Assembly: GCF_964033635.1 (NCBI RefSeq)
Contig: NZ_OZ035533.1
Span: 5,737,001-5,801,000, forward strand
Direction of reading: 5' to 3'
DNA length: 64,000 bases
From: Chitinophaga sp. MM2321
GTDB lineage: Bacteria > Bacteroidota > Bacteroidia > Chitinophagales > Chitinophagaceae
A program made the translations under genes and the position numbers. Position 1 is the first letter of the stretch. Each line of letters starts with the position of its first letter. Positions 1-64,000 of this stretch are shown piece after piece. The notes under the pieces are model-generated. The model saw only the letters and a program-made list of their open reading frames with translations, searched no databases and had not been told where the DNA came from.

Positions 1-255
1 CTGCTTTTGCAGGCGCCAGGCTTCGCGGCTGAGGCGTTTGATGCGGTTACGGTCCGTTGCGTGGGGAAAGCGGCGTGTAGAGGCGCTAAAACCTATCTGC
101 ACAGGAAACTTGTTTACTGGCAGCGTAGTCACTGGCATGTAAATGATACGGTATGGAAAAACAGAAAACGCTTTTCCTTCACGAAAAAGCGTTTCAATAA
201 GTTTTCTGCTTTTTAACCTTTCTTCCTTTTTAAAAGAATAAGTTTTTATGGCAAT
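1..255 (-). CDS. rnpA: Ribonuclease P protein component (3' end outside window)
   Basis: Protein subunit of RNase P, which removes 5' leaders from tRNA precursors. Read leftward, the frame gives the family pattern: an N-terminal FKKEERLKSRKLIETLF segment, FPYRIIYMPV, and the basic signature RNRIKRLSREAWRLQK that contacts the RNA. The gene follows rpmH by 16 nt, the classical rpmH-rnpA order. No ATG, GTG, TTG or CTG occurs in frame between the upstream stop (279-277) and the conserved FKKEERL block, so I place the start at ATT (255-253), which has AGGAG (269-265) 9 nt upstream; ATA at 249 is the only other candidate. The C-terminus is lost at the window edge. Family identity is secure, the exact start less so. 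Confidence 0.9.
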   Translation of the reverse strand, partial: MAIKTYSFKKEERLKSRKLIETLFREGKAFSVFPYRIIYMPVTTLPVNKFPVQIGFSASTRRFPHATDRNRIKRLSREAWRLQKQ

Positions 256-271
256 TGTATTTAGCTCCTGA

Positions 272-427
272 TTATTTCAGCTTACGTTCGTCAGAAACAG
301 TCAGCTTCTTACGACCTTTTGCCCTGCGGGAAGCCAGTACCTTACGGCCGTTGGCAGTTTCCATTCTCTTTCTGAAGCCGTGAACGCTCTTTCTGCGTCT
401 GTTATGCGGTTGAAAAGTACGTTTCAT
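272..427 (-). CDS. rpmH: 50S ribosomal protein L34
   Basis: Small, very basic large-subunit ribosomal protein of 51 residues, too short for most ORF filters. The translation starts [20 protein letters not shown], the near-invariant L34 N-terminus, and continues with [18 protein letters not shown], typical of the family. The length is usual for L34. It is the first gene of the rpmH-rnpA unit, with rnpA beginning 16 nt after its stop. A TACCTTTG -7 element lies about 77 nt upstream on the same strand. Nothing about the gene itself is odd. Confidence 0.97.
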
Positions 428-503
428 TTCTTATTTTTTGTTTTTACCTGTACTATACTAAGACATTCCGGTTTAAAGGAATAGTGTTTTTTAAAACGGA
501 AGG

Positions 504-511
504 CAAAGGTA
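504..511 (-). promoter_or_regulatory. -7 promoter element of rpmH-rnpA
   Basis: Reading leftward, TACCTTTG matches the Bacteroidota -7 consensus TAnnTTTG. A T-rich TTTT stands about 20 nt upstream in place of TTTG. Transcription would start near 498 and give a leader of about 70 nt before the rpmH ATG at 427. Confidence 0.6.
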
Positions 512-557
512 GCAGAAAATTTTTAAAAAGTAAAATTAAATCCAAAATCTCAAATGT

Positions 558-594
558 AAAAGTGGAATGCAGCTGACGCCACATTCCACTTTTT
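558..594. terminator. Bidirectional intrinsic terminator after the skp pair
   Basis: AGTGGAATG (561-569) and CATTCCACT (582-590) form a 9-bp stem flanked by A runs on the left and T runs on the right. It sits between the end of the leftward skp gene (611) and the rpmH promoter, so it probably ends the uppS-bamA-skp-skp transcript. Confidence 0.7.
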
Positions 595-610
595 ATATTA
601 AAGACGTTTA

Positions 611-1120
611 TTATTTAATACCCAGTTTAGCTTTTACAGCCGGCAGCAGATCGTCGCCTGAAGGAGATACCAGTAACAGACCGCCAGAGCTGTCAATTAC
701 ATAACCATAACCTTTTTCTTTCGCTACATCTTCGATAGCTTTACGTGCTTTATCGTAGATAGGTTTCAGCAAATCCTGTTGTTTCTGCTGTACTTTTTGT
801 TCAGCCTGTTCGCGGTAATCCTGGATACGCTTCTGAGAATCCTGGATTTCACGACCTTTGATTTCCTTCATATTTTCGGTCATGCTGGCCGCCTTTTCGT
901 CAAATTCCTTCATCTTTTTTGTATATTCATCCACCAGGGCTTTACCATCAGCTTCCAGGCCCTGAGCGAATGTTTGCAGATCAGTTTCAGCCTTCTTAGC
1001 TTCCGGCATGCTTCCTACAAGCGCCTGAGCATTGATATGCGCCACCTTAGATTGTGCCATTGCATTCACGCTGAACAAACCGGTAACTGCCACAAAAGCA
1101 ATAATTACGTACTTCTTCAT
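611..1120 (-). CDS. OmpH/Skp family periplasmic chaperone (second copy)
   Basis: Periplasmic chaperone of the OmpH/Skp family, which holds unfolded outer-membrane proteins on their way to the BAM complex. The 169-residue product has a signal peptide (MKKYVIIAFVAVTGLFSVNA, cleavage after AMAQ), a short beta segment SKVAHINAQALVGSMPEAKK, a long highly charged coiled-coil middle (about residues 45-125) that would form the tentacles, and a C-terminal segment near GYGYVIDSSGGLLLV that closes the trimer core. It lies last in the uppS-bamA-skp-skp operon, 57 nt after its paralogue. Tandem skp genes after bamA are common in Bacteroidota. Confidence 0.9.
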   Translation of the reverse strand: MKKYVIIAFVAVTGLFSVNAMAQSKVAHINAQALVGSMPEAKKAETDLQTFAQGLEADGKALVDEYTKKMKEFDEKAASMTENMKEIKGREIQDSQKRIQDYREQAEQKVQQKQQDLLKPIYDKARKAIEDVAKEKGYGYVIDSSGGLLLVSPSGDDLLPAVKAKLGIK

Positions 1121-1177
1121 GATGTTGTCTGTGTTTAAAAAAATTTAAATACTTATAGTTAAAAAATAGGTGCACGT

Positions 1178-1693
1178 TTATTTCTTCACGCCCAGCGACT
1201 TCAGAATTTCTTCACTCTTATCCAGTTTCGGATCAGAGAAGATAACCGTTGCACCACCGGCCTTGTCCAGTACAAAGTCATACATCCTGCTGGCAGACAG
1301 CTTTTGTACGGCATTGTAAATCTTGTCCTGTATGGGCTTTACCAGCTCCTCTCTTTTTTTGAAAAGATCCCCTTCGTAACCAAAGCGTTTCTTTTGCAGG
1401 TCTTTTGCATCCTTTTCCCTCGCTACTATTTCATCTTCCCTTTTACGTTTCAGCTCTTCTGTAAGCATTACCTGCTCCGCCTGATAGGACTTGTACATTT
1501 TGTCCACTTCCTGGAATTTCGCATCAATTTCTTTCTGCCATTGCTCCGCAACCGCATCCAGCTTTTTCTGCGAATCCTTGTATTCAGGAATGCTCTCCAA
1601 AATATATTTTGTATCTATCACACAATAGCGTTGTGCACTTGTTGCACCTGCCATAGCCAATACAATAGCTGCTGTAATAAATAATCTTTTCAT
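1178..1693 (-). CDS. OmpH/Skp family periplasmic chaperone (first copy)
   Basis: Paralogue of the downstream Skp-like gene, 171 residues. I chose the ATG at 1693 because MKRLFITAAIVLAMAGATSAQ is a clean signal peptide; the frame is open further upstream into the end of bamA, but that extension has no signal character. The mature part begins RYCVIDTKYILESIPEYKDSQ, then a coiled coil rich in K, E and Q (about residues 45-125), and ends with a SRMYDFVLDKAGGATVIFSDP motif matching the Skp trimerisation region. It starts 64 nt after the bamA stop, so BamA and its client chaperones are probably co-expressed. Confidence 0.9.
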   Translation of the reverse strand: MKRLFITAAIVLAMAGATSAQRYCVIDTKYILESIPEYKDSQKKLDAVAEQWQKEIDAKFQEVDKMYKSYQAEQVMLTEELKRKREDEIVAREKDAKDLQKKRFGYEGDLFKKREELVKPIQDKIYNAVQKLSASRMYDFVLDKAGGATVIFSDPKLDKSEEILKSLGVKK

Positions 1694-1757
1694 GCTACTA
1701 TAGATTTTTGCAACCACCGGAACCCGGTTAATCTTGCAATATATAAATATTTCACAA

Positions 1758-4520
1758 TTATTCAGGTTCGAAGCCCAGCATAAATGTAAACTTAGCTGCA
1801 TCTTTTAAACCACCACCAGGTTTCAGACGGTCAAATCCTATACCATAATCAAATCCAAGCAATCCAAACATAGGCAGATAGAAGCGCATACCTATACCAG
1901 CAGAGCGACGCAGCCTGAAAGGATTGAAGTCCTGGATGTCACGATAACCGTTCGCTGCTTCCAGAAATGCCAGCCCAAAGATCGTAGAACTTGGATTCAG
2001 ACTAAATGGATAACGCAGCTCCATCACATACTTGTTAAACACGGTGAAACCTTCGTAACCAAGCGGTTGGCCATTCTCCGGATTCGAACTCGGGTTCGAT
2101 GTGTAATAAACCGGGTAACCTCTCTGCGAAATGATATCACGATCATAAATAGCGAAGTTGCTCAAACCATCTCCACCCAACTCAAACCGGCCGAAAGGCG
2201 ATAGCCTGGTGCGATTATTATAACGGCCTATGTAACCAAATTTGGCGGCCACCTTTAACACGAACGTTTTATTGTCCGTTCCCATAGGGCGGCTCAACGG
2301 TACATACCATTCTGCATTAAAGCGGTATTTCTGGTACTCGATAAAATTAAACTGCTTAGACACCGGCTCTTTTGAATAGTCTTTTTCAGGATTCAAAGCG
2401 GAGTACGGCGGCGTATACTGTGCAGACAACAAGAAGTTGGAACCGCTACTCGGGTAGATCTGCTGGTTGATAGAAGACCGCGACAGCGTCAGTTTCAGGT
2501 TCACGTTATTGGAAACCCCATTATCGAAACCTGCAATCCCAAAGTAGTTATAGTTCTTCAGCTTATACTGCTGATAGTTCACAGAATAGATCAGCGTAAA
2601 GAAGTCATCCGGCCATTTCAGCTGCTTACCCAATGAAACGGAAGCACCCAATACTTTAAAGTAACCATCTGTTGTAGCAGCCGGTTGGGTCTGCGTATAA
2701 TAGTTGCTGTAATAATTGCTGTAAGCATAAGGATTCTGGTAGCTGCTGTAGAAGCTCACAGAAAACTGGTTCCTCTTCTTACCACCCAGCCAGGGCTCTG
2801 TGAAAGAGAGGTTATAAGAACGGTATGCTTTACCATTGGAAGACACACGTACAGATAATTTCTGTCCGTCGCCACTTGGCAAAGGATCCCAGGTTTCTTT
2901 TTTGAAGATGTTACGCAGGGAGAAGTTGTTAAATGTTACCCCGAGTGTTCCGGTAAGTCCAATGTAGCCGCCCCATCCTGCAGACAGTTCCAGCTGGTCA
3001 TTTGCTTTTTCTTCTACGGTATAGTCAATATCCACGGTTCCATCAGCCACGTTTGGTACCGGGTTCATCCCGATCTTTTCCGGGTTAAAGAAGCCAAGGT
3101 TGGCAATTTCACGGTTAGAGCGGATCAGATCCTGGCGGCTGAATTTTTCACCGGGGATCGTACGCAACTCACGGCGGATAACGTGTTCATTTGTTTTCTC
3201 GTTACCGGCTATACGTACTTCCTTGATAGTAGCCTGCGGGCCTTCACGCAACCTGATCTCATAATCAATGGTATCGCCACGGATGCCGATTTCCACCGGA
3301 TCGATCTGGAAGAACAGGTAGCCATAGTCCATGTAGTAGCCGCTGATATCGCCGCCTTCCTGAGACATTTGCTTACCCAGTCTTTTTTCCAGCAGCTCCA
3401 GGTTATAGATATCGCCTCTTTTGATACCGAGGATCCGGGTCAGGACGGAGTCGCTGTACCGGGTATTCCCTTTCCAGGTAATATCACCGAAGTAGTATTT
3501 CTTTCCTTCGGAGATCTGCATATCCACGTTGAGGTTCTGAGTGACGGATTTATAGGTAGTATCCCGGGTAATCAGGGCATCCCTGTAACCTTTGGAGTTG
3601 TAGTAGCCTATCACCTTCCCTTTATCTTCAATATATTTTGTTTCGTTGAATTTGGCGGAGCTGAACAATTTAAAGCGGAAATATGGATCCAGTTCTTCCA
3701 GTGCCCTGGTAGGTTGCAGGAAACCGTACGTTTGCCAGAAATCGTTGGGTTGTGCCAGTGAATCCTCATAAACGTGTGAGTAATCAGGATGCAGCGTCAT
3801 GCGGGTACGCTCTTTAGTGCCTTTCATCTTCTTCTTCAGCTTGGAAGAAGCAATATTGTAGTTACCTACAATGTTGATGTTATTGATGCGCACCTTATTT
3901 CCTTTATCCACATTGAATACGAGGCTGACAGAATTTACCTGGCCGCTATCTTTTCGCTCGTCAATTTTCACGGTAGCATTCCCAAACCCTTTATCAGCGT
4001 AGAATTTATGTACCACCCCGATCACGTTCTGTTTTACGCTCTGTGTAGCTACGCTCCCTTTGCGGAGACCGGCTTTGGTAGCGATATCATCGGCTTCAGT
4101 CTTTTTAATTCCTCTGAAAACGAAGCTGTTCATACGTGGCATCTCGGTGAGCCCTATTTCCAGCCAGATCTTATTGTCTTCGATTTTGGTAACATAGATG
4201 GTTACATCAGCAAACAGGCGTTGCGACCACAGGCTCTGAATAGCCTTTGTAAACTGGTCACCCCCGGGATACACCACCTTATCACCAACCGTGAGGCCTG
4301 AGAGCGACAGCAGCAATGACTTATCCAGGTATTGGGTACCAGCAACGGTAATATCGGCTATCTCGTACTGTTGCGGAGTTCCCATGTTAAGCGGGGACAT
4401 AGCCGGCGGATTAGCTGGTTGCAAGGGAGGAACGGTATCTTTCTGCTGAGCGGATACACGTATGCCTGCACTGCAACATAATGCTATAGCCAGAAGGCCC
4501 TTAGGAAATAATTTCTTCAT
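1758..4520 (-). CDS. bamA: Outer membrane protein assembly factor BamA
   Basis: Omp85-family core of the BAM complex that folds beta-barrels into the outer membrane. From the ATG at 4520 the product is 920 residues with a signal peptide (MKKLFPKGLLAIALCCSAGI, cleavage near VSAQ). POTRA repeats occupy about residues 55-480 (for example KEVRIAGNEKTNEHVIRREL), and a C-terminal 16-strand barrel carries the loop-6 type motif RGYPVY and ends FTFMLGFEPE with a terminal aromatic/acidic signature. It is longer than the E. coli protein (about 810), partly through insertions between POTRA domains, as is usual in Bacteroidota. The start overlaps the end of uppS by 20 nt, suggesting translational coupling. 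An upstream in-frame ATG at 4550 would add ten residues before the signal peptide. Confidence 0.95.
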   Translation of the reverse strand: MKKLFPKGLLAIALCCSAGIRVSAQQKDTVPPLQPANPPAMSPLNMGTPQQYEIADITVAGTQYLDKSLLLSLSGLTVGDKVVYPGGDQFTKAIQSLWSQRLFADVTIYVTKIEDNKIWLEIGLTEMPRMNSFVFRGIKKTEADDIATKAGLRKGSVATQSVKQNVIGVVHKFYADKGFGNATVKIDERKDSGQVNSVSLVFNVDKGNKVRINNINIVGNYNIASSKLKKKMKGTKERTRMTLHPDYSHVYEDSLAQPNDFWQTYGFLQPTRALEELDPYFRFKLFSSAKFNETKYIEDKGKVIGYYNSKGYRDALITRDTTYKSVTQNLNVDMQISEGKKYYFGDITWKGNTRYSDSVLTRILGIKRGDIYNLELLEKRLGKQMSQEGGDISGYYMDYGYLFFQIDPVEIGIRGDTIDYEIRLREGPQATIKEVRIAGNEKTNEHVIRRELRTIPGEKFSRQDLIRSNREIANLGFFNPEKIGMNPVPNVADGTVDIDYTVEEKANDQLELSAGWGGYIGLTGTLGVTFNNFSLRNIFKKETWDPLPSGDGQKLSVRVSSNGKAYRSYNLSFTEPWLGGKKRNQFSVSFYSSYQNPYAYSNYYSNYYTQTQPAATTDGYFKVLGASVSLGKQLKWPDDFFTLIYSVNYQQYKLKNYNYFGIAGFDNGVSNNVNLKLTLSRSSINQQIYPSSGSNFLLSAQYTPPYSALNPEKDYSKEPVSKQFNFIEYQKYRFNAEWYVPLSRPMGTDNKTFVLKVAAKFGYIGRYNNRTRLSPFGRFELGGDGLSNFAIYDRDIISQRGYPVYYTSNPSSNPENGQPLGYEGFTVFNKYVMELRYPFSLNPSSTIFGLAFLEAANGYRDIQDFNPFRLRRSAGIGMRFYLPMFGLLGFDYGIGFDRLKPGGGLKDAAKFTFMLGFEPE

Positions 4521-5262
4521 TCTGCTGAATTTGTTCGCTTGTTTTGCCAAAGCGCCGTTCTCTGGTTTGGTAATTTAAGATGGCTTGGTAAAGATGTTCA
4601 TTGCGGAAATCCGGCCAGCGGGTATCTGTAAAATACAGTTCCGCATAGGCCAGTTGATATAACAGAAAATTACTGATCCGACATTCTCCACTGGTACGGA
4701 TCATTAGTTCAGGATCCGGCAAACCGGCAGTACAGAGATATTTTTCCCATACTTCGGGTGTTACAGCTGCCGGGTCCAGGGCTCCCTTTTTTACGTCCGC
4801 TGCAATTTTTTTGGCTGCATTCACAATTTCCCACCTGGCACTATAGCTAAGGGCCATTATAAGGTTCAACCCCGTGTTATGGCTGGTAAGTGCAATGGCC
4901 TCCTCCATTTCCTGCTGGCATTGGGGGGGCAACATGTCCATATCGCCTATTACACGTAGCCTGATATTATTTTTGGATAACGTGTTTACCTCCTTACGGA
5001 TCGTATTTACAAGTAATTCCATGATGCCGTTCACTTCATAAACAGGGCGGTCCCAGTTTTCCGTAGAAAACGCGTATAGGGTAAGATAGCCTATTCCAAG
5101 TTCAGCACAGGTTTCTACGATGGTGCGCACACTCTCCACTCCCTCGTGATGCCCATACAACCTGTCCTGTCCCCGCTCCTTTGCCCAACGGCCATTACCG
5201 TCCATAATAATGGCGATGTGGCGCGGTAACCGTTGTAAGTCCAATTTATCCTTCAAGCTCAT
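4501..5262 (-). CDS. uppS: Isoprenyl transferase (undecaprenyl diphosphate synthase)
   Basis: Cis-prenyltransferase that makes the C55 lipid carrier for peptidoglycan and glycan export. Family motifs are clear: HIAIIMDGNGRWA with the catalytic Asp and the RWA motif, GHHEGVESVR, YLTLYAFSTENW, and DPELMIRTSGECRISNFLLY followed by the AYAELYFTDTRWPDF segment. I place the start at 5262 (MSLKDKLDLQRLPRHIA); the frame is open further upstream but those residues are unlike the family and overlap the leader. The gene heads a leftward operon with bamA and two skp genes and overlaps bamA by 20 nt. A TTTG/TATTTTTG promoter lies about 80-105 nt upstream. Confidence 0.96.
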   Translation of the reverse strand: MSLKDKLDLQRLPRHIAIIMDGNGRWAKERGQDRLYGHHEGVESVRTIVETCAELGIGYLTLYAFSTENWDRPVYEVNGIMELLVNTIRKEVNTLSKNNIRLRVIGDMDMLPPQCQQEMEEAIALTSHNTGLNLIMALSYSARWEIVNAAKKIAADVKKGALDPAAVTPEVWEKYLCTAGLPDPELMIRTSGECRISNFLLYQLAYAELYFTDTRWPDFRNEHLYQAILNYQTRERRFGKTSEQIQQNEEIIS

Positions 5263-5331
5263 TTGTGTCAGGCGTATTATATCAGTTTTATTTGTTATTA
5301 CAGATTTACTAAAAGAGTTACTAAAAGTGTG

Positions 5332-5369
5332 CAAAGATACAAAAATAGAGTAATGACTTTTTCAGCAAA
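5332..5369 (-). promoter_or_regulatory. Promoter of the uppS-bamA-skp-skp operon
   Basis: Leftward, TTTG (5369-5366), an 18-nt spacer and TATTTTTG (5347-5340) match the Bacteroidota -33/-7 consensus. A second -7-like TATCTTTG follows directly (5339-5332). Two closely spaced start sites are possible, with a leader of about 65-75 nt to the ATG at 5262. Confidence 0.65.
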
Positions 5370-5501
5370 GCATAACCAGTTGTTTTAACGTAGTTTTAAC
5401 AGCGAATTCAGTCCCAGTGAGGCTTTTGGGAAATTAAACGGGATTACAGGCCTGTTTGGAGGTGTTAAAAGGCTACCTGTAGAAAGTATCTTCCCCGTAA
5501 A

Positions 5502-6368
5502 TTAAAATTTACAGTTGTAAGAAGTAAACAAAATGCTGAAGGTGAGCTCAATGGTCAAAAACTGATCTTTATCCCTGCTGTTTCCGCGCTGGCGGCCCGT
5601 TACACCTATAGGTGTGCTTATTACCCCCGACCTGTCCTGCAACTGGTAGGCTACTGTTGGCTGACCGTTGGCCAGTGGCGGAAATGCGCCAGGACCGGCA
5701 TAAGCGGTACTTACATCATCCAGATAATCCGTTTGTGCAAAACGGTACAGGGCCTCCAGACCCACATTTACTTTTTTTGAAATATTATACTTGAATCCGC
5801 CCCCGATTAAAAAAGCGTAGGATATCAGGCTATAGGGTTTGCGGTCCGGATACAGGGCAGTTCCTTGTCCTTCCGTGTGCATGGGTTGTAAAAAATACTT
5901 AACGCCGCCAAGGTAGGTATATGGGTTAAAATGAAAAATACTGGCTCCCCCGGTCAGGTAAGGCGTAAACCTGCGATCCAGGCTCCCCGGCTCAAAACTG
6001 AAAAAGTTAAAATCCCCCTGAAGAGAGAACTCCCATAAATTTGTATTGAAACTCAGGTTGCGCCGGTGCTGAAATTCATTTTTGTTGTATACATCCGAAT
6101 AGCCCAGCTGCATAAACCGGGCATGCGCCCGCACCCCCACATATTGATTCATGTACTTCCTGTAATAGATACCTATAGCGGGTTTTAGCGTATTTAAAGC
6201 CCCCCGGGGATTCAAATCCCCCATATATTGCGCTCCTCCCACCGAAAACCCCAGCTCCCCCACATATCCCAGCTCATGCTGCGCTGCTACCCTGCCGGGA
6301 CACAGACAACCTGCCACGAATAGTAATGATAACGCAATGTATTCAGGATATAGAAAAGCTTTCCGCAT
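5502..6368 (-). CDS. DUF6089-type outer membrane beta-barrel protein
   Basis: Predicted outer-membrane barrel of 288 residues. It starts with a signal peptide (MRKAFLYPEYIALSLLFVAG, cleavage near VAAQ), then ELGYVGELGFSVGGAQYMGDL and alternating amphipathic strands, with PYLTGGASIFHFNPY in the middle and the closing strand FLTIELTFSILFTSYNCKF. The order nadK - this protein - uppS - bamA - skp recurs in Bacteroidota, which is the main basis for the DUF6089 call. The function is not known; the context suggests a role in the outer membrane, possibly in assembly. The 239 nt before uppS hold only the operon promoter. Confidence 0.8.
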   Translation of the reverse strand: MRKAFLYPEYIALSLLFVAGCLCPGRVAAQHELGYVGELGFSVGGAQYMGDLNPRGALNTLKPAIGIYYRKYMNQYVGVRAHARFMQLGYSDVYNKNEFQHRRNLSFNTNLWEFSLQGDFNFFSFEPGSLDRRFTPYLTGGASIFHFNPYTYLGGVKYFLQPMHTEGQGTALYPDRKPYSLISYAFLIGGGFKYNISKKVNVGLEALYRFAQTDYLDDVSTAYAGPGAFPPLANGQPTVAYQLQDRSGVISTPIGVTGRQRGNSRDKDQFLTIELTFSILFTSYNCKF

Positions 6369-6534
6369 AAATCAGTTCTACTTAAACGCAAAAATGCCGG
6401 ATTTATTTAATGTGTGACTGATCATTATGCAAACATCTGAAGAAGCAGGGCCAATTCACAGGCAATTAAATGTCACAATCAGCAGGCAATACATTTGTAA
6501 ATGTAGCAATATATTTTACAATTAATCTCCTGGA

Positions 6535-7425
6535 TCAGATTTTGATCGTGTTCCTCGTATCTATCCCCCACAACAGCTTATTGCGCAGGGTATGCAGGAA
6601 ATTACTGTCGTCCAGCCGCAGTAAACTCAACTTAAACTGTTCCTTTTTAATGGCCAGCTGCACGGTATTATCAATGGTTTCCATCCTGCTATCCATGGTA
6701 CAGAGAAACTGGTCGCTCCGGCCCTCCACCTCAAAGGAAATGACACTCGTATTGGGTACTACCACCGGTCTTACATTCAGGTTGTGCGGCGCTACGGGTG
6801 TAATGACAAAGTTTCCCGCATCCGGGAACACGATTGGACCACCGCAGCTAAGCGAATAACCGGTAGAACCCGTAGGTGTAGCCACAATCAGCCCATCAGC
6901 CCAATAAGTATTTAAAAATTCCCCGTTCAGGTAGGTATGGATTCTTACCATGGCAGAGGTATCTTTTTTGTGAATGGTAAACTCATTCAACGCATACGGC
7001 ACTTCTCCGAATAAAGGAATATTGGCGTCCAGATGTAGTAATGAACGCTGATCCACCACATAAGTACGGTTCAGTAACGCCTCTACCAGCGAGTGAATCT
7101 CTTCCTTGCCTATACTGGCCAGAAATCCCAGTCGCCCGAAATTGATCCCGATCACAGGAATATTCGTGTCCCGCACATAGCAAACGGTATCCAGCAAGGT
7201 ACCGTCGCCGCCCAGGCTCATCAGAAAGTCTATTTTTCCCGGCAGATCTTCCGCACAGGAAAATATGGCCGGTATCTTATCAAAAGAAATATGCTGTTGT
7301 AAAGTGCGAAAAAAAGGCTCATAAATAATGGCTTCGATCTCTGCCCGCTGCAATTCATCCAGCAACAAACGGATGTTTGCAATATCTTCTGTAATAAATC
7401 CCCTGCTATAAAGTGCTACCTGCAT
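6535..7425 (-). CDS. nadK: NAD kinase
   Basis: Phosphorylates NAD to NADP in the cytosol. The 296-residue protein has the diagnostic GGDGTLLDTV motif with the catalytic Asp, then NFGRLGFLAS, the NE/D-type LNEFTIHK segment, and the ATP/NAD site TPTGSTGYSLSCGGPIV, followed by PVAPHNLNVRPVVVP. Length and motif order are usual for bacterial NadK. It lies between the Omp85-like gene (73 nt upstream) and the DUF6089 barrel gene. I see no recognisable promoter directly in front, so read-through from upstream genes is likely. Confidence 0.96.
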   Translation of the reverse strand: MQVALYSRGFITEDIANIRLLLDELQRAEIEAIIYEPFFRTLQQHISFDKIPAIFSCAEDLPGKIDFLMSLGGDGTLLDTVCYVRDTNIPVIGINFGRLGFLASIGKEEIHSLVEALLNRTYVVDQRSLLHLDANIPLFGEVPYALNEFTIHKKDTSAMVRIHTYLNGEFLNTYWADGLIVATPTGSTGYSLSCGGPIVFPDAGNFVITPVAPHNLNVRPVVVPNTSVISFEVEGRSDQFLCTMDSRMETIDNTVQLAIKKEQFKLSLLRLDDSNFLHTLRNKLLWGIDTRNTIKI

Positions 7426-7498
7426 TTCGTAATTGGCTTAATTTAAAAGGATGCGTTTACCCGTTATCGTGCTTTACAAAAAGCCACCGGCAAACTAC

Positions 7499-8932
7499 TT
7501 ACATATCCACGCTCGTGTGTAAAAATAGTCCTTTTTGCCCTAACTGATTAACGCTGTACTCTATACGCAGACAGGTATCATAAAAGGATACGATGTCGAG
7601 CCCGATGCCACCCGTATACAACATACGATTATTCAGGAAGCCGTTGCCGGGAAATTTGGTGTGCGCATAACCCGCATCCCCAAATACTTTGGCGAGAATC
7701 CGCACCGGTACCGTATTAAATTTTTTGGGAACCACCGGTAATTTTACTTTGAAAGATAATAATTCCTGCCGGAGGGTAGATTTGAGAATAGCAAAACTGG
7801 TTCCATCCACCACATAATATTCCAGTCCGCGCAGGTAATCATCTCCATAACCAAGTGCCTGCTGATTTACATACGGCTGATCAGCGGAAAATTTAACCTG
7901 GCTCCGGATACCCAGTGCGGCATAGGTTTTGGGACGAAGCTGCCAGAACTTTGCCATATTCAGGCGGAAACGGATATCATCAATATCATCAAATGGCGGG
8001 ATGCCTCTTTTCGACGCTTCGGCCATGATACTAATACCCTTCAGCGGATATACCCAGCTATCGGCCTTAATATAGCTCACCCTGTATATCAGGTCCATGT
8101 AACGCACGCTGGTACGCCCTTTCCCAAGATAGTTGGGATTAATGATGGCCACAGAATCCGCTACCTTTTCGTAGTTATAATTCAGGAATACCTGGTGGCG
8201 GGTATTGATAGCTTTACGGTAACTGTACCGGAGGCCCACGGTGTACACCTGGCGCAGGAAATCATCTTTTCGGAAAAACTGTTGCTTGTTTTCACTGGTA
8301 CTGTCATTCACCTCCCTGTTACGGCTATACGAAAACAGGAAGCCCAGGCCATGCCGGAAACGTTTATCAATATAGGGCAGGTCGTATTGCAGGGCCAACC
8401 GTTGTGTATATCCGAACTGCAGCGCAGCACTCAGTGCATCGTTGCGGCCGGTCAGGTTTTCCTGGGAACCTTTTACCCCTAAATTGATACGGTCAAGACT
8501 GCGCCGTTTTTCCACCCACCACTGGTTAAAATTACGGTCTGCCAGTTTGAAAACGGGAAAGGCGAAAGTGTACCAACGTTCCCACACCTCAAATACAAGG
8601 TCGGCAGTATTACCCTCCCAGCCTTTTACATTGGCCGTAACATTCAGGAACAACGAGGTATTGAGGAGTTGTTTCCGGCGTTCTTCGAGGGTTTCCGCCA
8701 GGTTTTTCAGGTAGATGGTATCTCCCGGCACTGTGCTTATCTCCCGCAGAATGATAGAAGTACGTGTTCTTTTATTACCTGTGATGATAATATTACGCAC
8801 GATGAGATAACTGGTGTCCTCTGCCGGTGCAACAGTTTGCCACTCTTCCCCGTGCAGACGTTCAGCGGCCACCGGCAGCACAATTCCCAGCAGGCATATC
8901 ATTCCCAGCATGTAGTAACAGCATCTCAGCAT
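7499..8932 (-). CDS. BamA/TamA-like outer membrane protein
   Basis: A second, shorter Omp85-superfamily protein of 477 residues. A signal peptide (MLRCCYYMLGMICLLGIVLP, cleavage near VAAE) is followed by a single POTRA-like domain (about residues 45-115: IIITGNKRTRTSIILREIST, then LFLNVTANVKGW) and a barrel of about 330 residues with a glycine-containing DDYLRGLEYYVVDG segment in the position of the conserved Omp85 loop. The C-terminal half has many alternating Tyr/Arg strands. With one POTRA it is not a full BamA; it may be a TamA-like or surface-antigen relative. The client is unknown. It lies 73 nt upstream of nadK. Confidence 0.8.
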   Translation of the reverse strand: MLRCCYYMLGMICLLGIVLPVAAERLHGEEWQTVAPAEDTSYLIVRNIIITGNKRTRTSIILREISTVPGDTIYLKNLAETLEERRKQLLNTSLFLNVTANVKGWEGNTADLVFEVWERWYTFAFPVFKLADRNFNQWWVEKRRSLDRINLGVKGSQENLTGRNDALSAALQFGYTQRLALQYDLPYIDKRFRHGLGFLFSYSRNREVNDSTSENKQQFFRKDDFLRQVYTVGLRYSYRKAINTRHQVFLNYNYEKVADSVAIINPNYLGKGRTSVRYMDLIYRVSYIKADSWVYPLKGISIMAEASKRGIPPFDDIDDIRFRLNMAKFWQLRPKTYAALGIRSQVKFSADQPYVNQQALGYGDDYLRGLEYYVVDGTSFAILKSTLRQELLSFKVKLPVVPKKFNTVPVRILAKVFGDAGYAHTKFPGNGFLNNRMLYTGGIGLDIVSFYDTCLRIEYSVNQLGQKGLFLHTSVDM

Positions 8933-9055
8933 GTAGGCCCCTTTCTTATTTAGAGATATACGAATTTTGTGACGATACGAATTTGCGACTCGAATATTAA
9001 ATCAAAAAATCCACAAATCACCAAATATAATAAATTGTTATTCCCGGGAATAAAA

Positions 9056-9091
9056 AGCAGCGACGGCGCAATAAATGAATATTGCGCCGTC
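9056..9091 (-). terminator. Inverted repeat / terminator after the CBS-domain gene
   Basis: GACGGCGCAAT (9062-9072) and ATTGCGCCGTC (9081-9091) form an 11-bp perfect stem. On the minus strand it is followed by GCTGCTTTTTATT, so it could end transcription from the CBS-domain gene before the Omp85-like gene. Confidence 0.6.
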
Positions 9092-9122
9092 ACCAGCTAT
9101 ACTATTGTGCGATGTTCTTTAT

Positions 9123-9782
9123 TTACATACTGATATAATTCATCAGCAGATCATAGTTCTTTTTAAGTATTTCTTCTTCCGGTTCTTCGGATAAAACATA
9201 TTTAATGAAGTAATTAAACCGTTCAAATGTGGCCACCAGCGCGTGTAATTCCTGGCGGTTTGTTTTCAGCAATACTTCCAGCTTTCCGGTAGTGGCATCT
9301 GTGAGCGTGTTAACACTCAGCAGGGTTACATCATTGGATTCTGCAATGCGGGCAATTTCGCTGAGGCTGTAATCGCGGGCATCCATTTCCAGTGCGAGTA
9401 CGCCACCTACTTCCTTCACCGCGTTATATTGCGCCAGGGCTGCCAGCAGATTATCTTTGGTAATGATACCCAGGTATTCGTTTTCTTTCGAAATAACAGG
9501 TAACGCTGATAACTTGAATTGATGAAATAATTTCAGGGCCTCAAAAAGATGCGCCTGTTCCATCACGGCGGGCCGTGTTCCGTTTAATTCCAGTGATGTC
9601 AGTAGTGTTTCGGGGTCTTCAAGATCCATGATCTGATCTTCCTCTACCATTGCCACATACTTATTCTCCACTACCATCGGCAATTGCGTAAGATGATATT
9701 CATTCATCAGGCGCAACGCCTTCACTCCTGCATCCATCGGATGCAGAATAGGTACTGTTGATATGAGATCTCTGGCAATCAT
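9123..9782 (-). CDS. CBS-domain protein
   Basis: Soluble protein of 219 residues with two CBS motifs in its first 130 residues (ISTVPILHPMDAGVKALRLM and RPAVMEQAHLFEALKLFHQF, each followed by an ALPVI/LPMVV strand and a D-aspartate turn such as LGIITKDNLL). CBS pairs bind adenosyl ligands and regulate partner domains. The C-terminal 80 residues (KEVGGVLALEMDARDYSLSE onward) look like an ACT-type fold, a combination seen in regulatory proteins. It lies between the hydrolase gene and the Omp85/nadK genes. The ligand and partner cannot be read from sequence. Confidence 0.8.
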   Translation of the reverse strand: MIARDLISTVPILHPMDAGVKALRLMNEYHLTQLPMVVENKYVAMVEEDQIMDLEDPETLLTSLELNGTRPAVMEQAHLFEALKLFHQFKLSALPVISKENEYLGIITKDNLLAALAQYNAVKEVGGVLALEMDARDYSLSEIARIAESNDVTLLSVNTLTDATTGKLEVLLKTNRQELHALVATFERFNYFIKYVLSEEPEEEILKKNYDLLMNYISM

Positions 9783-9908
9783 TTTCGTGTATTCTTACAC
9801 AATAATAGCAAAGAATCTTCCAACAGAAAAAGAAATTACATGTACAGTCATGCTACTGCACCCCTCAGGTCAGTAGTAAATCATCATTGTAGTGGGTCTG
9901 TATACCGG

Positions 9909-10685
9909 TTAAGCGATTGCTTTTTCCTGCAGTTTCTCTAAAAAGGCGTGTAGAATCTTGTTGAATTCTTCCGGGACTTCCATCATAGGTGCGTGACCGC
10001 ATTTATCAATAAACTGCAGTTCAGAATTAGGTATAAGCTTTTGAAATTCTTCTCCAACCATAGGAGGAGTAACGGTATCATTATTACCCCAGATGAGTAA
10101 AGTAGGCTGTTTGATATCTTTTAGTTCGTCTCCCAGGTTGTGCCGGATAGCTGATTTTGCCAGGGTAATGATTTTGATCACCTTCAGGCGGTTATTTACG
10201 ATCTCGAACATTTCATCCACCAGTTCTTTGGTAGCTATTTTCGGATCATAAAAGGTGAGTTCCGCTTTCTTGCGGATATATTCATAGTCGCCCCGCTTAG
10301 GATAAGTTTCACCCATTCCGTTTTCAAACAAGCCGGAACTGCCTGTAAGTGTCAGGGATTTAATAGGCGCTTCAGGATGCTTAAGCAGGTATACCAAAGC
10401 CACATGACCACCCAGTGAGTTGCCCAGCAGGTGCACGTTTTTGTAGCCTCTCGCTTCCATAAATTTATGCACATACTTTGCCAGCCCGCCTACTGATGTT
10501 TCCAGGATGTTTAAATCATACAGGGGTAACATCGGAATCACAACCTTGTTATACTGCCGGAAATACTCAACCATGTGCGCGAAATTACTCAAAGCACCAA
10601 AAAGCCCATGCAATAATACCAGTGGTTCTCCTTCTCCTTCTTCTATGAAATTAAACTTACCCTGTGTTTTGATTTCGTAATCCAT
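9909..10685 (-). CDS. Alpha/beta hydrolase
   Basis: Cytosolic alpha/beta-hydrolase fold protein of 258 residues. The oxyanion motif is VLLHGLFGALSNF, the nucleophile elbow is GNSLGGH (Ser), the acid lies in LLIWGNNDTVTPP, and the catalytic His in DKCGHAPMMEVPEEF. I use the ATG at 10685 (MDYEIKTQ); a TTG two codons upstream is also in frame. It lies 65 nt after cvpA and probably belongs to the gldC-yqeY-cvpA transcript. The substrate is unknown; the closest families are general esterases and C-C bond hydrolases. Confidence 0.88.
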   Translation of the reverse strand: MDYEIKTQGKFNFIEEGEGEPLVLLHGLFGALSNFAHMVEYFRQYNKVVIPMLPLYDLNILETSVGGLAKYVHKFMEARGYKNVHLLGNSLGGHVALVYLLKHPEAPIKSLTLTGSSGLFENGMGETYPKRGDYEYIRKKAELTFYDPKIATKELVDEMFEIVNNRLKVIKIITLAKSAIRHNLGDELKDIKQPTLLIWGNNDTVTPPMVGEEFQKLIPNSELQFIDKCGHAPMMEVPEEFNKILHAFLEKLQEKAIA

Positions 10686-10756
10686 TGCCAAATCTTGAAA
10701 GTCAATTTTACGCTAAAATAATTCTTTTTATTAATCTAAATAATGTTTGAAACGAG

Positions 10757-11299
10757 TTAAGCAGGTTGAATATGCCGGGCTGCCTGCTCAAAAAATGACT
10801 GCAATTGGGCGAACATATCCTTAAACACAGGTATCAGATTCCCCATGTGATCCAGTACCCAAGGGCCAATTTTCTCAATATAAGGGTATACGGCAGATTG
10901 TAGTTTTGTTTCAGGACTTAACCAGTACAACTGATTGGCCATCCATAATAATACACTGTATATTATTATAAATATCAGGCCATAGAGGAGGATGCCACCC
11001 AGTTTATTCAGCCAGCCCAGCATCACCAGCTCCACCAGTTTCTGCAAGGCGCCGGCTCCTAACCTTACCAGCAATACCACCCCTATAAACAGGCAGATAA
11101 AACACAGAACGGGAACCCAACGGGAATGCATATCCCAATGTTCCTGCACATACAAAGCGGTAACTGTAGAAAGTTTGAGCGCCGCCGCCAGTCCAAGTAT
11201 GACTGCCACCAGCGAAAACAAAGCCACTATCAGTCCGCGTGTAAACCCCTTATAGATGGCAAACACCATTATAATGGCAAAAATGATATCTATTGACAA
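10757..11299 (-). CDS. cvpA: CvpA family membrane protein
   Basis: Integral membrane protein of 180 residues with four predicted transmembrane helices: near the N-terminus (IDIIFAIIMVFAIYKGFTRG, containing the family's conserved G-x-x-R-G), at about residues 22-42, 62-82 and 100-122. The tail after residue 130 is amphipathic. CvpA was named for colicin V production in E. coli and is now linked to envelope stress tolerance; its molecular activity is not settled. It is 17 nt downstream of yqeY and likely co-transcribed with it and gldC. Confidence 0.87.
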   Translation of the reverse strand: MSIDIIFAIIMVFAIYKGFTRGLIVALFSLVAVILGLAAALKLSTVTALYVQEHWDMHSRWVPVLCFICLFIGVVLLVRLGAGALQKLVELVMLGWLNKLGGILLYGLIFIIIYSVLLWMANQLYWLSPETKLQSAVYPYIEKIGPWVLDHMGNLIPVFKDMFAQLQSFFEQAARHIQPA

Positions 11300-11316
11300 A
11301 ACAGCGTTTTTCCGGA

Positions 11317-11766
11317 TTATTTCAGCAGTTCCTTTACCATGGCGGAAATAGCCTTTCCATCCGTTTTACCTGCCAGTTGCTTGGTAGCAACGCCCATCAC
11401 TTTACCCATATCAGCGGGTGAGCTGGCGCCGGTAGCGGCAATAATACCGGTAATGGCTGTACGTAATTCGGCTTCATTCATTTGTTGGGGAAGGAAACGC
11501 CCGATAACCGCCAGTTCTTCTTCTTCTTTTACTGCCAGGTCTTCCCTGTTCTGTTGCCGGAAGATCTCCAGGGAGTCTTTCCGCTGCTTGGCCAGTTTCT
11601 GTAACAACTTTGATTCGTCTGCTTCCGTGAGCTCACCCGTACTGCCTTCAGCCGTTTTGGCCAGCAGAATAGCCGCTTTGATGGCCCGCAAAGCACGCAG
11701 CTCCGCTTCTTTTTTACCCAGCATCGCAGTTTTGATCTCTGCGTTAATATTTAATTCTAATGACAT
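11317..11766 (-). CDS. yqeY: GatB/YqeY domain-containing protein
   Basis: Soluble helical protein of 149 residues. It matches the stand-alone YqeY family, related to the tRNA-binding tail of GatB: LNINAEIKTAMLGKKEAELRALRAIKAA at the N-terminus, then LQKLAKQRKDSLEIF, EELAVIGRFLPQQM, and the C-terminal DMGKVMGVATKQLAGKTDGK. The family role is thought to concern amidotransferase or tRNA interaction, but this protein is free-standing. It lies 18 nt after gldC and 17 nt before cvpA, so the three are surely one operon. Confidence 0.93.
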   Translation of the reverse strand: MSLELNINAEIKTAMLGKKEAELRALRAIKAAILLAKTAEGSTGELTEADESKLLQKLAKQRKDSLEIFRQQNREDLAVKEEEELAVIGRFLPQQMNEAELRTAITGIIAATGASSPADMGKVMGVATKQLAGKTDGKAISAMVKELLK

Positions 11767-11784
11767 ATGGTAACGTTTAATGGA

Positions 11785-12132
11785 TTATTTGCCTTCAGCT
11801 TCCTGCTTTTCCTGGAACTTTTTGTAGAAGTCCTTCGCAAAAGTACGCATCTCTTCCGCCTGATCTTTGTATTGGGTAGCCCTTGCATAGGTATCCGCCA
11901 TGGTCATCATTGTCTGGAAAAAGAAATCCGCCATTTCATCTACCATCATATCTTTTGTCCACAGGTCAATACGCAGGGCGGCCTTTTCTGCACTGTCCCA
12001 GAAAGAAATCATCATGGCTTTCGCCTTGATCATCCTGTCTTCCTTGTTATCTGTGGCACTCCACTCTATCGTTTCAGGTACTTTGTTGTCGTCCAGGCCC
12101 ACCTGGATCTGTATGGTAGATACTTTACTCAT
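11785..12132 (-). CDS. gldC: Gliding motility protein GldC
   Basis: Small soluble protein of 115 residues recognised as GldC: MSKVSTIQIQVGLDDNKVPE at the start, then IEWSATDNKEDRMIKAKAMM, FWDSAEKAALRIDLWTKDMM and the C-terminal YKDQAEEMRTFAKDFYKKFQ. In Flavobacterium johnsoniae GldC supports gliding, and its gene sits with gldB; gldB is not next to it here. It is the promoter-proximal gene of a leftward operon with yqeY and cvpA and has a TATTTTTG element 18 nt before its ATG. Its presence supports a gliding-type Bacteroidota but does not prove motility. Confidence 0.88.
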   Translation of the reverse strand: MSKVSTIQIQVGLDDNKVPETIEWSATDNKEDRMIKAKAMMISFWDSAEKAALRIDLWTKDMMVDEMADFFFQTMMTMADTYARATQYKDQAEEMRTFAKDFYKKFQEKQEAEGK

Positions 12133-12149
12133 ATTTTTCTGTTAATGCG

Positions 12150-12157
12150 CAAAAATA
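12150..12157 (-). promoter_or_regulatory. -7 element of the gldC operon
   Basis: Leftward TATTTTTG ends 17 nt before the gldC ATG (12132). It lies directly beside the long inverted repeat at 12162-12265, so the -33 region falls inside the repeat. Confidence 0.6.
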
Positions 12158-12161
12158 CTAT

Positions 12162-12265
12162 CATTTAGTCATTTAGTTATTTAGATATTTGGGTATTTAG
12201 ATTCCGGCAGGGATTCCTTTCTGAAATCAAATACCCAAATATCTAAATAACTAAATGACTAAATG
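12162..12265. repeat. Long inverted repeat made of ATTTAGT units
   Basis: Arms 12162-12203 and 12225-12265 are inverted copies differing by one base, with a perfect core of 37 bp. Each arm is built from tandem variants of the heptamer ATTTAGT. The right arm runs into the GT4 gene and encodes its last codons and stop. A related element lies at 46580-46692, and a degenerate single-arm relative at about 13400-13424. Confidence 0.9.
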
Positions 12266-13355
12266 TGGCCGCTGCCTGCTCCCAGCTATCCACCGGTTTC
12301 GATGGCGGCTGTTTGGCGAGCAGCCTCGATCTCAGCTGTTCATCTTTATATAATAAACTCATTTTCTCTGACAGGTCATCAATACTGGCGGGGTCTGCAT
12401 ACAGGACGGTATCACCGCCGGCCTCCCTGGCAGCCAGGCTTTCCAGCGCAATCACCGGTACACCGCAACGCTGTGCTGCATAAATGGGCAATGCCAGTCC
12501 ATCAAACCTCGACGGATATACGAGTGCATACGCGGCGCCTGTAAGCCGCGCCAATGCAGCCTCATCCAGGTTCTCCAGCCATATCACATCTTCCCTGAAC
12601 TTATAACTCGGCAGGGCCGTCGCTATTTCTGCACCGGCTGGTGTGGCACTACCTGCCAGTACCAACTTCAGATTGGTACGCTGCCGCTTTTTCAGTGCGG
12701 AAAACGCCTTGAATACCGGCATAATATTGTTCCGGGGATGCATACTGCCCGTTATTAAAAAATATTCCACTCCACCGGAAAACTCCTTTTTGGCGGCTTC
12801 CCGCTCTTCCCATTCCAGTGGTTTGTACAACGCACTCACCCCTGTTTCCAGCCGGGTAATCCTGCCTTCCGCAGCGGGGGCATGCCGCAACACGTCGTTT
12901 CTGCCGGTATCGGAAAGCACCGCTATATGCTGCGCCTGCGCCAGGTACCGGAGAATATTTTTTTTGAGATACTGCTGTTGCAGGGCTGACTGCAAACCAG
13001 CGCCTTTCAGAAAAGACAAATCCCTGATCAGCAGGCTGCCGGGAACTTTGCTGCGCAATGGCAATGTGCCGTCCAGTCCCAGGTACACATCGGCGTGGTA
13101 CGCTTTCATAGCCCGGGGCAACTGCCATTCCAGCCACCAGTAAAGGTGCCAGGCCCGGTTGCCTTTCAGCGGCAGTACAACCGTGGTCACATTAGCCGGA
13201 AAGCTAAGGTGCGCAGGTATCTCTCCATCAAAAAAGAATGTAAACCGGTGCTCCGGCTGTTGCCGGCACATCGCTAAAATTATTTCAGTGGCCACCTGTC
13301 CGGTATCAGCAGGCAGATCTCTTCTCAGACAAGCGGCATTAACAGCAATTTGCAT
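12243..13355 (-). CDS. Glycosyltransferase family 4 (GT-B fold)
   Basis: Retaining GT-B type glycosyltransferase of 370 residues. It starts with MQIAVNAACLRRDLPADTGQ, has an acceptor-domain RDLSF segment, then the donor domain with FLITGSMHPRNNIMPVFKAF and the family signature YALVYPSRFDGLALPIYAAQ followed by VPVIALES and GGDTVLYADP. It probably uses a nucleotide sugar to build cell-surface glycans. Its last residues, TFSHLVI, and TAG stop are encoded by the ATTTAGT inverted repeat, so its native C-terminus was probably altered by the element. A TAGGTTTG promoter element lies 26 nt before the ATG. Confidence 0.88.
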   Translation of the reverse strand: MQIAVNAACLRRDLPADTGQVATEIILAMCRQQPEHRFTFFFDGEIPAHLSFPANVTTVVLPLKGNRAWHLYWWLEWQLPRAMKAYHADVYLGLDGTLPLRSKVPGSLLIRDLSFLKGAGLQSALQQQYLKKNILRYLAQAQHIAVLSDTGRNDVLRHAPAAEGRITRLETGVSALYKPLEWEEREAAKKEFSGGVEYFLITGSMHPRNNIMPVFKAFSALKKRQRTNLKLVLAGSATPAGAEIATALPSYKFREDVIWLENLDEAALARLTGAAYALVYPSRFDGLALPIYAAQRCGVPVIALESLAAREAGGDTVLYADPASIDDLSEKMSLLYKDEQLRSRLLAKQPPSKPVDSWEQAAATFSHLVI

Positions 13356-13381
13356 AAATGATTCGTTGGTACGCCAGCCTG

Positions 13382-13389
13382 CAAACCTA
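13382..13389 (-). promoter_or_regulatory. -7 element of the GT4 glycosyltransferase gene
   Basis: Leftward TAGGTTTG fits TAnnTTTG, with the ATG at 13355 about 26 nt downstream. No convincing TTTG is seen at the -33 position. Confidence 0.5.
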
Positions 13390-13442
13390 AACTATTTTGA
13401 GATTTGGTTATTTGTTATTTGATGATGCAGGTATAGCGGCTA

Positions 13443-13880
13443 TCATCCTCCTGATTTGTTGGTGATTAAAAAATCCAGCGGGGTGGATACATTGGCCGTA
13501 TTACCCAGAGAACTCAGCGATACCGTTACTTTATATGTTTTCACCTCCTTCAGGTGTTGGAGGATAATATTAAATTCTCCCGCGGTGGTATCCGGAACAG
13601 CTGCCTGTTCCAACGGAATGCCGCCGGGGTCTGTCTGTACATTGAGTGTTATATGGACACCCTTTTCCGGCACCTTTGATGTGATCTTAACCTTGAAAGT
13701 ATAAGTGCTGTCCAGTGCCACATTGGCCTTACCTACCAGGATGCCCGGCAATTCAAACTTCAGGGCTTCTTCCTGTACGGGTGGTACGGGTTTATCATCC
13801 TGTTTGTTCTTTTTTTTGCAGGCGGAAAAACCGATAAATGTGATGGCTAAGAGTACTGGTAAAAGGCTTTTCAATGACAT
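13443..13880 (-). CDS. Predicted lipoprotein of unknown function
   Basis: Exported lipoprotein of 145 residues. From the ATG at 13880 it has a type II signal peptide ending IGFSAC, with Cys21 as the lipidation site, then a lysine/aspartate linker (KKKNKQDDKPVPP). The rest is a beta-rich domain (LDSTYTFKVKITSKVPEKGV, VTVSLSSLGNTANVSTPLDF) resembling an immunoglobulin-like fold. I recognise no enzyme family. An ATG 48 nt upstream is in frame but would spoil the signal peptide. The gene follows the permease gene by 48 nt and has its own -7 element only 4 nt before ATG. Confidence 0.8.
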   Translation of the reverse strand: MSLKSLLPVLLAITFIGFSACKKKNKQDDKPVPPVQEEALKFELPGILVGKANVALDSTYTFKVKITSKVPEKGVHITLNVQTDPGGIPLEQAAVPDTTAGEFNIILQHLKEVKTYKVTVSLSSLGNTANVSTPLDFLITNKSGG

Positions 13881-13884
13881 AGTG

Positions 13885-13892
13885 CAAAGGTA
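13885..13892 (-). promoter_or_regulatory. -7 element abutting the lipoprotein start codon
   Basis: Leftward TACCTTTG, then CACT, then the ATG of the lipoprotein gene. Transcription from this element would begin at or very near the A of ATG, predicting a leaderless mRNA. Confidence 0.6.
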
Positions 13893-13928
13893 TGAGACAG
13901 ATAAAATTATGTTTTTTTTACATACCAA

Positions 13929-15059
13929 TCAAATTTTACTTCTTACATCCAGGGCATCCCGCAAACCGTTTCCCAACAGGTTAAACGCCAGTACCAGCAG
14001 CATGATAGCCGCCCCCGGTGCCAACGCCAGCAAGGGATTGTGGGTAATAATAAAATTGTAGTTCTCTTTGATCATGAGACCCCAGGACGGTTGCGGAGGC
14101 TGCACCCCCACTCCCAGGAAACTAAGTCCTGCTTCTACTACGATAGCCGTAGCAAAATTACCCGCGGCGACTACCATCACAGGTCCCATGATATTGGGCA
14201 GGATGTGTTTAACAATAATCCGCATATGGCTGTATCCCAGCGCACGGGCTGCTTCTACATATTCCAGCTCACGGATGCCCAGAATCTGCCCGCGGATGAT
14301 CCGCGCCACACCTACCCACAGGGTAAGTCCCACGGCAATGAATACCTGCCAGAAACCTTTTCCCATCGCCAAAGTAAGGGCAAACACCAGCAATAACGAA
14401 GGCATGGACCAGATCACATTCACCAGCCACATCACCACATCATCTGTTGTGCCTTTGAAATACCCGGCAACAGCGCCCAGGAACACACCTATACTCAATG
14501 AAATGATCACTGCAATACAGCCTACACCAAGGCTCACACGGGTCCCCACCAGTAGTCGGCTTAAAATATCGCGGCCAAATTTATCGGTACCCAACCAGAA
14601 TGTTTGTGAGAAAATACGCTCTTGGCTGATCTGCGCCGCCAGCTGATTATACGGCAAATGATCCGGCGGCATCTTTCCATACCATATTGCGGCCAGGTTA
14701 TATTTTTCTTCGCCGCTGGTAGATTCATCTATATAACGCTGCACCACCAGCACACTATCCCTGAATTGCCAGGAACGTACAGGCACCCACGTTACATCTG
14801 ATTCCTGTCCGTACAACAGCTTGTGAAAGAAAGAAACCCTGGCTACCGGCTGTTCTTTTTTAACAGCCAGCATATGAATCCGGAAACCGGGATGCTGTCC
14901 TTCTACTTCCAGGATCATCCTGTTGGCATCGGGTGTATTATCCGGTGCAATCACGTAAGCCAGCATACTGACAACAACAGCCAGCATAATCACTACCAGA
15001 CCAGCTACCGCGCCTTTATTCTGTTGCAGCCGTTTCCAGGCAGATTGAATATTGGACAA
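13929..15059 (-). CDS. ABC transporter permease (OppC/DppC type), orphan
   Basis: Inner-membrane permease of the peptide/nickel importer type, 376 residues. TM1 (about residues 17-37) is followed by an unusually long extracytoplasmic insertion (about residues 38-155), then the family motif FWLGTDKFGRDILSRLL, five more helices, the EAA loop EYVEAARALGYSHMRIIVKH that docks on the ATPase, and SFLGVGVQPPQPSWG near the end. The start is a TTG at 15059; no ATG lies before TM1. No OppB permease, ATPase or binding protein is adjacent. It follows the GT2 gene by 12 nt. Substrate unknown. Confidence 0.88.
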   Translation of the reverse strand: MSNIQSAWKRLQQNKGAVAGLVVIMLAVVVSMLAYVIAPDNTPDANRMILEVEGQHPGFRIHMLAVKKEQPVARVSFFHKLLYGQESDVTWVPVRSWQFRDSVLVVQRYIDESTSGEEKYNLAAIWYGKMPPDHLPYNQLAAQISQERIFSQTFWLGTDKFGRDILSRLLVGTRVSLGVGCIAVIISLSIGVFLGAVAGYFKGTTDDVVMWLVNVIWSMPSLLLVFALTLAMGKGFWQVFIAVGLTLWVGVARIIRGQILGIRELEYVEAARALGYSHMRIIVKHILPNIMGPVMVVAAGNFATAIVVEAGLSFLGVGVQPPQPSWGLMIKENYNFIITHNPLLALAPGAAIMLLVLAFNLLGNGLRDALDVRSKI

Positions 15060-15071
15060 CTGAAAAATAAT

Positions 15072-16214
15072 TTAGTTTACCTGACGGCCTTTCCATTGAT
15101 AACTGCCAAACTTGCCCAGCCAGCCAGCAATTACAATATAAGGAATATGAAATAACTGCCCGGGAATAAACCACGCCAGCATTTCTGTTTTATGAAAGAA
15201 CCGCGCCACGGGCAACAGGAAATACAACTCCATCGTTATTTTCAACAACATCATGATCAGGAACCACGGCCACCAGATGGGCGCCACCAAAGCAATGATA
15301 CCCATCGCCAGCAAGCAGGCATTAAACAGGTATACCAGCAACAACACCCAGGTAATTCTTTTATCCTCATATTTATCTGCCTTCGACGACCAGCGGATCC
15401 GCTGATTCATGAAGTCTTTCAGCGTGTCTACCGGTAATGTACGCACAATCACATCTTCGTTTTTCAGGTACATCACGCCATCAGGATAAGCACTGTATAT
15501 TTTATACATCAGTAGCATATCATCGCCGGAGGCAATATTATCAATACCGGTGAAGCCACCCACATCATAAAACGCTTCCTTCTCATAAGCCAGGTTAGCA
15601 CCATTGCACATAGTACCTGCACGTAACTGGGCTGCAGCCCCCGTGATCCCCTGCATGGTCATGAAGTCCAGCGATTGCAGCTTCTTGAAAAAATTCTGTT
15701 CTTTATAAAAACTTACCGGCGCCGCTATGAATTTAGGACGGTTCACTTCATAGAACTGTACAATCGTTTCTATCCAGCGCGGCCCCATTACACAGTCCGC
15801 ATCTGTAGTAACGATCAGGTCTCCCTGCGCCTGGGAGATCGCTATTTCAATCGCCTTCTTTTTGTAGGAATTAAGTCGCTCCTCTACATTGAGGTGGTCT
15901 TTCAATTGCAACAGATGAATATTTGCTGCCGGGAATCGACTGATCACACCTGCCGTATCATCTGTTGAGAAATCATCTATTATAATCACTTCCAGCAACG
16001 CTGTGGAATAAGTTTGCTGTTGTAAGGCCGCCAGCAGAGCCGGCAGGTTATCGGCCTCATTTCTCGCCGGTATGATCACGGTTACACGTGTGCTACCCAG
16101 CTGTTGCGGCGTAACGGTGAATTTTTGCAGCCGCTTCCAGCCAAGACTGTACCATAACATCAACACGCCGTAGCCTAATGCCAGTCCGATAAGTATAATT
16201 AAGAAAAAATGCAT
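15072..16214 (-). CDS. Membrane glycosyltransferase family 2
   Basis: Inverting GT-A glycosyltransferase of 380 residues anchored by membrane helices at the N-terminus (residues 3-22) and C-terminus (about 295-365). Motifs: VTVIIPARNEADNLPALLAA, EVIIIDDFSTDDT (first Asp), ITTDADC equivalent VTTDADCVMG (DxD), and NQRIRWSSKADKYED in the place of the QxxRW motif. Such enzymes move sugars to lipid or polysaccharide acceptors at the membrane. It lies 6 nt after the hydrolase gene and 12 nt before the permease gene, in one leftward operon. Confidence 0.9.
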   Translation of the reverse strand: MHFFLIILIGLALGYGVLMLWYSLGWKRLQKFTVTPQQLGSTRVTVIIPARNEADNLPALLAALQQQTYSTALLEVIIIDDFSTDDTAGVISRFPAANIHLLQLKDHLNVEERLNSYKKKAIEIAISQAQGDLIVTTDADCVMGPRWIETIVQFYEVNRPKFIAAPVSFYKEQNFFKKLQSLDFMTMQGITGAAAQLRAGTMCNGANLAYEKEAFYDVGGFTGIDNIASGDDMLLMYKIYSAYPDGVMYLKNEDVIVRTLPVDTLKDFMNQRIRWSSKADKYEDKRITWVLLLVYLFNACLLAMGIIALVAPIWWPWFLIMMLLKITMELYFLLPVARFFHKTEMLAWFIPGQLFHIPYIVIAGWLGKFGSYQWKGRQVN

Positions 16215-16220
16215 CTGGGT

Positions 16221-17021
16221 TTAAAGATTTTTTTTGATAATGAAGCCCAGCTCTGTGGAGATCAACTGATGCCCCTTTTCAAGTACGATCATTTTGCACG
16301 GAAATGAACCATCCGCAAAACGGGTTCCCAGTATAGGTGGAATCACCCGGTCGTATTTCCCGAAAACCAGGAGTGTTAAAACGTGATAACCGGATAATAA
16401 TTGCTTACATCTTTTTTTATCCGGCATCATTTTACGCATGATCGTCCATACGTTATAAACAAGCTCCCGTTTCTCCGGTTGATCCATCCTGTGCAATGCA
16501 AATTTGTAAATGCTCTGATTTAGTAAACCAAGCCTGCGCCACAAATGCAGCAAGGTAAAAAACAGCTGTGGATGAAACGTATTGTATTTAAATAATTTAT
16601 TGCCTATACCTGTTTGGGTAACAAACATATGCCAGGGATTGTTTTTCAGACCATCCGCAGCCAACATGATAAGATGATCTATCCGGGTAGGCATTTTCTC
16701 TACCAGGCATAGGGCCAAACGCCCACCCATGCTGTATCCTAACAGGGAAAACCGCTCTTTTTCATAGCGATGCAGCACCCGCATTACCACCGCTACCAGG
16801 TCGTCCTTTTCAAAAACACGGTTTTCCTGCCAGTCCGTCTTCCCATGCAAAGGCATATCCAGTGCGATGATGGTGAACTGATCGCCCAAACCTTCCGTGA
16901 GTGGGCTGAAATGAGCAGCACTTTCACCAAAACCGTGTAAACAGATCAGGAGTTGCTCCCCCGAACCATTACAGGTACCGTGAAAATGGCTTTTCAAATA
17001 TGGCAGAAAAAAGTTGCTCAT
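16221..17021 (-). CDS. Alpha/beta hydrolase
   Basis: Alpha/beta-hydrolase fold protein of 266 residues. The oxyanion strand is LLICLHGFGESAAHF, the nucleophile elbow GYSMGGR, the acid lies in LLVFGKYDRVIPP and the His in LEKGHQLI. The N-terminus (MSNFFLPYLKSHFHGTCNGS) shows no signal peptide. It is the first gene of a leftward group with a GT2 glycosyltransferase, an orphan permease and a lipoprotein. Substrate unknown; an esterase on a lipid or polyketide-like compound would fit the context, but this is a guess. Confidence 0.85.
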   Translation of the reverse strand: MSNFFLPYLKSHFHGTCNGSGEQLLICLHGFGESAAHFSPLTEGLGDQFTIIALDMPLHGKTDWQENRVFEKDDLVAVVMRVLHRYEKERFSLLGYSMGGRLALCLVEKMPTRIDHLIMLAADGLKNNPWHMFVTQTGIGNKLFKYNTFHPQLFFTLLHLWRRLGLLNQSIYKFALHRMDQPEKRELVYNVWTIMRKMMPDKKRCKQLLSGYHVLTLLVFGKYDRVIPPILGTRFADGSFPCKMIVLEKGHQLISTELGFIIKKNL

Positions 17022-17118
17022 AAAGGGGGCAATGATACTGAAAATTAATTACGAATCGGACCAGGATTAAACTGGTTTAATTTCGGTAAATTACAGCACT
17101 ACCAAAAATTCAGATAAC

Positions 17119-18912
17119 ATGGACGCAACAGTTGAAAATAAGACTGCGCTGAAAGGCGCGGAATTCCTGGTAAAGGAAAGTGCTCCTGAAGAAGTGTTTA
17201 CGCCGGAAGACTTTTCGGAAGAGCAGCTGATGATCAAAGAAATGGCAGATCAGTTCATCAGTAAAGAGGTAACACCACTGATTGACCGGATTGACAAACT
17301 GGAGGAAGGGCTGATGCCATCGCTCCTGGAGAAAGCAGGTGAACAGGGATTGCTGGGCGCAGCCTTCCCGGAAGAATATGGTGGTTTGGGTAAAGATTTT
17401 GTAACCGCTACTATCATCAACGAAGGATTGGGCGCAGGTCACTCCTTTTCCGTAGCCATGGCTGCACATACAGGTATCGGTTCACTCCCTATCCTCTACT
17501 TCGGTACGGAAGAACAGAAACAGAAATATATTCCCAAACTGGCTACGGGCGAAATGAAAGGCGCCTATGCGCTGACAGAACCCGAATCCGGCTCTGATGC
17601 ACTGGGAGCCAGAACATCCGCCAAACTAACGGAAGACGGTAAATATTACCTGCTCAACGGGCAGAAATGCTGGATCACCAACTCAGGCTTTGCGGATGTG
17701 TTCACCGTTTTTGCTAAAATAGACGGCGACAAATTCACAGCTTTTATTGTAGATAAAGATACCCCCGGATTTACACTGGGTGAAGAAGAACATAAAATGG
17801 GGATCAAAGGATCTTCTACCCGGCAGATTTATTTCCAGGACGCCAAAGTGCCCGTAGAAAATGTGCTGGGCGTGATCGGCAAAGGTCACCTCATTGCTTT
17901 TAACATCCTGAACATAGGCCGCCTGAAACTCTGTGCGGCCGCACTCGGCGCGGCCAAGAAGTGTATTGCTACTTCCGTGCAATACGCCAATACACGCGTA
18001 CAATTCAAACAACCCATCGCCAATTTCGGCGCTATCAAACATAAACTGGCGGAAATGGTTATCCGCACCTGGACATCCGAATCTGCGCTGTTCCGCACCG
18101 CCCAGCTGATAGATGACAAGGAAAAAGAATTACTGGCCGCCGGCAAACCCTTCAACGAAGCCTTACTGGGCGCCGCAGAAGAATATGCCGTGGAATGCGC
18201 CATCCTGAAAGTAAACGGCTCCGAAGTGCTCGACTTTGTAGTGGATGAAGGTGTGCAGATACACGGTGGCAACGGCTTCAGTGATGAATACGTTATTTCA
18301 AAAGCCTACCGCGATTCCCGTATCAACCGCATCTTCGAAGGCACCAACGAAATTAACCGCCTGCTCACCCTCGACATGACCCTGAAACGCGCCATGAAAG
18401 GGAAACTGGACCTCATGAATCCTGCCATGAACGTGATGAAGGAACTGATGAGTATCCCCGATTTCGGCAACGATGATGAAAGTGCTTTCAGCAAGGAAAA
18501 GAAAATGATCGTGAACTTCAAAAAAGCGATCCTGATGGCAGCAGGTGCCGCCGCACAGAAACTCATGACGAAGCTTGAAAATGAACAGGAGATCTTAATG
18601 GACATCGCCGATATGGCCATCGAAACTTTTGTAGCAGAAAGTGCCCTCCTCCGGCTTATCAAGATGACCCAGCATAAAGGCGAAGCCGCAGCATCCCTGC
18701 AGGCAGATATTGTACGCACCTACCTCTATGATGCAGCAGACCGTATCAACAAATCAGGTAAAGATGCGATCAACGCATTTGCAGAAGGTGATGAACAACG
18801 TATGATGCTCCTCGGCCTGAAACGCTTTACCAAAGCAGATCCGTTCAATGCTAAAGATGCCCGCAGAAGAATAGCGGATAAACTGATAGCAGATAATAAA
18901 TACGCCCTGTAA
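17119..18912 (+). CDS. Acyl-CoA dehydrogenase (long, VLCAD-like)
   Basis: FAD enzyme that oxidises acyl-CoA to trans-2-enoyl-CoA in beta-oxidation. The 597-residue length, with an extra helical C-terminal domain after about residue 430, matches the VLCAD/FadE-like branch rather than short 380-residue forms. Signatures: YALTEPESGSDA, CWITNSGFADVFTVFAK, QIHGGNGFSDEY and INRIFEGTNEINR, where the flavin and the substrate pocket meet. The upstream region contains GACCAGGATTAAACTGGTTT (17058 onward), an inverted repeat that could be an operator or a relative of the dispersed repeats. The gene is alone, without thiolase or hydratase neighbours. Confidence 0.94.
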   Translation: MDATVENKTALKGAEFLVKESAPEEVFTPEDFSEEQLMIKEMADQFISKEVTPLIDRIDKLEEGLMPSLLEKAGEQGLLGAAFPEEYGGLGKDFVTATIINEGLGAGHSFSVAMAAHTGIGSLPILYFGTEEQKQKYIPKLATGEMKGAYALTEPESGSDALGARTSAKLTEDGKYYLLNGQKCWITNSGFADVFTVFAKIDGDKFTAFIVDKDTPGFTLGEEEHKMGIKGSSTRQIYFQDAKVPVENVLGVIGKGHLIAFNILNIGRLKLCAAALGAAKKCIATSVQYANTRVQFKQPIANFGAIKHKLAEMVIRTWTSESALFRTAQLIDDKEKELLAAGKPFNEALLGAAEEYAVECAILKVNGSEVLDFVVDEGVQIHGGNGFSDEYVISKAYRDSRINRIFEGTNEINRLLTLDMTLKRAMKGKLDLMNPAMNVMKELMSIPDFGNDDESAFSKEKKMIVNFKKAILMAAGAAAQKLMTKLENEQEILMDIADMAIETFVAESALLRLIKMTQHKGEAAASLQADIVRTYLYDAADRINKSGKDAINAFAEGDEQRMMLLGLKRFTKADPFNAKDARRRIADKLIADNKYAL

Positions 18913-18917
18913 TCATT

Positions 18918-18979
18918 CATATGATGAGCGGAGATCGAAATGATTCATTTTATCAGCTTTGATCTCCACTCATCATATG
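18918..18979. repeat. Inverted repeat between the dehydrogenase and amidase genes
   Basis: CATATGATGAG-C-GGAGATC on the left and GATCTCC-A-CTCATCATATG on the right pair over 18 bp with one mismatch. It starts six bases after the dehydrogenase stop and may terminate its transcript or belong to the long hairpins seen elsewhere in the window. Confidence 0.7.
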
Positions 18980-19044
18980 TTTCTAAAAATCAACTCCATA
19001 TAGTCTCCTGTTTCCCTCTTATCTTTACATGATTTTGACGGGAT

Positions 19045-20787
19045 ATGAATCGATCAGCAAAGTTTTTACTCCAGATTTTTACGGTAATAGTTATTCCCCT
19101 TTGGGCCAGTGGTCAGGCTTCTATACGCCTTAGCCAGCCATCACGGGAGGTAAGCAATGTTTCTACTGCGCGGCAGTTCATCGCCGGCCGTACCTGCGCA
19201 GGATGCAAAATAACGATCAATAACGATACGGCTTACGTATACAGTACCGGTACCTTTGCCGTAAAGCAGGAACTGACGCCCGGCAAAAGTACGTTTGTGG
19301 TTACCGCAGAAAGTCCTAACGGCCAAACATATACGAAAACACTGGTTTATTACTATGCACCACCACCGGCACCCAGGGTTACTACTGCTTTCCGGATAGA
19401 TTTTATAGAGATTTCTCCCAGGGGCAATTTACAACTCATGCCCGGCGACACCCTCCATATTAAAATGAAAGGCTATCCCGGTGGACAGGCCAGCTGGTTC
19501 AATAATACTCCGCTGAAAGAAATGCCGGCTTCACAAACCAACGGCATCGCCGGCTACTACAGCGGCAGCTATATTATTCAACCCCGCGACTCCATGCTGA
19601 ATGGCAAGCTGCAGGTAATACTGCGCGGGCAGGGCGGCGAAACAGCCATCCTTGGCAGCACCTACCGCTACAGCGTAATGCGCAACGAGGTACCTCTTAC
19701 CGGGCGCACCATCGACAACATGACCTACCTCACCTCCAGCCCTGATGGCGACCGCCTGGGCCCCAATAAAATAGGCTATCTTGATAGAGATGTACTGCTG
19801 CACATCACCGGCAAACAAGGCGATTATTATAAAGTACGCCTGTCATCCAAACAAACGGCCTTCATCCCCGAACCGCTGGTAGATACGGAAATACCACAGG
19901 AAGCTTTACCCGTAAGCATTGTAGACGATGCAAAAGTGTGGGGTGATGATAAAGCAGATTATGTATCCGTTGCATTGTCCGATAAACTACCCTACACCTC
20001 TACACAGGTTGTTACTCCCGGGAAAATCATTGTAGACGTACACGGCGCCTACATGGAACAAGGTGTAAACGCCCTGCTGCAAGGCACCAGGGAAATCACC
20101 GGCATAGCGTTTCAACAGCCCGCGCATGATATATTCCGGATGGTCATCTCCCTTAAACATGCGCCCTGGGGTTACCAGGTGTATTATGAAAATAACCGTA
20201 TAACGGTAAAGGTTAAACGTGTACCGGAGAAATTATCGCTGGCTAATCTCGTTATCGGTATTGACCCCGGTCATGGTGGCGGCAACCCTGGTGCGGTAGG
20301 ACTTACAGGCGTTTATGAAAAGCAGCTCACGCTCACACTTTCCCTGCTCCTCAAAGCCGCCCTGGAAAGAGAAGGCGCCAAAGTGATCATCTCCCGCACC
20401 ACCGAACGGTTTGTGCCAAACGAAGACCGCCTGTCGCTTTTCCGGCGCGCCAATCCGGACCTGCTGTTAAGCATCCACTTAAATTCATCCGGCAATCCCG
20501 TAGATGCATATGGTACGGCCACTTACTATAAACATCCTTTCTGCGAACCATTGAATGCAGCCATACATCAACGTTTACTGGAAACAGGACTGCGCGACTT
20601 CGGCAATAACAGCGACTTCAATTTCATCCTCAATAACCCTACTGAATTTCCTGATGCACTGATAGAAACACTCTTTCTCAGCAATCCCGGCGATGAAGAA
20701 AAAATACTAAATCCCGCTTTCCAGCAACAACTTATAAGCAAGATTGTACTGGGCTTAAAGGATTATCTGAAGAATTTAGGGATGTAA
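19045..20787 (+). CDS. N-acetylmuramoyl-L-alanine amidase
   Basis: Secreted zinc amidase that cleaves the lactyl-amide bond of peptidoglycan during division and turnover. The 580-residue protein has a signal peptide (MNRSAKFLLQIFTVIVIPLW, cleavage near SGQA). About 370 residues of beta-rich, partly SH3-like and AMIN-like sequence follow, then the Amidase_3 domain: IGIDPGHGGGNPGAVG (first Zn His), VYEKQLTL (Zn Glu), LLLSIHLNSSG (second Zn His) and LIETLFLSNPGDE (catalytic Glu). The C-terminal 12 nt overlap the convergent M28 peptidase gene. The large N-terminal part probably targets the enzyme. Confidence 0.92.
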   Translation: MNRSAKFLLQIFTVIVIPLWASGQASIRLSQPSREVSNVSTARQFIAGRTCAGCKITINNDTAYVYSTGTFAVKQELTPGKSTFVVTAESPNGQTYTKTLVYYYAPPPAPRVTTAFRIDFIEISPRGNLQLMPGDTLHIKMKGYPGGQASWFNNTPLKEMPASQTNGIAGYYSGSYIIQPRDSMLNGKLQVILRGQGGETAILGSTYRYSVMRNEVPLTGRTIDNMTYLTSSPDGDRLGPNKIGYLDRDVLLHITGKQGDYYKVRLSSKQTAFIPEPLVDTEIPQEALPVSIVDDAKVWGDDKADYVSVALSDKLPYTSTQVVTPGKIIVDVHGAYMEQGVNALLQGTREITGIAFQQPAHDIFRMVISLKHAPWGYQVYYENNRITVKVKRVPEKLSLANLVIGIDPGHGGGNPGAVGLTGVYEKQLTLTLSLLLKAALEREGAKVIISRTTERFVPNEDRLSLFRRANPDLLLSIHLNSSGNPVDAYGTATYYKHPFCEPLNAAIHQRLLETGLRDFGNNSDFNFILNNPTEFPDALIETLFLSNPGDEEKILNPAFQQQLISKIVLGLKDYLKNLGM

Positions 20788-22980
20788 GTGGCTTGCCAGC
20801 CTGTTAATAGCTGCGGCGGCGATGCTGATCTGCTCCTGTGCTTCGGTCCATCTGCGTTGTTCAATGGCTTCTCTTACACCGGGGATGGTTTTTACGCCGT
20901 AGCCGGTATAAAAGCCAGGCGCATACAAAGTATGTTTGTACCAGGCGCGGGCAGGCAATCCTTTGTCGTTCAGGAGCTGTTGTTCTGCCTGGTAAAGTAT
21001 TTTGTTTAAGGATTGTTTATTACCGGTTATTTTTTCGGGAGAGATAGACCGGGTAACAGTATCCAATGCGATCATAGCATTTTGCAAAGGAGAAAAATCG
21101 AGGTAGGGAACTGCGGTTTCCGGTACCGGTGGCAGCAGATGTTTGGCGGTATCCGCAGCCAGTCCGTATTTGTTTTCCCGGATCAGTTGATTTTCGATGG
21201 TAGTGGCTTCGCGCAGGTCCGTTGTTAATGTAATCAGTTCATTCACATATCCGTTTACGGTTTCATATAGTTTACGGAAATCAAATGGCAGGGTAACGGC
21301 GTCGGCTATACGCAATACTGTATGTCCTGCTGTTTGCGATAACGCCACCCCGTAGTTAAATCCCGGATCTTTAAAGCGGATATAGTTATCGTAGGAATCA
21401 TAGATGGAATGATATTCTCCGCCGGCATCTTCTCCCCCAAAACTATAATCGAGGGAAGGCACGCCCAGGTGTTGCAGGAAGGAAGAATAGTCAGAACCTG
21501 AGCCCATGGCATTAATGGCGATACCTTGTTTATCCAGCTTTTCCTTTTTTAGTTTAGGCGTTGTTGCTTTCAATATATCGGCAGCCTGTTTGCGGGCAAG
21601 GATACTCACCTGTGTTTGCGGATCGGTGATATCGCGCCCTACTTCATTCACCAGCGTTTCCAGGGCATGTGAACCGCTGGCGTTGAGAAATCCGCGGCCA
21701 TTATTATCTGAGTTGATGTATACCACCGCTTTTTCCTGTAATTCAGCGGCATGGTCTTCCACCCATTCGGTAGAGCCCAGCAAGCCGGGTTCTTCCCCAT
21801 CCCACGCACAATATACCAGCGTACGACGGGGGCGATAGCCTTCTTTTGCCAGCTCACCGATTGCCTTGGCTTCTTCCAGCAGGGAGGCGAGGCCGCTTAC
21901 AGGATCTGCCGCGCCATTCACCCAGGCATCGTGGTGATTACCACGGATCACCCACTGGTCGGGCTGCTCACTGCCTTTTAATTTCGCAATCACATCATAA
22001 CAGGGACGGATCTGCCAGTCGAAGGCCAGTTTCAGGTGAACTTTTGCCTTACCCGGTCCGATGTGATAGGTAAACGGCAGGCCACCGTGCCAATCTCCCG
22101 GTGCTACGGGGCCATCCAGTGCGCGGAGCAGTGGCTCCGCATCGTGGTAGCTGATAGGCAATACCGGAATTTTGAGCAGGTTGGGCGCTGTAGCCCTGTC
22201 CAGCCGCTGCGCGGAGGCGGTAGCGCCAATATTGGGGGTCAGCGGATCGCCGGGATAGATCACCATATCCATAACAGACCCGCGTTGTACACCATATTCA
22301 TTTTTAAAAGAACCTTCAGGATATACGTCGCCGCTGAAATAGCCGTCATCCCAGGGATCAGAGTAGATGATACAGCCTATTGCACCGTGTTCCTGTGCCA
22401 CTTTGGGTTTTGTACCGCGCCAGGAGCGGCCGTATTTAGCGATAACAATTTTACCTTTCACGCTTACACCTGCACGTTCCAGGTACTTATAATCTTCCGG
22501 GAGGCCATAGTTTACAAATACCAGTTCTCCGTTTATATCACCGTCTGCACTGAAGCAGTTGTAGGTAGGCAACTGCCCATCCTGCCCGGAAGTAGCATCT
22601 TCTTTCAGAGCGGGTTCTTTCAGTACAGCCTTGTAAGTAGTGGGGCTGGTGAGTTCCAGCACCCTTTCTTTGGGTATAGGAAACAGCACCTGGTAGGTCA
22701 CGATTTCTGCCTCCCACCCATAACTCTTAAAGCGTTGTAAGATGTCTTCTGCTACGGCTTTTCCGCGGGCGGAGCTAATATGATGGGGTTGGGCGGAGAG
22801 GCTTTTAATGGTTTCCCCGATATGCCGGCTGCTCAGTTTCTTGTCGAAACGGGCTTCCAGTTGCAGGTGTTGGGTGGCTGCACTGTCTGTATATCCCAGT
22901 AGTTTTTTGTCCTGTGCGTGAGCGGCTATAGTGGTGCATAGTAATAGTGCTGGCAAAAAAGGAAAGTAAGTTGTTGTCAT
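20776..22980 (-). CDS. M28 family metallopeptidase (glutamate carboxypeptidase II-like)
   Basis: Secreted di-zinc peptidase of 734 residues with the three-domain plan of glutamate carboxypeptidase II: a signal peptide (MTTTYFPFLPALLLCTTIAA, then HAQ), a PA domain (about residues 110-270) inserted in the catalytic domain, and a C-terminal helical dimerisation-like domain. Zinc and catalytic motifs: RGNHHDAWVNGAADPVSG, AWDGEEPGLLGSTEW with the catalytic Glu, INSDNNG, and GGEYHSIYDSYD with the last His. It likely removes C-terminal acidic residues from peptides in the periplasm. It diverges from korB across a region rich in inverted repeats. Confidence 0.93.
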   Translation of the reverse strand: MTTTYFPFLPALLLCTTIAAHAQDKKLLGYTDSAATQHLQLEARFDKKLSSRHIGETIKSLSAQPHHISSARGKAVAEDILQRFKSYGWEAEIVTYQVLFPIPKERVLELTSPTTYKAVLKEPALKEDATSGQDGQLPTYNCFSADGDINGELVFVNYGLPEDYKYLERAGVSVKGKIVIAKYGRSWRGTKPKVAQEHGAIGCIIYSDPWDDGYFSGDVYPEGSFKNEYGVQRGSVMDMVIYPGDPLTPNIGATASAQRLDRATAPNLLKIPVLPISYHDAEPLLRALDGPVAPGDWHGGLPFTYHIGPGKAKVHLKLAFDWQIRPCYDVIAKLKGSEQPDQWVIRGNHHDAWVNGAADPVSGLASLLEEAKAIGELAKEGYRPRRTLVYCAWDGEEPGLLGSTEWVEDHAAELQEKAVVYINSDNNGRGFLNASGSHALETLVNEVGRDITDPQTQVSILARKQAADILKATTPKLKKEKLDKQGIAINAMGSGSDYSSFLQHLGVPSLDYSFGGEDAGGEYHSIYDSYDNYIRFKDPGFNYGVALSQTAGHTVLRIADAVTLPFDFRKLYETVNGYVNELITLTTDLREATTIENQLIRENKYGLAADTAKHLLPPVPETAVPYLDFSPLQNAMIALDTVTRSISPEKITGNKQSLNKILYQAEQQLLNDKGLPARAWYKHTLYAPGFYTGYGVKTIPGVREAIEQRRWTEAQEQISIAAAAINRLASHLHP

Positions 22981-23027
22981 AAGAGATGCAGATATTGGTT
23001 GAAGTGGGTATATCTAAACAATATACG

Positions 23028-23116
23028 AATAGTCCACTAAATCTATAGGTCATTACTAAAAGTTATGACCCATAAATATACGTTATAGGCAAATAGTCTA
23101 CTTACCCAGTAGATTA
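23028..23116. promoter_or_regulatory. Cluster of symmetric elements in the korB/M28 divergent region
   Basis: A near-perfect palindrome GGTCATTACT-AAA-AGTTATGACC (23048-23070) lies between two direct repeats of AATAGTCYACT (23028-23038 and 23092-23102). A hairpin TCTACT-TACCC-AGTAGA follows (23097-23113). The layout looks like an operator array controlling one or both divergent genes. The binding protein is unknown. Confidence 0.5.
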
Positions 23117-23119
23117 ATA

Positions 23120-23127
23120 TATATTTG
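23120..23127 (+). promoter_or_regulatory. -7 element of korB
   Basis: TATATTTG fits TAnnTTTG, 105 nt before the korB ATG. No TTTG is found at -33. ATCCTTT/AAAGGAT, an inverted repeat at 23131-23162, lies in the predicted leader. Confidence 0.5.
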
Positions 23128-23232
23128 TGTATCCTTTCATAGCTTTACCGGGTGAAAAGGATAAATGATGGCCCGAATTACAGGTATCTATCGTAACTTT
23201 ACAGACTACATATTATATTTTAACTTATACAA

Positions 23233-24267
23233 ATGTCAACAGCAACTATAGCTCCGCAGCCCTTAACAGCAAAAGACTTTTCAACGGACCAGGAAGTACG
23301 CTGGTGCCCTGGATGCGGCGACTACTCTATACTTAAACAGGTACAAACCATTATGCCTACGCTGGGTGTTCCCCGCGAAAATATTGTGATCGTTTCCGGT
23401 ATCGGCTGTTCATCGCGGTTCCCGTATTATATGAACACTTATGGCATGCACTCTATCCACGGCCGTGCTACGGCTATTGCTTCGGGCCTTAAAGCAACGC
23501 GGCCGGAACTCAGTGTATGGATTGTAACCGGAGATGGAGATGGATTGTCGATTGGTGGTAACCATACCATTCACCTGCTCCGCCGTAACTTTGATGTGAA
23601 CATCATGTTGTTCAACAACCAGATCTACGGTTTAACCAAAGGTCAGTACTCTCCAACTTCAGAGCAGAACAAGGTGACCAAATCTACCCCATTCGGCAGT
23701 ATTGATCATCCGTTTAACCCGATGGCCCTGGCCCTGGGTGCAGACGCCACCTTCATTGCCCGTAGTATGGACCGCGACCCCAAACACCTGCAGGAAATGC
23801 TGAAACGCAGCCATGCACATAAAGGCGCCTCTTTCCTGGAAATATACCAGAATTGTAACATCTTCAATGATGGCGCTTTTGAAATATTTACAGAAAAATC
23901 AAGCAAAGGAGATGAAACCGTGTTTGTAGAGCAAGGACAACCCCTGATCTTCGGCGCCCAGAAAAATAAAGGTATCCGTCTCGATGGACTGAAACCAGTG
24001 GTAGTAGAACTTGGTGGCGAATACAGCGCCAGCGACCTGTGGATTCATGATGAAAATGATTTCTACAAAGCACAGCTGCTGACCCGCATGTTCGACGATT
24101 CCCGCATAGAAGGCCATTTACCACGTCCTTTCGGTGTATTCTACCAGGCTCACCGCCATACTTACGAAGAGGTGATGTCCGCACAGTTGGCAGACGCCCT
24201 TGACAGAAAAGGCCCCGGCGACCTGGATAAATTGTTTGCAGGAAGTGAAACGTGGACTATCAAATAA
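23233..24267 (+). CDS. korB: 2-oxoacid:ferredoxin oxidoreductase, beta subunit
   Basis: Thiamine-diphosphate subunit of a 2-oxoacid (probably 2-oxoglutarate) ferredoxin oxidoreductase, 344 residues. Motifs: RWCPGCGDYSILKQVQ and GIGCSSRFPYYMNTYGMHSI (cluster/TPP region), VTGDGDGLSIGGNHTIHLLR (TPP-Mg site GDG..N) and MLFNNQIYGLTKGQYSPTS. The alpha subunit, which normally precedes korB, is absent: upstream lies a divergent peptidase gene. The N-terminus starts MSTATIAPQPLTAKDF. A perfect hairpin terminator follows the stop. Identity of the subunit is firm; whether the substrate is 2-oxoglutarate or another acid is inferred from the family. Confidence 0.93.
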   Translation: MSTATIAPQPLTAKDFSTDQEVRWCPGCGDYSILKQVQTIMPTLGVPRENIVIVSGIGCSSRFPYYMNTYGMHSIHGRATAIASGLKATRPELSVWIVTGDGDGLSIGGNHTIHLLRRNFDVNIMLFNNQIYGLTKGQYSPTSEQNKVTKSTPFGSIDHPFNPMALALGADATFIARSMDRDPKHLQEMLKRSHAHKGASFLEIYQNCNIFNDGAFEIFTEKSSKGDETVFVEQGQPLIFGAQKNKGIRLDGLKPVVVELGGEYSASDLWIHDENDFYKAQLLTRMFDDSRIEGHLPRPFGVFYQAHRHTYEEVMSAQLADALDRKGPGDLDKLFAGSETWTIK

Positions 24268-24273
24268 GAAGAA

Positions 24274-24338
24274 AGCTCATTAATATAAAAAGGAAAGTCC
24301 TGGTTTCGGCCAGGACTTTCCTTTTTATATTAATGAGC
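24274..24338. terminator. 29-bp perfect hairpin terminator between korB and the LysE gene
   Basis: Arms 24274-24303 and 24310-24338 are perfect inverted copies around a 6-nt loop, with A-rich left and T-rich right flanks inside the arms. It can terminate both convergent genes. The right arm includes the LysE stop codon and its last two sense codons. Confidence 0.85.
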
Positions 24339-24965
24339 TAATGTTACATCAAACAGTACCTTATACAACAGCACCACCCCGAATATGATCATGCTCACAC
24401 CGGCAATACGGTTCAGCCATTCCACATTAGTGAGCGTCAGTTTATGCCGGATCTTGTCTGATACAAATACTTTTAGAATATCGGTGGATAAAACCATACT
24501 CAAACAAACCCCATACATCACCACCCGGTGACTAAGAGAGGTAGCACTATAGCCAATACATACCGGCAGCCAGAAAATAACCACCCCGGGATTCAGCGTG
24601 TTCATTAAAAAGCCTGCCAGCCATATTTTGAGATAATCGTGTGTACCAAACATCTCCGGCTTCTCTTCTCCTGTACTGATCTTTACTTTTTTGAATAAAA
24701 GCCCGTACAACCCCATGCCTATCAATAATATGCCGCCAACAATGCCGATAGTACGGTTATATCCCTCCAAACCACTTATAAAAGCGGTGGACAGATTACC
24801 GATGGTTACAAACATGATATCGCTCAAAGACACACCCAGCGCGAAACTAATGCCTGCCTTAAAGCCGTTATTGATGCTGTATTTTATAATGGCGAATATT
24901 ACCGGGCCTACCGATAACGACAGAACTAATCCCAGTCCTAATCCCGCTACAATTGCTGCTATCAT
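24330..24965 (-). CDS. LysE family translocator
   Basis: Inner-membrane exporter of the LysE/RhtB family, 211 residues, with six predicted helices. The N-terminal IVAGLGLGLVLSLSVGPVIF contains the family GP motif, and GFKAGISFALGVSLSDIMFV follows with the conserved G-x4-G-x3-G-D type pattern; further helices lie near residues 70-90, 112-135, 145-165 and 185-205. Family members export basic or neutral amino acids or their derivatives. It starts 30 nt after the stop of a GH3 acyl-amino synthetase gene on the same strand, so the two are likely co-expressed. Its stop lies inside the long hairpin shared with korB. Confidence 0.88.
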   Translation of the reverse strand: MIAAIVAGLGLGLVLSLSVGPVIFAIIKYSINNGFKAGISFALGVSLSDIMFVTIGNLSTAFISGLEGYNRTIGIVGGILLIGMGLYGLLFKKVKISTGEEKPEMFGTHDYLKIWLAGFLMNTLNPGVVIFWLPVCIGYSATSLSHRVVMYGVCLSMVLSTDILKVFVSDKIRHKLTLTNVEWLNRIAGVSMIIFGVVLLYKVLFDVTLAH

Positions 24966-24995
24966 GCTTATTATTTCCGTGTCACAGGTTCGTGT

Positions 24996-26534
24996 CTAGT
25001 TCTTAACGGTTTTTCCTGCCAGAAATTTTTCCCAGTCCTTTAACTTCTCCCCTTTCATCACCCGCGGAAATTTGTTCATAGCGCCTTCTTTGCCCTTACA
25101 ACGCAGATAATCAATGAATACCTCATTCGGTAATATCTCTACAAAAACTTCTTTTAATGCAGAAGTTCTTTCCACTGCATAGTCATCATTCACTTCTGCC
25201 AGCGTCTGGTCTATGATTTCACGCACCTTTGCTGTATCCACATTTGCATCATCTGTACCAATGTACCAGCGATGGGCAAACAGGTTGGCATAAGAGAAAC
25301 CGGCTACCGTAAACTCCCGGATGGTAATGCCCAGCTTCTTCTGCACATTGTCAATCGCTTTGTTCATGTTGTCAATGCTCATATGTTCCCCGGCGAGGCT
25401 GAGGAACTGTTTGGTACGACCTACAATCACAATTTCATGTTCCTTTACGGAAGTAAACTTCACCACATCACCAATCAGGTAACGCCAGGCGCCTGCACAG
25501 GTAGACAGCATCACAGCATATTCCACATCTTCCACCACCTCGTTGATCATGTAAGATTTGGGATTCGGTTTTACTTCTCCCTCTGCATCAAAATTGTCTT
25601 CATTAAAAGGAATAAATTCATAGAAGATCCCTGCATTCAGCACCAGCTTGATCCCTCTTGTTCCCGGACGTGCCTGGAAACCAAACGAACCTTCGGAAGC
25701 CATGTAGGTTTCAATGAAGTTAATCGGCTTCCCGAGCAGCTTCTGAAAGCTGTCGCGGTAAGGCTCAAAGGACACGCCTCCATGAATATATACAGCCAGG
25801 TTAGGCCATATTTCGTGAATGTTTTTTACCCCGTGGTATTTAATGATCTCTTCCAATACAATCTGTACCCAGGCAGGTACGCCACAAATAGTACCCACAT
25901 CCCATTCACGGGCTTTGCGTACAATCAGCTTGATACGCTGTTCCCAATTGGGTTTGCGGGAGATACTACCACCCGGTTTATAAAAACGGCGAAACCATCT
26001 GGGGATATTTTTGGCCTGGATGCCGCTCATATCACCTTCGTAATAGTCGCCTTTCTCAAATAAGGAAGTGGTTCCCCCCAGCATAAGAATCCCTTTGGTA
26101 AAGGATTTCGAGGGGATATTGAAGTTAACCATGGAGTACAGCTGCTTCACACCTACCTTCTTCACATTTCTAAGCATTGCCTTGGTAACAGGAATATGTT
26201 TACTGGCAGATTCTGACGTGCCGGAACTCAGGGCAAAATACTTGATCTTCTCCGGCCAGCTCACGTTTGGCTCCCCTTCCTGGCAGCGGTACCACCATTC
26301 CCCATGCATTTTAGTATAGTTGTGTACAGGTACCTTTTCGCGGTACTGTCCCAAAAAGTTGGGACTATCCAACAGCTCCTGAAAATTGTAGTGACGGCCA
26401 AACTCAGTATCCTTGGCCTTTTCCAGCAAACGACGCAGCACCTGCAACTGATATTGGCGAGGTGTTCCTAACTTAAACGTGAATTGCTTCCTGATACGTA
26501 GTGACCTGGAAATCAGATTACCTATGATGGCCAT
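24996..26534 (-). CDS. GH3 family acyl-acid-amido synthetase
   Basis: ATP-dependent enzyme related to plant GH3 proteins, 512 residues. It adenylates a carboxylic acid and then couples it, in plants, to an amino acid. Adenylation motifs are visible: YFALSSGTSESASKHIPVT (phosphate-binding SSGTS), EIWPNLAVYIHGGVSFEPY, a MASEGSFGFQ core, and WRYLIGDVVKFTS. The C-terminal domain ends EGAMNKFPRVMKGEKLKDWE, typical of the bacterial branch. The substrates in Bacteroidota are not established to my knowledge. The downstream LysE gene, 30 nt away, could export the product. A TATTTTTG element lies 27 nt before the ATG. Confidence 0.92.
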   Translation of the reverse strand: MAIIGNLISRSLRIRKQFTFKLGTPRQYQLQVLRRLLEKAKDTEFGRHYNFQELLDSPNFLGQYREKVPVHNYTKMHGEWWYRCQEGEPNVSWPEKIKYFALSSGTSESASKHIPVTKAMLRNVKKVGVKQLYSMVNFNIPSKSFTKGILMLGGTTSLFEKGDYYEGDMSGIQAKNIPRWFRRFYKPGGSISRKPNWEQRIKLIVRKAREWDVGTICGVPAWVQIVLEEIIKYHGVKNIHEIWPNLAVYIHGGVSFEPYRDSFQKLLGKPINFIETYMASEGSFGFQARPGTRGIKLVLNAGIFYEFIPFNEDNFDAEGEVKPNPKSYMINEVVEDVEYAVMLSTCAGAWRYLIGDVVKFTSVKEHEIVIVGRTKQFLSLAGEHMSIDNMNKAIDNVQKKLGITIREFTVAGFSYANLFAHRWYIGTDDANVDTAKVREIIDQTLAEVNDDYAVERTSALKEVFVEILPNEVFIDYLRCKGKEGAMNKFPRVMKGEKLKDWEKFLAGKTVKN

Positions 26535-26561
26535 TAACTTTCCCTCTCTTTAATTGAAATA

Positions 26562-26569
26562 CAAAAATA
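26562..26569 (-). promoter_or_regulatory. -7 element of the GH3-LysE pair
   Basis: Leftward TATTTTTG, with transcription predicted near 26556 and a leader of about 20 nt to the ATG at 26534. No TTTG at the -33 position. Confidence 0.55.
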
Positions 26570-26589
26570 AGTGGAATATTGAATATAAT

Positions 26590-26690
26590 CACGAATTACG
26601 AACGCCCGGTTGCCGGCAAGGGAATAATATATGTATATATTATATAATGCAGCACCCGAAATTCGCAATCCGCAATTCGTAATTCGTAAT
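26590..26690. repeat. ATTCGTAAT-type repeats in the GH3/IMPase divergent region
   Basis: CACGAATTACGAAC on the left faces tandem ATTCGCAATC, CGCAATTCGTAATTCGTAAT on the right (26661-26690), an imperfect inverted arrangement like the other long hairpins but with its own unit sequence. In between lies a small perfect palindrome (ATAATATAT/ATATATTAT, 26625-26644). Confidence 0.65.
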
Positions 26691-26698
26691 TACCTTTG
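26691..26698 (+). promoter_or_regulatory. -7 element abutting the IMPase start codon
   Basis: TACCTTTG, then CGGC, then the ATG at 26703. The spacing is the same as for the lipoprotein gene at 13880 and predicts a leaderless transcript. The element directly follows the ATTCGTAAT repeats. Confidence 0.6.
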
Positions 26699-26702
26699 CG
26701 GC

Positions 26703-27476
26703 ATGTTAAAAACAACTTTACTCAAAGCTACTGAAGCCAGCGGAAAAATACTGCAACAATATTTCAACGGCTCCTTTGAAGTGAGCAGTAAAAGTACCAT
26801 TAACGACCTGGTGACGGAAGCAGATAAAAAATCTGAAGCCGTTATCATAGACGTTATCAGGGCTGCTTATCCCGATCACTTTATACTGAGTGAAGAAGTG
26901 GGCGAGATGAAAACAGCCTCCAATGTAAAATGGATCATTGATCCCATTGATGGCACCGTCAACTTTGCCAACGGCATCCCTATCTGTTGTGTATCCATTG
27001 GTGTGGAGAAAGATGGAGAGATGATACTGGGCGCTGTTTACAATCCGTTTATGAACGAATTGTTCCTGGCAGAAAAAGGAAAGGGCGCTACCCTGAATGA
27101 TAAGCCGATCCATGTATCGGTAAAGTCAAACCTGGCTACCTCCTGCCTGGTAACTGGTTTCCCTTACAAATGGAACCAGGGCCCCAGAGACCCCATGCAG
27201 GTACTGGACCATATTATCAGGGAAGGCATTCCCGTACGCCGCCTCGGCTCTGCAGCCATAGACCTTTGCTGGGTTGCCTGCGGCCGGTTCGATGGCTTCT
27301 GGGAACACGAACTCCAGGCATGGGATTCCGCAGCCGGATTCCTCATAGTGGAAGAAGCCGGTGGTAAAGTCTCCGACTTTTCCGGCAACCGGTATTCCCC
27401 TTACCAAAAAGAAATACTGGCCACCAACGGTCATATTCATAGTGCGTTACAGGATCTTATTAACAACGGTAAATAA
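26703..27476 (+). CDS. Inositol monophosphatase family protein
   Basis: Mg-dependent phosphatase of the IMPase/SuhB/CysQ fold, 257 residues from the ATG at 26703. Upstream in-frame codons come from the repeat region and are not counted. Motifs: LSEEVGE (metal Glu), WIIDPIDGTVNFANGIPICC (the DPIDGT signature) and HELQAWDSAAGFLIVEEAGG (WD motif). It could act on inositol phosphates, on 3'-phosphoadenosine compounds or on other sugar phosphates; the sequence alone does not decide. It lies 12 nt before thiL and both may share a leaderless start just upstream. Confidence 0.92.
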   Translation: MLKTTLLKATEASGKILQQYFNGSFEVSSKSTINDLVTEADKKSEAVIIDVIRAAYPDHFILSEEVGEMKTASNVKWIIDPIDGTVNFANGIPICCVSIGVEKDGEMILGAVYNPFMNELFLAEKGKGATLNDKPIHVSVKSNLATSCLVTGFPYKWNQGPRDPMQVLDHIIREGIPVRRLGSAAIDLCWVACGRFDGFWEHELQAWDSAAGFLIVEEAGGKVSDFSGNRYSPYQKEILATNGHIHSALQDLINNGK

Positions 27477-27488
27477 GTATTTGAAAAG

Positions 27489-28526
27489 ATGGATCAGGAA
27501 AGAACTGAAATAAGCGACCTGGGAGAATTCGGATTAATCGAATATCTCACCCGGAATATAGAAATACAAAACGCCGGCACCGTATTAGGTGTGGGAGATG
27601 ATGCTGCCGTTATAGACCATTTCGGCAAACAAACCGTCATCAGCACCGATATGCTGATGGAAGGCATTCACTTTGACCTGATGTACACCCCGCTCAAACA
27701 CCTGGGCTATAAATCCGTGGTGGTAAACCTGTCGGACATCTACGCCATGAATGCCACGCCTACACACATCACCATGAGCATCGCCTTCTCCAACCGCATG
27801 TCTGTAGAAGGACTGAACGAATTCTATGAAGGCGTATATGCTGCCTGTGAAAAATACGGCGTAGACCTCATTGGCGGCGACACCAGCAGCTCACAAAAAG
27901 GGTTTGTGATCAGCGTTACGGCCATCGGCGAAGTAACCCCAGATCAATTCGTAAAAAGGTCTACCGCCCAAAAGGGCGATCTGCTCTGCGTTTCCGGCGA
28001 CCTGGGCGCCGCTTACCTCGGCCTCACCCTCCTGGAAAGAGAGAAAAAAATATACCTGGAAAGTCCCGGTGTAAGACCTGATCTCGAAGAGCAGACTTAC
28101 ATCATCGGCCGCCAGCTGAAACCGGAAGCCCGTAAAGATATTATTGAGTTCCTACAGGAACAGGATATTATGCCTACCTCCATGATGGATGTAAGTGACG
28201 GACTCAGCTCCGAAATCCTCCATATTGCCAAACAAAGCAACCTGGGCGTAGTACTATATGAAGAAAAGATCCCGATTGCACAGGAAAGTAAGGAAATAGC
28301 CCTCAAATTTGGCCTGGACCCCACTGCCTGCGCACTCAGCGGCGGAGAAGACTACGAACTGCTCTTCACTATGAAACAACAGGATCACGATAAAATCGTA
28401 CTCAACGAACAAATAAGCGTTATCGGCTACATGGCCGACATCAGCGAAGGCGCCCACATCCTCACCAAAGGTGGCAATAAGTTCAAACTGGTAGCACAGG
28501 GATGGAACGCCTTTAACCAGGAATAG
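27489..28526 (+). CDS. thiL: Thiamine-monophosphate kinase
   Basis: Makes the cofactor thiamine diphosphate from thiamine monophosphate and ATP; 345 residues. Motifs: GVGDDAAVI and STDMLMEGIHFDL for Mg-ATP, YKSVVVNLSDIYAMNATPTH, DLIGGDTSSS, and the C-terminal half with MDVSDGLSSEILHIA and LSGGEDYELLFT. Length and motif order are standard. Its TAG stop starts a repeat unit reading TAGACCAGGATTA, the outer edge of a long perfect inverted repeat between it and the convergent GT39 gene. Thiamine genes are not otherwise clustered here. Confidence 0.95.
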   Translation: MDQERTEISDLGEFGLIEYLTRNIEIQNAGTVLGVGDDAAVIDHFGKQTVISTDMLMEGIHFDLMYTPLKHLGYKSVVVNLSDIYAMNATPTHITMSIAFSNRMSVEGLNEFYEGVYAACEKYGVDLIGGDTSSSQKGFVISVTAIGEVTPDQFVKRSTAQKGDLLCVSGDLGAAYLGLTLLEREKKIYLESPGVRPDLEEQTYIIGRQLKPEARKDIIEFLQEQDIMPTSMMDVSDGLSSEILHIAKQSNLGVVLYEEKIPIAQESKEIALKFGLDPTACALSGGEDYELLFTMKQQDHDKIVLNEQISVIGYMADISEGAHILTKGGNKFKLVAQGWNAFNQE

Positions 28527-28660
28527 ACCAGGATTAGACCAGGATTACCCGGATACAAAAAGATTAACCTGATGGGTGTTATGTTATAATTCTTCCCGAA
28601 TTATTTTCCAACATAACACCCATCAGGTTAATCTTTTTGTATCCGGGTAATCCTGGTCTA
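28524..28660. repeat. 51-bp perfect inverted repeat between two convergent genes
   Basis: Arms 28535-28585 and 28610-28660 are exact inverted copies with a 24-nt loop. An extra TAGACCAGGAT copy precedes the left arm and supplies the thiL stop. The right end supplies the TAG stop of the convergent GT39 gene. The arms contain ACCAGGATTA and GATGGGTGTT motifs that recur at 59557-59913. It may also serve as a bidirectional terminator. Confidence 0.95.
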
Positions 28661-30337
28661 TGGCTTGACGACGACTTTAATCGCTACACTATTATGTGTA
28701 GGAGGCATATCTCCCGCAAAAACACAAAATTTCAGCTGGTATTCGCCGGGTTTATCCGGCATCACTACCGGCAGGTTTATCAGCCTGCGCAACACGGCTT
28801 TTTCCAGTGACATGGAAGTTTTTACCGGTGGCAATGATTCATCCGTGGTGGTAAAGCCATACCCCAGCACCGCCTCGTTGGTACGATCCAGCGGAATAGG
28901 CCGGTGATAGCCGTTATGCGGTTGCAGGATCACATTTACCTGCTCTCTGGGCCGTGCTGTAATTATCTTTAACGCTGGTTTCAGCTGTATGAGCGAATAG
29001 GAATAATAAGCCGCCTGCATATTATAATCCCAGGTGCCATGTATTGTTTTCAGGCTATCGGTAATAGGTAGCCCTGCACCCGGCTCAAATACCACCATGG
29101 CCGGTTTACCCCACAATTCCGTTTCCGTATCCCAGTAATTATACTGGCTGCGGCGGGAATACCGGCTGTTAAGACTGTATGACAACTGCCCCGTATAAAA
29201 CATGTATTTGGAAGGCAATTGATAGCTGTTTATAAATACCACCGGCCTGCCGGCAGCACGGGCAGCCACCTGTGATGTCCATTCTTTGTTATGGTGTATT
29301 TCAGGTCTTATTTCCACACCGGGCATAAAGTCCCACACCATATACACCCGTACCACCAACACCAGCAATAACGTCACAGGTAAGGTGTACAGGAGCCACT
29401 TCCTCGACCAGGATTTGCGTACCAGCGTCTGATGCGCCAGGATGACTACCGGCGTAAATACCATCACTGTCCAGTTGGCCTCTACCCTGCCCTTGAAAGT
29501 ACTGATCAGGAAAAACACCAATACCCCTACCAGACTGAATTTAAGGGCACGTTCAAAAGTATTCTGAATAGGACAACGGAAAGCATAATACAGGATGAGC
29601 CAGCCCATCAGCGGACCAAACAGCAGTAATTGTCCTCCTAAATAATCCAGCGTATAAGTAATATCATAGGAAGATGCATTGCGCTCTACCAGGTGATATT
29701 GCAGCGATGGAAATCCATGCGCAATCTGCCAGTAAATATGCGGAAAGAAGAGTACTGTAGTGATGATACAGGCTACATAAAATTTAAATACGCGCAGCAG
29801 GTTCATGTTGGACAACACCGTAAAGAATACCAGCAATATCCCGTGGTATTTGCTATAGAACATGAGTGCCATAGCGATACCCAGTAACAGCGTATTCTTC
29901 CAGCTTTGCTTCGCCAGGAAAGTACGGTAGGCCCAGAAATAAAGTGCCGCAAAAAAGATGAGCGGTACATCAGGAACAGCCAGCATACCGCCAATCTGCA
30001 TAGCTCCCAGGGAGCCTATGATGATATAAAAAAGTTTGTTATCCTTTGATGCAATGAGCTTCGCCGTGATCCACAGCGTCACCGTATTGGCCATCACTAC
30101 CAGCAACCGCACACCCAGCTCATTATGAAAAATGCTGTAACCTATTTTGATCAGCAGCGCAATCATCGGCGGATGATCGAAATAGCCCCAGTCCATATGA
30201 CGGGAATATACCCAGTAGTAGGCTTCATCATCCCACAACTCGGAATAACAGGCCTGGAGTAAACCCAGCACCAGCCATGTCAACAGGAAAAGATTTTTAT
30301 ACTGACGTCTGGTAAAAAAACGAATGATGGCACCCAT
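28658..30337 (-). CDS. ArnT-like glycosyltransferase family 39 protein
   Basis: Polytopic GT-C type glycosyltransferase of 559 residues. The first periplasmic loop carries the DE-type catalytic acidic motif (YSELWDDEAYYWVYSRHMDW, then YFDHPP), as in ArnT and other polyprenyl-phosphate sugar transferases. About ten to twelve membrane helices span residues 10-350, and the soluble C-terminal domain (about 360-559) is beta-rich. It probably transfers a sugar from a polyprenyl phosphate carrier to an envelope acceptor. Its TAG stop lies in the 51-bp inverted repeat. The start MGAIIRFFTRRQYKNLFLLT fits the first helix. Confidence 0.88.
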   Translation of the reverse strand: MGAIIRFFTRRQYKNLFLLTWLVLGLLQACYSELWDDEAYYWVYSRHMDWGYFDHPPMIALLIKIGYSIFHNELGVRLLVVMANTVTLWITAKLIASKDNKLFYIIIGSLGAMQIGGMLAVPDVPLIFFAALYFWAYRTFLAKQSWKNTLLLGIAMALMFYSKYHGILLVFFTVLSNMNLLRVFKFYVACIITTVLFFPHIYWQIAHGFPSLQYHLVERNASSYDITYTLDYLGGQLLLFGPLMGWLILYYAFRCPIQNTFERALKFSLVGVLVFFLISTFKGRVEANWTVMVFTPVVILAHQTLVRKSWSRKWLLYTLPVTLLLVLVVRVYMVWDFMPGVEIRPEIHHNKEWTSQVAARAAGRPVVFINSYQLPSKYMFYTGQLSYSLNSRYSRRSQYNYWDTETELWGKPAMVVFEPGAGLPITDSLKTIHGTWDYNMQAAYYSYSLIQLKPALKIITARPREQVNVILQPHNGYHRPIPLDRTNEAVLGYGFTTTDESLPPVKTSMSLEKAVLRRLINLPVVMPDKPGEYQLKFCVFAGDMPPTHNSVAIKVVVKP

Positions 30338-30377
30338 GCGGATATACGGTATTATTGATGCTACGAAGATAAAGCTA

Positions 30378-31484
30378 TTAAGAGTAAACTGCTAGTTCCC
30401 TGTTTGGACGGATGGCCAGCAAGGCAGCATCATAACCCGGAGCGATGCGCCCAAGCTGCTTTTCACGGCCAACAGCACGGGCAGGATACAAAGATCCCAT
30501 GCGCAATGCCTCTTCCAGCGGAATGTCTACCTCTTCCACACAATTACGTACCGCCTGCATCATCGTCAGGCAGGAGCCCGACAGCACGCCGGTACCGCTT
30601 ACGTAGCGGTCTTTCTCCCGGATATAGATATAGTTACCTTCCTTATTTTCTTCTACCGCATCTGTAATAAGGAACAGCCGCTCTTTCATAATTTTTTTGG
30701 AGATGCGGATCGAAGCGAAATCTACATGCACCCCGTCTGCTACTACGCTGGCATTTACCGCCGGATGGTCGTAAATAGCACCTACCAGGCCGGGAGCCCT
30801 GCTTTCCAGGGGAGACATGGCATTAAAAAGATGGGTGGCATGATGAATACCTTTCTCAAACGACGTATATGCCTGCCCGTAAGAAGCATTGCTATGCCCA
30901 GCAAATACCACGATGCCGGCATCCTGCAATTGCTTTACCAGCGTGGGGTCACAGCATTCAGGCGCCAGGGTGATGATCTTCACCACATCTCTCCCGTTCT
31001 CCAGTATCCAGTCAATATCTTCCTGCGCCGGTGTACGGATATATTGCGGCAGATGCGCTCCTTTCTTGGCCGGATTAATAAACGGTCCTTCCAGATGTAA
31101 GCCCAGCACGCCTTCTCCTCCCTGTTCCCAGTACGCTCTCACAGCCTGCATAGCCCGCAACATAATTTCCGGGGAAATAGTGGCCACAGTAGGCATAATC
31201 CAGGCAGCGCCGCCCACACGGCTGTAAGCTACCGTAGCAGCAAGTGATGACACATCAGGATATAAAGAAAATACGGCGCCATTACCGCCATAAATCTGCA
31301 GATCAATCAGGGCGGGGGCCAGCAACGACCCATGCAGGTCAATAATCTCATCATGCTGTGATACTTCCGTGGTGGGTATTACACCTGTAATTTTACCGGC
31401 AGCAGTAACAACGGCATGATCTTCCAGCATTTCATCTCCGGTAAAAATCCTGGCATTTATGTATGTGGTGGGCATAACAGTCAT
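30378..31484 (-). CDS. nagA: N-acetylglucosamine-6-phosphate deacetylase
   Basis: Amidohydrolase that deacetylates GlcNAc-6-phosphate in amino-sugar and peptidoglycan recycling; 368 residues. Motifs: APALIDLQIYGGNGAVF, GLHLEGPFINPAKKGAH with the metal Glu, FAGHSNASYGQAYTSFEKGI (metal His), HHATHLFNAMSPLESRAPGL (second His), and FLITDAVEE with the catalytic Asp. Two in-frame ATGs (31484 and 31475) are possible starts. nagB is not nearby. It lies 5 nt after the VOC gene in a leftward group with an omega-amidase-type protein. Confidence 0.93.
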   Translation of the reverse strand: MTVMPTTYINARIFTGDEMLEDHAVVTAAGKITGVIPTTEVSQHDEIIDLHGSLLAPALIDLQIYGGNGAVFSLYPDVSSLAATVAYSRVGGAAWIMPTVATISPEIMLRAMQAVRAYWEQGGEGVLGLHLEGPFINPAKKGAHLPQYIRTPAQEDIDWILENGRDVVKIITLAPECCDPTLVKQLQDAGIVVFAGHSNASYGQAYTSFEKGIHHATHLFNAMSPLESRAPGLVGAIYDHPAVNASVVADGVHVDFASIRISKKIMKERLFLITDAVEENKEGNYIYIREKDRYVSGTGVLSGSCLTMMQAVRNCVEEVDIPLEEALRMGSLYPARAVGREKQLGRIAPGYDAALLAIRPNRELAVYS

Positions 31485-31489
31485 ATTTT

Positions 31490-31882
31490 TTACGGGTGAA
31501 TTTCGTATAACTCCAAAGGCAGGCCGTCAGGATCAGCAAAAAAAGTAAACCGCTGACCGGTATGCGGATCTACCCGGATAGGTTCCGTGACAACGCCTTT
31601 ATCACGCAGTGTTCCAATGGCGCTTTCAATATCCTGCACGGCAAAAGCCAGGTGCCGCAGTCCGCAGGCTTCCGGGTGACTTGGACGTGCCGGCGGGTTC
31701 GGAAAAGAAAATAATTCTATCACGTACTGGTCGCCCAGCGCCAGATCCAGCTTCCATGAATCACGTGCCTCCCGGTATACTTCCCGTATGATCCGCAGGC
31801 CCAGCACATCTATATAAAAGATCTTGCTACGCGGATAATCAGCGCAGATAACTGCGATGTGATGGACTCCCTGCAATAACAT
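31490..31882 (-). CDS. VOC superfamily protein (YaeR/glyoxalase I-like)
   Basis: Single-domain vicinal-oxygen-chelate protein of 130 residues. The paired beta-alpha-beta modules are clear: GVHHIAVICADYPRSKIFYI with the first metal His, YVIELFSFPNPP (Glu), CGLRHLAFAVQDIESAI (second metal His) and GLPLELYEIHP (last Glu). It resembles the YaeR/GloA2 subgroup of glyoxalase-like proteins, whose substrates are uncertain. It sits 9 nt after the omega-amidase gene and 5 nt before nagA. Confidence 0.87.
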   Translation of the reverse strand: MLLQGVHHIAVICADYPRSKIFYIDVLGLRIIREVYREARDSWKLDLALGDQYVIELFSFPNPPARPSHPEACGLRHLAFAVQDIESAIGTLRDKGVVTEPIRVDPHTGQRFTFFADPDGLPLELYEIHP

Positions 31883-31891
31883 ACGTATTAT

Positions 31892-32701
31892 TTAAAGCGA
31901 TTCCTTATCAAGGAAAGTGAAAGTATCGGCATCCTTCAGAAAAGGAATGTTTTTTCTTACTTCATCCAGTTGCTCACGTTGAAGGGTATACGTAAAAATA
32001 TCTTCCTCGTGAGATTTACGGTAGATGATTTCGCCCATAGGATCTATGAGGCTGGTTTCGCCGCTGTGGTAGATGTTATTCCCATCATTACCCACACGGT
32101 TAATACCGATGGCAAACGACTGGTTCTCGATGGCGCGGGCCTGCAACAGCGTATTCCAGGCGGTTTTACGCCTTTCCGGCCAGTTGGCTACATACACCAG
32201 CAGGTCATATGCAGGCGCCTGGGTGTCGGCCTGTATGGTATTGCGCGCCCATACCGGGAAACGCATATCGTAACAAATATTCAGGTTTATTTTCCAGCCC
32301 TTTACCTGCGCAATCAGGCGCTTGTTGCCTGGCTCGTAGTGATCCTGTTCTCCGGCATAACCAAACAGGTGGCGCTTATCATAGGTACCATAGGTGCCAT
32401 TGGGCAGCATCCAGATCAGGCGGTTCAAATAATGTCCGTTCTCTTCAATAATCAGGCTACCGGTAATGATGATCTTTTTCTCCGCAGCTTTTCGCTTCAT
32501 CCATTGAACGGCGCTGCCATCCATGGTTTCAGCAAGGCGTTCCGGCTGCATACTGAAGCCGGTGCTGAACATCTCAGGTAAAAAAACCACTTCTGTCCGC
32601 TCCCTGATGCTATCAATTTTTTCATCAAACATCCGGAGGTTAGCCGCTATATCTTCCCAATGTAACTGGGATTGTACCAGTGTTACTTTCAGATCTGACA
32701 T
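31892..32701 (-). CDS. Nitrilase-family amidohydrolase (omega-amidase, YafV-like)
   Basis: C-N hydrolase of 269 residues with the Glu-Lys-Cys triad: VFLPEMFSTGFSM (Glu), YGTYDKRHLFGYAGE (Lys) and LNICYDMRFPVWAR (Cys). The GEQDHYEPG-like segment matches the omega-amidase (Nit2/YafV) group, which hydrolyses 2-oxoglutaramate and 2-oxosuccinamate in the methionine-salvage and glutamine transaminase routes. It heads the leftward trio with the VOC gene and nagA. A TAACTTTG element lies about 19 nt before the ATG. Confidence 0.9.
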   Translation of the reverse strand: MSDLKVTLVQSQLHWEDIAANLRMFDEKIDSIRERTEVVFLPEMFSTGFSMQPERLAETMDGSAVQWMKRKAAEKKIIITGSLIIEENGHYLNRLIWMLPNGTYGTYDKRHLFGYAGEQDHYEPGNKRLIAQVKGWKINLNICYDMRFPVWARNTIQADTQAPAYDLLVYVANWPERRKTAWNTLLQARAIENQSFAIGINRVGNDGNNIYHSGETSLIDPMGEIIYRKSHEEDIFTYTLQREQLDEVRKNIPFLKDADTFTFLDKESL

Positions 32702-32719
32702 TATTCGTTATTATGGTCA

Positions 32720-32727
32720 CAAAGTTA
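32720..32727 (-). promoter_or_regulatory. -7 element of the omega-amidase-VOC-nagA group
   Basis: Leftward TAACTTTG fits TAnnTTTG and lies 18 nt before the ATG at 32701. A TTTG occurs 24 nt further upstream, a looser spacing than usual. Confidence 0.5.
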
Positions 32728-32766
32728 CTGTCTGATGCATTAGAAACTTTTCAAATTATATTGTCC

Positions 32767-33228
32767 TCACGCCTCGTTATGCACGATTTGTTCAAGCACT
32801 CCGTTAATCAACTCCGTTTCAAATCCTCTTTGCAGGAGATACTGCACCGTTTTGTATCTGCGCTTCATCGGAGTTTCCCCTTTGAGTGATTGATACTTCT
32901 TCCCGGCTACCTTGATCAGTGCTGCTTCATAGTCATCATCATCAATCTCCTCCATCCCTTTTTTGATGCAATAGGCAGATACCTGCTTTTGCTTCAGTTC
33001 AGCAATGATCTTTTTCCGTCCCCACTGCTTCACGCGAAACTTGCCGCCGGCAAAGGCTTTGGCAAACCGTTCCTCATTCAGGAAATTATCTGCAATAAGA
33101 GCGGCGATAGCTTCTTCTACTTCATTGCCCCGCAACCCCACTTCCAGGCATTTGTATTTTACCTCCTGATGGCAACGTTCCTGGTAAGCACAATACTGGC
33201 GCAGTTTTAATATGGCTGTTGACAGCAT
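32767..33228 (-). CDS. recX: Regulatory protein RecX
   Basis: Small helical modulator of RecA filaments, 153 residues. Family features include the N-terminal AILKLRQYCAYQERCHQEVK, the repeated three-helix units with FLNEERFAKAFAGGKFRVKQ (the D/NE-x-R-F-A motif), WGRKKIIAELKQKQV, and the C-terminal RYKTVQYLLQRGFETELING. Length is normal. recX often sits beside recA; here it follows the helicase gene pcrA by only 5 nt, so the two are almost certainly co-transcribed. Confidence 0.92.
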   Translation of the reverse strand: MLSTAILKLRQYCAYQERCHQEVKYKCLEVGLRGNEVEEAIAALIADNFLNEERFAKAFAGGKFRVKQWGRKKIIAELKQKQVSAYCIKKGMEEIDDDDYEAALIKVAGKKYQSLKGETPMKRRYKTVQYLLQRGFETELINGVLEQIVHNEA

Positions 33229-33233
33229 ACGAA

Positions 33234-35567
33234 CTACTTATTTACAATGCGCAACTTGGCGTAGTTAAGCATAATTTTCTTTTCACCGCCCCCTTTAGGA
33301 AACACCACAGTAGCGATCCGGTTATTAGGCGCGCCTTCCATGCCGGTAATGGTACCGAAGCCAAACTTCTGGTGTTCCACTTCCATGCCTGGTTCCATGC
33401 CTGCCGGATCATCCGGGGCAAAGCCAGGAGTAGGTACATGCGTGGTGGCCGCTGAAGTATGTCTGGGCGCCGGCTTTGGTGTAGTGCTTTGTGTTTGCTG
33501 TACCGGTGTTTTCTTCGGTATACGGTCAAACATATTGCCACCATTGCCCCAACCCGTTGTACTTCCACTGCCAAATGCATTGCGCACGCTGCCGCCACCG
33601 GCGTAACTGCGGTCAATGAATTTCTCCGGCATCTCTTCCAGGAAACGGCTCGGCTCATTCTGCACCAGGTTACCAAAACGATAACGGCTGTTGGCATGTG
33701 TAAGCCACAGGCGCGATTTAGCGCGGGTAATGGCTACATAGAACAGGCGTCTTTCTTCTTCCAGTTCTTCCCGGGTGTTGATAGACATACCACTGGGAAA
33801 AAGTGTTTCTTCCAGTCCCACCGTAAATACCACCGGGAATTCCAGCCCTTTGGCAGCGTGGATAGTCATGAGTTTCACCACATCACTATCTTCATTATTA
33901 CCCTGGTCGGCATCTGTCAACAAAGTGATCTGTTGCAGATAAGAGCCCATGCTTTTATCCAGCAGTTCTCCTTCTTCGTCAGGTGTTTCTGTAAATTCTT
34001 TTATGGAGTTGAGGAGTTCCTGCACGTTCTCGTAACGGGCAAGCCCCTCGGTAGTTTTATCATTAAAGAGTTCCTTCACAAGGTTAGTGGATTTACCCAC
34101 CATCACCGCCACATCGTAAGCGTTATGTTTTGTCAGCAAAGCCTGGAAGCTCTTGATCATCGTAACAAATCCATAGATCGCTTCGAGGGTACCACCTTTA
34201 AAGCCAAACTCCTGCGCTCTTTCCAGCACTTCCCACATGGTGATGTTGTGGTCATTACTCAGCACGATGGTTTTCTCAATAGTTGTTTTACCAATACCAC
34301 GTACGGGGTAATTGATCACTCTTTTCAGGCTTTCCTCATCGCGGGTATTCATGGTGATGCGGAGATAGCCAACAAAATCCTTGATTTCCTTACGCTGGTA
34401 AAAGGACAGCCCCCCGTAAATGCGGTATGGGATAGCTTTCCGGCGAAGACTTTCTTCAAACGAACGACTTTGCGCGTTGGTACGGTACAGGATAACGAAG
34501 TCACGGTTATCATAGTGATTACGCAACTTCTGTTCTGCGATGGTATCTGCTACAAACTTGCCTTCTTCGTTATCGGTCATGGTGCGCACCAGTTTAATGG
34601 TGTCGCCTTCCATATTATCTGTCCAGAGATTTTTTTCTATCTGCCCGGTATTGTGTGCAATTACTTCATTGGCTACGTTCAGAATAGATTTTGTGCTGCG
34701 ATAGTTTTGTTCCAGTTTCACCACCTTCACATCGTCATAGTCTTTTTCAAACTGGAGGATATTCTGGATGGTGGCACCGCGGAAGGAATAAATACTTTGG
34801 GCATCATCTCCCACCACACAGATGTTTTCATTCACAGCACCAAGCAGTTTGATGATCTCGTACTGTGCCGGATTGGTATCCTGGTACTCATCGATCATGA
34901 TATATTTAAACTTGTGCTGATATTTATGCAGTACCTCCGGAAAGCCTTTGAGCAGGATGTACATTTTAAACAGCAGGTCATCAAAATCCATGGCGCCGTT
35001 TTTAAAGCAGCGTTTGGCGTACATATCATAGATCTTTCCTATCAGCGGCCTGTTGGCGCGCATATCTTCCTGTTGTACGAGATGGTCATGCTGATACTCT
35101 TCCGGCCCCATCAGGCTGTTTTTGGCAGCAGAGATGCGATTGTATACGAAGTTGGGCTTATAGTGTTTATCATCGAGATTCAGCTCGTTAATAATCGTTT
35201 TAAGCACGCTCTTGGCGTCGTCGGTATCGTAAATGGTAAAATCGTTCGGATAACCCAGCTTATGCGCTTCTGCACGGAGCAGGCGGGCAAACACGGAGTG
35301 GAAAGTACCGATGTAAAGATTCCGGGCTTCACTGCCACCCAGGATCTTTTCCACACGTTCTTTCATTTCGCGTGCTGCTTTGTTGGTAAAGGTGAGCGAC
35401 AAAATATTAAACGCATCCACCCCATTTCCCATCAGATGTGCAATGCGGGTAGTAAGCACCTTGGTTTTTCCCGAACCGGCACCTGCAACAATCATCAAAG
35501 GGCCATTGATATGTAATACTGCTTCCCGTTGTTGTTCGTTAAGCTCGTCTAAGTAATTTGCCTTCAT
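33234..35567 (-). CDS. pcrA: UvrD/PcrA-type ATP-dependent DNA helicase
   Basis: Superfamily 1A 3'-5' DNA helicase of 777 residues from the ATG at 35567 (a GTG one codon upstream is also in frame). Motifs: LNEQQREAV (Q motif), MIVAGAGSGKTKVLTTRIA (Walker A), LTFTNKAAREMKER, YIMIDEYQDTNPAQ (Walker B), VVGDDAQSIYSFRGA, LEQNYRST, and KLMTIHAAKGLEFPVVF with FYVAITRAKSRLWL near the end. The C-terminal 130 residues are low-complexity and end in a Tudor-like segment (GMEVEHQKFGFGTITGMEG), as in PcrA proteins that bind RNA polymerase. It acts in repair and conflict resolution and is coupled to recX. Confidence 0.95.
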   Translation of the reverse strand: MKANYLDELNEQQREAVLHINGPLMIVAGAGSGKTKVLTTRIAHLMGNGVDAFNILSLTFTNKAAREMKERVEKILGGSEARNLYIGTFHSVFARLLRAEAHKLGYPNDFTIYDTDDAKSVLKTIINELNLDDKHYKPNFVYNRISAAKNSLMGPEEYQHDHLVQQEDMRANRPLIGKIYDMYAKRCFKNGAMDFDDLLFKMYILLKGFPEVLHKYQHKFKYIMIDEYQDTNPAQYEIIKLLGAVNENICVVGDDAQSIYSFRGATIQNILQFEKDYDDVKVVKLEQNYRSTKSILNVANEVIAHNTGQIEKNLWTDNMEGDTIKLVRTMTDNEEGKFVADTIAEQKLRNHYDNRDFVILYRTNAQSRSFEESLRRKAIPYRIYGGLSFYQRKEIKDFVGYLRITMNTRDEESLKRVINYPVRGIGKTTIEKTIVLSNDHNITMWEVLERAQEFGFKGGTLEAIYGFVTMIKSFQALLTKHNAYDVAVMVGKSTNLVKELFNDKTTEGLARYENVQELLNSIKEFTETPDEEGELLDKSMGSYLQQITLLTDADQGNNEDSDVVKLMTIHAAKGLEFPVVFTVGLEETLFPSGMSINTREELEEERRLFYVAITRAKSRLWLTHANSRYRFGNLVQNEPSRFLEEMPEKFIDRSYAGGGSVRNAFGSGSTTGWGNGGNMFDRIPKKTPVQQTQSTTPKPAPRHTSAATTHVPTPGFAPDDPAGMEPGMEVEHQKFGFGTITGMEGAPNNRIATVVFPKGGGEKKIMLNYAKLRIVNK

Positions 35568-35637
35568 CACGACTTTTTTGTAGGATGTAAAAGTATGAAA
35601 TTACGCATTATGGAACGGAGGAAAGATATATGTGGAG

Positions 35638-35733
35638 AATTACGTACTACGTATAACGAAGTTGTGGGAAGATATACGCGAAAATCAATCGCTATATATC
35701 TTCCCACAACTTTGTAATATGTTATATGTAATT
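35638..35733. repeat. Long imperfect inverted repeat between pcrA and the desaturase gene
   Basis: Arms 35638-35680 and 35690-35733 pair with a perfect 16-bp core (GTTGTGGGAAGATATA) and looser outer parts made of ATTACGTA-like units. It ends 5 nt before the desaturase stop at 35738. It may terminate the desaturase transcript. Confidence 0.8.
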
Positions 35734-35737
35734 TCTT

Positions 35738-36808
35738 TTAAGGTTTGGCTCCCAATGCCTTCATGAAGCGGAAATGCGACACTACAGCGCCCTGCATGGT
35801 AGGGATACAATGATAAGCCAGTTCATGTTCCGCACATTTCGCAGCTACAATTTTACTGATAGCAGGATAATGAACATGACTGATACGTGGAAAGAGGTGA
35901 TGTTCTACCTGGTAATTCAGGCCACCTACAAACCAGGAGATAATTTTATTTTTAGGTGCAAAATTAGCGGTTGTTTTTATCTGGTGAATCGCCCATTCGT
36001 TTTCGATTACTTTGGCATCTGCACCTACTACTTCAAATTCAGTTTCTTCCACTACGTGTGCCAGCTGGAAAACGATGGCCAATGTAAAGCCCATCACCAG
36101 GTGCATAGTAGCAAAACCGATTGCCCATGCTTTCCATCCCACCAGTGCTACCGGTAAAGCGATATAAAACACGAGATAAAGGGCTTTGCTGCCCCAGAAG
36201 ATAACGTGATCGTTCCATTTCATGGGTTGCAGCGGGGTGGTATACACCTTACGGCTCAGGTATTTTACAAAATCCATGATAAAAACCCAGGCAAAGGAAG
36301 AGATGGCGTACACCAATACCACGTATACGTGCTGGATACGGTGCATCGGTACCCATTTCTGGGTGCTGCACTGACGCATCAGCGGGCTTTTGGCAATATC
36401 ATCATCCAGGCCGTCTACATTGGTGTAAGTATGATGGATAACATTATGTTTCTGTTTCCAGATAAAGGCATTGCCGCCCAGCGCATTCAGCGTGAGTCCC
36501 AGGGTTTCATTTACTTTACTGTTGGTAGAGTAACTGCCGTGGCAGGCGTCATGCATAACATTAAAGCCAATGCTGGCCAAAACGAAGCCCAGTACCGCGC
36601 AAAGCGTGATGGCTAATGCTGCAGGCATCGATATAAATAATAAGGCAAAATATAAAAGTGCAGCTACAGGAATAAGAATAGCAGTTTTCAGATATAGTTT
36701 CCAGTTACCCGTTTTTTTAATGTTGTTTGATGTAAAATATTCTTCCACAGCCGATTTCAGCGCAGGAAAGAATAGGGCATTCTTGTTGTTGAATGATACT
36801 TTAGGCAT
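35738..36808 (-). CDS. Fatty acid / acyl-CoA desaturase
   Basis: Membrane di-iron desaturase of 356 residues. The three histidine boxes are present: NVMHDACHGSY (residues 86-90), KQKHNVIHHTYTNVDG (121-126) and YQVEHHLFPRISHVHYP near residue 305. QVEHH is the form found in linoleoyl-CoA and front-end desaturases. Hydrophobic helices lie around residues 40-85 and 180-240. No cytochrome b5 domain is fused, so an external electron donor is needed. It probably adjusts membrane fluidity. The upstream 300 nt include a branched hairpin near 37006-37062. Confidence 0.93.
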   Translation of the reverse strand: MPKVSFNNKNALFFPALKSAVEEYFTSNNIKKTGNWKLYLKTAILIPVAALLYFALLFISMPAALAITLCAVLGFVLASIGFNVMHDACHGSYSTNSKVNETLGLTLNALGGNAFIWKQKHNVIHHTYTNVDGLDDDIAKSPLMRQCSTQKWVPMHRIQHVYVVLVYAISSFAWVFIMDFVKYLSRKVYTTPLQPMKWNDHVIFWGSKALYLVFYIALPVALVGWKAWAIGFATMHLVMGFTLAIVFQLAHVVEETEFEVVGADAKVIENEWAIHQIKTTANFAPKNKIISWFVGGLNYQVEHHLFPRISHVHYPAISKIVAAKCAEHELAYHCIPTMQGAVVSHFRFMKALGAKP

Positions 36809-37005
36809 ATTTTCTTGTTAAAGCCGGCAGTCAGACTAGTTGTAGGATTCCGGAAAGATTAAAAGCTCAGTGTTGATAGATCTCCTCTAAATAACGCTTT
36901 TTAAAGCCTAAAAGTACGATTTGTTGGCCGGTAATAAGCAGAATTAACAAAGAATTATGGAATAATGGCAGAGAAAAAGCAGGTAGTCAGTTCGGTTGGA
37001 GGAAT

Positions 37006-37062
37006 AACCAAAGCCCGCAAACGCGGGTAAGCCGTATATCTGCTCATTTACAGGCTTTGGTT
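37006..37062 (-). other. Branched hairpin downstream of the sigma factor gene
   Basis: AACCAAAGCC (37006-37015) and GGCTTTGGTT (37053-37062) form a 10-bp outer stem, with an inner CCCGC/GCGGG hairpin (37014-37027). A GGCTT-like segment between (37028-37033, minus strand) could pair with AAGCC instead, giving two alternative folds. The region could end the sigma factor transcript or lead into the desaturase gene. Confidence 0.45.
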
Positions 37063-37105
37063 TAATAAAATACAAATGTCATTTCAGCCATGACAAATAA
37101 TCAAT

Positions 37106-37606
37106 TCAGTGTCTGGTAATCCTTGTTTTTAACATTTTGCGTGCAAAGTGAATACGGCTTTTTACGGTGCCGAGCGGTTCATGCAGGATAGTAGCAATTT
37201 CATAATACTTATACCCTTCAAAGTACAAGAGGAAGGGTTGTTTGAAAATTACGGGCAGACTATATACAGCCATCTGTACATCTTTCACACGAAGGTCTGA
37301 TTCCGCAAAATTGCCAATGGCAGAAGGTTGGTGACTCAGCAGGTAATCTCCTACGGCATTGTCCAGCAATTTGTACTGGCGGTTGCCGCGTCGGTAGTTA
37401 TTAATGAAAATGTTCCGCATGATCGTATACAGCCAGGCCCGGATGTTAGTTCCAGCCAGGTATTTATCACGATTAGACAAAGCCCTGAACAGCGTCTCCT
37501 GGTACAGGTCTTTGGCTGATTCAGCGTCTTTTGTCAGCGTAACGGCGTAAGGCCGGAGGAAATCAGCGTTTCCTAGTAACAGGTTGTTGAATTCGGTGGA
37601 TGACAT
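37106..37606 (-). CDS. ECF-type RNA polymerase sigma factor
   Basis: Sigma-70 family factor of the extracytoplasmic-function group, 166 residues. I chose the ATG at 37606 (MSSTEFNNLLLGNADFLRPY); the frame is open 46 codons further upstream, but that sequence is unlike the family. Region 2: AVTLTKDAESAKDLYQETLF and IRAWLYTIMRNIFINNYRR. Region 4: VYSLPVIFKQPFLLYFEGYK, then YYEIATILHEPLGTVKSRIH with the helix-turn-helix. No anti-sigma gene is adjacent: the next gene downstream is a desaturase and upstream is about 1 kb without genes. Target genes are unknown. Confidence 0.9.
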   Translation of the reverse strand: MSSTEFNNLLLGNADFLRPYAVTLTKDAESAKDLYQETLFRALSNRDKYLAGTNIRAWLYTIMRNIFINNYRRGNRQYKLLDNAVGDYLLSHQPSAIGNFAESDLRVKDVQMAVYSLPVIFKQPFLLYFEGYKYYEIATILHEPLGTVKSRIHFARKMLKTRITRH

Positions 37607-38609
37607 AATGGTTAACTTTAAATGTTCAGAATTGGCTACAATATGTAACCTTCCGGAGATCGGGAGAAAGAATGCAGGTTGCTGGTAAATGACCGGTGTT
37701 GCAGCCGGCACCTGGAAAGTCAGTAATTGGGGTGGAATCAACACCTCAAAGATGACTTGATGAGACGCCCTAATCAGGAGCTTTAGGTAGCATCGTATGC
37801 GCGTTTTAGTTAGTTAGAAGATAAAATTGCATATGGGGGACATTAAAACAACTCAGTAATACCGGCCATTGAAGCCTGAAAACTATCTGTCAAAAAAATA
37901 TTGCTCCTGTTACGAAAGGCTGCATAAAGTGAGGATGTCTGATATAATACCTAAGGCTGTCAGCGGGGAATGAAGCCAATAACACATTTCAACAAAATAA
38001 ACCGACGATGATAGGCACTATGAAAGTTATGCACGCTTGCTCGTTTATAATACGCTAAATGATATGATATGGTAAAGATCCATCAACCTGGTATTTCCGT
38101 TCCATTATTAATTATTACTGAACAACCAGTCAGGTAAAACGCCCAGGGCTATACGTCAGGTGGTACCGTCACAACATCGCACAACCTGTTTTACAGACAC
38201 ATGCACCAAAAGAGGGAAACAATTCATCAATAAAGAGGTGGCAGGTGTTTTCATAATGGTAATTTTATAAGGTTACCAATAGCGGGACCCAGATTAGATT
38301 TACACTGAATTATCGCGCTTACTCACCGCTGATACTAATAATCGAACAACCAGGTTAGTTAAATTAGATAAAAAAATTAAAAGGTGGACAGACTCCCGAA
38401 AAAATAATCAACTGATAACACATAACAAATAGCCTAACATTCACAACTCTGACAAAGGATATTTGCCATAGTAACTAAGACTAAGACTCTATACACAATT
38501 TATTAAATTTTGTTAAAAAAAACAAAACCTTTTTGGGGGGCCGTTTTGAAGATATATAAATAATATTAATGCATATAACGGCAACGGCAACACGAAATAA
38601 AGAAATGAA
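37607..38609. other. Gene-free stretch of about 1 kb
   Basis: I see no credible coding sequence, RNA gene or TAnnTTTG-plus-TTTG promoter here. There are only short open frames (longest about 30 codons) without family resemblance. A small inverted repeat TTTTGTT-AAAAAA-AACAAAA (near 38508-38527) followed by a G run is the only clear structure. The base composition is more AT-rich than in flanking genes. Confidence 0.6.
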
Positions 38610-40118
38610 TTATTTTTCGTGTGTATCCACAACCAGTTTATCTTCCCGGTTAGCAATATCCCACGCCGTATAAAACACTAAACGCGCCCTCCTCGCAAGC
38701 AGATGATAATCGATCTTTTCAACCGTATCAGTAGGCTGATGATAATCGGCATGCGTTCCATTGAAATAAAAAATAACAGGGATGCCATGCCGCGCAAACA
38801 TATAGTGGTCGGACCTGTAATAGAATTGTTCCGGATCATTGGGGTCATTATATTTATAGTCCAGTTGCAGTTTGGTATAAGCATTGTTTGCCCTTTCATT
38901 AATAGGACGCAACGCTGAACTGAGTTTATTATCGCCGATAATATAAACGTAATTGCTGTCATGTTGATGCGCAGGATCAATACGTCCTATCATATCAATA
39001 TTCAGATCTACCACCGTATTACTTAGCGGATAAACAGGATGATCGGTGTAATAGGCAGACCCCAGCAAGCCCTTTTCTTCGCCCGATACCGTCATAAACA
39101 CGATGCTCCTCCGTGGGCCATGACCGGCCGCACGGGCACGGGCAAAAGCATTGGCAATTTCAATCACCGCGGTACACCCTGAGCCATCATCATCTGCCCC
39201 ATAATAAATCTGTCCGTCAGACATACCCAGGTGATCGTAATGCGCCGTAATAAAAACCACTTCGTCTTTTTTATCGGTGCCTTCCAGATACCCCAGCACA
39301 TTAGACGGCAACAGGGTTGTTTCCTTTTTTTCAAAGATAATGTGCACCGGTTTGCTGATAACCGCCGGCTTGTTACTATTGCTGCTACCCCCTGTTATGG
39401 CCGCAGCGGCCGCACGGGTCAGATAATATACATTCAGGTGGCTGGCCGTATCTTTTCTTGTGTACAGCCCTGTATTACGGATCTGCTGCTGATCAGTTGC
39501 CTTAAGCCCGGAAAAACCGCTGACAACAAATACCGCCTGTGCACCCTGTTCCTTCGCTACTTTAATCCTTGTATTAAGGTTTCCTTTTTCCGCAGAAAAT
39601 CCCGGTGCTATTCCTTCTTTCATCATCACCACCTTATCCTTCACATCCAGGCCCGCATAATCATTCTGCATCTCTGATATCATGCCATAGTTCACAAATA
39701 TGATTGCCGTAGAGGTGACATCAGTATGGACGCTTATTTTGACATCTGCATAATAATCTTCCCCAAAATTATAGGTACTGTCTCCGGCTGTAATACTGCT
39801 GTGCAGCAAGCTATCTGTATACATCGGATAATGCTGCTCCCAGTCCCCCTTATTACCTGGTTGCAACCCGGCGGCCCTGAACTGGCTGATAATATACGCA
39901 GCCGCCCTTTCCTGGCCACGGGTGGCCGTTTCCCGGCCTTCCATGTCGGCGCCGGCAATGATATGCAACTGTTTTTTCGCTACTGCCGGCGTGATGCCTT
40001 CACCATACCGGGCTGCTACCCCCTGATCGGAAACCTGCGCACTTTTCTGCGGGGTTACCTGCGCATGAACAGTAAACAGTAAGAGAGTGCAGGCAATCGT
40101 TATCGGGACTCTCATCAT
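38610..40118 (-). CDS. M28 family metallopeptidase (aminopeptidase-like)
   Basis: Secreted di-zinc peptidase of 502 residues, smaller than the M28 protein at 20776-22980. It has a signal peptide (MMRVPITIACTLLLFTVHAQ) and a PA-like insert (about residues 150-260). The catalytic motifs are ITAHYDHLGMSDGQIYYGAD, DDDGSGCTAVIEIA, TVSGEEKGLLGSAYY with the catalytic Glu, NIDMIGRID, and GTHADYHQPTDTVEKIDY with the last His. It probably acts as an aminopeptidase in the periplasm or outside the cell. A terminator hairpin (40150-40182) separates it from rpiB upstream. Confidence 0.92.
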   Translation of the reverse strand: MMRVPITIACTLLLFTVHAQVTPQKSAQVSDQGVAARYGEGITPAVAKKQLHIIAGADMEGRETATRGQERAAAYIISQFRAAGLQPGNKGDWEQHYPMYTDSLLHSSITAGDSTYNFGEDYYADVKISVHTDVTSTAIIFVNYGMISEMQNDYAGLDVKDKVVMMKEGIAPGFSAEKGNLNTRIKVAKEQGAQAVFVVSGFSGLKATDQQQIRNTGLYTRKDTASHLNVYYLTRAAAAAITGGSSNSNKPAVISKPVHIIFEKKETTLLPSNVLGYLEGTDKKDEVVFITAHYDHLGMSDGQIYYGADDDGSGCTAVIEIANAFARARAAGHGPRRSIVFMTVSGEEKGLLGSAYYTDHPVYPLSNTVVDLNIDMIGRIDPAHQHDSNYVYIIGDNKLSSALRPINERANNAYTKLQLDYKYNDPNDPEQFYYRSDHYMFARHGIPVIFYFNGTHADYHQPTDTVEKIDYHLLARRARLVFYTAWDIANREDKLVVDTHEK

Positions 40119-40149
40119 AGTGCAGTTTTTAGGTGACGGGGTAAAAAAT

Positions 40150-40182
40150 AAAAAGAGCCGGAGGATAATCCCGGCTCTTTAA
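40150..40182 (-). terminator. Intrinsic terminator after rpiB
   Basis: AAAGAGCCGG and CCGGCTCTTT (40152-40161, 40171-40180) form a 10-bp stem; on the minus strand it is followed by TTATTTTTT. It ends leftward transcription from tatC-rpiB before the M28 gene. Confidence 0.85.
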
Positions 40183-40237
40183 TATTACAAAAAAACGTGT
40201 ATTCGTTACAGTAAAAATGTTATGTGGTAAATGACTG

Positions 40238-40705
40238 CTACAGGCAGGCCATTTTACTTACGCGGTTTTGATGGCGACCACCTTCAAACGGTGTGCTGGT
40301 AAACACATCTACCATCTGGTTAGCCACTGCAACATCTACAAAACGAGCCGGTATACAAAGTACATTGGCATTATTATGAGAGCGTGCCAGTCTTGCCAGT
40401 TCTTCCCCCCAGCAGATAGCTGCGCGTATTCCCTGGTGTTTATTGGCAGTAATAGCTACCCCGTTGGCACTGCCGCAGATCAATACACCAAACCCGGCCT
40501 GCTCTCTTTCTACCGCTGTAGCTACAGGATGCGCATAATCAGGATAATCTACAGAATCTTTGGAATGCGTGCCATAATCCTTCACCGTAAACCCTTTTGC
40601 TTCCAGGTAAGAAATCACTTCTTCCTTAAAATCAAATCCCGCATGATCAGACCCGATTGCCACAGGAAGTGAAGTATCAAACAAATTATGTGTATTGTGT
40701 TGCAT
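40238..40705 (-). CDS. rpiB: Ribose 5-phosphate isomerase B
   Basis: Interconverts ribose-5-phosphate and ribulose-5-phosphate in the pentose phosphate pathway; 155 residues. Motifs: VAIGSDHAGFDFKEEVISYL, DYGTHSKDSVDYPDYAHPVA, LICGSANGVAITANKHQGIR with the catalytic Cys, and CWGEELARLARSHNNANVLC with the conserved His/Asn. The SANG loop (in place of TGVG or TGIG of enterobacterial RpiB) is a variant I associate with Bacteroidota. It follows tatC by 34 nt. Confidence 0.94.
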   Translation of the reverse strand: MQHNTHNLFDTSLPVAIGSDHAGFDFKEEVISYLEAKGFTVKDYGTHSKDSVDYPDYAHPVATAVEREQAGFGVLICGSANGVAITANKHQGIRAAICWGEELARLARSHNNANVLCIPARFVDVAVANQMVDVFTSTPFEGGRHQNRVSKMACL

Positions 40706-40739
40706 AATTATTACTGTTTACGATTAGAAATACCAGCCA

Positions 40740-41597
40740 TTAAGACCATTCTTCCACATCCTTTTTAGCTTTCTTTTCCTCGCGGTCACGCAGTGCTTTC
40801 TTGGATATAAAGATACTGATTTCATACAGACTATACAGCGGGATAAATACGATCAACTGATCTACCAGGTCAGGTGGTGTGATGATGGCTGCAAGGATCA
40901 GGATCACTACAACTGCATGGCGCCTGTAAGAGCGCAGGAATTGTGGCGTCAGGATGCCCAGTTTGGTGAGAAAGAATACAAGGATAGGCAATTCAAACAA
41001 TATGCCCATACCCAGTACAATCTGCGTCATCAGATCAAAGTAATCATCTATAAAAAACTGATTGATGGCTTTATCCGTAACAGTATAAGATGCCAGGAAG
41101 TTAATGGTGAAAGGGGCCATAAGGAAGTAGGCGAAACCAATACCCAGGAAGAACTGAAAAGATACCCAGAAGATAACTCCTCTTGCGCCTTTGAGCTCTT
41201 TTTCCTTCAATGCCGGTTTTACAAACCGCCAGAATTCCCAGAAAATATAAGGAAAGGCACATACGAAGCCGAGCATGAAGGATAGCTTAAATTGCAACAT
41301 GATCTGCCCCACCATCTTGAAGTTCTGAAATTGCACCTTTACAGGCGTAATACAGAGGCTATCGCCCATCCCTACCCAGTGACTTATTTTGCACAAGGCT
41401 ATATAAGAAGGAAAGTTGGCATTTGTTGGCCCGAAAATGACATTATCCAGTATCTCCTTGGTATATACAAATCCGAATATACTGAATGCTACAAGGGCCA
41501 GTGCCGATCTCACCAGGTGCCAGCGGAGATCTTCGAGGTGATCAAAAAAAGACATCTCAGCCTTTTCGTCATTATTTGAGAAAAATTTCTTTAGCAT
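40740..41597 (-). CDS. tatC: Twin-arginine translocase subunit TatC
   Basis: Six-helix inner-membrane receptor for folded twin-arginine substrates, 285 residues. The family start is MSFFDHLEDLRWHLVRSALA, with the conserved E/DLRxR-like motif, followed by FVCAFPYIFWEFWRFVKPAL (with the conserved FPxxxxxxxxF.PGL region), NFLASYTVTDKAINQF, and ILAAIITPPDLVDQLIVFIP (the TPPD motif). A 40-residue insert around VGMGDSLCITPVKVQ in the first periplasmic loop is common in Bacteroidota. No tatA or tatB gene is adjacent. It precedes rpiB on the same strand. Confidence 0.95.
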   Translation of the reverse strand: MLKKFFSNNDEKAEMSFFDHLEDLRWHLVRSALALVAFSIFGFVYTKEILDNVIFGPTNANFPSYIALCKISHWVGMGDSLCITPVKVQFQNFKMVGQIMLQFKLSFMLGFVCAFPYIFWEFWRFVKPALKEKELKGARGVIFWVSFQFFLGIGFAYFLMAPFTINFLASYTVTDKAINQFFIDDYFDLMTQIVLGMGILFELPILVFFLTKLGILTPQFLRSYRRHAVVVILILAAIITPPDLVDQLIVFIPLYSLYEISIFISKKALRDREEKKAKKDVEEWS

Positions 41598-42225
41598 GTT
41601 TTTATACGGTCGAGCGATGTTGAATACTATTTATTATTCAGGATCACAAATATAGCGGTTGAATACAACAAATTACAGCGTGATACTGATAAAGTCGTGT
41701 GTTTTTAATTGACTTTTAACAATACACAACTATCAGTTCGTGTTTAAAGAACATTTACCAGGTAATAAAAAGAAAGGAATGTGAAAGAGAAAGAAATAAT
41801 ACCGGTGGAATGAGGTAAAAAAAAGAGCCAGCCCGAGAAGAATCAAGAGCCGGCCTTTCATCCATTGTTTGTTAACCCCAAAAAAGTTGAATTCGAGAAT
41901 GTCTTTGGCTCCCAGTTCAGTCTACTTACCTAATTGATGGCAAGCGTTCAGAATAAGTAAGAATCACTGGATGCTTTAATTTTATAGTACAAAAATAACA
42001 AGAATTATTCTATTATCAATGTTGGAACACTTTTTTTACACGCTTTTAACAAAAATCAAATCATTGTGTTACATCATCCACAGCAAATGTATACAATCCG
42101 TATTAAATTCCTAGTACTTTTTTCAAAAACGTTTGAGCTATGATGTTATTGTGTCGTTAACAATAACATTATAAAAAAATATATATCATATAAATATCCT
42201 ATTGTTTCATTTGAAACTAAGTAAA
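41598..42225. other. Intergenic region between tatC and the CorC-like gene
   Basis: This 628-nt gap has no coding sequence I can support. Besides the candidate small RNA it holds a perfect inverted repeat ATGTTATTGT/ACAATAACAT (42143-42169), leftward TAnnTTTG-like elements TACATTTG (42091-42084) and TATATTTG (41654-41647, about 50 nt before tatC), and an inverted pair around ACTGATA/TATCAGT (41681-41735). The CorC-like transcript may end at the 42143-42169 hairpin. Confidence 0.55.
41817..41984 (-). ncRNA. Candidate structured small RNA downstream of the CorC-like gene
   Basis: On the minus strand a TATTTTTG element (41997-41990) is followed by about 165 nt that start and end in complementary segments (CATCCA at 41973-41968, TGGATG at 41864-41859). 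After this closing helix comes a terminator hairpin, GGCCGGC with GCTGGCT, and a run of eight T (41824-41817). No ORF fits. The end-pairing plus a terminator, in a gap of 628 nt between tatC and the CorC-like gene, suggests an independent RNA. A 6S-like function is possible but not shown. Confidence 0.5.
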
Positions 42226-43494
42226 CTATCCCAGCATCTTCATTTTTACCATCTCAATGCGTGTATCTGTAACATTCAGGATATCAAACTCATAGTCATC
42301 GATAATGATCCGCTCCTTGATTTTTGGAATGGTTTCATGATGGTTGATGATGTAACCGGATAATGTTTCACTTTCATCTTCCGGAAAATCCAGCCCATAT
42401 TTTTCATTCAAATAATCAAGTTCCAATCTTCCGGAAAAAATATATTCTTTCTCTGCAATCTGCTTTTCTACAAACTCTTCTTCGTCATGTTCATCTTTAA
42501 TCTCTCCAAAAATTTCTTCCAGTACATCTTCTATTGTTACAATACCTGCTGTACCACCAAATTCATCTACTACCCAGGCAATACTTTTACGTTCTTTATT
42601 AAACTTACTGAGCAGGTCAATGGCGCTCATCGTTTCAGGAACAGCCAAAATAGGATGAATAATATGATTGATGTCCTGCGGGTTTTTAAACATATCCAGC
42701 TGATGAATATAGCCGAGGATGTTGTCTATAGAACCTTCGTAGATAATGATCTTCGAGAGTTTTGTTTCCATAAACTTATTCCCGGCATCCGTGATAGGGC
42801 TCTTAATATCCAGAGCTTCTATTTCTTTACGGGGAATAAGACATCCGCGGATCTTTACATGCGCCAGCGATAAAGCATTTTCAAACAGCTCTGTATTGAG
42901 TTCCTGGTTTTCACCATAATGTTGTTGCGATTGCCGGATGAAATTTTCCACATCCACGCGCGTAAAAGATTCGCGCGTTTCCAGGATCCTTACATTAAAA
43001 AGATATTTGAGCATCCACTCGGATATTGATACGAGTACATTCCCGATAATATACAGTGGCTTTGCTACAAATGAAATGGGTAATGCGAAGAAACTCAGTA
43101 ATGCTTCCGGCCGGGATCTGAAAATAGCCCTCGGCACAAAAAAGCCCAGGAACAATACTACCAGCGTAGCCAGTAATACTTCTATCAGGATAACAAATGG
43201 CTGCATCTGGGCGCCGCTCGTATTGGCTGCACTGGCCTCCCAGATAGGCTGGAAAAACCCGGCCACCAGAATGCTGTAGATGACCAACGTAATCGTAAAG
43301 CCCACCAGGCTGGTAGCCAGAAAGCGGCTGGGGTTTTCATTGAAACCGGCTAATATTCTGCCGGTTGATCGCCCCTGTTTCCTTTTAAGCTCAATGCTAA
43401 GTTTGTTAACATTGGCAAATGCTGCTTCAATGCCGACAAAGAAGCCCGCGAGCAATACCAGGAAAACTAAAATGCTAATTGTGTATCCGTCCAT
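42226..43494 (-). CDS. CNNM/CorC/TlyC-type transporter-associated membrane protein
   Basis: Membrane protein of 422 residues with the HlyC/CorC plan: a DUF21 domain with four helices (about residues 5-25, 60-85, 100-120, 135-155), a CBS pair (about 205-330, including CLIPRKEIEALDIKSPITDA and SIAWVVDEFGGTAGIVTIED, the classical DEFG motif), and a C-terminal CorC_HlyC domain ending EMVKMKMLG. The family is tied to magnesium/cobalt efflux; related proteins in Bacteroidota include GldE, so a gliding role cannot be ruled out. It follows gmk by 42 nt. Confidence 0.88.
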   Translation of the reverse strand: MDGYTISILVFLVLLAGFFVGIEAAFANVNKLSIELKRKQGRSTGRILAGFNENPSRFLATSLVGFTITLVIYSILVAGFFQPIWEASAANTSGAQMQPFVILIEVLLATLVVLFLGFFVPRAIFRSRPEALLSFFALPISFVAKPLYIIGNVLVSISEWMLKYLFNVRILETRESFTRVDVENFIRQSQQHYGENQELNTELFENALSLAHVKIRGCLIPRKEIEALDIKSPITDAGNKFMETKLSKIIIYEGSIDNILGYIHQLDMFKNPQDINHIIHPILAVPETMSAIDLLSKFNKERKSIAWVVDEFGGTAGIVTIEDVLEEIFGEIKDEHDEEEFVEKQIAEKEYIFSGRLELDYLNEKYGLDFPEDESETLSGYIINHHETIPKIKERIIIDDYEFDILNVTDTRIEMVKMKMLG

Positions 43495-43536
43495 CCTAAC
43501 AAAAATAGTGAATTAGGAAAAACAACCATCATCCGG

Positions 43537-44106
43537 TTATTTTATATTTAAGAAATCCTGTATCAGGCGCTTCACTTCTTCATAAGCCCGCTCCAGGTCG
43601 TCATTTATTACAATCTTGTCAAATTCATGCGAAAAAGAAAGTTCATAGCGTGCTTTTGCCAGCCGTTCTTCCAGGGAATCCTTTGTTTCGGTACCACGCT
43701 CACTCAGTCTTACGCGCAAAGCATCCAGGGAAGGGGGCTCAATAAAAACAGTCAGGGCATTATCATGGTATTTCTCTTTAATGGCTAAAGCCCCTTTCAC
43801 ATCAATATCTACCATTGGAATTTGCCCGTCGTGCCAAATACGCTCCAGCTCGCTTTTCAGTGTACCATAGTATTTACCGGCATATACCATCTCATATTCT
43901 GCAAAAGCATGTATTTCTATCTTATGATGAAAATCATCAGCAGTCAGGAAGTAATAGTCTTTCCCATCCACTTCTCCTTCGCGCGGAGCGCGGGTAGCCG
44001 CAGAAACAGAAAAAGACAGGACTGGCATACTGGCCAGTAATTTCCTTACGATAGTGGTTTTGCCAGCTCCTGAAGGGGCGGTAAGAATGATGATCTTTTT
44101 TTCCAT
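43537..44106 (-). CDS. gmk: Guanylate kinase
   Basis: Phosphorylates GMP to GDP; 189 residues. Motifs: IILTAPSGAGKTTIVRKLLA (Walker A), SFSVSAATRAPREGEVDGKDYYFLT (GMP-binding, here split in two segments), EYEMVYAGKYYGT, DIDVKGALAIKEKY, and FIEPPSLDALRVRLSERGTE followed by SLEERLAKARYELSF. Length is normal. It lies 102 nt after murA, with a hairpin terminator between, and 42 nt before the CorC-like gene. Confidence 0.96.
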   Translation of the reverse strand: MEKKIIILTAPSGAGKTTIVRKLLASMPVLSFSVSAATRAPREGEVDGKDYYFLTADDFHHKIEIHAFAEYEMVYAGKYYGTLKSELERIWHDGQIPMVDIDVKGALAIKEKYHDNALTVFIEPPSLDALRVRLSERGTETKDSLEERLAKARYELSFSHEFDKIVINDDLERAYEEVKRLIQDFLNIK

Positions 44107-44144
44107 TAGTCAATAAAAGTCGAAAATAGCGATTCCCTCAAATG

Positions 44145-44188
44145 CAAAACCCAAAAACCAGCAAAATGTTCCTGGAATTTGGGTTTTG
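44145..44188 (-). terminator. Hairpin after murA
   Basis: CAAAACCCAAA (44145-44155) and TTTGGGTTTTG (44178-44188) form an 11-bp stem between the murA stop and gmk. It may partly terminate the DUF4290-murA transcript. Confidence 0.55.
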
Positions 44189-44208
44189 ATGAGGTATTAA
44201 CAGTTTGT

Positions 44209-45519
44209 TTATACTCTCTTTATGTCGGCGCCCAGGTTTCTTAACCTTTCGTCAATGTACTGGTAACCACGATCTATCTGGTCTATATTCTGTATGGTGC
44301 TCTTGCCTTCTGCACTGAGGGCGGCAATAAGCAGGGAAACACCTGCACGGATATCCGGCGATGACATGGTAATGCCCCGCAGGGAATGTTGCCGGCCCAA
44401 TCCTATCACGACTGCGCGGTGCGGATCGCATAAAACAATCTGTGCACCCATATCTATGAGTTTATCTACAAAGAACAGGCGGCTCTCAAACATCTTCTGA
44501 TGCACCATCACGCTGCCTTTTGCCTGCGTGGCCACTACCAGCACAATGCTCAGCAGATCCGGTGTAAAACCCGGCCACGGATGATCAGAAATAGTGAGGA
44601 TGGAACCGTCCAGGAACGTCTGTATTTCATAAGATTCCTGCGAAGGAATGTAGATATCATTGCCCCTGATCTCCAGCTGGATCCCCAGCTGACGGAATTT
44701 TTCAGGAATGATTCCCAGGCTGTCGACACCCGCATTTTTAATGGTGATCTCGCTTTGCGTCATCGCAGCAAGGCCTATAAAAGAGCCGATCTCAATCATA
44801 TCCGGGAGCATGGTATGCTCACAGCCTTTCAGGTTGGGTACCCCTTCAATGGTGAGTAAGTTGGAACCTACGCCACTGATGTTTGCGCCCATACTGTTCA
44901 GCATTTTACAAAGCTGTTGCAGATAAGGCTCACAGGCTGCATTATAAATAGTAGTGGTGCCTTCAGCCAGCACAGCCGCCATCACGATGTTGGCCGTACC
45001 GGTAACACTGGGTTCATCCAGCAGCATATAAGTGCCTTTCAGGCCACCCTCGGCTTCCAGGCGGAAATAATTATCGTCTGAGTCGTAAACAAACCTGGCG
45101 CCCAGCTTTTCGAAACCGATGATATGGGTATCCAACCTGCGGCGGCCAATTTTATCGCCACCCGGTTTGGGGATAAAAGCCCTGCCAAAGCGTGAAAGCA
45201 ACGGGCCTGCAATCATAACAGATCCCCGTAACCTGCCGGATTTCTTTTTAAATTCAGGACTCTGCAAATAATCCAGGTCAATGTTATCGGCCTGGAATTC
45301 ACATACGTCCCGACTAATGCGGTGTATTTTAACGCCTGCATCTCCCAGCAGTTCAATCAGCAGGTTTACATCTACGATATCCGGAATATTATGGACAGTG
45401 ACCTTTTCAGGGGTCAGCATCACTGCACTGATGATTTGTAAAGCTTCATTTTTGGCTCCCTGGGGTATAATTTCCCCCTTTAAGCGGTTGCCGCCTCTTA
45501 CTTCAAAAGCACTACTCAC
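44209..45519 (-). CDS. murA: UDP-N-acetylglucosamine 1-carboxyvinyltransferase
   Basis: First committed step of peptidoglycan synthesis, transferring enolpyruvate from PEP to UDP-GlcNAc; 436 residues. Motifs: FEVRGGNRLKGEIIPQGAKNEA with the KN active-site pair (shown here as one run of the N-terminus), RLRGSVMIAGPLLSRFGRAF, PKPGGDKIGRRRLDTHI, and TSPDIRAG-type MSSPDIRAGVSLLIAALSAE near the end. The usual Cys115 loop reads GRAFIPKPGGDKIGRR, with Asp in place of Cys, a variant linked to fosfomycin resistance. The start is a GTG whose last bases overlap the DUF4290 stop (GTGA), indicating translational coupling. Confidence 0.94.
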   Translation of the reverse strand: MSSAFEVRGGNRLKGEIIPQGAKNEALQIISAVMLTPEKVTVHNIPDIVDVNLLIELLGDAGVKIHRISRDVCEFQADNIDLDYLQSPEFKKKSGRLRGSVMIAGPLLSRFGRAFIPKPGGDKIGRRRLDTHIIGFEKLGARFVYDSDDNYFRLEAEGGLKGTYMLLDEPSVTGTANIVMAAVLAEGTTTIYNAACEPYLQQLCKMLNSMGANISGVGSNLLTIEGVPNLKGCEHTMLPDMIEIGSFIGLAAMTQSEITIKNAGVDSLGIIPEKFRQLGIQLEIRGNDIYIPSQESYEIQTFLDGSILTISDHPWPGFTPDLLSIVLVVATQAKGSVMVHQKMFESRLFFVDKLIDMGAQIVLCDPHRAVVIGLGRQHSLRGITMSSPDIRAGVSLLIAALSAEGKSTIQNIDQIDRGYQYIDERLRNLGADIKRV

Positions 45520-46232
45520 TTGTTCCTGTTTTTGTTGTATTTGTTGTTACTGTGCTTGTTACTGCTGTTGTTATTGTTCTTTCCGCCGCCGCTGTTGCTG
45601 CTTTTGAATTTATTATTCTGCTGGAAGTTCTTACGCTTGCTGGAGCGGAAGTGTTCTCCTGTGGTGTTTCCGCTAACGCTGAAACCCGGTACGTGTGCAG
45701 TGTGAGAAGTATGGCCCGGATGGTAATCCAGTTCATTGCCGGTAATAGCCAGTAACTCTGCTTTGATAGCATCGTCATGTACACTTTCCTTATGCCAGTT
45801 GGTATAAGCAAGCTTCATATAGTTACCGATGCACTGGGTAAATCCTTCTTTCTTTTCAGGATTCTCTTCATGCAGGGCTTTGTCTATTACCATTTCCAGG
45901 TTTTTACCAAAGTGGCGGTTCCTGGGATATTTTTTAGGGTAAGGCAATCTGTCGGGCTTCGCTCTCAGTTCTTCCTCAGTGGGTATCGGATAAGGAGATT
46001 CTACTTTCAGGCTGAAGCTGGATATATTAAAAATATGATCCCAAAGTTTGTGTCTGAAGTCTTCCACATTCCTTAAATGCGGATTCAGCGTACCCATCAG
46101 CTCTATCACAGCCATTGCGTTACGCTGGCGCTCTTCATCGTCCTCTATGGTAACCAGGAATTCCACCATTTTCTGGATATTCCGGCCGTACTCCTTCATT
46201 ATAAGGTGATTACGCGTGGTATTGTATTCCAT
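45516..46232 (-). CDS. DUF4290 domain-containing protein
   Basis: Bacteroidota-specific family of unknown function, 238 residues. The conserved part is MEYNTTRNHLIMKEYGRNIQ, then MVEFLVTIEDDEERQRNAMA, MGTLNPHLRNVEDFRHKLWD and YPIPTEEELRAKPDRLPYPK. The last 70 residues are low-complexity, rich in Asn, Lys and Ser with some Gly, and probably disordered. It overlaps murA by 4 nt, so its product and peptidoglycan synthesis may be linked. A TATGTTTG element lies 75 nt upstream. Confidence 0.87.
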   Translation of the reverse strand: MEYNTTRNHLIMKEYGRNIQKMVEFLVTIEDDEERQRNAMAVIELMGTLNPHLRNVEDFRHKLWDHIFNISSFSLKVESPYPIPTEEELRAKPDRLPYPKKYPRNRHFGKNLEMVIDKALHEENPEKKEGFTQCIGNYMKLAYTNWHKESVHDDAIKAELLAITGNELDYHPGHTSHTAHVPGFSVSGNTTGEHFRSSKRKNFQQNNKFKSSNSGGGKNNNNSSNKHSNNKYNKNRNK

Positions 46233-46306
46233 TGTAAGTATTTAAAAAGATATTATATGATGCAGGAACATCTTAAAGTGAAGATAGTTAAGTGACAACA
46301 TCTATG

Positions 46307-46314
46307 CAAACATA
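46307..46314 (-). promoter_or_regulatory. -7 element of DUF4290-murA
   Basis: Leftward TATGTTTG fits TAnnTTTG, 75 nt before the DUF4290 ATG. No TTTG is seen at -33. Confidence 0.5.
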
Positions 46315-46337
46315 ACGAAAAAATACGAGGAACATTT

Positions 46338-46595
46338 CACTGCACTGTATTGTTTATAAGACCAAAACCAGTTGCTTTTTTTGAAAAACCCGGATAACCA
46401 TTATTAACCAAACATCCGGGCCAGCAGGAGATGCAGGTGTTAACAGGCCGGCATCCCTTAGGCCGGTTAGGCAAGCCGGAAGAAGTAGCGGAACTGTTAT
46501 TATGGTTAAGTTCTTCTTCATCTTCTTTCGTAACCGGTGGTATCACCTGGTTTAACGGGCATACCTGGCCTGATGATTTGGATTTTGTTATTTAG
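46338..46595 (+). pseudogene. Remnant of a short-chain dehydrogenase (C-terminal part)
   Basis: In the gap between two divergent genes, one plus-strand frame reads IRPKPVAFFEKPG, a TAA stop (46395-46397), then PLLTKHPGQQEMQVLTGRHP, LGRLGKPEEVAELLLWLSS and SFVTGGITWFNG. GRLGKPEEVA and the SFVTGG turn are the classical C-terminal SDR signature, and PKPVA...PLL matches the preceding P-G-P-V-x-T-P-L-L region. The N-terminal two thirds, with the Rossmann and YxxxK motifs, are gone. The frame finally stops at a TAG inside an ATTTAG repeat. An ATG at 46431 could still give a 54-residue peptide, but function is doubtful. Confidence 0.75.
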
Positions 46596-46692
46596 TTATT
46601 TAGTTATTTAGAGATTTAGTTATTTTGGCTCTCCGTTAGCATATGCTGAACAGCTAAATAACCAAATCTCTAAATAACTAAATGACTAAATC
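46580..46692. repeat. Imperfect inverted repeat of ATTTAGT units
   Basis: Arms made of tandem ATTTAGTT/ATTTAGAG units (46580-46625) and AACTAAAT units (46652-46692) are inverted copies with several differences. It is related to the element at 12162-12265. The left arm gives the stop of the SDR remnant; the right arm contains the ATG and first codons of the hydrolase gene. Confidence 0.85.
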
Positions 46693-47398
46693 CAATAAGA
46701 TTCCCATACTCCTTTTACATGGTTCCCTGGGCGCCGGTACCCAGTTTAGTGCACTTGTAGCCCAGCTGGAAGCGCATTACGACGTTCACCTGCTGAATTT
46801 CAGTGGCCATGGGGAGATGCCGTTTTCTGATAACGGGTTCAATATCCAGGTGTTTGCAGCCGAAGTACTGGAATACCTGGAAAACAGGCAACTGGACTTC
46901 ATCCACATTTTTGGTTACAGTATGGGCGGCTATGTGGCCATGTACCTGGCCCGGCATTATCCGGAAAAGATTGGTAAGGTAATGACGCTGGGCACCAAAT
47001 ACAACTGGAATGAGGCGACCGCCGGCAAAGAGGTAAAACGCCTCAACCCCGAGCTGATCGAAGAAAAAGTACCCGCTTTTGCCAGGCTGTTGCAGGACCG
47101 CCACGCCGCTAACGACTGGAAGGAAGTGGTGATCCGCACTGCGCAGCTGATTGAAGATCTGGGACATCAATCCCTGTTAAAGCACCAGGATTACGCACAA
47201 ATACCCTCCCCCTGCATGCTCATGATGGGCGATAGAGATAATATGGTGTCTTTCCAGGAAACAATTGAAGTGTATAATGCCTTGCCGGAAGCGCAGCTGA
47301 CGGTTCTGCCGGATACAGCGCACCCTCTCGAAAAAGCCGATGTGCCGTTATTGGCCTATTATATAAAGAGGTTTACCACACAGAAAATGGAGTCATAG
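46682..47398 (+). CDS. Alpha/beta hydrolase
   Basis: Alpha/beta-hydrolase fold protein of 238 residues. The oxyanion strand is ILLLHGSLGAGTQF, the nucleophile elbow GYSMGGY, the acid in LMMGDRDNMVSF and the His in LPDTAHPLEKAD. Its ATG and first codons (MTKSNK) lie in the right arm of the ATTTAGT repeat, so the element now provides its translation start, and possibly its promoter region. It ends one nucleotide before the convergent tryptophan 2,3-dioxygenase stop. Substrate unknown. Confidence 0.87.
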   Translation: MTKSNKIPILLLHGSLGAGTQFSALVAQLEAHYDVHLLNFSGHGEMPFSDNGFNIQVFAAEVLEYLENRQLDFIHIFGYSMGGYVAMYLARHYPEKIGKVMTLGTKYNWNEATAGKEVKRLNPELIEEKVPAFARLLQDRHAANDWKEVVIRTAQLIEDLGHQSLLKHQDYAQIPSPCMLMMGDRDNMVSFQETIEVYNALPEAQLTVLPDTAHPLEKADVPLLAYYIKRFTTQKMES

Positions 47399-47399
47399 G

Positions 47400-48329
47400 C
47401 TATTCGCCCATCGCCAGCTTTCCCCAGTTTTCTATTTCCGCTTCGGTCCATAATTCCGGGAAAAATATGATGCGTTTGTTTTTAGGAGGAAGAAACTGTT
47501 GCCAGTTGGTGCCGCCGGTGGCAGCAATATCTTCCGGCCGTTTGTGCAGGTATCTCACAGCAGATTTATAATGCATCAGCGGCCATCGCACGTTAATATT
47601 AAGATCGTATTCCTTTAGTAAAGCCAGTACTTCCGGTTGTTCTTCTGCAGGTAATTTTTTATAGCATAGCTGCATATTGCAGGTTTCATAGCGGGTAGCC
47701 AGTTGCAGGAAAGGCCCCATATATTTGAGCTCAAATTGTTGCAGCGTAAGGGTTTTCTTGCCGGTAGCCAGTTCTGTGGCGCCGCTGCGCCAATAAACAG
47801 TGTCCAGTATTTCTTTCAGGCTTTTGCCTTCCAGTGCCGGGCGCTGGGGTTCGTACACCAGGTTGTTCAACCGGGTGGAGCAGATTTCAATCATGCGGAA
47901 CTGACCGCTCTGGAAGCCGCTGGCAGGTAACAGTGCCATACGAAATTGCAGAAACTGCTCCTTATCCATCCCATCTACCATTATTTCAAATGAATGGATG
48001 AGGTTGCGGAAATAACTGTTAATTCTTTTCAGCTGGGTTTTAAAAATATCAGCCGTCAGTACAGGCGCATGGCAGATCTGTTCAATCGCCTGGAGCGTCA
48101 GTTTAAAATACAATTCCGTTATCTGGTGATAGATGATGAAGATGTTCTCATCCGGAATCGGGGTGCGTGGATGTTGCAGGTTCAGCAATACATCCAGTTG
48201 GATATAATCCCAATAGGTAAGGTAGTCCGCATACAGCAACCCGTCCAGGTAAGATGACAGGTTTTGTCCCATGGCGGCATACTTTTCCTCCAGCCGCGTT
48301 ATTTTTTCGGCAATTTCTGGTGTAACCAT
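47400..48329 (-). CDS. Tryptophan 2,3-dioxygenase
   Basis: Heme enzyme that opens the indole ring of tryptophan at the start of the kynurenine route, 309 residues. I use the ATG at 48329 (MVTPEIAEKITRLEEK); 12 residues upstream are in frame but not family-like. Motifs: YADYLTYWDYIQLDVLLNLQ, DENIFIIYHQITELYFK with His68 as the likely active-site base, FRMALLPASGFQSGQFRMIE, and HYKSAVRYLHKRPEDIAATG followed by TNWQQFLPP, which includes the heme-ligand region. Kynureninase and other pathway genes are not nearby. It lies 65 nt after an Lrp-type regulator on the same strand. Confidence 0.9.
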   Translation of the reverse strand: MVTPEIAEKITRLEEKYAAMGQNLSSYLDGLLYADYLTYWDYIQLDVLLNLQHPRTPIPDENIFIIYHQITELYFKLTLQAIEQICHAPVLTADIFKTQLKRINSYFRNLIHSFEIMVDGMDKEQFLQFRMALLPASGFQSGQFRMIEICSTRLNNLVYEPQRPALEGKSLKEILDTVYWRSGATELATGKKTLTLQQFELKYMGPFLQLATRYETCNMQLCYKKLPAEEQPEVLALLKEYDLNINVRWPLMHYKSAVRYLHKRPEDIAATGGTNWQQFLPPKNKRIIFFPELWTEAEIENWGKLAMGE

Positions 48330-48394
48330 GGTGAAAATTAATAATTCTGAATGAAACAGCAGCAATGGGGAGTGCTTCCATTCAAAATTATCAA

Positions 48395-48862
48395 TTACTC
48401 CACCACATTGATAGTGCGGTAAAAGCTTTCTTCGAGAGAGATCAGGGTTTCAGTTCTTTCAATACCTTTGATTTTCTGTAGTTCATCGTGGAGGATACGG
48501 CGTAGCTGGGTAATATCTTTACAAATAATCTCTGCAAACATACTATAACTGCCGGTGGTATAATTTAACCGTACCATTTCGGGGATTTTTCGCAATTCTT
48601 TGGCAACAGTATCATACATGGAGCTTTTTTCCAGATAAATACCGATAAAGGCAATTACATCATAACCGATCATTTTCAGATCTACATGTAATTTTGTACC
48701 TTTAACTATACCCAGTTCTTGCAATTTCTTCATTCTTACGTGAATGGTTCCCCCGGATACGAACAATTTCTTCCCTAAATCGGCGTAAGAAATCTCAGCA
48801 TTGTTCATCATTTCGCTGATTATCTGTAAATCGAGTTTGTCAATATTCAAATTGTGGCTCAT
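48395..48862 (-). CDS. Lrp/AsnC family transcriptional regulator
   Basis: Winged helix regulator of 155 residues with a C-terminal RAM/ACT-type ligand domain. The N-terminus reads LDKLDLQIISEMMNNAEISY, then ADLGKKLFVSGGTIHVRMKK (recognition helix) and LQELGIVKGTKLHVDLKMIG. The effector domain has FIGIYLEKSSMYDTVAKELR, VRLNYTTGSYSMFAEIICKD and GIERTETLISLEES. It precedes the tryptophan 2,3-dioxygenase gene, and a tryptophan- or other amino acid-responsive control is plausible but not shown. It diverges from the promoter of the tRNA-like RNA. Confidence 0.93.
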   Translation of the reverse strand: MSHNLNIDKLDLQIISEMMNNAEISYADLGKKLFVSGGTIHVRMKKLQELGIVKGTKLHVDLKMIGYDVIAFIGIYLEKSSMYDTVAKELRKIPEMVRLNYTTGSYSMFAEIICKDITQLRRILHDELQKIKGIERTETLISLEESFYRTINVVE

Positions 48863-48945
48863 TTTTACAATTTGTTTTTGAATGTTTTAAAGTTATATGC
48901 AAATATTTAAAAAATATCGAAAATTCAAAAATTTTTCTTAAAAAA

Positions 48946-48977
48946 TTTGCAAGAAATCCCCCTTCTGTTTAGATTTG
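48946..48977 (+). promoter_or_regulatory. Complete -33/-7 promoter of the tRNA-like RNA
   Basis: TTTG (48946-48949), a 20-nt spacer and TAGATTTG (48970-48977) give one of the two best matches in the window to the Bacteroidota promoter (TTTG-N19-21-TAnnTTTG). Transcription should start near 48984, at the foot of a 9-bp hairpin TATCATTAC/GTAATGATA (48983-49028). There is no coding sequence before trmB at 49284. Confidence 0.8.
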
Positions 48978-49037
48978 CATCATATCATTACAGAAACAGC
49001 AAAAGAAAAGCAATCGCTGGTAATGATAATATAAAAT

Positions 49038-49183
49038 TGTGGGATGATGAAACTGGCAGACATGCCCCCTTGTCTCGGGGGTGGAGATCACAGGATAAAC
49101 GTAGTATAATTGGGTTGACCACTAATCTTACTTGTGCTATAGCTAACTGCTCCGTGGAGGTTCGACTCCTCCTCCTACAGCCA
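49038..49183 (+). ncRNA. tRNA-like RNA with a giant variable region
   Basis: The ends fold like a tRNA. The acceptor stem is TGTGGGA (49038-49044) with TCCTACA (49173-49179), followed by G and an encoded CCA (49181-49183). The D arm ATG-AAACTGGCAGA-CAT is the form typical of Leu-type tRNAs. An anticodon arm CCCCC-TTGTCTC-GGGGG (49065-49081) and a T arm GGAGG-TTCGACT-CCTCC (49156-49172) with perfect T-loop residues complete it. Between anticodon and T arms lie 74 nt that fold by TGGAG/CTCCG at the base, CACAGG/CTTGTG above, and a small inner hairpin. The total of 146 nt is about 60 nt longer than any ordinary tRNA. The anticodon position would read GTC but has a pyrimidine at 37. It is probably not a normal decoding tRNA. 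Confidence 0.7.
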
Positions 49184-49189
49184 AATTGG

Positions 49190-49228
49190 TTTAAAGGCTC
49201 ATAAGTCAATGACTTATGGGCTTTTTTA
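49190..49228 (+). terminator. Intrinsic terminator of the tRNA-like RNA
   Basis: AAAGGCTCATAAG and CTTATGGGCTTTT (about 49193-49223) pair over 13 bp including two G-U pairs, with a 7-nt loop and a T tail. It directly follows the CCA end, so the RNA is a free-standing unit. Confidence 0.85.
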
Positions 49229-49270
49229 TTTTATATAGGTCCCCAAAACCTATAATTCTATCTTTCTGGC

Positions 49271-49278
49271 TATTTTTG
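49271..49278 (+). promoter_or_regulatory. -7 element abutting the trmB start codon
   Basis: TATTTTTG, then CCGAA, then the trmB ATG at 49284. As at 26703 and 13880 this predicts a transcript that begins at or almost at the start codon. No TTTG at -33. Confidence 0.55.
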
Positions 49279-49283
49279 CCGAA

Positions 49284-49991
49284 ATGGGACAAAAAAAATT
49301 AGAACGGTTTGCTGAAATCGAAACTTTCCCCAACGTATTAATATATCCGGAAGGAATGCAGGGGAAATGGCATGAATTCTTTAAAAACAACCACCCGGTT
49401 ACACTGGAACTGGCCTGTGGTAAAGGAGATTACACCCTTGGACTGGCCCGCTTATCCAAAGATCAGAACTTTATAGGGGTGGATCTGAAAGGTAACCGCA
49501 TCTGGAGAGGCGCCAAAACTGCGCTGGAAGAATCATTATCCAACGTGGGTTTCCTGCGTACACAAATAGATAAACTGAATAATTATTTTGCGCCGGGAGA
49601 GATCAAAGATATCTGGATCACCTTCCCCGACCCCTTCCTGCGTAACTCAAAATCTAAAAAAAGATTGACGCACCCCAAATTCCTGCAGCTTTTTCAACCA
49701 CTGCTGGCACCCGGGGCTACCATTAACCTGAAAACAGATTCACCGCAGTTATATACTTTTACACAGGAAGTGATCAGCGCCGCCGGTTGTACGCTCATAG
49801 AAGATATTCCTGACGTATATGCGTTACCGGAAGTGCCGCCACTGCTCAAAATACAGACCTATTATGAAGGAATGCACCTGGCTGATGGCAGAACAATCCG
49901 CTTCCTGAAATTCCAGCTGCCCGCCACCCCGTTGGATTGGCGCAGTATAAAACTCCCTTCTGATGAAGCAACCGCTGGTGGAGAAGATTGA
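49284..49991 (+). CDS. trmB: tRNA (guanine-N7-)-methyltransferase
   Basis: SAM-dependent enzyme that makes m7G46 in the variable loop of tRNAs; 235 residues. Motifs: TLELACGKGDYTLGLARL (SAM-binding, ELACGKG), FIGVDLKGNRIWRGAKTALE, IKDIWITFPDPFLRNSKSKK (the PDPW-type catalytic Asp segment), RLTHPKFLQLFQPLLAPGAT and INLKTDSPQLY. Length is usual. It is preceded by a tRNA-like RNA whose variable region is huge, a suggestive neighbour for an enzyme acting on variable loops, though this may be chance. It overlaps a DUF5522-type gene by 29 nt at its 3' end. Confidence 0.95.
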   Translation: MGQKKLERFAEIETFPNVLIYPEGMQGKWHEFFKNNHPVTLELACGKGDYTLGLARLSKDQNFIGVDLKGNRIWRGAKTALEESLSNVGFLRTQIDKLNNYFAPGEIKDIWITFPDPFLRNSKSKKRLTHPKFLQLFQPLLAPGATINLKTDSPQLYTFTQEVISAAGCTLIEDIPDVYALPEVPPLLKIQTYYEGMHLADGRTIRFLKFQLPATPLDWRSIKLPSDEATAGGED

Positions 49992-50163
49992 TTTTTATTA
50001 TAACGGAGAGGGATATATGGTATTTACCGAAAAATTTCACCTGGACCGTGGCTATTGTTGTGGCAACGGCTGTAAACATTGCCCTTTTTTATATGAAAAA
50101 GTACCCGAACCCAAAAGAACAACCCTCCTCAACCAACGCGGGGAAGCAAGAGACGGACAGTAA
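49963..50163 (+). CDS. DUF5522-type small cysteine-rich protein
   Basis: Protein of 66 residues with the compact motif YCCGNGCKHCPFLYE (about residues 31-45), four cysteines and a histidine that could bind a metal, preceded by IDFYYNGEGYMVFTEKFHLD. This matches the DUF5522 family of unknown function. The start MKQPLVEKIDFYYNGEGY overlaps the end of trmB by 29 nt, and its last 71 nt overlap the ATL gene in another frame. The compact overlap suggests coordinated translation. What the cysteines bind is unknown. Confidence 0.82.
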   Translation: MKQPLVEKIDFYYNGEGYMVFTEKFHLDRGYCCGNGCKHCPFLYEKVPEPKRTTLLNQRGEARDGQ

Positions 50164-50512
50164 ATCCGGTTCCTTTTTTGAGGTCGTATTTAAAATAGTA
50201 CGCAAAATCCCCCGTGGCCGGGTTACCTCTTATGGCGCCATAGCAGAGGCTTCCGGCATCAGGCTAACCGCCCGTATGGTAGGCTGGGCCATGAACGGAG
50301 CCGGCAGGGTAAAGCCCGCCGTACCCGCACACCGGGTAGTAAACAGCAAAGGCATCCTGAGCGGTAAAAACTTCTTTGCCACCCCTACCCTGATGCAGGA
50401 ACTGCTTGAACAGGAAGGAATTATAATAAAAGAAGATAAAATAGCAAACTTTAAAGATGTATTTTGGGACCCGGGAGCAAAAACCCGGAAAGACAGTAAA
50501 AAGGTACTCTAA
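50093..50512 (+). CDS. Alkyltransferase-like (ATL) MGMT-family protein
   Basis: DNA-binding protein of the O6-alkylguanine alkyltransferase family, 139 residues from the ATG at 50093. Features: FFEVVFKIVRKIPRGRVTSYGAIA, with the winged helix and the nucleotide-flipping Tyr47 (split as two segments in this text), ARMVGWAMNG with the Arg finger (Arg61), and VPAHRVVNSKGILS. In true alkyltransferases the motif is PCHR; here Ala79 replaces the acceptor Cys, so the protein cannot be a suicide repair enzyme and should be an ATL that flags lesions for nucleotide-excision repair. An earlier ATG at 49988 would add a hydrophobic segment overlapping the DUF5522 gene and is unlikely. Confidence 0.85.
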   Translation: MKKYPNPKEQPSSTNAGKQETDSKSGSFFEVVFKIVRKIPRGRVTSYGAIAEASGIRLTARMVGWAMNGAGRVKPAVPAHRVVNSKGILSGKNFFATPTLMQELLEQEGIIIKEDKIANFKDVFWDPGAKTRKDSKKVL

Positions 50513-50562
50513 CATTCACTTTTCAATACAGGATTACCTCCTGCACAGCGTTATTTTACACT

Positions 50563-51006
50563 ATGACGATACTCAAACTAAAGCTGGATCAGGATCAACT
50601 GATAGAAGATTTTTTTGAGAGCACTCACCTGATTGGTATCGCTTCTTCCGCCCGCGATTATCAGCTGTGCTGGCAAATAAACCGCCACATGTATACCAAT
50701 TTCAGGGTAAATAACTCCCTGGAGATCACGCTTTCCAAAAAAAACCGGTCTTATCACTTTACTGTGCTGGAATTTCATGAGCCTACCAATTCCGTAGTTC
50801 ACTATTTCTATAACAATCACTGCCAGGCAGAATTCCTGCTTCCTGAGCTGAAACACATCCATTTTTTGTGGATGATAAAAGGAGATTACTATCAATCCGC
50901 TGACGTAAAAAAATTATTGGAAGAATTACGTCTTGTTCCGCTTGTACAATTAGTATCTTTACTGGACATCAGGGAGATTAAAAATAAGATGAACCTCATT
51001 TTTTAG
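50563..51006 (+). CDS. IPExxxVDY family protein
   Basis: Bacteroidota protein family named for a conserved motif, 147 residues. Here the motif region reads FLLPELKHIHFLWMIKGDYY, a divergent form (LPELKHIHF in place of IPExxxVDY). The N-terminus LKLKLDQDQLIEDFFESTHL and the IASSARDYQLCWQINRHMYT segment fit the family; helix-rich C-terminus VPLVQLVSLLDIREIKNKMN. The function is not known. It follows the ATL gene by 50 nt. Confidence 0.8.
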   Translation: MTILKLKLDQDQLIEDFFESTHLIGIASSARDYQLCWQINRHMYTNFRVNNSLEITLSKKNRSYHFTVLEFHEPTNSVVHYFYNNHCQAEFLLPELKHIHFLWMIKGDYYQSADVKKLLEELRLVPLVQLVSLLDIREIKNKMNLIF

Positions 51007-51101
51007 GGCGGAAAAGATGTACCAGTAGCCGATCTCGAGAATAATTTGACCAAAAACCTAATGAAGAGCCCCAGTAATTTACCCTTAAAAAAAGTCCAGT
51101 T

Positions 51102-51332
51102 ATGTGGGAGGAAAAAGACAAACAGCTATACCATGCATTCGAATTTAAAGATTTCAGGGAAGCGTTTGCGTTCATGACCAAGGTGGCTTTACTAGCGGAG
51201 AAAATGGATCATCATCCATATTGGATCAATGTTTACAATAAAGTAGAAATATACCTGAGTACACATGATGCCGGAGATGTGATTACAGCCAAAGATGAGG
51301 CGCTGGCCAAAGCTATTGACAAATTGTTATAA
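51102..51332 (+). CDS. 4a-hydroxytetrahydrobiopterin dehydratase (PCD/DCoH-like)
   Basis: Pterin-4a-carbinolamine dehydratase of 76 residues that recycles the pterin cofactor of aromatic amino acid hydroxylases. The family motif is [20 protein letters not shown], with the paired His residues of the active site (HHP) and the [20 protein letters not shown] strand-helix. It is slightly shorter than usual (about 95-105), lacking part of the N-terminal strand. No phenylalanine hydroxylase gene is in the window. It precedes the histidine kinase gene by 20 nt. Confidence 0.92.
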
Positions 51333-51352
51333 CCAAATTTATATACCGCCTT

Positions 51353-53437
51353 GTGAAGCGCATTTTCCTAATGCTGTTGTTGTACTGTTACACTACAGGA
51401 GCCTTTGCCATTACCCGATACACTTTCATAGATACCCTGACAACAAACACCACGTTTGCTCCGGTAAATCTTGACGCGCGCCCTTATTTACAGGTACTTA
51501 CCGATAAAACAGGGGAGCTTACCATACAACAGGTAGCCCAATTACCGTTTGCCCGTAACGGAGAGCTTTTTCATAATTATAAAAAGAATAACGGTAGTGA
51601 AAATAACTGCTGGCTGCGGCTATACATAAAAAATGAAGGCGCCCAGGAGATGTCTGCCATCCTCTTTGCAGGCTGGCACGACTATCTGTACTGGTATGAG
51701 CAGGCCCCCGGCGATACCAGCCGGCTGTTGATGCAAACCGGGCTGATGGTAGATAAAGGCGGGGTGGAAAGATGGGACCATTATGGTTTCAATATAAAAG
51801 TGCCCGCAGGGCAAACCCGTACTTACTATCTGCATATCATCAATAAATCATACAATGAAAATAAGCTGATGCCCACGTTTTTCAGCACGTATGCATTTGC
51901 GAACTTCCATAATACGCAGCTGGATATATACCGGAAAGAAGCAGCGGCCATCCTGGTATTACTGGGGATGCTCTTTGTTTTCCTCAGTATCTCTGTTATC
52001 AATTATATACAGCTGCCGGACAGGTCCTACATTTATTTTGCAGCGTATATCCTGGGGCTCATCCTGTTCTTTGCCCTGCAACTGGAAAGTAAACCATACC
52101 AGCTCTCGTTCTTTCACCAGTGGCCCATGCTCAAATATTACTGGGATATTCCGGGACTGCTGTTCTGTTTTTACCCCATGTACCTGTTATTCGGCAATAC
52201 TTTCCTGAACCTGAAAGAACGCTATCCTTTTATGGAGCGCGTGTTTACCTGGGTAGCTGCTATCGTGGGCGGGTTGATCATCGTGTGTATGTATTGCATC
52301 TGGCAGGGACTATTTCACCTTCCGACGATTATTTACAGTTACGTATATTTCTGCACCCTTGTGCCGCTGCTGGCCGTATTTGTAGCACTGGCAAGACGTT
52401 CCCGGCATCATCCGCTGGTACGCTTTTTCCTGTACGGCTCCGTATGCCTGTACCTGGCTTGCCTGGGATCCTTTTTACTGCATCTCCGCCCGCTGGGCCT
52501 GATCAGTGCACTGGGAGAACTGGCTGCACCTACCATGCTGCTCATTGGCGGCGTATTGCTCCAGGCTATGTTTTTCCTCGCGGGATTAAGCTATCGTAAT
52601 AAACTGGCCCATCATGAAAGAACCCGTACGCAGGAACTGCTTATTAAACAACTTAATAAGAATAAAGAGCTGCAACGTAAGCTGAACGAGCAACTGGAAG
52701 AACTGGTAAAAGAACAGACCACCGAAATCCTGCGCAAAAAACAGGAGCTGGAAGAACAAAGGAAAATACAACTGGAAACAGAATACGATAAGAAGCTTAC
52801 AGAAATTGAACTGAAAGCCATCCGCGCACAAATAAATCCGCACTTTATTTTCAACTGCCTGAACTCCATTCAGTTGTTTGTTATGCAGCGCGATTATGAA
52901 TATGCGCAGAAATACCTGTCGGATTTTTCTTACCTGATCCGTAAAACACTTGACTTTTCCCGTCGTAACTTTATATCACTGGCGGATGAGATCACTTATC
53001 TGAACACCTATCTGGGACTGGAAAAAATGCGTTTTGAAAACAGGATGGAATACGAACTGGTAGTAGATCCCGTTATCGCTACCGCGGAGTTGGAAATACC
53101 GGCCATGTTGCTGCAACCGTATGTGGAGAATGCCGTTAAACACGGCATGACCAACCAGCAACAGGCTATTGGCAAGCTTTCCATTCACTTCAACCAGGTA
53201 GCATCTGATATGCTGGAATGTGTGATTGCTGATAATGGAATCGGTATTGCCCGATCCAAATCATTACGTACACTGCCCCAACATCACCAGTCGTCGGGTA
53301 TGGAGATCAGTCAGAACCGGGCCGAGCTGCTGAATAAAATGTATAATACAGAAATAGTGATAGAAATTATAGACCTGGCCGCTGAAAGCGAAGAAGGTAG
53401 TGGAACGGTCGTCAAAATATTAATACCACAGTTATAA
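51353..53437 (+). CDS. 7TMR-DISM sensor histidine kinase (LytS-type)
   Basis: Membrane sensor kinase of 694 residues with a GTG start; an ATG six codons in is also possible. The order is: signal-like N-terminus (residues 1-20), a DISMED2-type extracytoplasmic beta domain (about 40-190), seven membrane helices (about 197-415), a coiled coil rich in Gln, Glu and Lys (425-480), and a His_kinase domain: RAQINPHFIFNCLNSIQLF with phospho-acceptor His497, LQPYVENAVKHG (ATP N-box, about 587-598) and IADNGIGI (G1 box). It is followed 35 nt later by a LytTR regulator, which is surely its partner. The ligand is unknown. Confidence 0.93.
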   Translation: MKRIFLMLLLYCYTTGAFAITRYTFIDTLTTNTTFAPVNLDARPYLQVLTDKTGELTIQQVAQLPFARNGELFHNYKKNNGSENNCWLRLYIKNEGAQEMSAILFAGWHDYLYWYEQAPGDTSRLLMQTGLMVDKGGVERWDHYGFNIKVPAGQTRTYYLHIINKSYNENKLMPTFFSTYAFANFHNTQLDIYRKEAAAILVLLGMLFVFLSISVINYIQLPDRSYIYFAAYILGLILFFALQLESKPYQLSFFHQWPMLKYYWDIPGLLFCFYPMYLLFGNTFLNLKERYPFMERVFTWVAAIVGGLIIVCMYCIWQGLFHLPTIIYSYVYFCTLVPLLAVFVALARRSRHHPLVRFFLYGSVCLYLACLGSFLLHLRPLGLISALGELAAPTMLLIGGVLLQAMFFLAGLSYRNKLAHHERTRTQELLIKQLNKNKELQRKLNEQLEELVKEQTTEILRKKQELEEQRKIQLETEYDKKLTEIELKAIRAQINPHFIFNCLNSIQLFVMQRDYEYAQKYLSDFSYLIRKTLDFSRRNFISLADEITYLNTYLGLEKMRFENRMEYELVVDPVIATAELEIPAMLLQPYVENAVKHGMTNQQQAIGKLSIHFNQVASDMLECVIADNGIGIARSKSLRTLPQHHQSSGMEISQNRAELLNKMYNTEIVIEIIDLAAESEEGSGTVVKILIPQL

Positions 53438-53472
53438 TCGTATATTCATAAACGTTAGTAAGCTACCTGCAC

Positions 53473-54225
53473 ATGATAAAGGCAGTTATAATCGATGATG
53501 AAAGAAACAGCCGGGATATTATTTCCCTCATGCTGGAAAAATATTGTCCGCATATAACGATTGCTGATACGGCATCCGACTGCGCTGAAGGCATTGCCAA
53601 GATTATTGAGCATCGTCCCGGACTGGTATTTCTTGATCTTGAAATGCCCGATGGCACCGGGTTTGATGTGCTCATGGGCACACAACCTGAAGTGGCCTTC
53701 GAGGCGGTTTTTGTAACCGCTTTTGAAAAGAAGTTCCTGCACGTGATCCGGTGCAGCGAAGTAGAGCTGATCTTAAAACCGATAGACAAAGAAAGCCTGT
53801 TACAGGCAGTAGACCTTATTAGCGCCCGCATTGCGGCCAACAGTAGTAAACATCGTTACGAGGTATTGCTGGAAAATTTCAATAATGTAAAGCATGCTTC
53901 CTGGAAGCTGCTGATCCCCACATCCGAGGAGGAAGCACATACCATTCTGCTGCCCGCAGTTGAATACCTGGAAGCACATATGGAAAACTGCATGTTCTGC
54001 CTGAGTTCCGGCGCATCCGTGCAGGCAGAGCGCCCCTTCCGTTATTATGCAGACCTTTTTTCTTCCCTTCGTTTTTACCAGATCAATAATATGCAGATGG
54101 TGCAGCTTTCCAACATCAGCCATATAGAACCCGGTGGTGGAAAAATAGTACTGAAAAGCGGGCGGATGCTGGATATTACGGAAAGACGGAAGAAAGATCT
54201 GTTAAGCAGAATGCAACATGAATAA
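53473..54225 (+). CDS. LytTR-family response regulator
   Basis: Response regulator of 250 residues with a receiver domain (1-120) and a LytTR DNA-binding domain (about 145-245). The receiver has IDDERNSRDI (acidic pocket), GLVFLDLEMPDG with the phospho-acceptor Asp55, VTAFEKKF with the switch residue and ILKPIDKE (conserved Lys). The LytTR part ends with SNISHIEPGGGKIVLKSGRM and LDITERRKKDLLSRM. It forms a two-component pair with the preceding kinase. Its targets might include the 250-bp intergenic region downstream, but no LytTR sites were identified. Confidence 0.93.
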   Translation: MIKAVIIDDERNSRDIISLMLEKYCPHITIADTASDCAEGIAKIIEHRPGLVFLDLEMPDGTGFDVLMGTQPEVAFEAVFVTAFEKKFLHVIRCSEVELILKPIDKESLLQAVDLISARIAANSSKHRYEVLLENFNNVKHASWKLLIPTSEEEAHTILLPAVEYLEAHMENCMFCLSSGASVQAERPFRYYADLFSSLRFYQINNMQMVQLSNISHIEPGGGKIVLKSGRMLDITERRKKDLLSRMQHE

Positions 54226-54309
54226 GCGGGTGTTTTTTCGTTGACCCCTATCCGTTATTACATATTTTCCAATTTTTCGATCCTTCCATTTGACTTTATT
54301 CAATAAAAC

Positions 54310-54334
54310 GGCGCTGTTTTTTGCTGACAGCGCC
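54310..54334. terminator. Hairpin after the response regulator gene
   Basis: GGCGCTG (54310-54316) and CAGCGCC (54328-54334) form a 7-bp stem. Few T follow, so it may be a weak terminator. Confidence 0.45.
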
Positions 54335-54403
54335 AGATTCCCCGTTTTCCTTCCTTTCTGATGTAATGCGCGTAGCATACGTAACTATTTCTTAACAAAA
54401 AAA

Positions 54404-54434
54404 TTTGTGGGAATGGGTTTTGGTTGTACTTTTG
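54404..54434 (+). promoter_or_regulatory. Complete -33/-7 promoter of the tetR-type gene
   Basis: TTTG (54404-54407), a 19-nt spacer and TACTTTTG (54427-54434) match the Bacteroidota consensus exactly. The leader to the ATG at 54487 is about 45 nt and contains a TCAGACAGTCAGACT direct/inverted repeat, a possible self-operator. Confidence 0.8.
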
Positions 54435-54486
54435 ACCCGTCAAACAAAATAGTCAGACAGTCAGACTACCCGTTGACAGCACATTT

Positions 54487-55113
54487 ATGGCAGAACAGGA
54501 CCAAAAACGAACTTTAATACTGGAAGCGGCATTGAAACGCTTCAAGCGGTTCGGATTGTCTAAAACTACCATGGAGGAGATCGCCAGGGATCTGGAGATT
54601 TCGAAAGGCTCTTTGTATTATTATTTTTCAGATAAGGAATCCATCTATATAGCGGTGGTGGAGCACATGATAGCCGATTGTTTTTTTGACATGCTGGCTT
54701 ATGTAGACACAGCTCCTTCCACAACAGCCGTCATGGACCGGTACCTGGAGCTGAAAGAAAAAATGTTGCTGGAATATCACTTTCTGTTCGGTGTAAATGA
54801 ATGGATCAGGGATAGACCTTCCAACCTGATGCGGCAAATAATTGAGCTGCTGCAACAGGTAGAGATATCTTTTCTTTCTGCTACGATCAAAAAAGGCATT
54901 TGCTGCGGTGAACTTAATGAAGACACCAACGCAGAAATGACCGCCCAGTTGTTAGTCAACGTATTATTCGGATTATGGGTAATATGGTGCAAATGGCAGG
55001 CAGCTGGCTTTGATCCCCACGACCGGAATGGGCTGCGATGCTTTATGGATCGCGAAAAGCAAGTACTCTCCATTTTTTTTAATGGACTAAGATATCGACC
55101 AGTAATCAACTAA
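54487..55113 (+). CDS. TetR/AcrR family transcriptional regulator
   Basis: Dimeric repressor-type regulator of 208 residues. The helix-turn-helix is at the N-terminus: LILEAALKRFKRFGLSKTTM, EEIARDLEISKGSLYYYFSD (residues about 22-45) and KESIYIAVVEHM. The C-terminal ligand domain is helical (residues 60-200), with FLFGVNEWIRDRPSNLMRQI and NVLFGLWVIWCKWQ. The gene has a consensus promoter. Next downstream is a small outer-membrane barrel gene, a common target pattern, but regulation is inferred only from position. Confidence 0.93.
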   Translation: MAEQDQKRTLILEAALKRFKRFGLSKTTMEEIARDLEISKGSLYYYFSDKESIYIAVVEHMIADCFFDMLAYVDTAPSTTAVMDRYLELKEKMLLEYHFLFGVNEWIRDRPSNLMRQIIELLQQVEISFLSATIKKGICCGELNEDTNAEMTAQLLVNVLFGLWVIWCKWQAAGFDPHDRNGLRCFMDREKQVLSIFFNGLRYRPVIN

Positions 55114-55187
55114 GAATGGCTTTAATGTATGTAGAAGCATCAATGACCGCGTGAACAGTTTTAATGTATATTTAAATTTTACGAAAG

Positions 55188-55793
55188 ATGAAAAAGTTGA
55201 TTGTAATGGCCGCAGTAGTACTGTTTGGCTCACAAGTAGCTAAGGCACAGTTTTCAAAAGGCGATGTTATCCTGGGTGGAACTGTAAATGTAAGTACACA
55301 GTCTGTAAAAGCAAAAGACGCAGACGCAAAAAACACAACCACTTCATTTGGTGTTAGCCCTAAAGTAGGTCTGGCATTGAACCCTAACTGGGTAGTTGGT
55401 GTGTTCGCACAAACTCAGTTTGGATTCAACAAGAATGTAGCTGATGTTAAAACCAAAACCCTCGAAATTACACCGGGTTTATTTGTTCGTAACTACCACA
55501 TGCTGGGTGAGAGCAAATTTGCATTCTTCGCAGAAGCAAATGCTGGTTATAGCTTTGGTAACACAAAAGTTGCTGACAACAAAATCAGCAGTTTCAATGG
55601 CTTTAACGTAAATGTACTGCCAGGTATCACTTACTTCGTTACTAAACACTTCATGATTGAAGGTTCTTTTGGTAGCCTGAGTTATGCCTACAACCAGAAC
55701 AAATTAGAAGCAACTGGTGCTAAAACAAACACAAGCAGCTTTGATTTCAATTTCACTAAACAGTTAAACCTGGGTGTGAACTTCATATTTTAA
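55188..55793 (+). CDS. Small outer membrane beta-barrel protein
   Basis: Predicted eight-strand outer-membrane barrel of 201 residues. The signal peptide is MKKLIVMAAVVLFGSQVAKA, cleaved before QFSKGDV. Alternating strands include VSTQSVKAKDADAKNTTTSF, WVVGVFAQTQFGFNKN, and FAFFAEANAGYSFGNT, with the final LNLGVNFIF ending in an aromatic residue as BAM clients do. The composition and codon use look like those of an abundantly expressed surface protein. A strong terminator follows. No function can be assigned beyond the OMP_b-brl type fold. Confidence 0.87.
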   Translation: MKKLIVMAAVVLFGSQVAKAQFSKGDVILGGTVNVSTQSVKAKDADAKNTTTSFGVSPKVGLALNPNWVVGVFAQTQFGFNKNVADVKTKTLEITPGLFVRNYHMLGESKFAFFAEANAGYSFGNTKVADNKISSFNGFNVNVLPGITYFVTKHFMIEGSFGSLSYAYNQNKLEATGAKTNTSSFDFNFTKQLNLGVNFIF

Positions 55794-55848
55794 GCATCAG
55801 TAGTTGATATTTTTACGAAAGATTGTTATAAGGTTAATCAGATCGGAT

Positions 55849-55885
55849 AAGCCCCGCTGCAGTTTACTGTGGCGGGGCTTTGTTA
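55849..55885 (+). terminator. Intrinsic terminator after the small barrel gene
   Basis: AAGCCCCGC (55849-55857) and GCGGGGCTT (55872-55880) form a 9-bp stem, then TGTTATTTC. It lies 56 nt after the stop. Confidence 0.85.
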
Positions 55886-55892
55886 TTTCATA

Positions 55893-55926
55893 AAAAAATC
55901 CCGTCAGCATGCTGACGGGATTTTTC
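55893..55926. terminator. Bidirectional terminator between the barrel gene and rho
   Basis: ATCCCGTCAGC and GCTGACGGGAT around AT form an 11-bp stem, flanked by A7 on the left and T5 on the right. It can stop both the barrel transcript and the leftward rho transcript. Confidence 0.85.
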
Positions 55927-55946
55927 TTGTTAATTATCGTTATTGA

Positions 55947-57656
55947 TTATCCATTCATGGAAATCAGGAACTCTTCATTGCTCTTGGTTCCACGCATATG
56001 CTGCAGCATGAAATGCATAGACTCATCGGTATTCATATCACCCAGGTGATTACGCAGGATGTGGATACGTTTGAGTGAATCTTTATCCAGTAACAGATCA
56101 TCACGACGGGTAGAAGATGCAGAAACATCGATCGCCGGGAAGATACGTTTGTTAGCCAGTTTACGATCCAGCAGTAGTTCCATGTTACCGGTACCTTTAA
56201 ACTCTTCAAAGATCACTTCATCCATTTTGGAACCGGTGTCTATCAAAGCAGTTGCGAGGATGGTAAGAGAACCACCGTGTTCTATTTTACGTGCAGCACC
56301 AAAGAATTGTTTTGGTTTCTGCATGGCATTGGCTTCCACACCACCGCTCAATACTTTACCGGATGCGGGAGCTACGGTATTGTGTGCCCTGGCCAGACGG
56401 GTAATGGAATCCAGCAGGATCACCACATCGTGTCCGCACTCTACCAGGCGCTTTGCTTTCTGCAATGCGATGGCAGATACTTTCACGTGTTTTTCAGCAG
56501 GTTCGTCAAAGGTAGAAGCGATTACTTCCGCTTTCACACTACGTTCCATATCTGTTACCTCTTCCGGGCGTTCATCGATCAGTACTACCATCAGGTAAAT
56601 TTCCGGATGGTTGGTAGCGATAGCGTTGGCCACTTCTTTCAGCAACATGGTTTTACCTACCTTGGGTTGCGCAACGATGAGTCCGCGCTGACCTTTACCG
56701 ATAGGCGTAAACATATCCATGATACGCGTAGAGTAGTTATTGGAAGTAGTGACTAATCTTAATTTTTCGAAAGGAAACAACGGTGTCAGGTAATCGAAAG
56801 GTACACGGTCGCGTACTTCTTCCGGAGATTTACCATTGATGGTTTCTACTTTCAGTAAAGCGAAATATTTTTCCCCTTCTTTAGGTGGGCGCACAGCGCC
56901 TTTCACAGTATCACCGGTTTTGAGGCCGAAGAGTTTTATTTGTGAAGGAGATACATAAATATCATCGGGTGAACTGAGATAGTTATAGTCGGAAGAGCGG
57001 AGGAAACCGTAGCCATCAGGCATCATTTCCAGTACGCCTTCACTTACGATAATACCATCAAATTCTATATTGAAATTCGCTTCTTTCTTAGGGTAGCGGG
57101 GCTTTTGAGCGGCCGGGGCTACTGTTTCCGTGCCATCGGGGATTACGAAATCATCGTCATCGTCGTCTTCGTCCTCTTCTTCAGCTACAGGAGCAGGTAC
57201 AGTTTCTTCCACTTCATCTTCTGTAAATGAAGGAATGATGATATCATCATCATCATCAAAAGTGAGTGATGGAATGCTGTCCAGATCTATATCAAAGTCT
57301 TTTATTTTGGATTTGGAAGATGTTCCTTGTGTTTCTTCTGTGTCTGTATCTTTTGCTTTGGCACTGGTAACTTTCCTGGTAACTTTTTTTGCGGCTGGTT
57401 TTTCTTCAACGTTGTTAGATGGTTCTTCAGCAACGTTATTAGCTTCGTCTTTCTTTACAGGTTTGCGTTTGCGTGATTTCTTTTCTTCTCCGTTGGACTG
57501 GTTATCTTCTGAGGCCATTACCGCTTGCTTGTCAAGAATTTTGTAGATAAGGTCCTGTTTGTTCAGTTTTTTTGCGTTGGGAACATCAAGCTTCTCTGCA
57601 ATATCAAGCAGCTCAGGAACGAGCATGTCGTTCAATTGTAAGATGTCGTACATCAT
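55947..57656 (-). CDS. rho: Transcription termination factor Rho
   Basis: Hexameric RNA helicase that ends transcription, 569 residues from the ATG at 57656 ([10 protein letters not shown]; a TTG four codons upstream is in frame). Order: N-terminal helical domain with [20 protein letters not shown], an acidic and Lys-rich insert of about 130 residues (about 55-185, with runs of Asp and Glu), the cold-shock RNA-binding domain ([20 protein letters not shown]), Walker [17 protein letters not shown] (329-336) and Walker [23 protein letters not shown] has Val where E. coli has Ala. The long insert is typical of Bacteroidota and may add RNA contacts. Confidence 0.96.
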
Positions 57657-58119
57657 CTGTGTTGTCAAATTTTAGAAGTGTTGTGAGGCGGGTACCACTG
57701 CATACCAACATACACCAATTACAAATAATTGTTTTTGCGTCAAGAAATTTAATTTGATTATTAAATTTGATAGGGAATGATTGAGTTTAGGAACTGCTGA
57801 TGAAGATGATTAAAGAACTTAATCAGGCAGATTATAACGCAAGATTAAAACAAGTTTTATTATTCTCCAAAAAAATTTAACCTCAGATCCCCCGTAGTTC
57901 CCCATTGTACTGCAATTACAGGTAGGCTCCCCAGGCTGCAAAAGAGTGGCAGCGGGACCCTCAATCATCCCCTGAATCATATGATATTTTCTATATTATA
58001 TCGATTTTTAACATTTCATTTACAAAGGAAACCGGTAATTATCTTGCCGGAGGTCCAAATATCAGGTTATGGACTATGAAGTTTTACACTTATTTTTGCA
58101 GTCCTAAAATTAAAATTTT
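57657..58119. other. Divergent rho/asnS region with a structured segment
   Basis: No gene is evident in these 463 nt. The segment 57881-57960 looks structured on either strand: GCTGC/GCAGC (57935-57953), TACTG/CAGGTA (57908-57924) and an outer CCCG/CGGG pairing (57891-57894 with 57953-57956). It lies about 230 nt upstream of the rho ATG and upstream of the asnS promoter, so it could be part of a long rho leader. The rest is AT-rich. Confidence 0.5.
58091..58098 (+). promoter_or_regulatory. -7 element of asnS
   Basis: TATTTTTG fits TAnnTTTG. The leader to the ATG at 58120 would be about 15 nt. No exact TTTG lies at -33. Confidence 0.55.
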
Positions 58120-59559
58120 ATGAGCCAAAGAGTGAAAGTCAAGCAAATCTTGTCGGACGACAAGGCGCATTATGAAGTAACGGTAAAAGGTTGGGTGCGG
58201 TCATTCCGCAACAACCAGTTTATAACGTTGAACGATGGCTCTACCAATAATAATTTACAAGTAGTTATTGATACTGAAAATACGGATGCAGCCCTGCTGA
58301 AACGCATTACCACAGGCGCTTCCATCTGCGCAAAAGGAGAGATCATTCCCTCACTGGGTAAAGGCCAGAAAGTAGAGCTGAAAGCTACTACCCTGGAAAT
58401 ACTGGGCGACTGTGATCCTGAAAAATATCCTTTGCAGCTGAAAAACAGGCCCAGCCTGGAATACCTGCGTGAAATCGCTCATCTGCGTTTCCGTACCAAT
58501 ACTTTTGGCGCTATCTTCCGGGTACGCCATGCGTTAGCATTTGCCGTGCACAAGTTCTTTAACGAGCGCGGCTTTGTATACCTGCATACGCCTATCATCA
58601 CTGCATCTGACGCTGAAGGCGCTGGTGAAATGTTCCGTGTAACCACCCTGGACATGAACAAACCACCCCGCACAGAAGCCGGCGATATTGATTACAAAGA
58701 AGACTTCTTTGGCAAGTCAACCAACCTCACCGTATCCGGCCAGCTGGAAGGCGAACTGGGTGCTATGGCCTTTGGTGATATCTATACTTTCGGACCCACT
58801 TTCCGCGCTGAAAATTCCAACACCGCCCGCCACCTCGCTGAGTTCTGGATGGTAGAGCCGGAAATGGCCTTCTACGAACTGGAAGATAATATGGACCTGG
58901 CGGAAGCCTTCATCAAATCCATCATCGGATATGTATTGGAGCATAACCGCGATGACCTCGACTTCCTGGCTTCCCGCCTTGTGGAAGAGGATAAACAAAA
59001 ACCACAACAGGAACGCAGTGAAATGGGGCTGCTGGAAAAGCTGGAGTTTGTATTACACAACGAATTTGTACGTATTACCTACACAGAAGCTATTGACATC
59101 CTGCAAAACAGCAAACATAACAGGAACAAGAAGTTCCAGTACCTCATTGAAGGCTGGGGCGCCGACCTGCAAAGCGAACACGAGCGTTATCTCGTAGAAA
59201 AGCACTTTAAGAAACCGGTGATCCTCACTGATTATCCTAAAGAAATCAAGTCTTTCTACATGAAGCTGAATGAGGATAACAAAACCGTCAGGGCTATGGA
59301 TATCCTGTTTCCCGGCATCGGTGAAATGGTAGGCGGATCACAACGTGAAGAAGACTACGACAAACTGGTTAAACGCATGGAAGAAATGCACATACCCGTA
59401 GAAGAACTAAGCTGGTACCTGGATACACGCCGTTTTGGTACTGCTCCGCACGCCGGCTTTGGTCTTGGTTTCGAACGCATGATGCTCTTTATAACCGGTA
59501 TGGGCAATATCCGCGACGTTATACCTTTCCCAAGAACACCAAAGAACGCCGAACACTAG
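58120..59559 (+). CDS. asnS: Asparaginyl-tRNA synthetase
   Basis: Class IIb aminoacyl-tRNA synthetase charging tRNA-Asn, 479 residues. The N-terminal OB fold binds the anticodon ([20 protein letters not shown]). Class II motifs: motif 1 near [20 protein letters not shown], with [20 protein letters not shown], motif 2 [20 protein letters not shown], and motif 3 [16 protein letters not shown] at the C-terminus. A Bacteroidota-type insert of about 40 residues occurs around [13 protein letters not shown]. Its TAG stop begins a TAGACCAGGATTA repeat. A TATTTTTG element is 21 nt upstream. Confidence 0.96.
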
Positions 59560-59610
59560 ACCAGGATTAGCAGGATTTTTAGGATTAGCAGGATGGGTGT
59601 TTTGTTTTTA
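59557..59610 (+). repeat. ACCAGGATTA / GATGGGTGTT repeat copy A
   Basis: This copy begins with the asnS stop codon (TAGACCAGGATTAGCAGGAT) and contains GGATGGGTGTTTTG. It shares both motifs with the 51-bp inverted repeat at 28524-28660. Copies B and C follow in the opposite orientation. Confidence 0.85.
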
Positions 59611-59657
59611 CAGATGCTGATTAATAAGATTAAATGGCGGATTATTTTATTTTTTAT

Positions 59658-59700
59658 AAACCCCGTACAGGCATGGCTCGTACGGGGTTTTATTTTTTAT
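59658..59700 (+). terminator. Intrinsic terminator after asnS
   Basis: AAACCCCGTAC (59658-59668) and GTACGGGGTTT (59680-59690) form an 11-bp stem followed by TATTTTTTATT. It lies 99 nt after the asnS stop, after repeat copy A. Confidence 0.85.
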
Positions 59701-59756
59701 TCCGATGAATAAAAGTTATTCAAACAGTTTTCTTTATCTCAGAAAAAAAATAAAAA

Positions 59757-59803
59757 TAAAACACCCATCCTTGTAAATCCTGGCAATCTTGGTAAATTCT
59801 GGT
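59757..59803 (-). repeat. ACCAGGATTA / GATGGGTGTT repeat copy B (inverted)
   Basis: AAAACACCCATCC followed by TGTAAATCCTGGCAATCTTG is an inverted, degenerate copy of the repeat at 59557. It can pair with copy A across the terminator. Confidence 0.8.
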
Positions 59804-59865
59804 ATGGAATTTTAACGCTCCCACATCTCTATAGTAATGATTCATTATCTCAAATAAAAAGACAA

Positions 59866-59913
59866 CAAAACACCCATCCCGGTAATCCTTATTAATCTTG
59901 ATAATCCTGGTAA
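59866..59913 (-). repeat. ACCAGGATTA / GATGGGTGTT repeat copy C (inverted)
   Basis: AAAACACCCATCCCGGTAAT followed by ATTAATCTTGATAATCCTGG, ending 3 nt before the ExbD ATG at 59917. It is better preserved than copy B and could also pair with copy A. Confidence 0.85.
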
Positions 59914-59916
59914 CTT

Positions 59917-60447
59917 ATGGCAGATATGGATACGCAATCTCCCGGTGGCCGCCACGGCGGGAAGGGAACCACCAGTACTAAAAAATCTACACGTGTCGAT
60001 ATGACACCAATGGTAGATCTGGGCTTTTTACTGATCACTTTTTTTATGCTTACCACCACGATGACAAAGCCCAAAACCATGGAACTTATAATGCCCCGGA
60101 GTGACGGCGATCCGATGCCGTTGTCCGATAAAAAAGCCCTGACAGTGATCTTAGGGCCGGACAACCGTATTGCCTGGTATGAAGGTATCGGCGATGATCC
60201 CGCTATGCCGCCGCAGGTCAACTATACCAGCTTCGCCAATAAAAATGGCATCCGTGATGTCATCATCCGGAAAAAGGAAGCGGTATACCGCGCCTCTCAT
60301 AAAAACGAACTGATGATCCTCATCAAAGCCGATAAAGCCGCGCATTATGAAAATGTGGTGGATATCATGGACGAGATGCTGATCAACCAGGTAAGCCGGT
60401 ATGCAATAGTAGATATCGGGTTGAAAGAAGCGGCGTATTTTCAGTAG
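59917..60447 (+). CDS. ExbD/TolR family biopolymer transport protein, orphan
   Basis: Energy-coupling protein of 176 residues with one helix near the N-terminus (VDMTPMVDLGFLLITFFMLT, about residues 28-50) carrying the conserved Asp that moves protons, after a cytoplasmic tail rich in Gly, Lys and Thr. The periplasmic part (MELIMPRSDGDPMPLSDKKA, then LIKADKAAHYENVVDIMDEM) fits the ExbD fold. Normally an exbB gene and a tonB gene are adjacent; none is here. It directly follows inverted repeat copy C. It could add to a TonB or gliding motor encoded elsewhere. Confidence 0.88.
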   Translation: MADMDTQSPGGRHGGKGTTSTKKSTRVDMTPMVDLGFLLITFFMLTTTMTKPKTMELIMPRSDGDPMPLSDKKALTVILGPDNRIAWYEGIGDDPAMPPQVNYTSFANKNGIRDVIIRKKEAVYRASHKNELMILIKADKAAHYENVVDIMDEMLINQVSRYAIVDIGLKEAAYFQ

Positions 60448-60494
60448 CTGGATTAAGATTAAACGTACCTTTATTGCTCCAAAACAATATAGAT

Positions 60495-61451
60495 ATGGCA
60501 ATTACCCACTCCATTCCTTCCGTGGATCTCGCAGATTTCACATCCGGTGACGCAGGACGCAAAGCCGCCTTCGTGCAGCAACTGGGAAAAGCTTATGAAG
60601 ACGTTGGTTTTGTAGCGGTAAAGAATCATGGTATTCCTGATGAACTGATTGCAGACCTCTACAATTATGTACAACAGTTTTTTAAGCTCCCCGCCGAAAC
60701 CAAACATAAATACGAACTCCCGGAACTGGCCGGACAACGGGGCTATACTTCCTTCGGTAAAGAACACGCCAAAGGATACGATGCACCGGACCTGAAAGAG
60801 TTTTTTCAGTTCGGACAAACAGTAGAAGATAATGATCCGGTAAGTGCTGAATATCCGCCGAATGTACAGGTAGAAGAAGTACCTGCTTTTACACCTACTT
60901 TCTTTAAAGCCTATCGCGGTTTTGAAAAATCAGGTAGCTACCTGTTGCAGGCAATTGCCCTGTTCCTGGGATTGGACGAACACTATTTTGACAGTAAAAT
61001 ACATAATGGTAATTCTATCCTGAGAGCGATCCACTACCCTCCTATTACACAGGAGCCCAAATCGGCTATCAGGGCGGAACAACATGAAGATATAAACCTT
61101 ATTACCTTGTTGGTAGGCGCTTCTGCTGACGGCTTACAGATCCTGGACAAACAGGATAACTGGGTACCTGTTACCTCTTTACCGGAACAGATTGTGGTAA
61201 ACGTAGGAGATATGCTACAACGTCTTACAAATAACCGCTTAAAATCTACTACGCACCGTGTAGTAAATCCGCCCCGTGAAATGTGGAATACATCCCGTTA
61301 CTCTATTCCTTTCTTCCTGCATCCAAAATCAGACATGAAACTGGATTGCCTGGAGAACTGTGTCACCACAGAGCATCCGCTGGCGTATGAGCCTATAACA
61401 GCCGGCCAGTACCTCGACGAGCGTTTACGCGAAATTGGATTAAAGAAATAA
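60495..61451 (+). CDS. 2OG-Fe(II) oxygenase (isopenicillin N synthase-like)
   Basis: Non-heme iron oxygenase of 318 residues from the ATG at 60495. The N-terminal DIOX_N domain (SIPSVDLADFTSGDAGRKAA, then GFVAVKNHGIPDELIADLY) precedes the 2OG-Fe(II) core: RAEQHEDINLITLLVG with the HxD iron ligands, VNVGDMLQRLTNNRLKSTTH and the second His with Arg in THRVVNPP. The family includes ethylene-forming, isopenicillin N synthase-like and flavonoid-type enzymes. The substrate is unknown. It lies 48 nt after the ExbD gene and is followed by a terminator. Confidence 0.9.
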   Translation: MAITHSIPSVDLADFTSGDAGRKAAFVQQLGKAYEDVGFVAVKNHGIPDELIADLYNYVQQFFKLPAETKHKYELPELAGQRGYTSFGKEHAKGYDAPDLKEFFQFGQTVEDNDPVSAEYPPNVQVEEVPAFTPTFFKAYRGFEKSGSYLLQAIALFLGLDEHYFDSKIHNGNSILRAIHYPPITQEPKSAIRAEQHEDINLITLLVGASADGLQILDKQDNWVPVTSLPEQIVVNVGDMLQRLTNNRLKSTTHRVVNPPREMWNTSRYSIPFFLHPKSDMKLDCLENCVTTEHPLAYEPITAGQYLDERLREIGLKK

Positions 61452-61484
61452 GGGGTGTCCGAAAACAAAGATATTCTCATATTT

Positions 61485-61514
61485 AAGTCCCGGCAAGCAC
61501 GCTTACCGGGACTT
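61485..61514 (+). terminator. Intrinsic terminator after the oxygenase gene
   Basis: AAGTCCCGG (61485-61493) and CCGGGACTT (61506-61514) form a perfect 9-bp stem, 34 nt after the stop. Few T follow. Confidence 0.75.
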
Positions 61515-61696
61515 TGCATATATTCTACTTATGGGGCAAATCTTGATCATTCATCGGTTTCTCAATATGGTTATTCTTTTAATCCGGGCACTTTGCATGC
61601 CGGTGGGTTATGCGAGTTGAGTTGAAGCTCAACACAACGGATAAAAGGCCATATTCGTTATAATATTTACCCATATTACAAGTATTGTGCCTTTAT

Positions 61697-61704
61697 TAAC
61701 TTTG
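61697..61704 (+). promoter_or_regulatory. -7 element of the chromate transporter gene
   Basis: TAACTTTG fits TAnnTTTG. The leader to the GTG at 61796 would be about 85 nt. No TTTG at -33. Confidence 0.5.
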
Positions 61705-61795
61705 CTTGTTAGCTTTATTAGCAACGCTGTTGTATTTTGTCCCGGTATTTCATTAACTTATTGAATCTCCAGGCAGTATTCACTTTAAAATAACT

Positions 61796-62989
61796 GTGTT
61801 TCTACGTCATATACCTTTTCTCAAAGCGGTGCTATTGCATAGCATTACAGCCTACGGTGGTCCGCAAGGTCATCTGGCAATGATGATAAAGACATTCGTA
61901 CATCAGCGCAAAGATGTGACGGAAGAAGAGCTGATGGAGTATAATGCGTTCTGCCAACTGTTGCCGGGCGCATCCTCTTCTCAAACCCTTACATTAATAG
62001 GCTATAAGCGTGGTGGTGCATGGCTGGCCATCGCTACCCTGCTGATATGGATTACACCGGCCTGTTTGCTGATGGGCTCTCTGAGTTTTTTGCTGCAATA
62101 CTTTGATAAACGGGCACTGCAAACTGATATTTTCAAATACGTACAGCCGATGGCGGTAGGCTTCCTCGCCTATGGTGGAACGCGGGCTTTCAAGATCAGC
62201 ATTAATAACGTGGCTACCTTCATTATCATGGTGGTGGCTATGTTTTCCACCTTCTATCTCAAATCACCATGGACATTTCCCGCATTGATCATATTAGGCG
62301 GTATCGTTTCCAATTTCAGTAACAAGCGTATTCCTGATCTTACAGAGAAACCGAGGAAGATCCAATGGGGTAATATATGGTTGTTCGTTTCAGTTTTTGT
62401 ACTGGCGGGTGTTTTCTCCGAGCTTGCGCGTTCTCATGAGTGGATCACGCGAAGGCCGTTTAACCTCTTTGAAAACTTTTATCGTTTCGGCAGTCTTGTG
62501 TTTGGTGGGGGCGATATCCTCATCGCTATGATGCTGGAACAATATGTAACCCGCGCCAAGTCGCAATTTCTCACCGCAGAAGAGCTGTTGACAGGCGCCG
62601 GTATTATGCGTGCCCTCCCCGGTCCTACGTTCTCCATTTCTGCCTATGTAGGCGGTATGGCTATGCGTAACCTGGGCACAGGTTACCAGTTTCTGGGCTG
62701 TGTGCTGGCTCCTGTAGCCATTTTCCTGCCGAGTCTTTTGCTGGTGTTATTCTTCTTTCCCATATGGCATAACCTGAAAAAACATGTAGTCATTTACCGC
62801 GCACTGGAAGGGATCAACGCGGTAGTGGTAGGTATTATGTGGGCAGCCACCTTTATCCTCTTCTCTGCCATCCCTGTCAACTGGTACAACCTGCTGATTA
62901 TGGCAAGTACGCTGGCATTGCTCACCATCACCAGGCTGCCATCGCCATTTATCGTACTGGCGTGCCTGTTATTAGGCTGGTTATTATAA
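61796..62989 (+). CDS. chrA: Chromate transporter (ChrA/CHR family, two-domain)
   Basis: Membrane protein of 397 residues with two tandem Chromate_transp halves (about residues 5-185 and 200-395). The first half begins [20 protein letters not shown] followed by GPQGHLAMM, a degenerate form of the GGP-x-H motif; the second has [20 protein letters not shown]. Both halves have five to six helices. The start is a GTG ([12 protein letters not shown]). CHR proteins export chromate; some orthologues move sulfate. No chrR reductase is adjacent. It overlaps the convergent regulator gene by 6 nt. Confidence 0.9.
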
Positions 62990-64000
62990 TGTGGTGAGAT
63001 TATATTCCCGGATCTTATTGTACAGCGTAGTGAGGCCGATGTCCAGCAATTCAGCGGCTTTTGTTTTGTTGCCTTTAACATGGGCCAACACCCTGGAGAT
63101 ATGTTTTTTCTCCATATCCGCCAGGCGCATGGAGGAATGATCATCTCCCATACCCTGTTGAAAATCAAAAGGCAAAGTGGGCGTATCCAGTATATCCGTA
63201 TCCGTTAGAATGGCAGCTCTTTCAATCACGTTGCGCAGTTCCCGGATATTACCTTTCCAGCTATGCTGCTGTAATGCCTGGAGGAAAGCGGGGGTCATGC
63301 CGGTGATACGTTTATTCATCCTGGGTGCAAACTGCTGTATGAACCAGGTGGCCAGTAAGGGAATATCTTTTCTACGCTCATTGAGGGAAGGCAGCGGGAT
63401 CTGGAAAACCGACAACCGGTAAAACAGGTCTTCCCGGAAACGTCCTGCAGCAATCTCCTGTTCCAGGTTACGGTTGGTAGCGGCTATAATACGTACATCC
63501 GTTTTAGTGGGTTTGGGTTCGCCCACCCGGTAGAACTCCTGTGTTTCTAATACGCGCAGCATTTTGGCCTGCAATTCTACCGGCATTTCACCGATTTCAT
63601 CGAGGAAGATGGTACCGCCGCGGGCTTCTTCAAAAAATCCTTTTTTATCTTTTATCGCTCCTGTAAATGCGCCTGCCACATGGCCAAACAATTCGCTCTC
63701 CAGGATGTCTTTCGCGAAGGCGCTACAGTTTACCGCCACAAAGGGCTGTTGGCGGCGATTACTGCCCTGGTGGATCGCATGTGCAAACACTTCCTTGCCG
63801 GCACCGGTTTCGCCCAGCAACAGTACGGTCATGTCTGATGGCGCCACCTTCTCCGCCAATGCGATAGCGGCCTTGATTTCCGGAGATACCCCCAGTATAT
63901 TGTCAAAATTATATTTACCACTGATCTTTTTCTCCAGGTCGCGGATGCGGAATTGCAGGGTAGCCTTATCCATAGCCTTACTCACCAGGGGCAGAATACG
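62984..64000 (-). CDS. Sigma-54-dependent response regulator (5' end outside window)
   Basis: NtrC-family activator. The visible part begins [20 protein letters not shown], the linker after a receiver domain that lies beyond the window edge. The AAA+ domain has [19 protein letters not shown] (Walker A), [20 protein letters not shown] with the GAFTGA sigma-54 contact, [13 protein letters not shown] (Walker B), and [19 protein letters not shown]. The C-terminal Fis-type helix-turn-helix reads [24 protein letters not shown] at 63985 could start a shorter product, but the open frame and the linker point to a receiver domain upstream. Its partner kinase is not in the window. Confidence 0.9.

Follow-up and report, generated by a model that had tools for sequence, protein, structure and literature searches.

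The window analyzed here is a stretch of 64,000 nucleotides from Chitinophaga sp. MM2321 (contig NZ_OZ035533.1, positions 5,737,001 to 5,801,000, forward strand). Within it, the gene for a tRNA-like RNA lies between the divergent gene of an AsnC-type regulator and trmB. The features, in window coordinates, are as follows:

48395..48862, minus strand: AsnC-type regulator of 155 aa, transcribed divergently from the RNA
48946..48977, plus strand: promoter-like boxes, -33 box TTTG at 48946-48949 and -7 box TAGATTTG at 48970-48977
49038..49183, plus strand: tRNA-like RNA, 146 nt counting CCA
49038..49044, plus strand: acceptor 5' strand, U1 pairing with A72 (49179) and G2 with C71 (49178)
49047..49063, plus strand: D arm, tRNA-Leu-like, 3-bp stem ATG/CAT
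49065..49081, plus strand: anticodon arm, 5-bp stem
49070-49076, plus strand: anticodon loop TTGTCTC, read as U32 U33 G34 U35 C36 U37 C38
49082-49155, plus strand: variable region, 74 nt
49083..49153, plus strand: variable arm, based on covariation
49083-49086/49150-49153, plus strand: lower stem of the variable arm, 4 bp, from covariation
49087-49090, plus strand: bulge of the variable arm
49091-49093/49147-49149, plus strand: second stem of the variable arm, 3 bp, from covariation
49094-49099 and 49142-49146, plus strand: internal loop of the variable arm, GAUAAA with GCUAA
49101-49109/49132-49140, plus strand: outer helix of the variable arm
49112-49122, plus strand: apical element of the variable arm, GGGUUGACCAC
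49156..49172, plus strand: T arm, 5-bp stem, loop TTCGACT
49173..49181, plus strand: acceptor 3' strand, pairing part 49173-49179, G73 at 49180, C74 at 49181
about 49196..49227, plus strand: intrinsic terminator hairpin and T run
49284..49991, plus strand: trmB, downstream neighbor, outside the widely conserved unit
58135..59553, plus strand: asnS, asparaginyl-tRNA synthetase (AsnRS), which uses free asparagine

Direct reading of the sequence bears out the complete cloverleaf, 74-nt variable region, promoter-like boxes and terminator described in a first-pass annotation of this DNA, and the Leu-like D arm (compared with the tRNA genes of the same genome) and TTCGACT T-loop are as claimed there. 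A putative 85-aa frame with a TTG start runs across the RNA gene. The apical element and its homologues are nearly self-complementary, and their GAC triplet could meet the GUC loop.

The RNA was missed by the standard tools that were tried. ARAGORN, a tRNA finder of the kind proposed in the first-pass annotation as a check, returned 0 tRNAs and 0 tmRNAs over the whole window and recognized the RNA at 0 of 11 carrier loci, and the RNA is not among the 57 RF00005 matches of the MM2321 genome. A search of 48500-49800 against Rfam gave nothing at the gathering score, the best score, 26.2 bits for RF04178 (whose cut-off is 174.8), coming mostly via the terminator. Nothing reached the gathering score at seven carrier loci either, and membership in a known Rfam family was rejected on these results. 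The single-sequence fold is unremarkable (z -0.92, with 37 of 200 shuffles folding equally well) and leaves the D stem unformed. The reality of the structure was settled by comparison across members. At G000:C1:4997164-4997237 (L051:64-138), ARAGORN reads a tRNA-like gene with the four-base anticodon ttta.

Relatives were searched with blastn and with a covariance model built from 36 members, using an E-value of at most 1e-15 for membership; weaker matches to the model come mainly from normal tRNA-Leu, 81-88 nt long, and such strict filters may miss members. The match of the family covariance model (R1) in the window is 49037-49181. The 36-member alignment (A1) holds 36 of 47 copies, with 11 close duplicates dropped, and alignment A6 holds 51 of 61 loci, with 10 same-genus or repeated loci omitted. 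Genome G046 (locus L044), which matches on the T-arm side only, was kept out of the alignments. The 41 pairs of the 36-member alignment are 96.0% paired, and double changes affect 100 cells where shuffles give 21.0. When 67 model matches (63 distinct) were aligned by fitting to the covariance model, double changes were seen in 30 of the 41 pairs and in 381 cells, against 91.1 when shuffled. The compensatory base changes in relatives on which the first-pass reading had been made to depend were found, and the covariation is strong; the lower variable-arm stem, for instance, swaps among GGGG/CCCC, GAGG/CCTC, GTGG/CCAC and TGGG/CCCA. This is a real structured-RNA family that lies outside Rfam at gathering score.

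The variable region consists of two helices that covary, of 4 bp and 3 bp, an internal loop (GAUAAA/GCUAA) that is conserved and an outer hairpin that varies, with the apical motif GGU(U/C/A)GACCA in 36 of 63 distinct members. Members range from 110 to 197 nt and the variable-arm region is present even in the shortest (110 nt), with the reservation that the E-value cut excludes normal-size tRNAs. An interrupted tRNA with a removable insert, one of the options raised in the first pass, was rejected as unsupported, since the region has its own conserved, covarying helices and motifs and is retained in the shortest members. With 7 bp in the acceptor and 5 bp in the T arm, the stems are 7/5; pairing of -1 with 73 would give 8/5. 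By eye, phage copies at L270:645-805, L274:670-840, L286:7142-7312 and L266:2952-3111 have a D loop enlarged by sequence that resembles a hairpin.

A search of relatives with a covariance model had been suggested within the Chitinophagaceae, and it revealed a family reaching well past them into the order and class. By blastn, the RNA occurs in 41 of 59 relatives, including 36 of 36 same-genus genomes (MM2321 counted), with two copies in five of these. With the covariance model, it was found in 193 of the 298 genomes searched in the order (our own count of the table) and in 54 of 296 genomes of a class sample, spread over 19 families. A phylum sample (n = 296) added, outside the class, two genomes of one family with three tandem copies each. 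Named carriers among the matches listed, which number at least 120 stretches for the pattern scan, include Chitinophaga, Niabella, Dyadobacter, Cyclobacterium, Algoriphagus, Flammeovirga and Emticicia. Arrays with three to five tandem copies were noted at L229 (Flammeovirga pacifica, 3687-4631), L140, L102, L304 and L305.

Viral contigs also carry the RNA. Thirty-one match the search pattern, all scoring at least 88 bits, although several are copies of one another. PHROG matches were obtained in eight of nine viral contigs tested; they include a terminase on L273, a portal protein on L288 and proteins of DNA replication. Ordinary tRNA genes are present at 10 of the 31 viral loci, with a tmRNA at six of these ten (the contigs with RNA, tRNA genes and tmRNA are L270, L274, L279, L286, L289 and L291). 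In the 636-kb phage LR756504.1, the RNA sits within a tRNA array (L319:6001-6145). A blastn search of the phage collection with the window RNA gave no match; of three phage-derived queries, two had no match and one found LR756504.1. Two queries gave no match in plasmids. A different long (135-nt) tRNA-like match, with the anticodon loop TATTTGT, lies on viral contig L271 at 9979-10113.

All 63 distinct members have U1:A72, G2:C71, G73, C74, G34, U35, C36 and C38. U37 and U3:A70 are each found in 62 of them and U33 in 50, and acceptor pairs 4-7 vary. The covariance model rewards the GUCUC loop, and the search patterns demand it. In a wider, overlapping set of 215, in which loop counts are biased by the search pattern, U1:A72 occurs in 210. 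The five departures comprise three truncated copies, one other tRNA-like match and one full-length copy with A1 instead of U1 (L157:190-315). The combination of U33 and purine 37 that marks decoding tRNAs is not kept. The pyrimidine 37 that the first-pass annotation had pointed out holds for the family, while the U33 it reported is not constant; with a pyrimidine at position 37 in 62/63 members, the RNA should not decode.

The 3' end is of tRNA type, as the G73-C74 of every member matches the N73-C74 encoded by 17 of 17 tRNA genes examined in the MM2321 genome, two of which encode CCA. The encoded CCA reported at first is present in the window and is not kept in the family, where G73-C74 alone is conserved. 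We therefore regard it as incidental.

According to the accessible text of PMC9976931, the aspartate identity set comprises G73, G34, U35, C36, C38 and the pairs 1:72 and 2:71, and aspartyl-tRNA synthetase (AspRS) also uses G1-C72. That text and the accessible part of PMC4206432 state that U1-A72 confers amidation of Asp-tRNA and that G1-C72 and U20a prevent it, and the latter adds that bacterial GatCAB recognizes U1-A72. All members have the AspRS features G34, U35, C36, C38, G73 and G2:C71 and none has G1:C72, its place being taken by U1:A72. The missing G1:C72 may be just what amidation demands, at some cost to aspartate identity. The commonest D loops (...GGCAGA or ...GGCAGC) put an A at position 20a, as assigned in a loop numbering of our own. 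Among 40 tabulated tRNA entries of the MM2321 genome, of which LysTTT is misparsed at positions 33-38, U1:A72 occurs in tRNA-Asn and tRNA-Gln only, GUC with C38 and G73 in tRNA-Asp only, and the aspartate set together with U1:A72 in none. Since both are invariant in the family, the RNA looks like an aspartate acceptor that GatCAB may amidate, and pyrimidine 37 and the huge arm should bar it from the ribosome. The "tRNA-derived regulatory or substrate RNA" of the first pass therefore pointed in the right direction with its second term; regulation remains a rival.

The AsnC-type regulator is divergently upstream of the RNA at 80 of 101 oriented loci, distant families included and in some cases with a tandem copy between (76 of 96 once five loci fetched twice are removed). 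Among 106 named loci, 11 of 117 having been set aside for short upstream sequence, asnC lies within 900 nt upstream at 70; of the 36 others, L195, at least, has asnC further away. It is upstream of both RNA arrays in the carrier family outside the class and was not found in the available stretches of the 31 viral contigs. The best solved relative of the regulator is E. coli AsnC (2cg4, 116.7 bits), and its best model is the NCBIfam AsnC equivalog, at 156.9 bits, which is short of the cut-off of 227. In E. coli, AsnC is an asparagine-responsive regulator of asnA; in relatives, none of five asnA loci examined had AsnC next to it. A functional link with trmB, considered in the first pass, was rejected, as the trmB cluster is a local neighbor (50 of 101 loci) compared with the AsnC-type regulator. 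Among the neighbor clusters annotated, other genes, namely an ogt-like gene, a tryptophan-dioxygenase-like gene, a permease and a hydrolase-like gene, recur in subsets only.

The -7 box, TAnnTTTG, occurs in 70 of 80 asnC-RNA intergenic regions, against 14.75% of single-base shuffles, and the full -33/-7 arrangement in 63 of the 80; the RNA is presumably transcribed from it. GTTCTT, which we take to resemble a boxA-like antitermination element, occurs within 80 nt upstream of the RNA at 23 of 101 loci, where single-base shuffles give 1.7.

The presence of GatCAB was judged from GatB alone. In the class sample (n = 296), GatB was found in 228 genomes and glutaminyl-tRNA synthetase (GlnRS) over cut-off in 115. 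All 54 RNA-positive genomes have GatB. Among GlnRS-positive genomes, GatB accompanies the RNA in 35 of 35, whereas the 80 without the RNA have a strong GatB match in eight, a weak one in eight and none in 64 (Fisher 3.7e-22, kinship ignored). Where GlnRS is absent, GatB occurs in 19 of 19 genomes with the RNA and 158 of 162 without it, as expected if GatB serves tRNA-Gln, so that it is uninformative in the 19 RNA-positive genomes lacking GlnRS over cut-off. Within the three families that hold both states (f1, f23 and f59), GatB is present in 20/20 genomes with the RNA versus 0/6 without (p 4.3e-6). AsnRS over cut-off was found in 53 of the 54 RNA-positive genomes. With both AsnRS and GlnRS present, GatCAB has no evident tRNA-charging duty in GlnRS-positive carriers, and it persists where the RNA occurs.

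The eight exceptions, GlnRS-positive with strong GatB and no RNA, belong to one family and make up all of its sampled GlnRS-positive genomes. In the two that were checked, GatB is fused to a bacterial-type AspRS in a single protein of 1106-1110 aa with OB, catalytic and GAD domains (L302:194-3526, minus strand; L303:304-3624, plus strand), and beside the fusion there was no RNA-model match at E 1e-6 and nothing by eye. Genomes G147 and G112, outside the class sample and scored for GatB and RNA only, have GatB and lack the RNA.

AsnA was not found in the MM2321 genome; of 55 genomes with the RNA that were tested, 52 lack it. AsnB-like proteins over the TIGR01536 cut-off are present in 21 of 24 genomes surveyed, MM2321 included, and the RNA therefore need not be the only source of asparagine. 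The single such protein of MM2321 is encoded among sugar-transferase, glycosyltransferase and methyltransferase genes. In a model scan covering a 560-aa stretch of its 632 aa, it scored 458.1 bits against TIGR01536 (above the cut-off of 267.1), 467.7 against an EPS amidotransferase model (below the cut-off of 816.9) and 253.4 against asparagine synthase B (below the cut-off of 499); for an AsnB-like protein of G520, the three models ranked in the same order. This gene setting and these scores make a housekeeping asparagine synthetase doubtful in MM2321.

We think it probable that the RNA does not decode and serves tRNA-dependent asparagine synthesis as a dedicated cofactor. In this scheme, after processing of the tRNA type, AspRS would attach aspartate to it and GatCAB, acting through the U1:A72 pair, would amidate Asp-RNA to Asn-RNA; asparagine would then be released for use by AsnRS. 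The RNA would be kept off the ribosome, where an asparagine-charged GUC tRNA would put asparagine at aspartate codons, by pyrimidine 37 and by its oversized variable arm, and the divergent AsnC would tune transcription of the RNA to asparagine. What ties the identity bases to the enzymes in this scheme is established tRNA rules together with co-occurrence. Counted against a cofactor role are the lack of G1-C72, U33 in 50/63 members, the failure to find asnC within 900 nt at 36/106 loci or in the viral stretches, the A1 copy, and the favoring of the GUCUC loop by the model and search patterns. The pair U3:A70 (62/63) is almost as fixed as the explained positions and lies outside this scheme, and the long arm might clash with AspRS.

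The same enzymes would act if the charged RNA were instead a sensor or riboregulator of aspartate, asparagine or amide-nitrogen status, with regulation rather than bulk asparagine as the output, by titrating AspRS or GatCAB or by pairing through the apical GGU(U/C/A)GACCA loop. The asnC adjacency, the apical motif of 36/63 members and the promoter and terminator agree with this, but short members (e.g. L140, L142, L043 and the second copy of L046) keep the identity bases without the motif, and five tandem copies in one genome suit a mass-action role; we consider it unlikely. Less likely still is donation of asparagine from Asn-RNA to a non-ribosomal acceptor such as a lipid, the cell wall or a peptide. 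Staphylococci have a non-proteinogenic tRNA-Gly that provides a model for this, and the non-decoding loop and same charging logic fit, but no candidate transferase was recognized among the recurrent neighbors annotated; the acceptor enzyme could lie elsewhere. We give very little weight to an allo-tRNA-like, class II tRNA charged with serine. SerRS reads the long arm and G73, G2:C71 is shared with the Ser tRNAs of MM2321 and allo-tRNAs with the anticodon GUC exist (PMC7609411, accessible part), but SerRS does not read the anticodon, leaving GUC and C38 in 63/63 members unexplained along with the link to GatB, and the stems are 7/5 rather than 8/4 or 9/3, with a Leu-like D arm. The phage copies, the tRNA genes at 10/31 viral loci and U33 in 50/63 would suit a tRNA-Asp of unusual form that still decodes, or a decoy that phages carry against toxins cleaving tRNA. 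This is highly improbable given pyrimidine 37 in 62/63 and three ordinary tRNA-Asp genes in MM2321, and it predicts neither U1:A72 nor GatB.

If the RNA is indeed a cofactor for asparagine synthesis, a tRNA has been turned into a pure biosynthetic cofactor. This would answer the published puzzle of why GatCAB persists in bacteria that possess AsnRS as well as GlnRS, and explain why it is kept in many such Bacteroidota. The accessible text of PMC4206432 counts GatCAB alongside both enzymes in 67 or 68 of 547 genera, lists Bacteroidetes among those lacking Asn synthetase and regards GatCAB retention in some as perhaps vestigial. We lean slightly toward the wider statement that a chimeric, non-decoding tRNA of Asp/Asn identity forms, with AspRS and GatCAB, an RNA-dependent asparagine synthetase under AsnC in Bacteroidota, of which phages carry their own copy. 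In any event, an RNA family is added in many environmental Bacteroidota and phages. No description of such an RNA was found in the open literature, as covered by titles and abstract openings (subscription papers and preprints were outside the scope).

Among tRNA mimics are tmRNA and the bacterial Y RNAs. A tmRNA was rejected, since here the anticodon arm is present and covaries, no tag frame was found and ARAGORN finds no tmRNA in the window; a Y RNA (YrlA) was rejected in view of the lack of a Ro60 (TROVE) match in the MM2321 genome. Class II tRNAs (Leu/Ser) and tRNA-Sec share the cloverleaf, Leu-like D arm and long variable arm, but the family differs in its Asp loop, G73 and pyrimidine 37, and in a variable region (74 nt in the window) with a bulge, internal loop and extra hairpin. 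Allo-tRNAs (8/4, 9/3) and irregular soil tRNAs are likewise non-canonical tRNA-like genes, some with GUC, as far as the accessible part of PMC7609411 describes them; the present family has 7/5 stems, another arm and an association with asnC and GatB. Closest is tRNA-dependent asparagine biosynthesis by a non-discriminating AspRS and GatCAB on tRNA-Asn, in which AspRS also precedes GatCAB, U1:A72 is the signal and asparagine is made on RNA (PMC4206432 and PMC9976931, accessible text). Here, in contrast, the carrier would be a separate, non-decoding RNA with the Asp anticodon, so that a discriminating AspRS of the ordinary kind could be used, and the product would not be Asn-tRNA-Asn.
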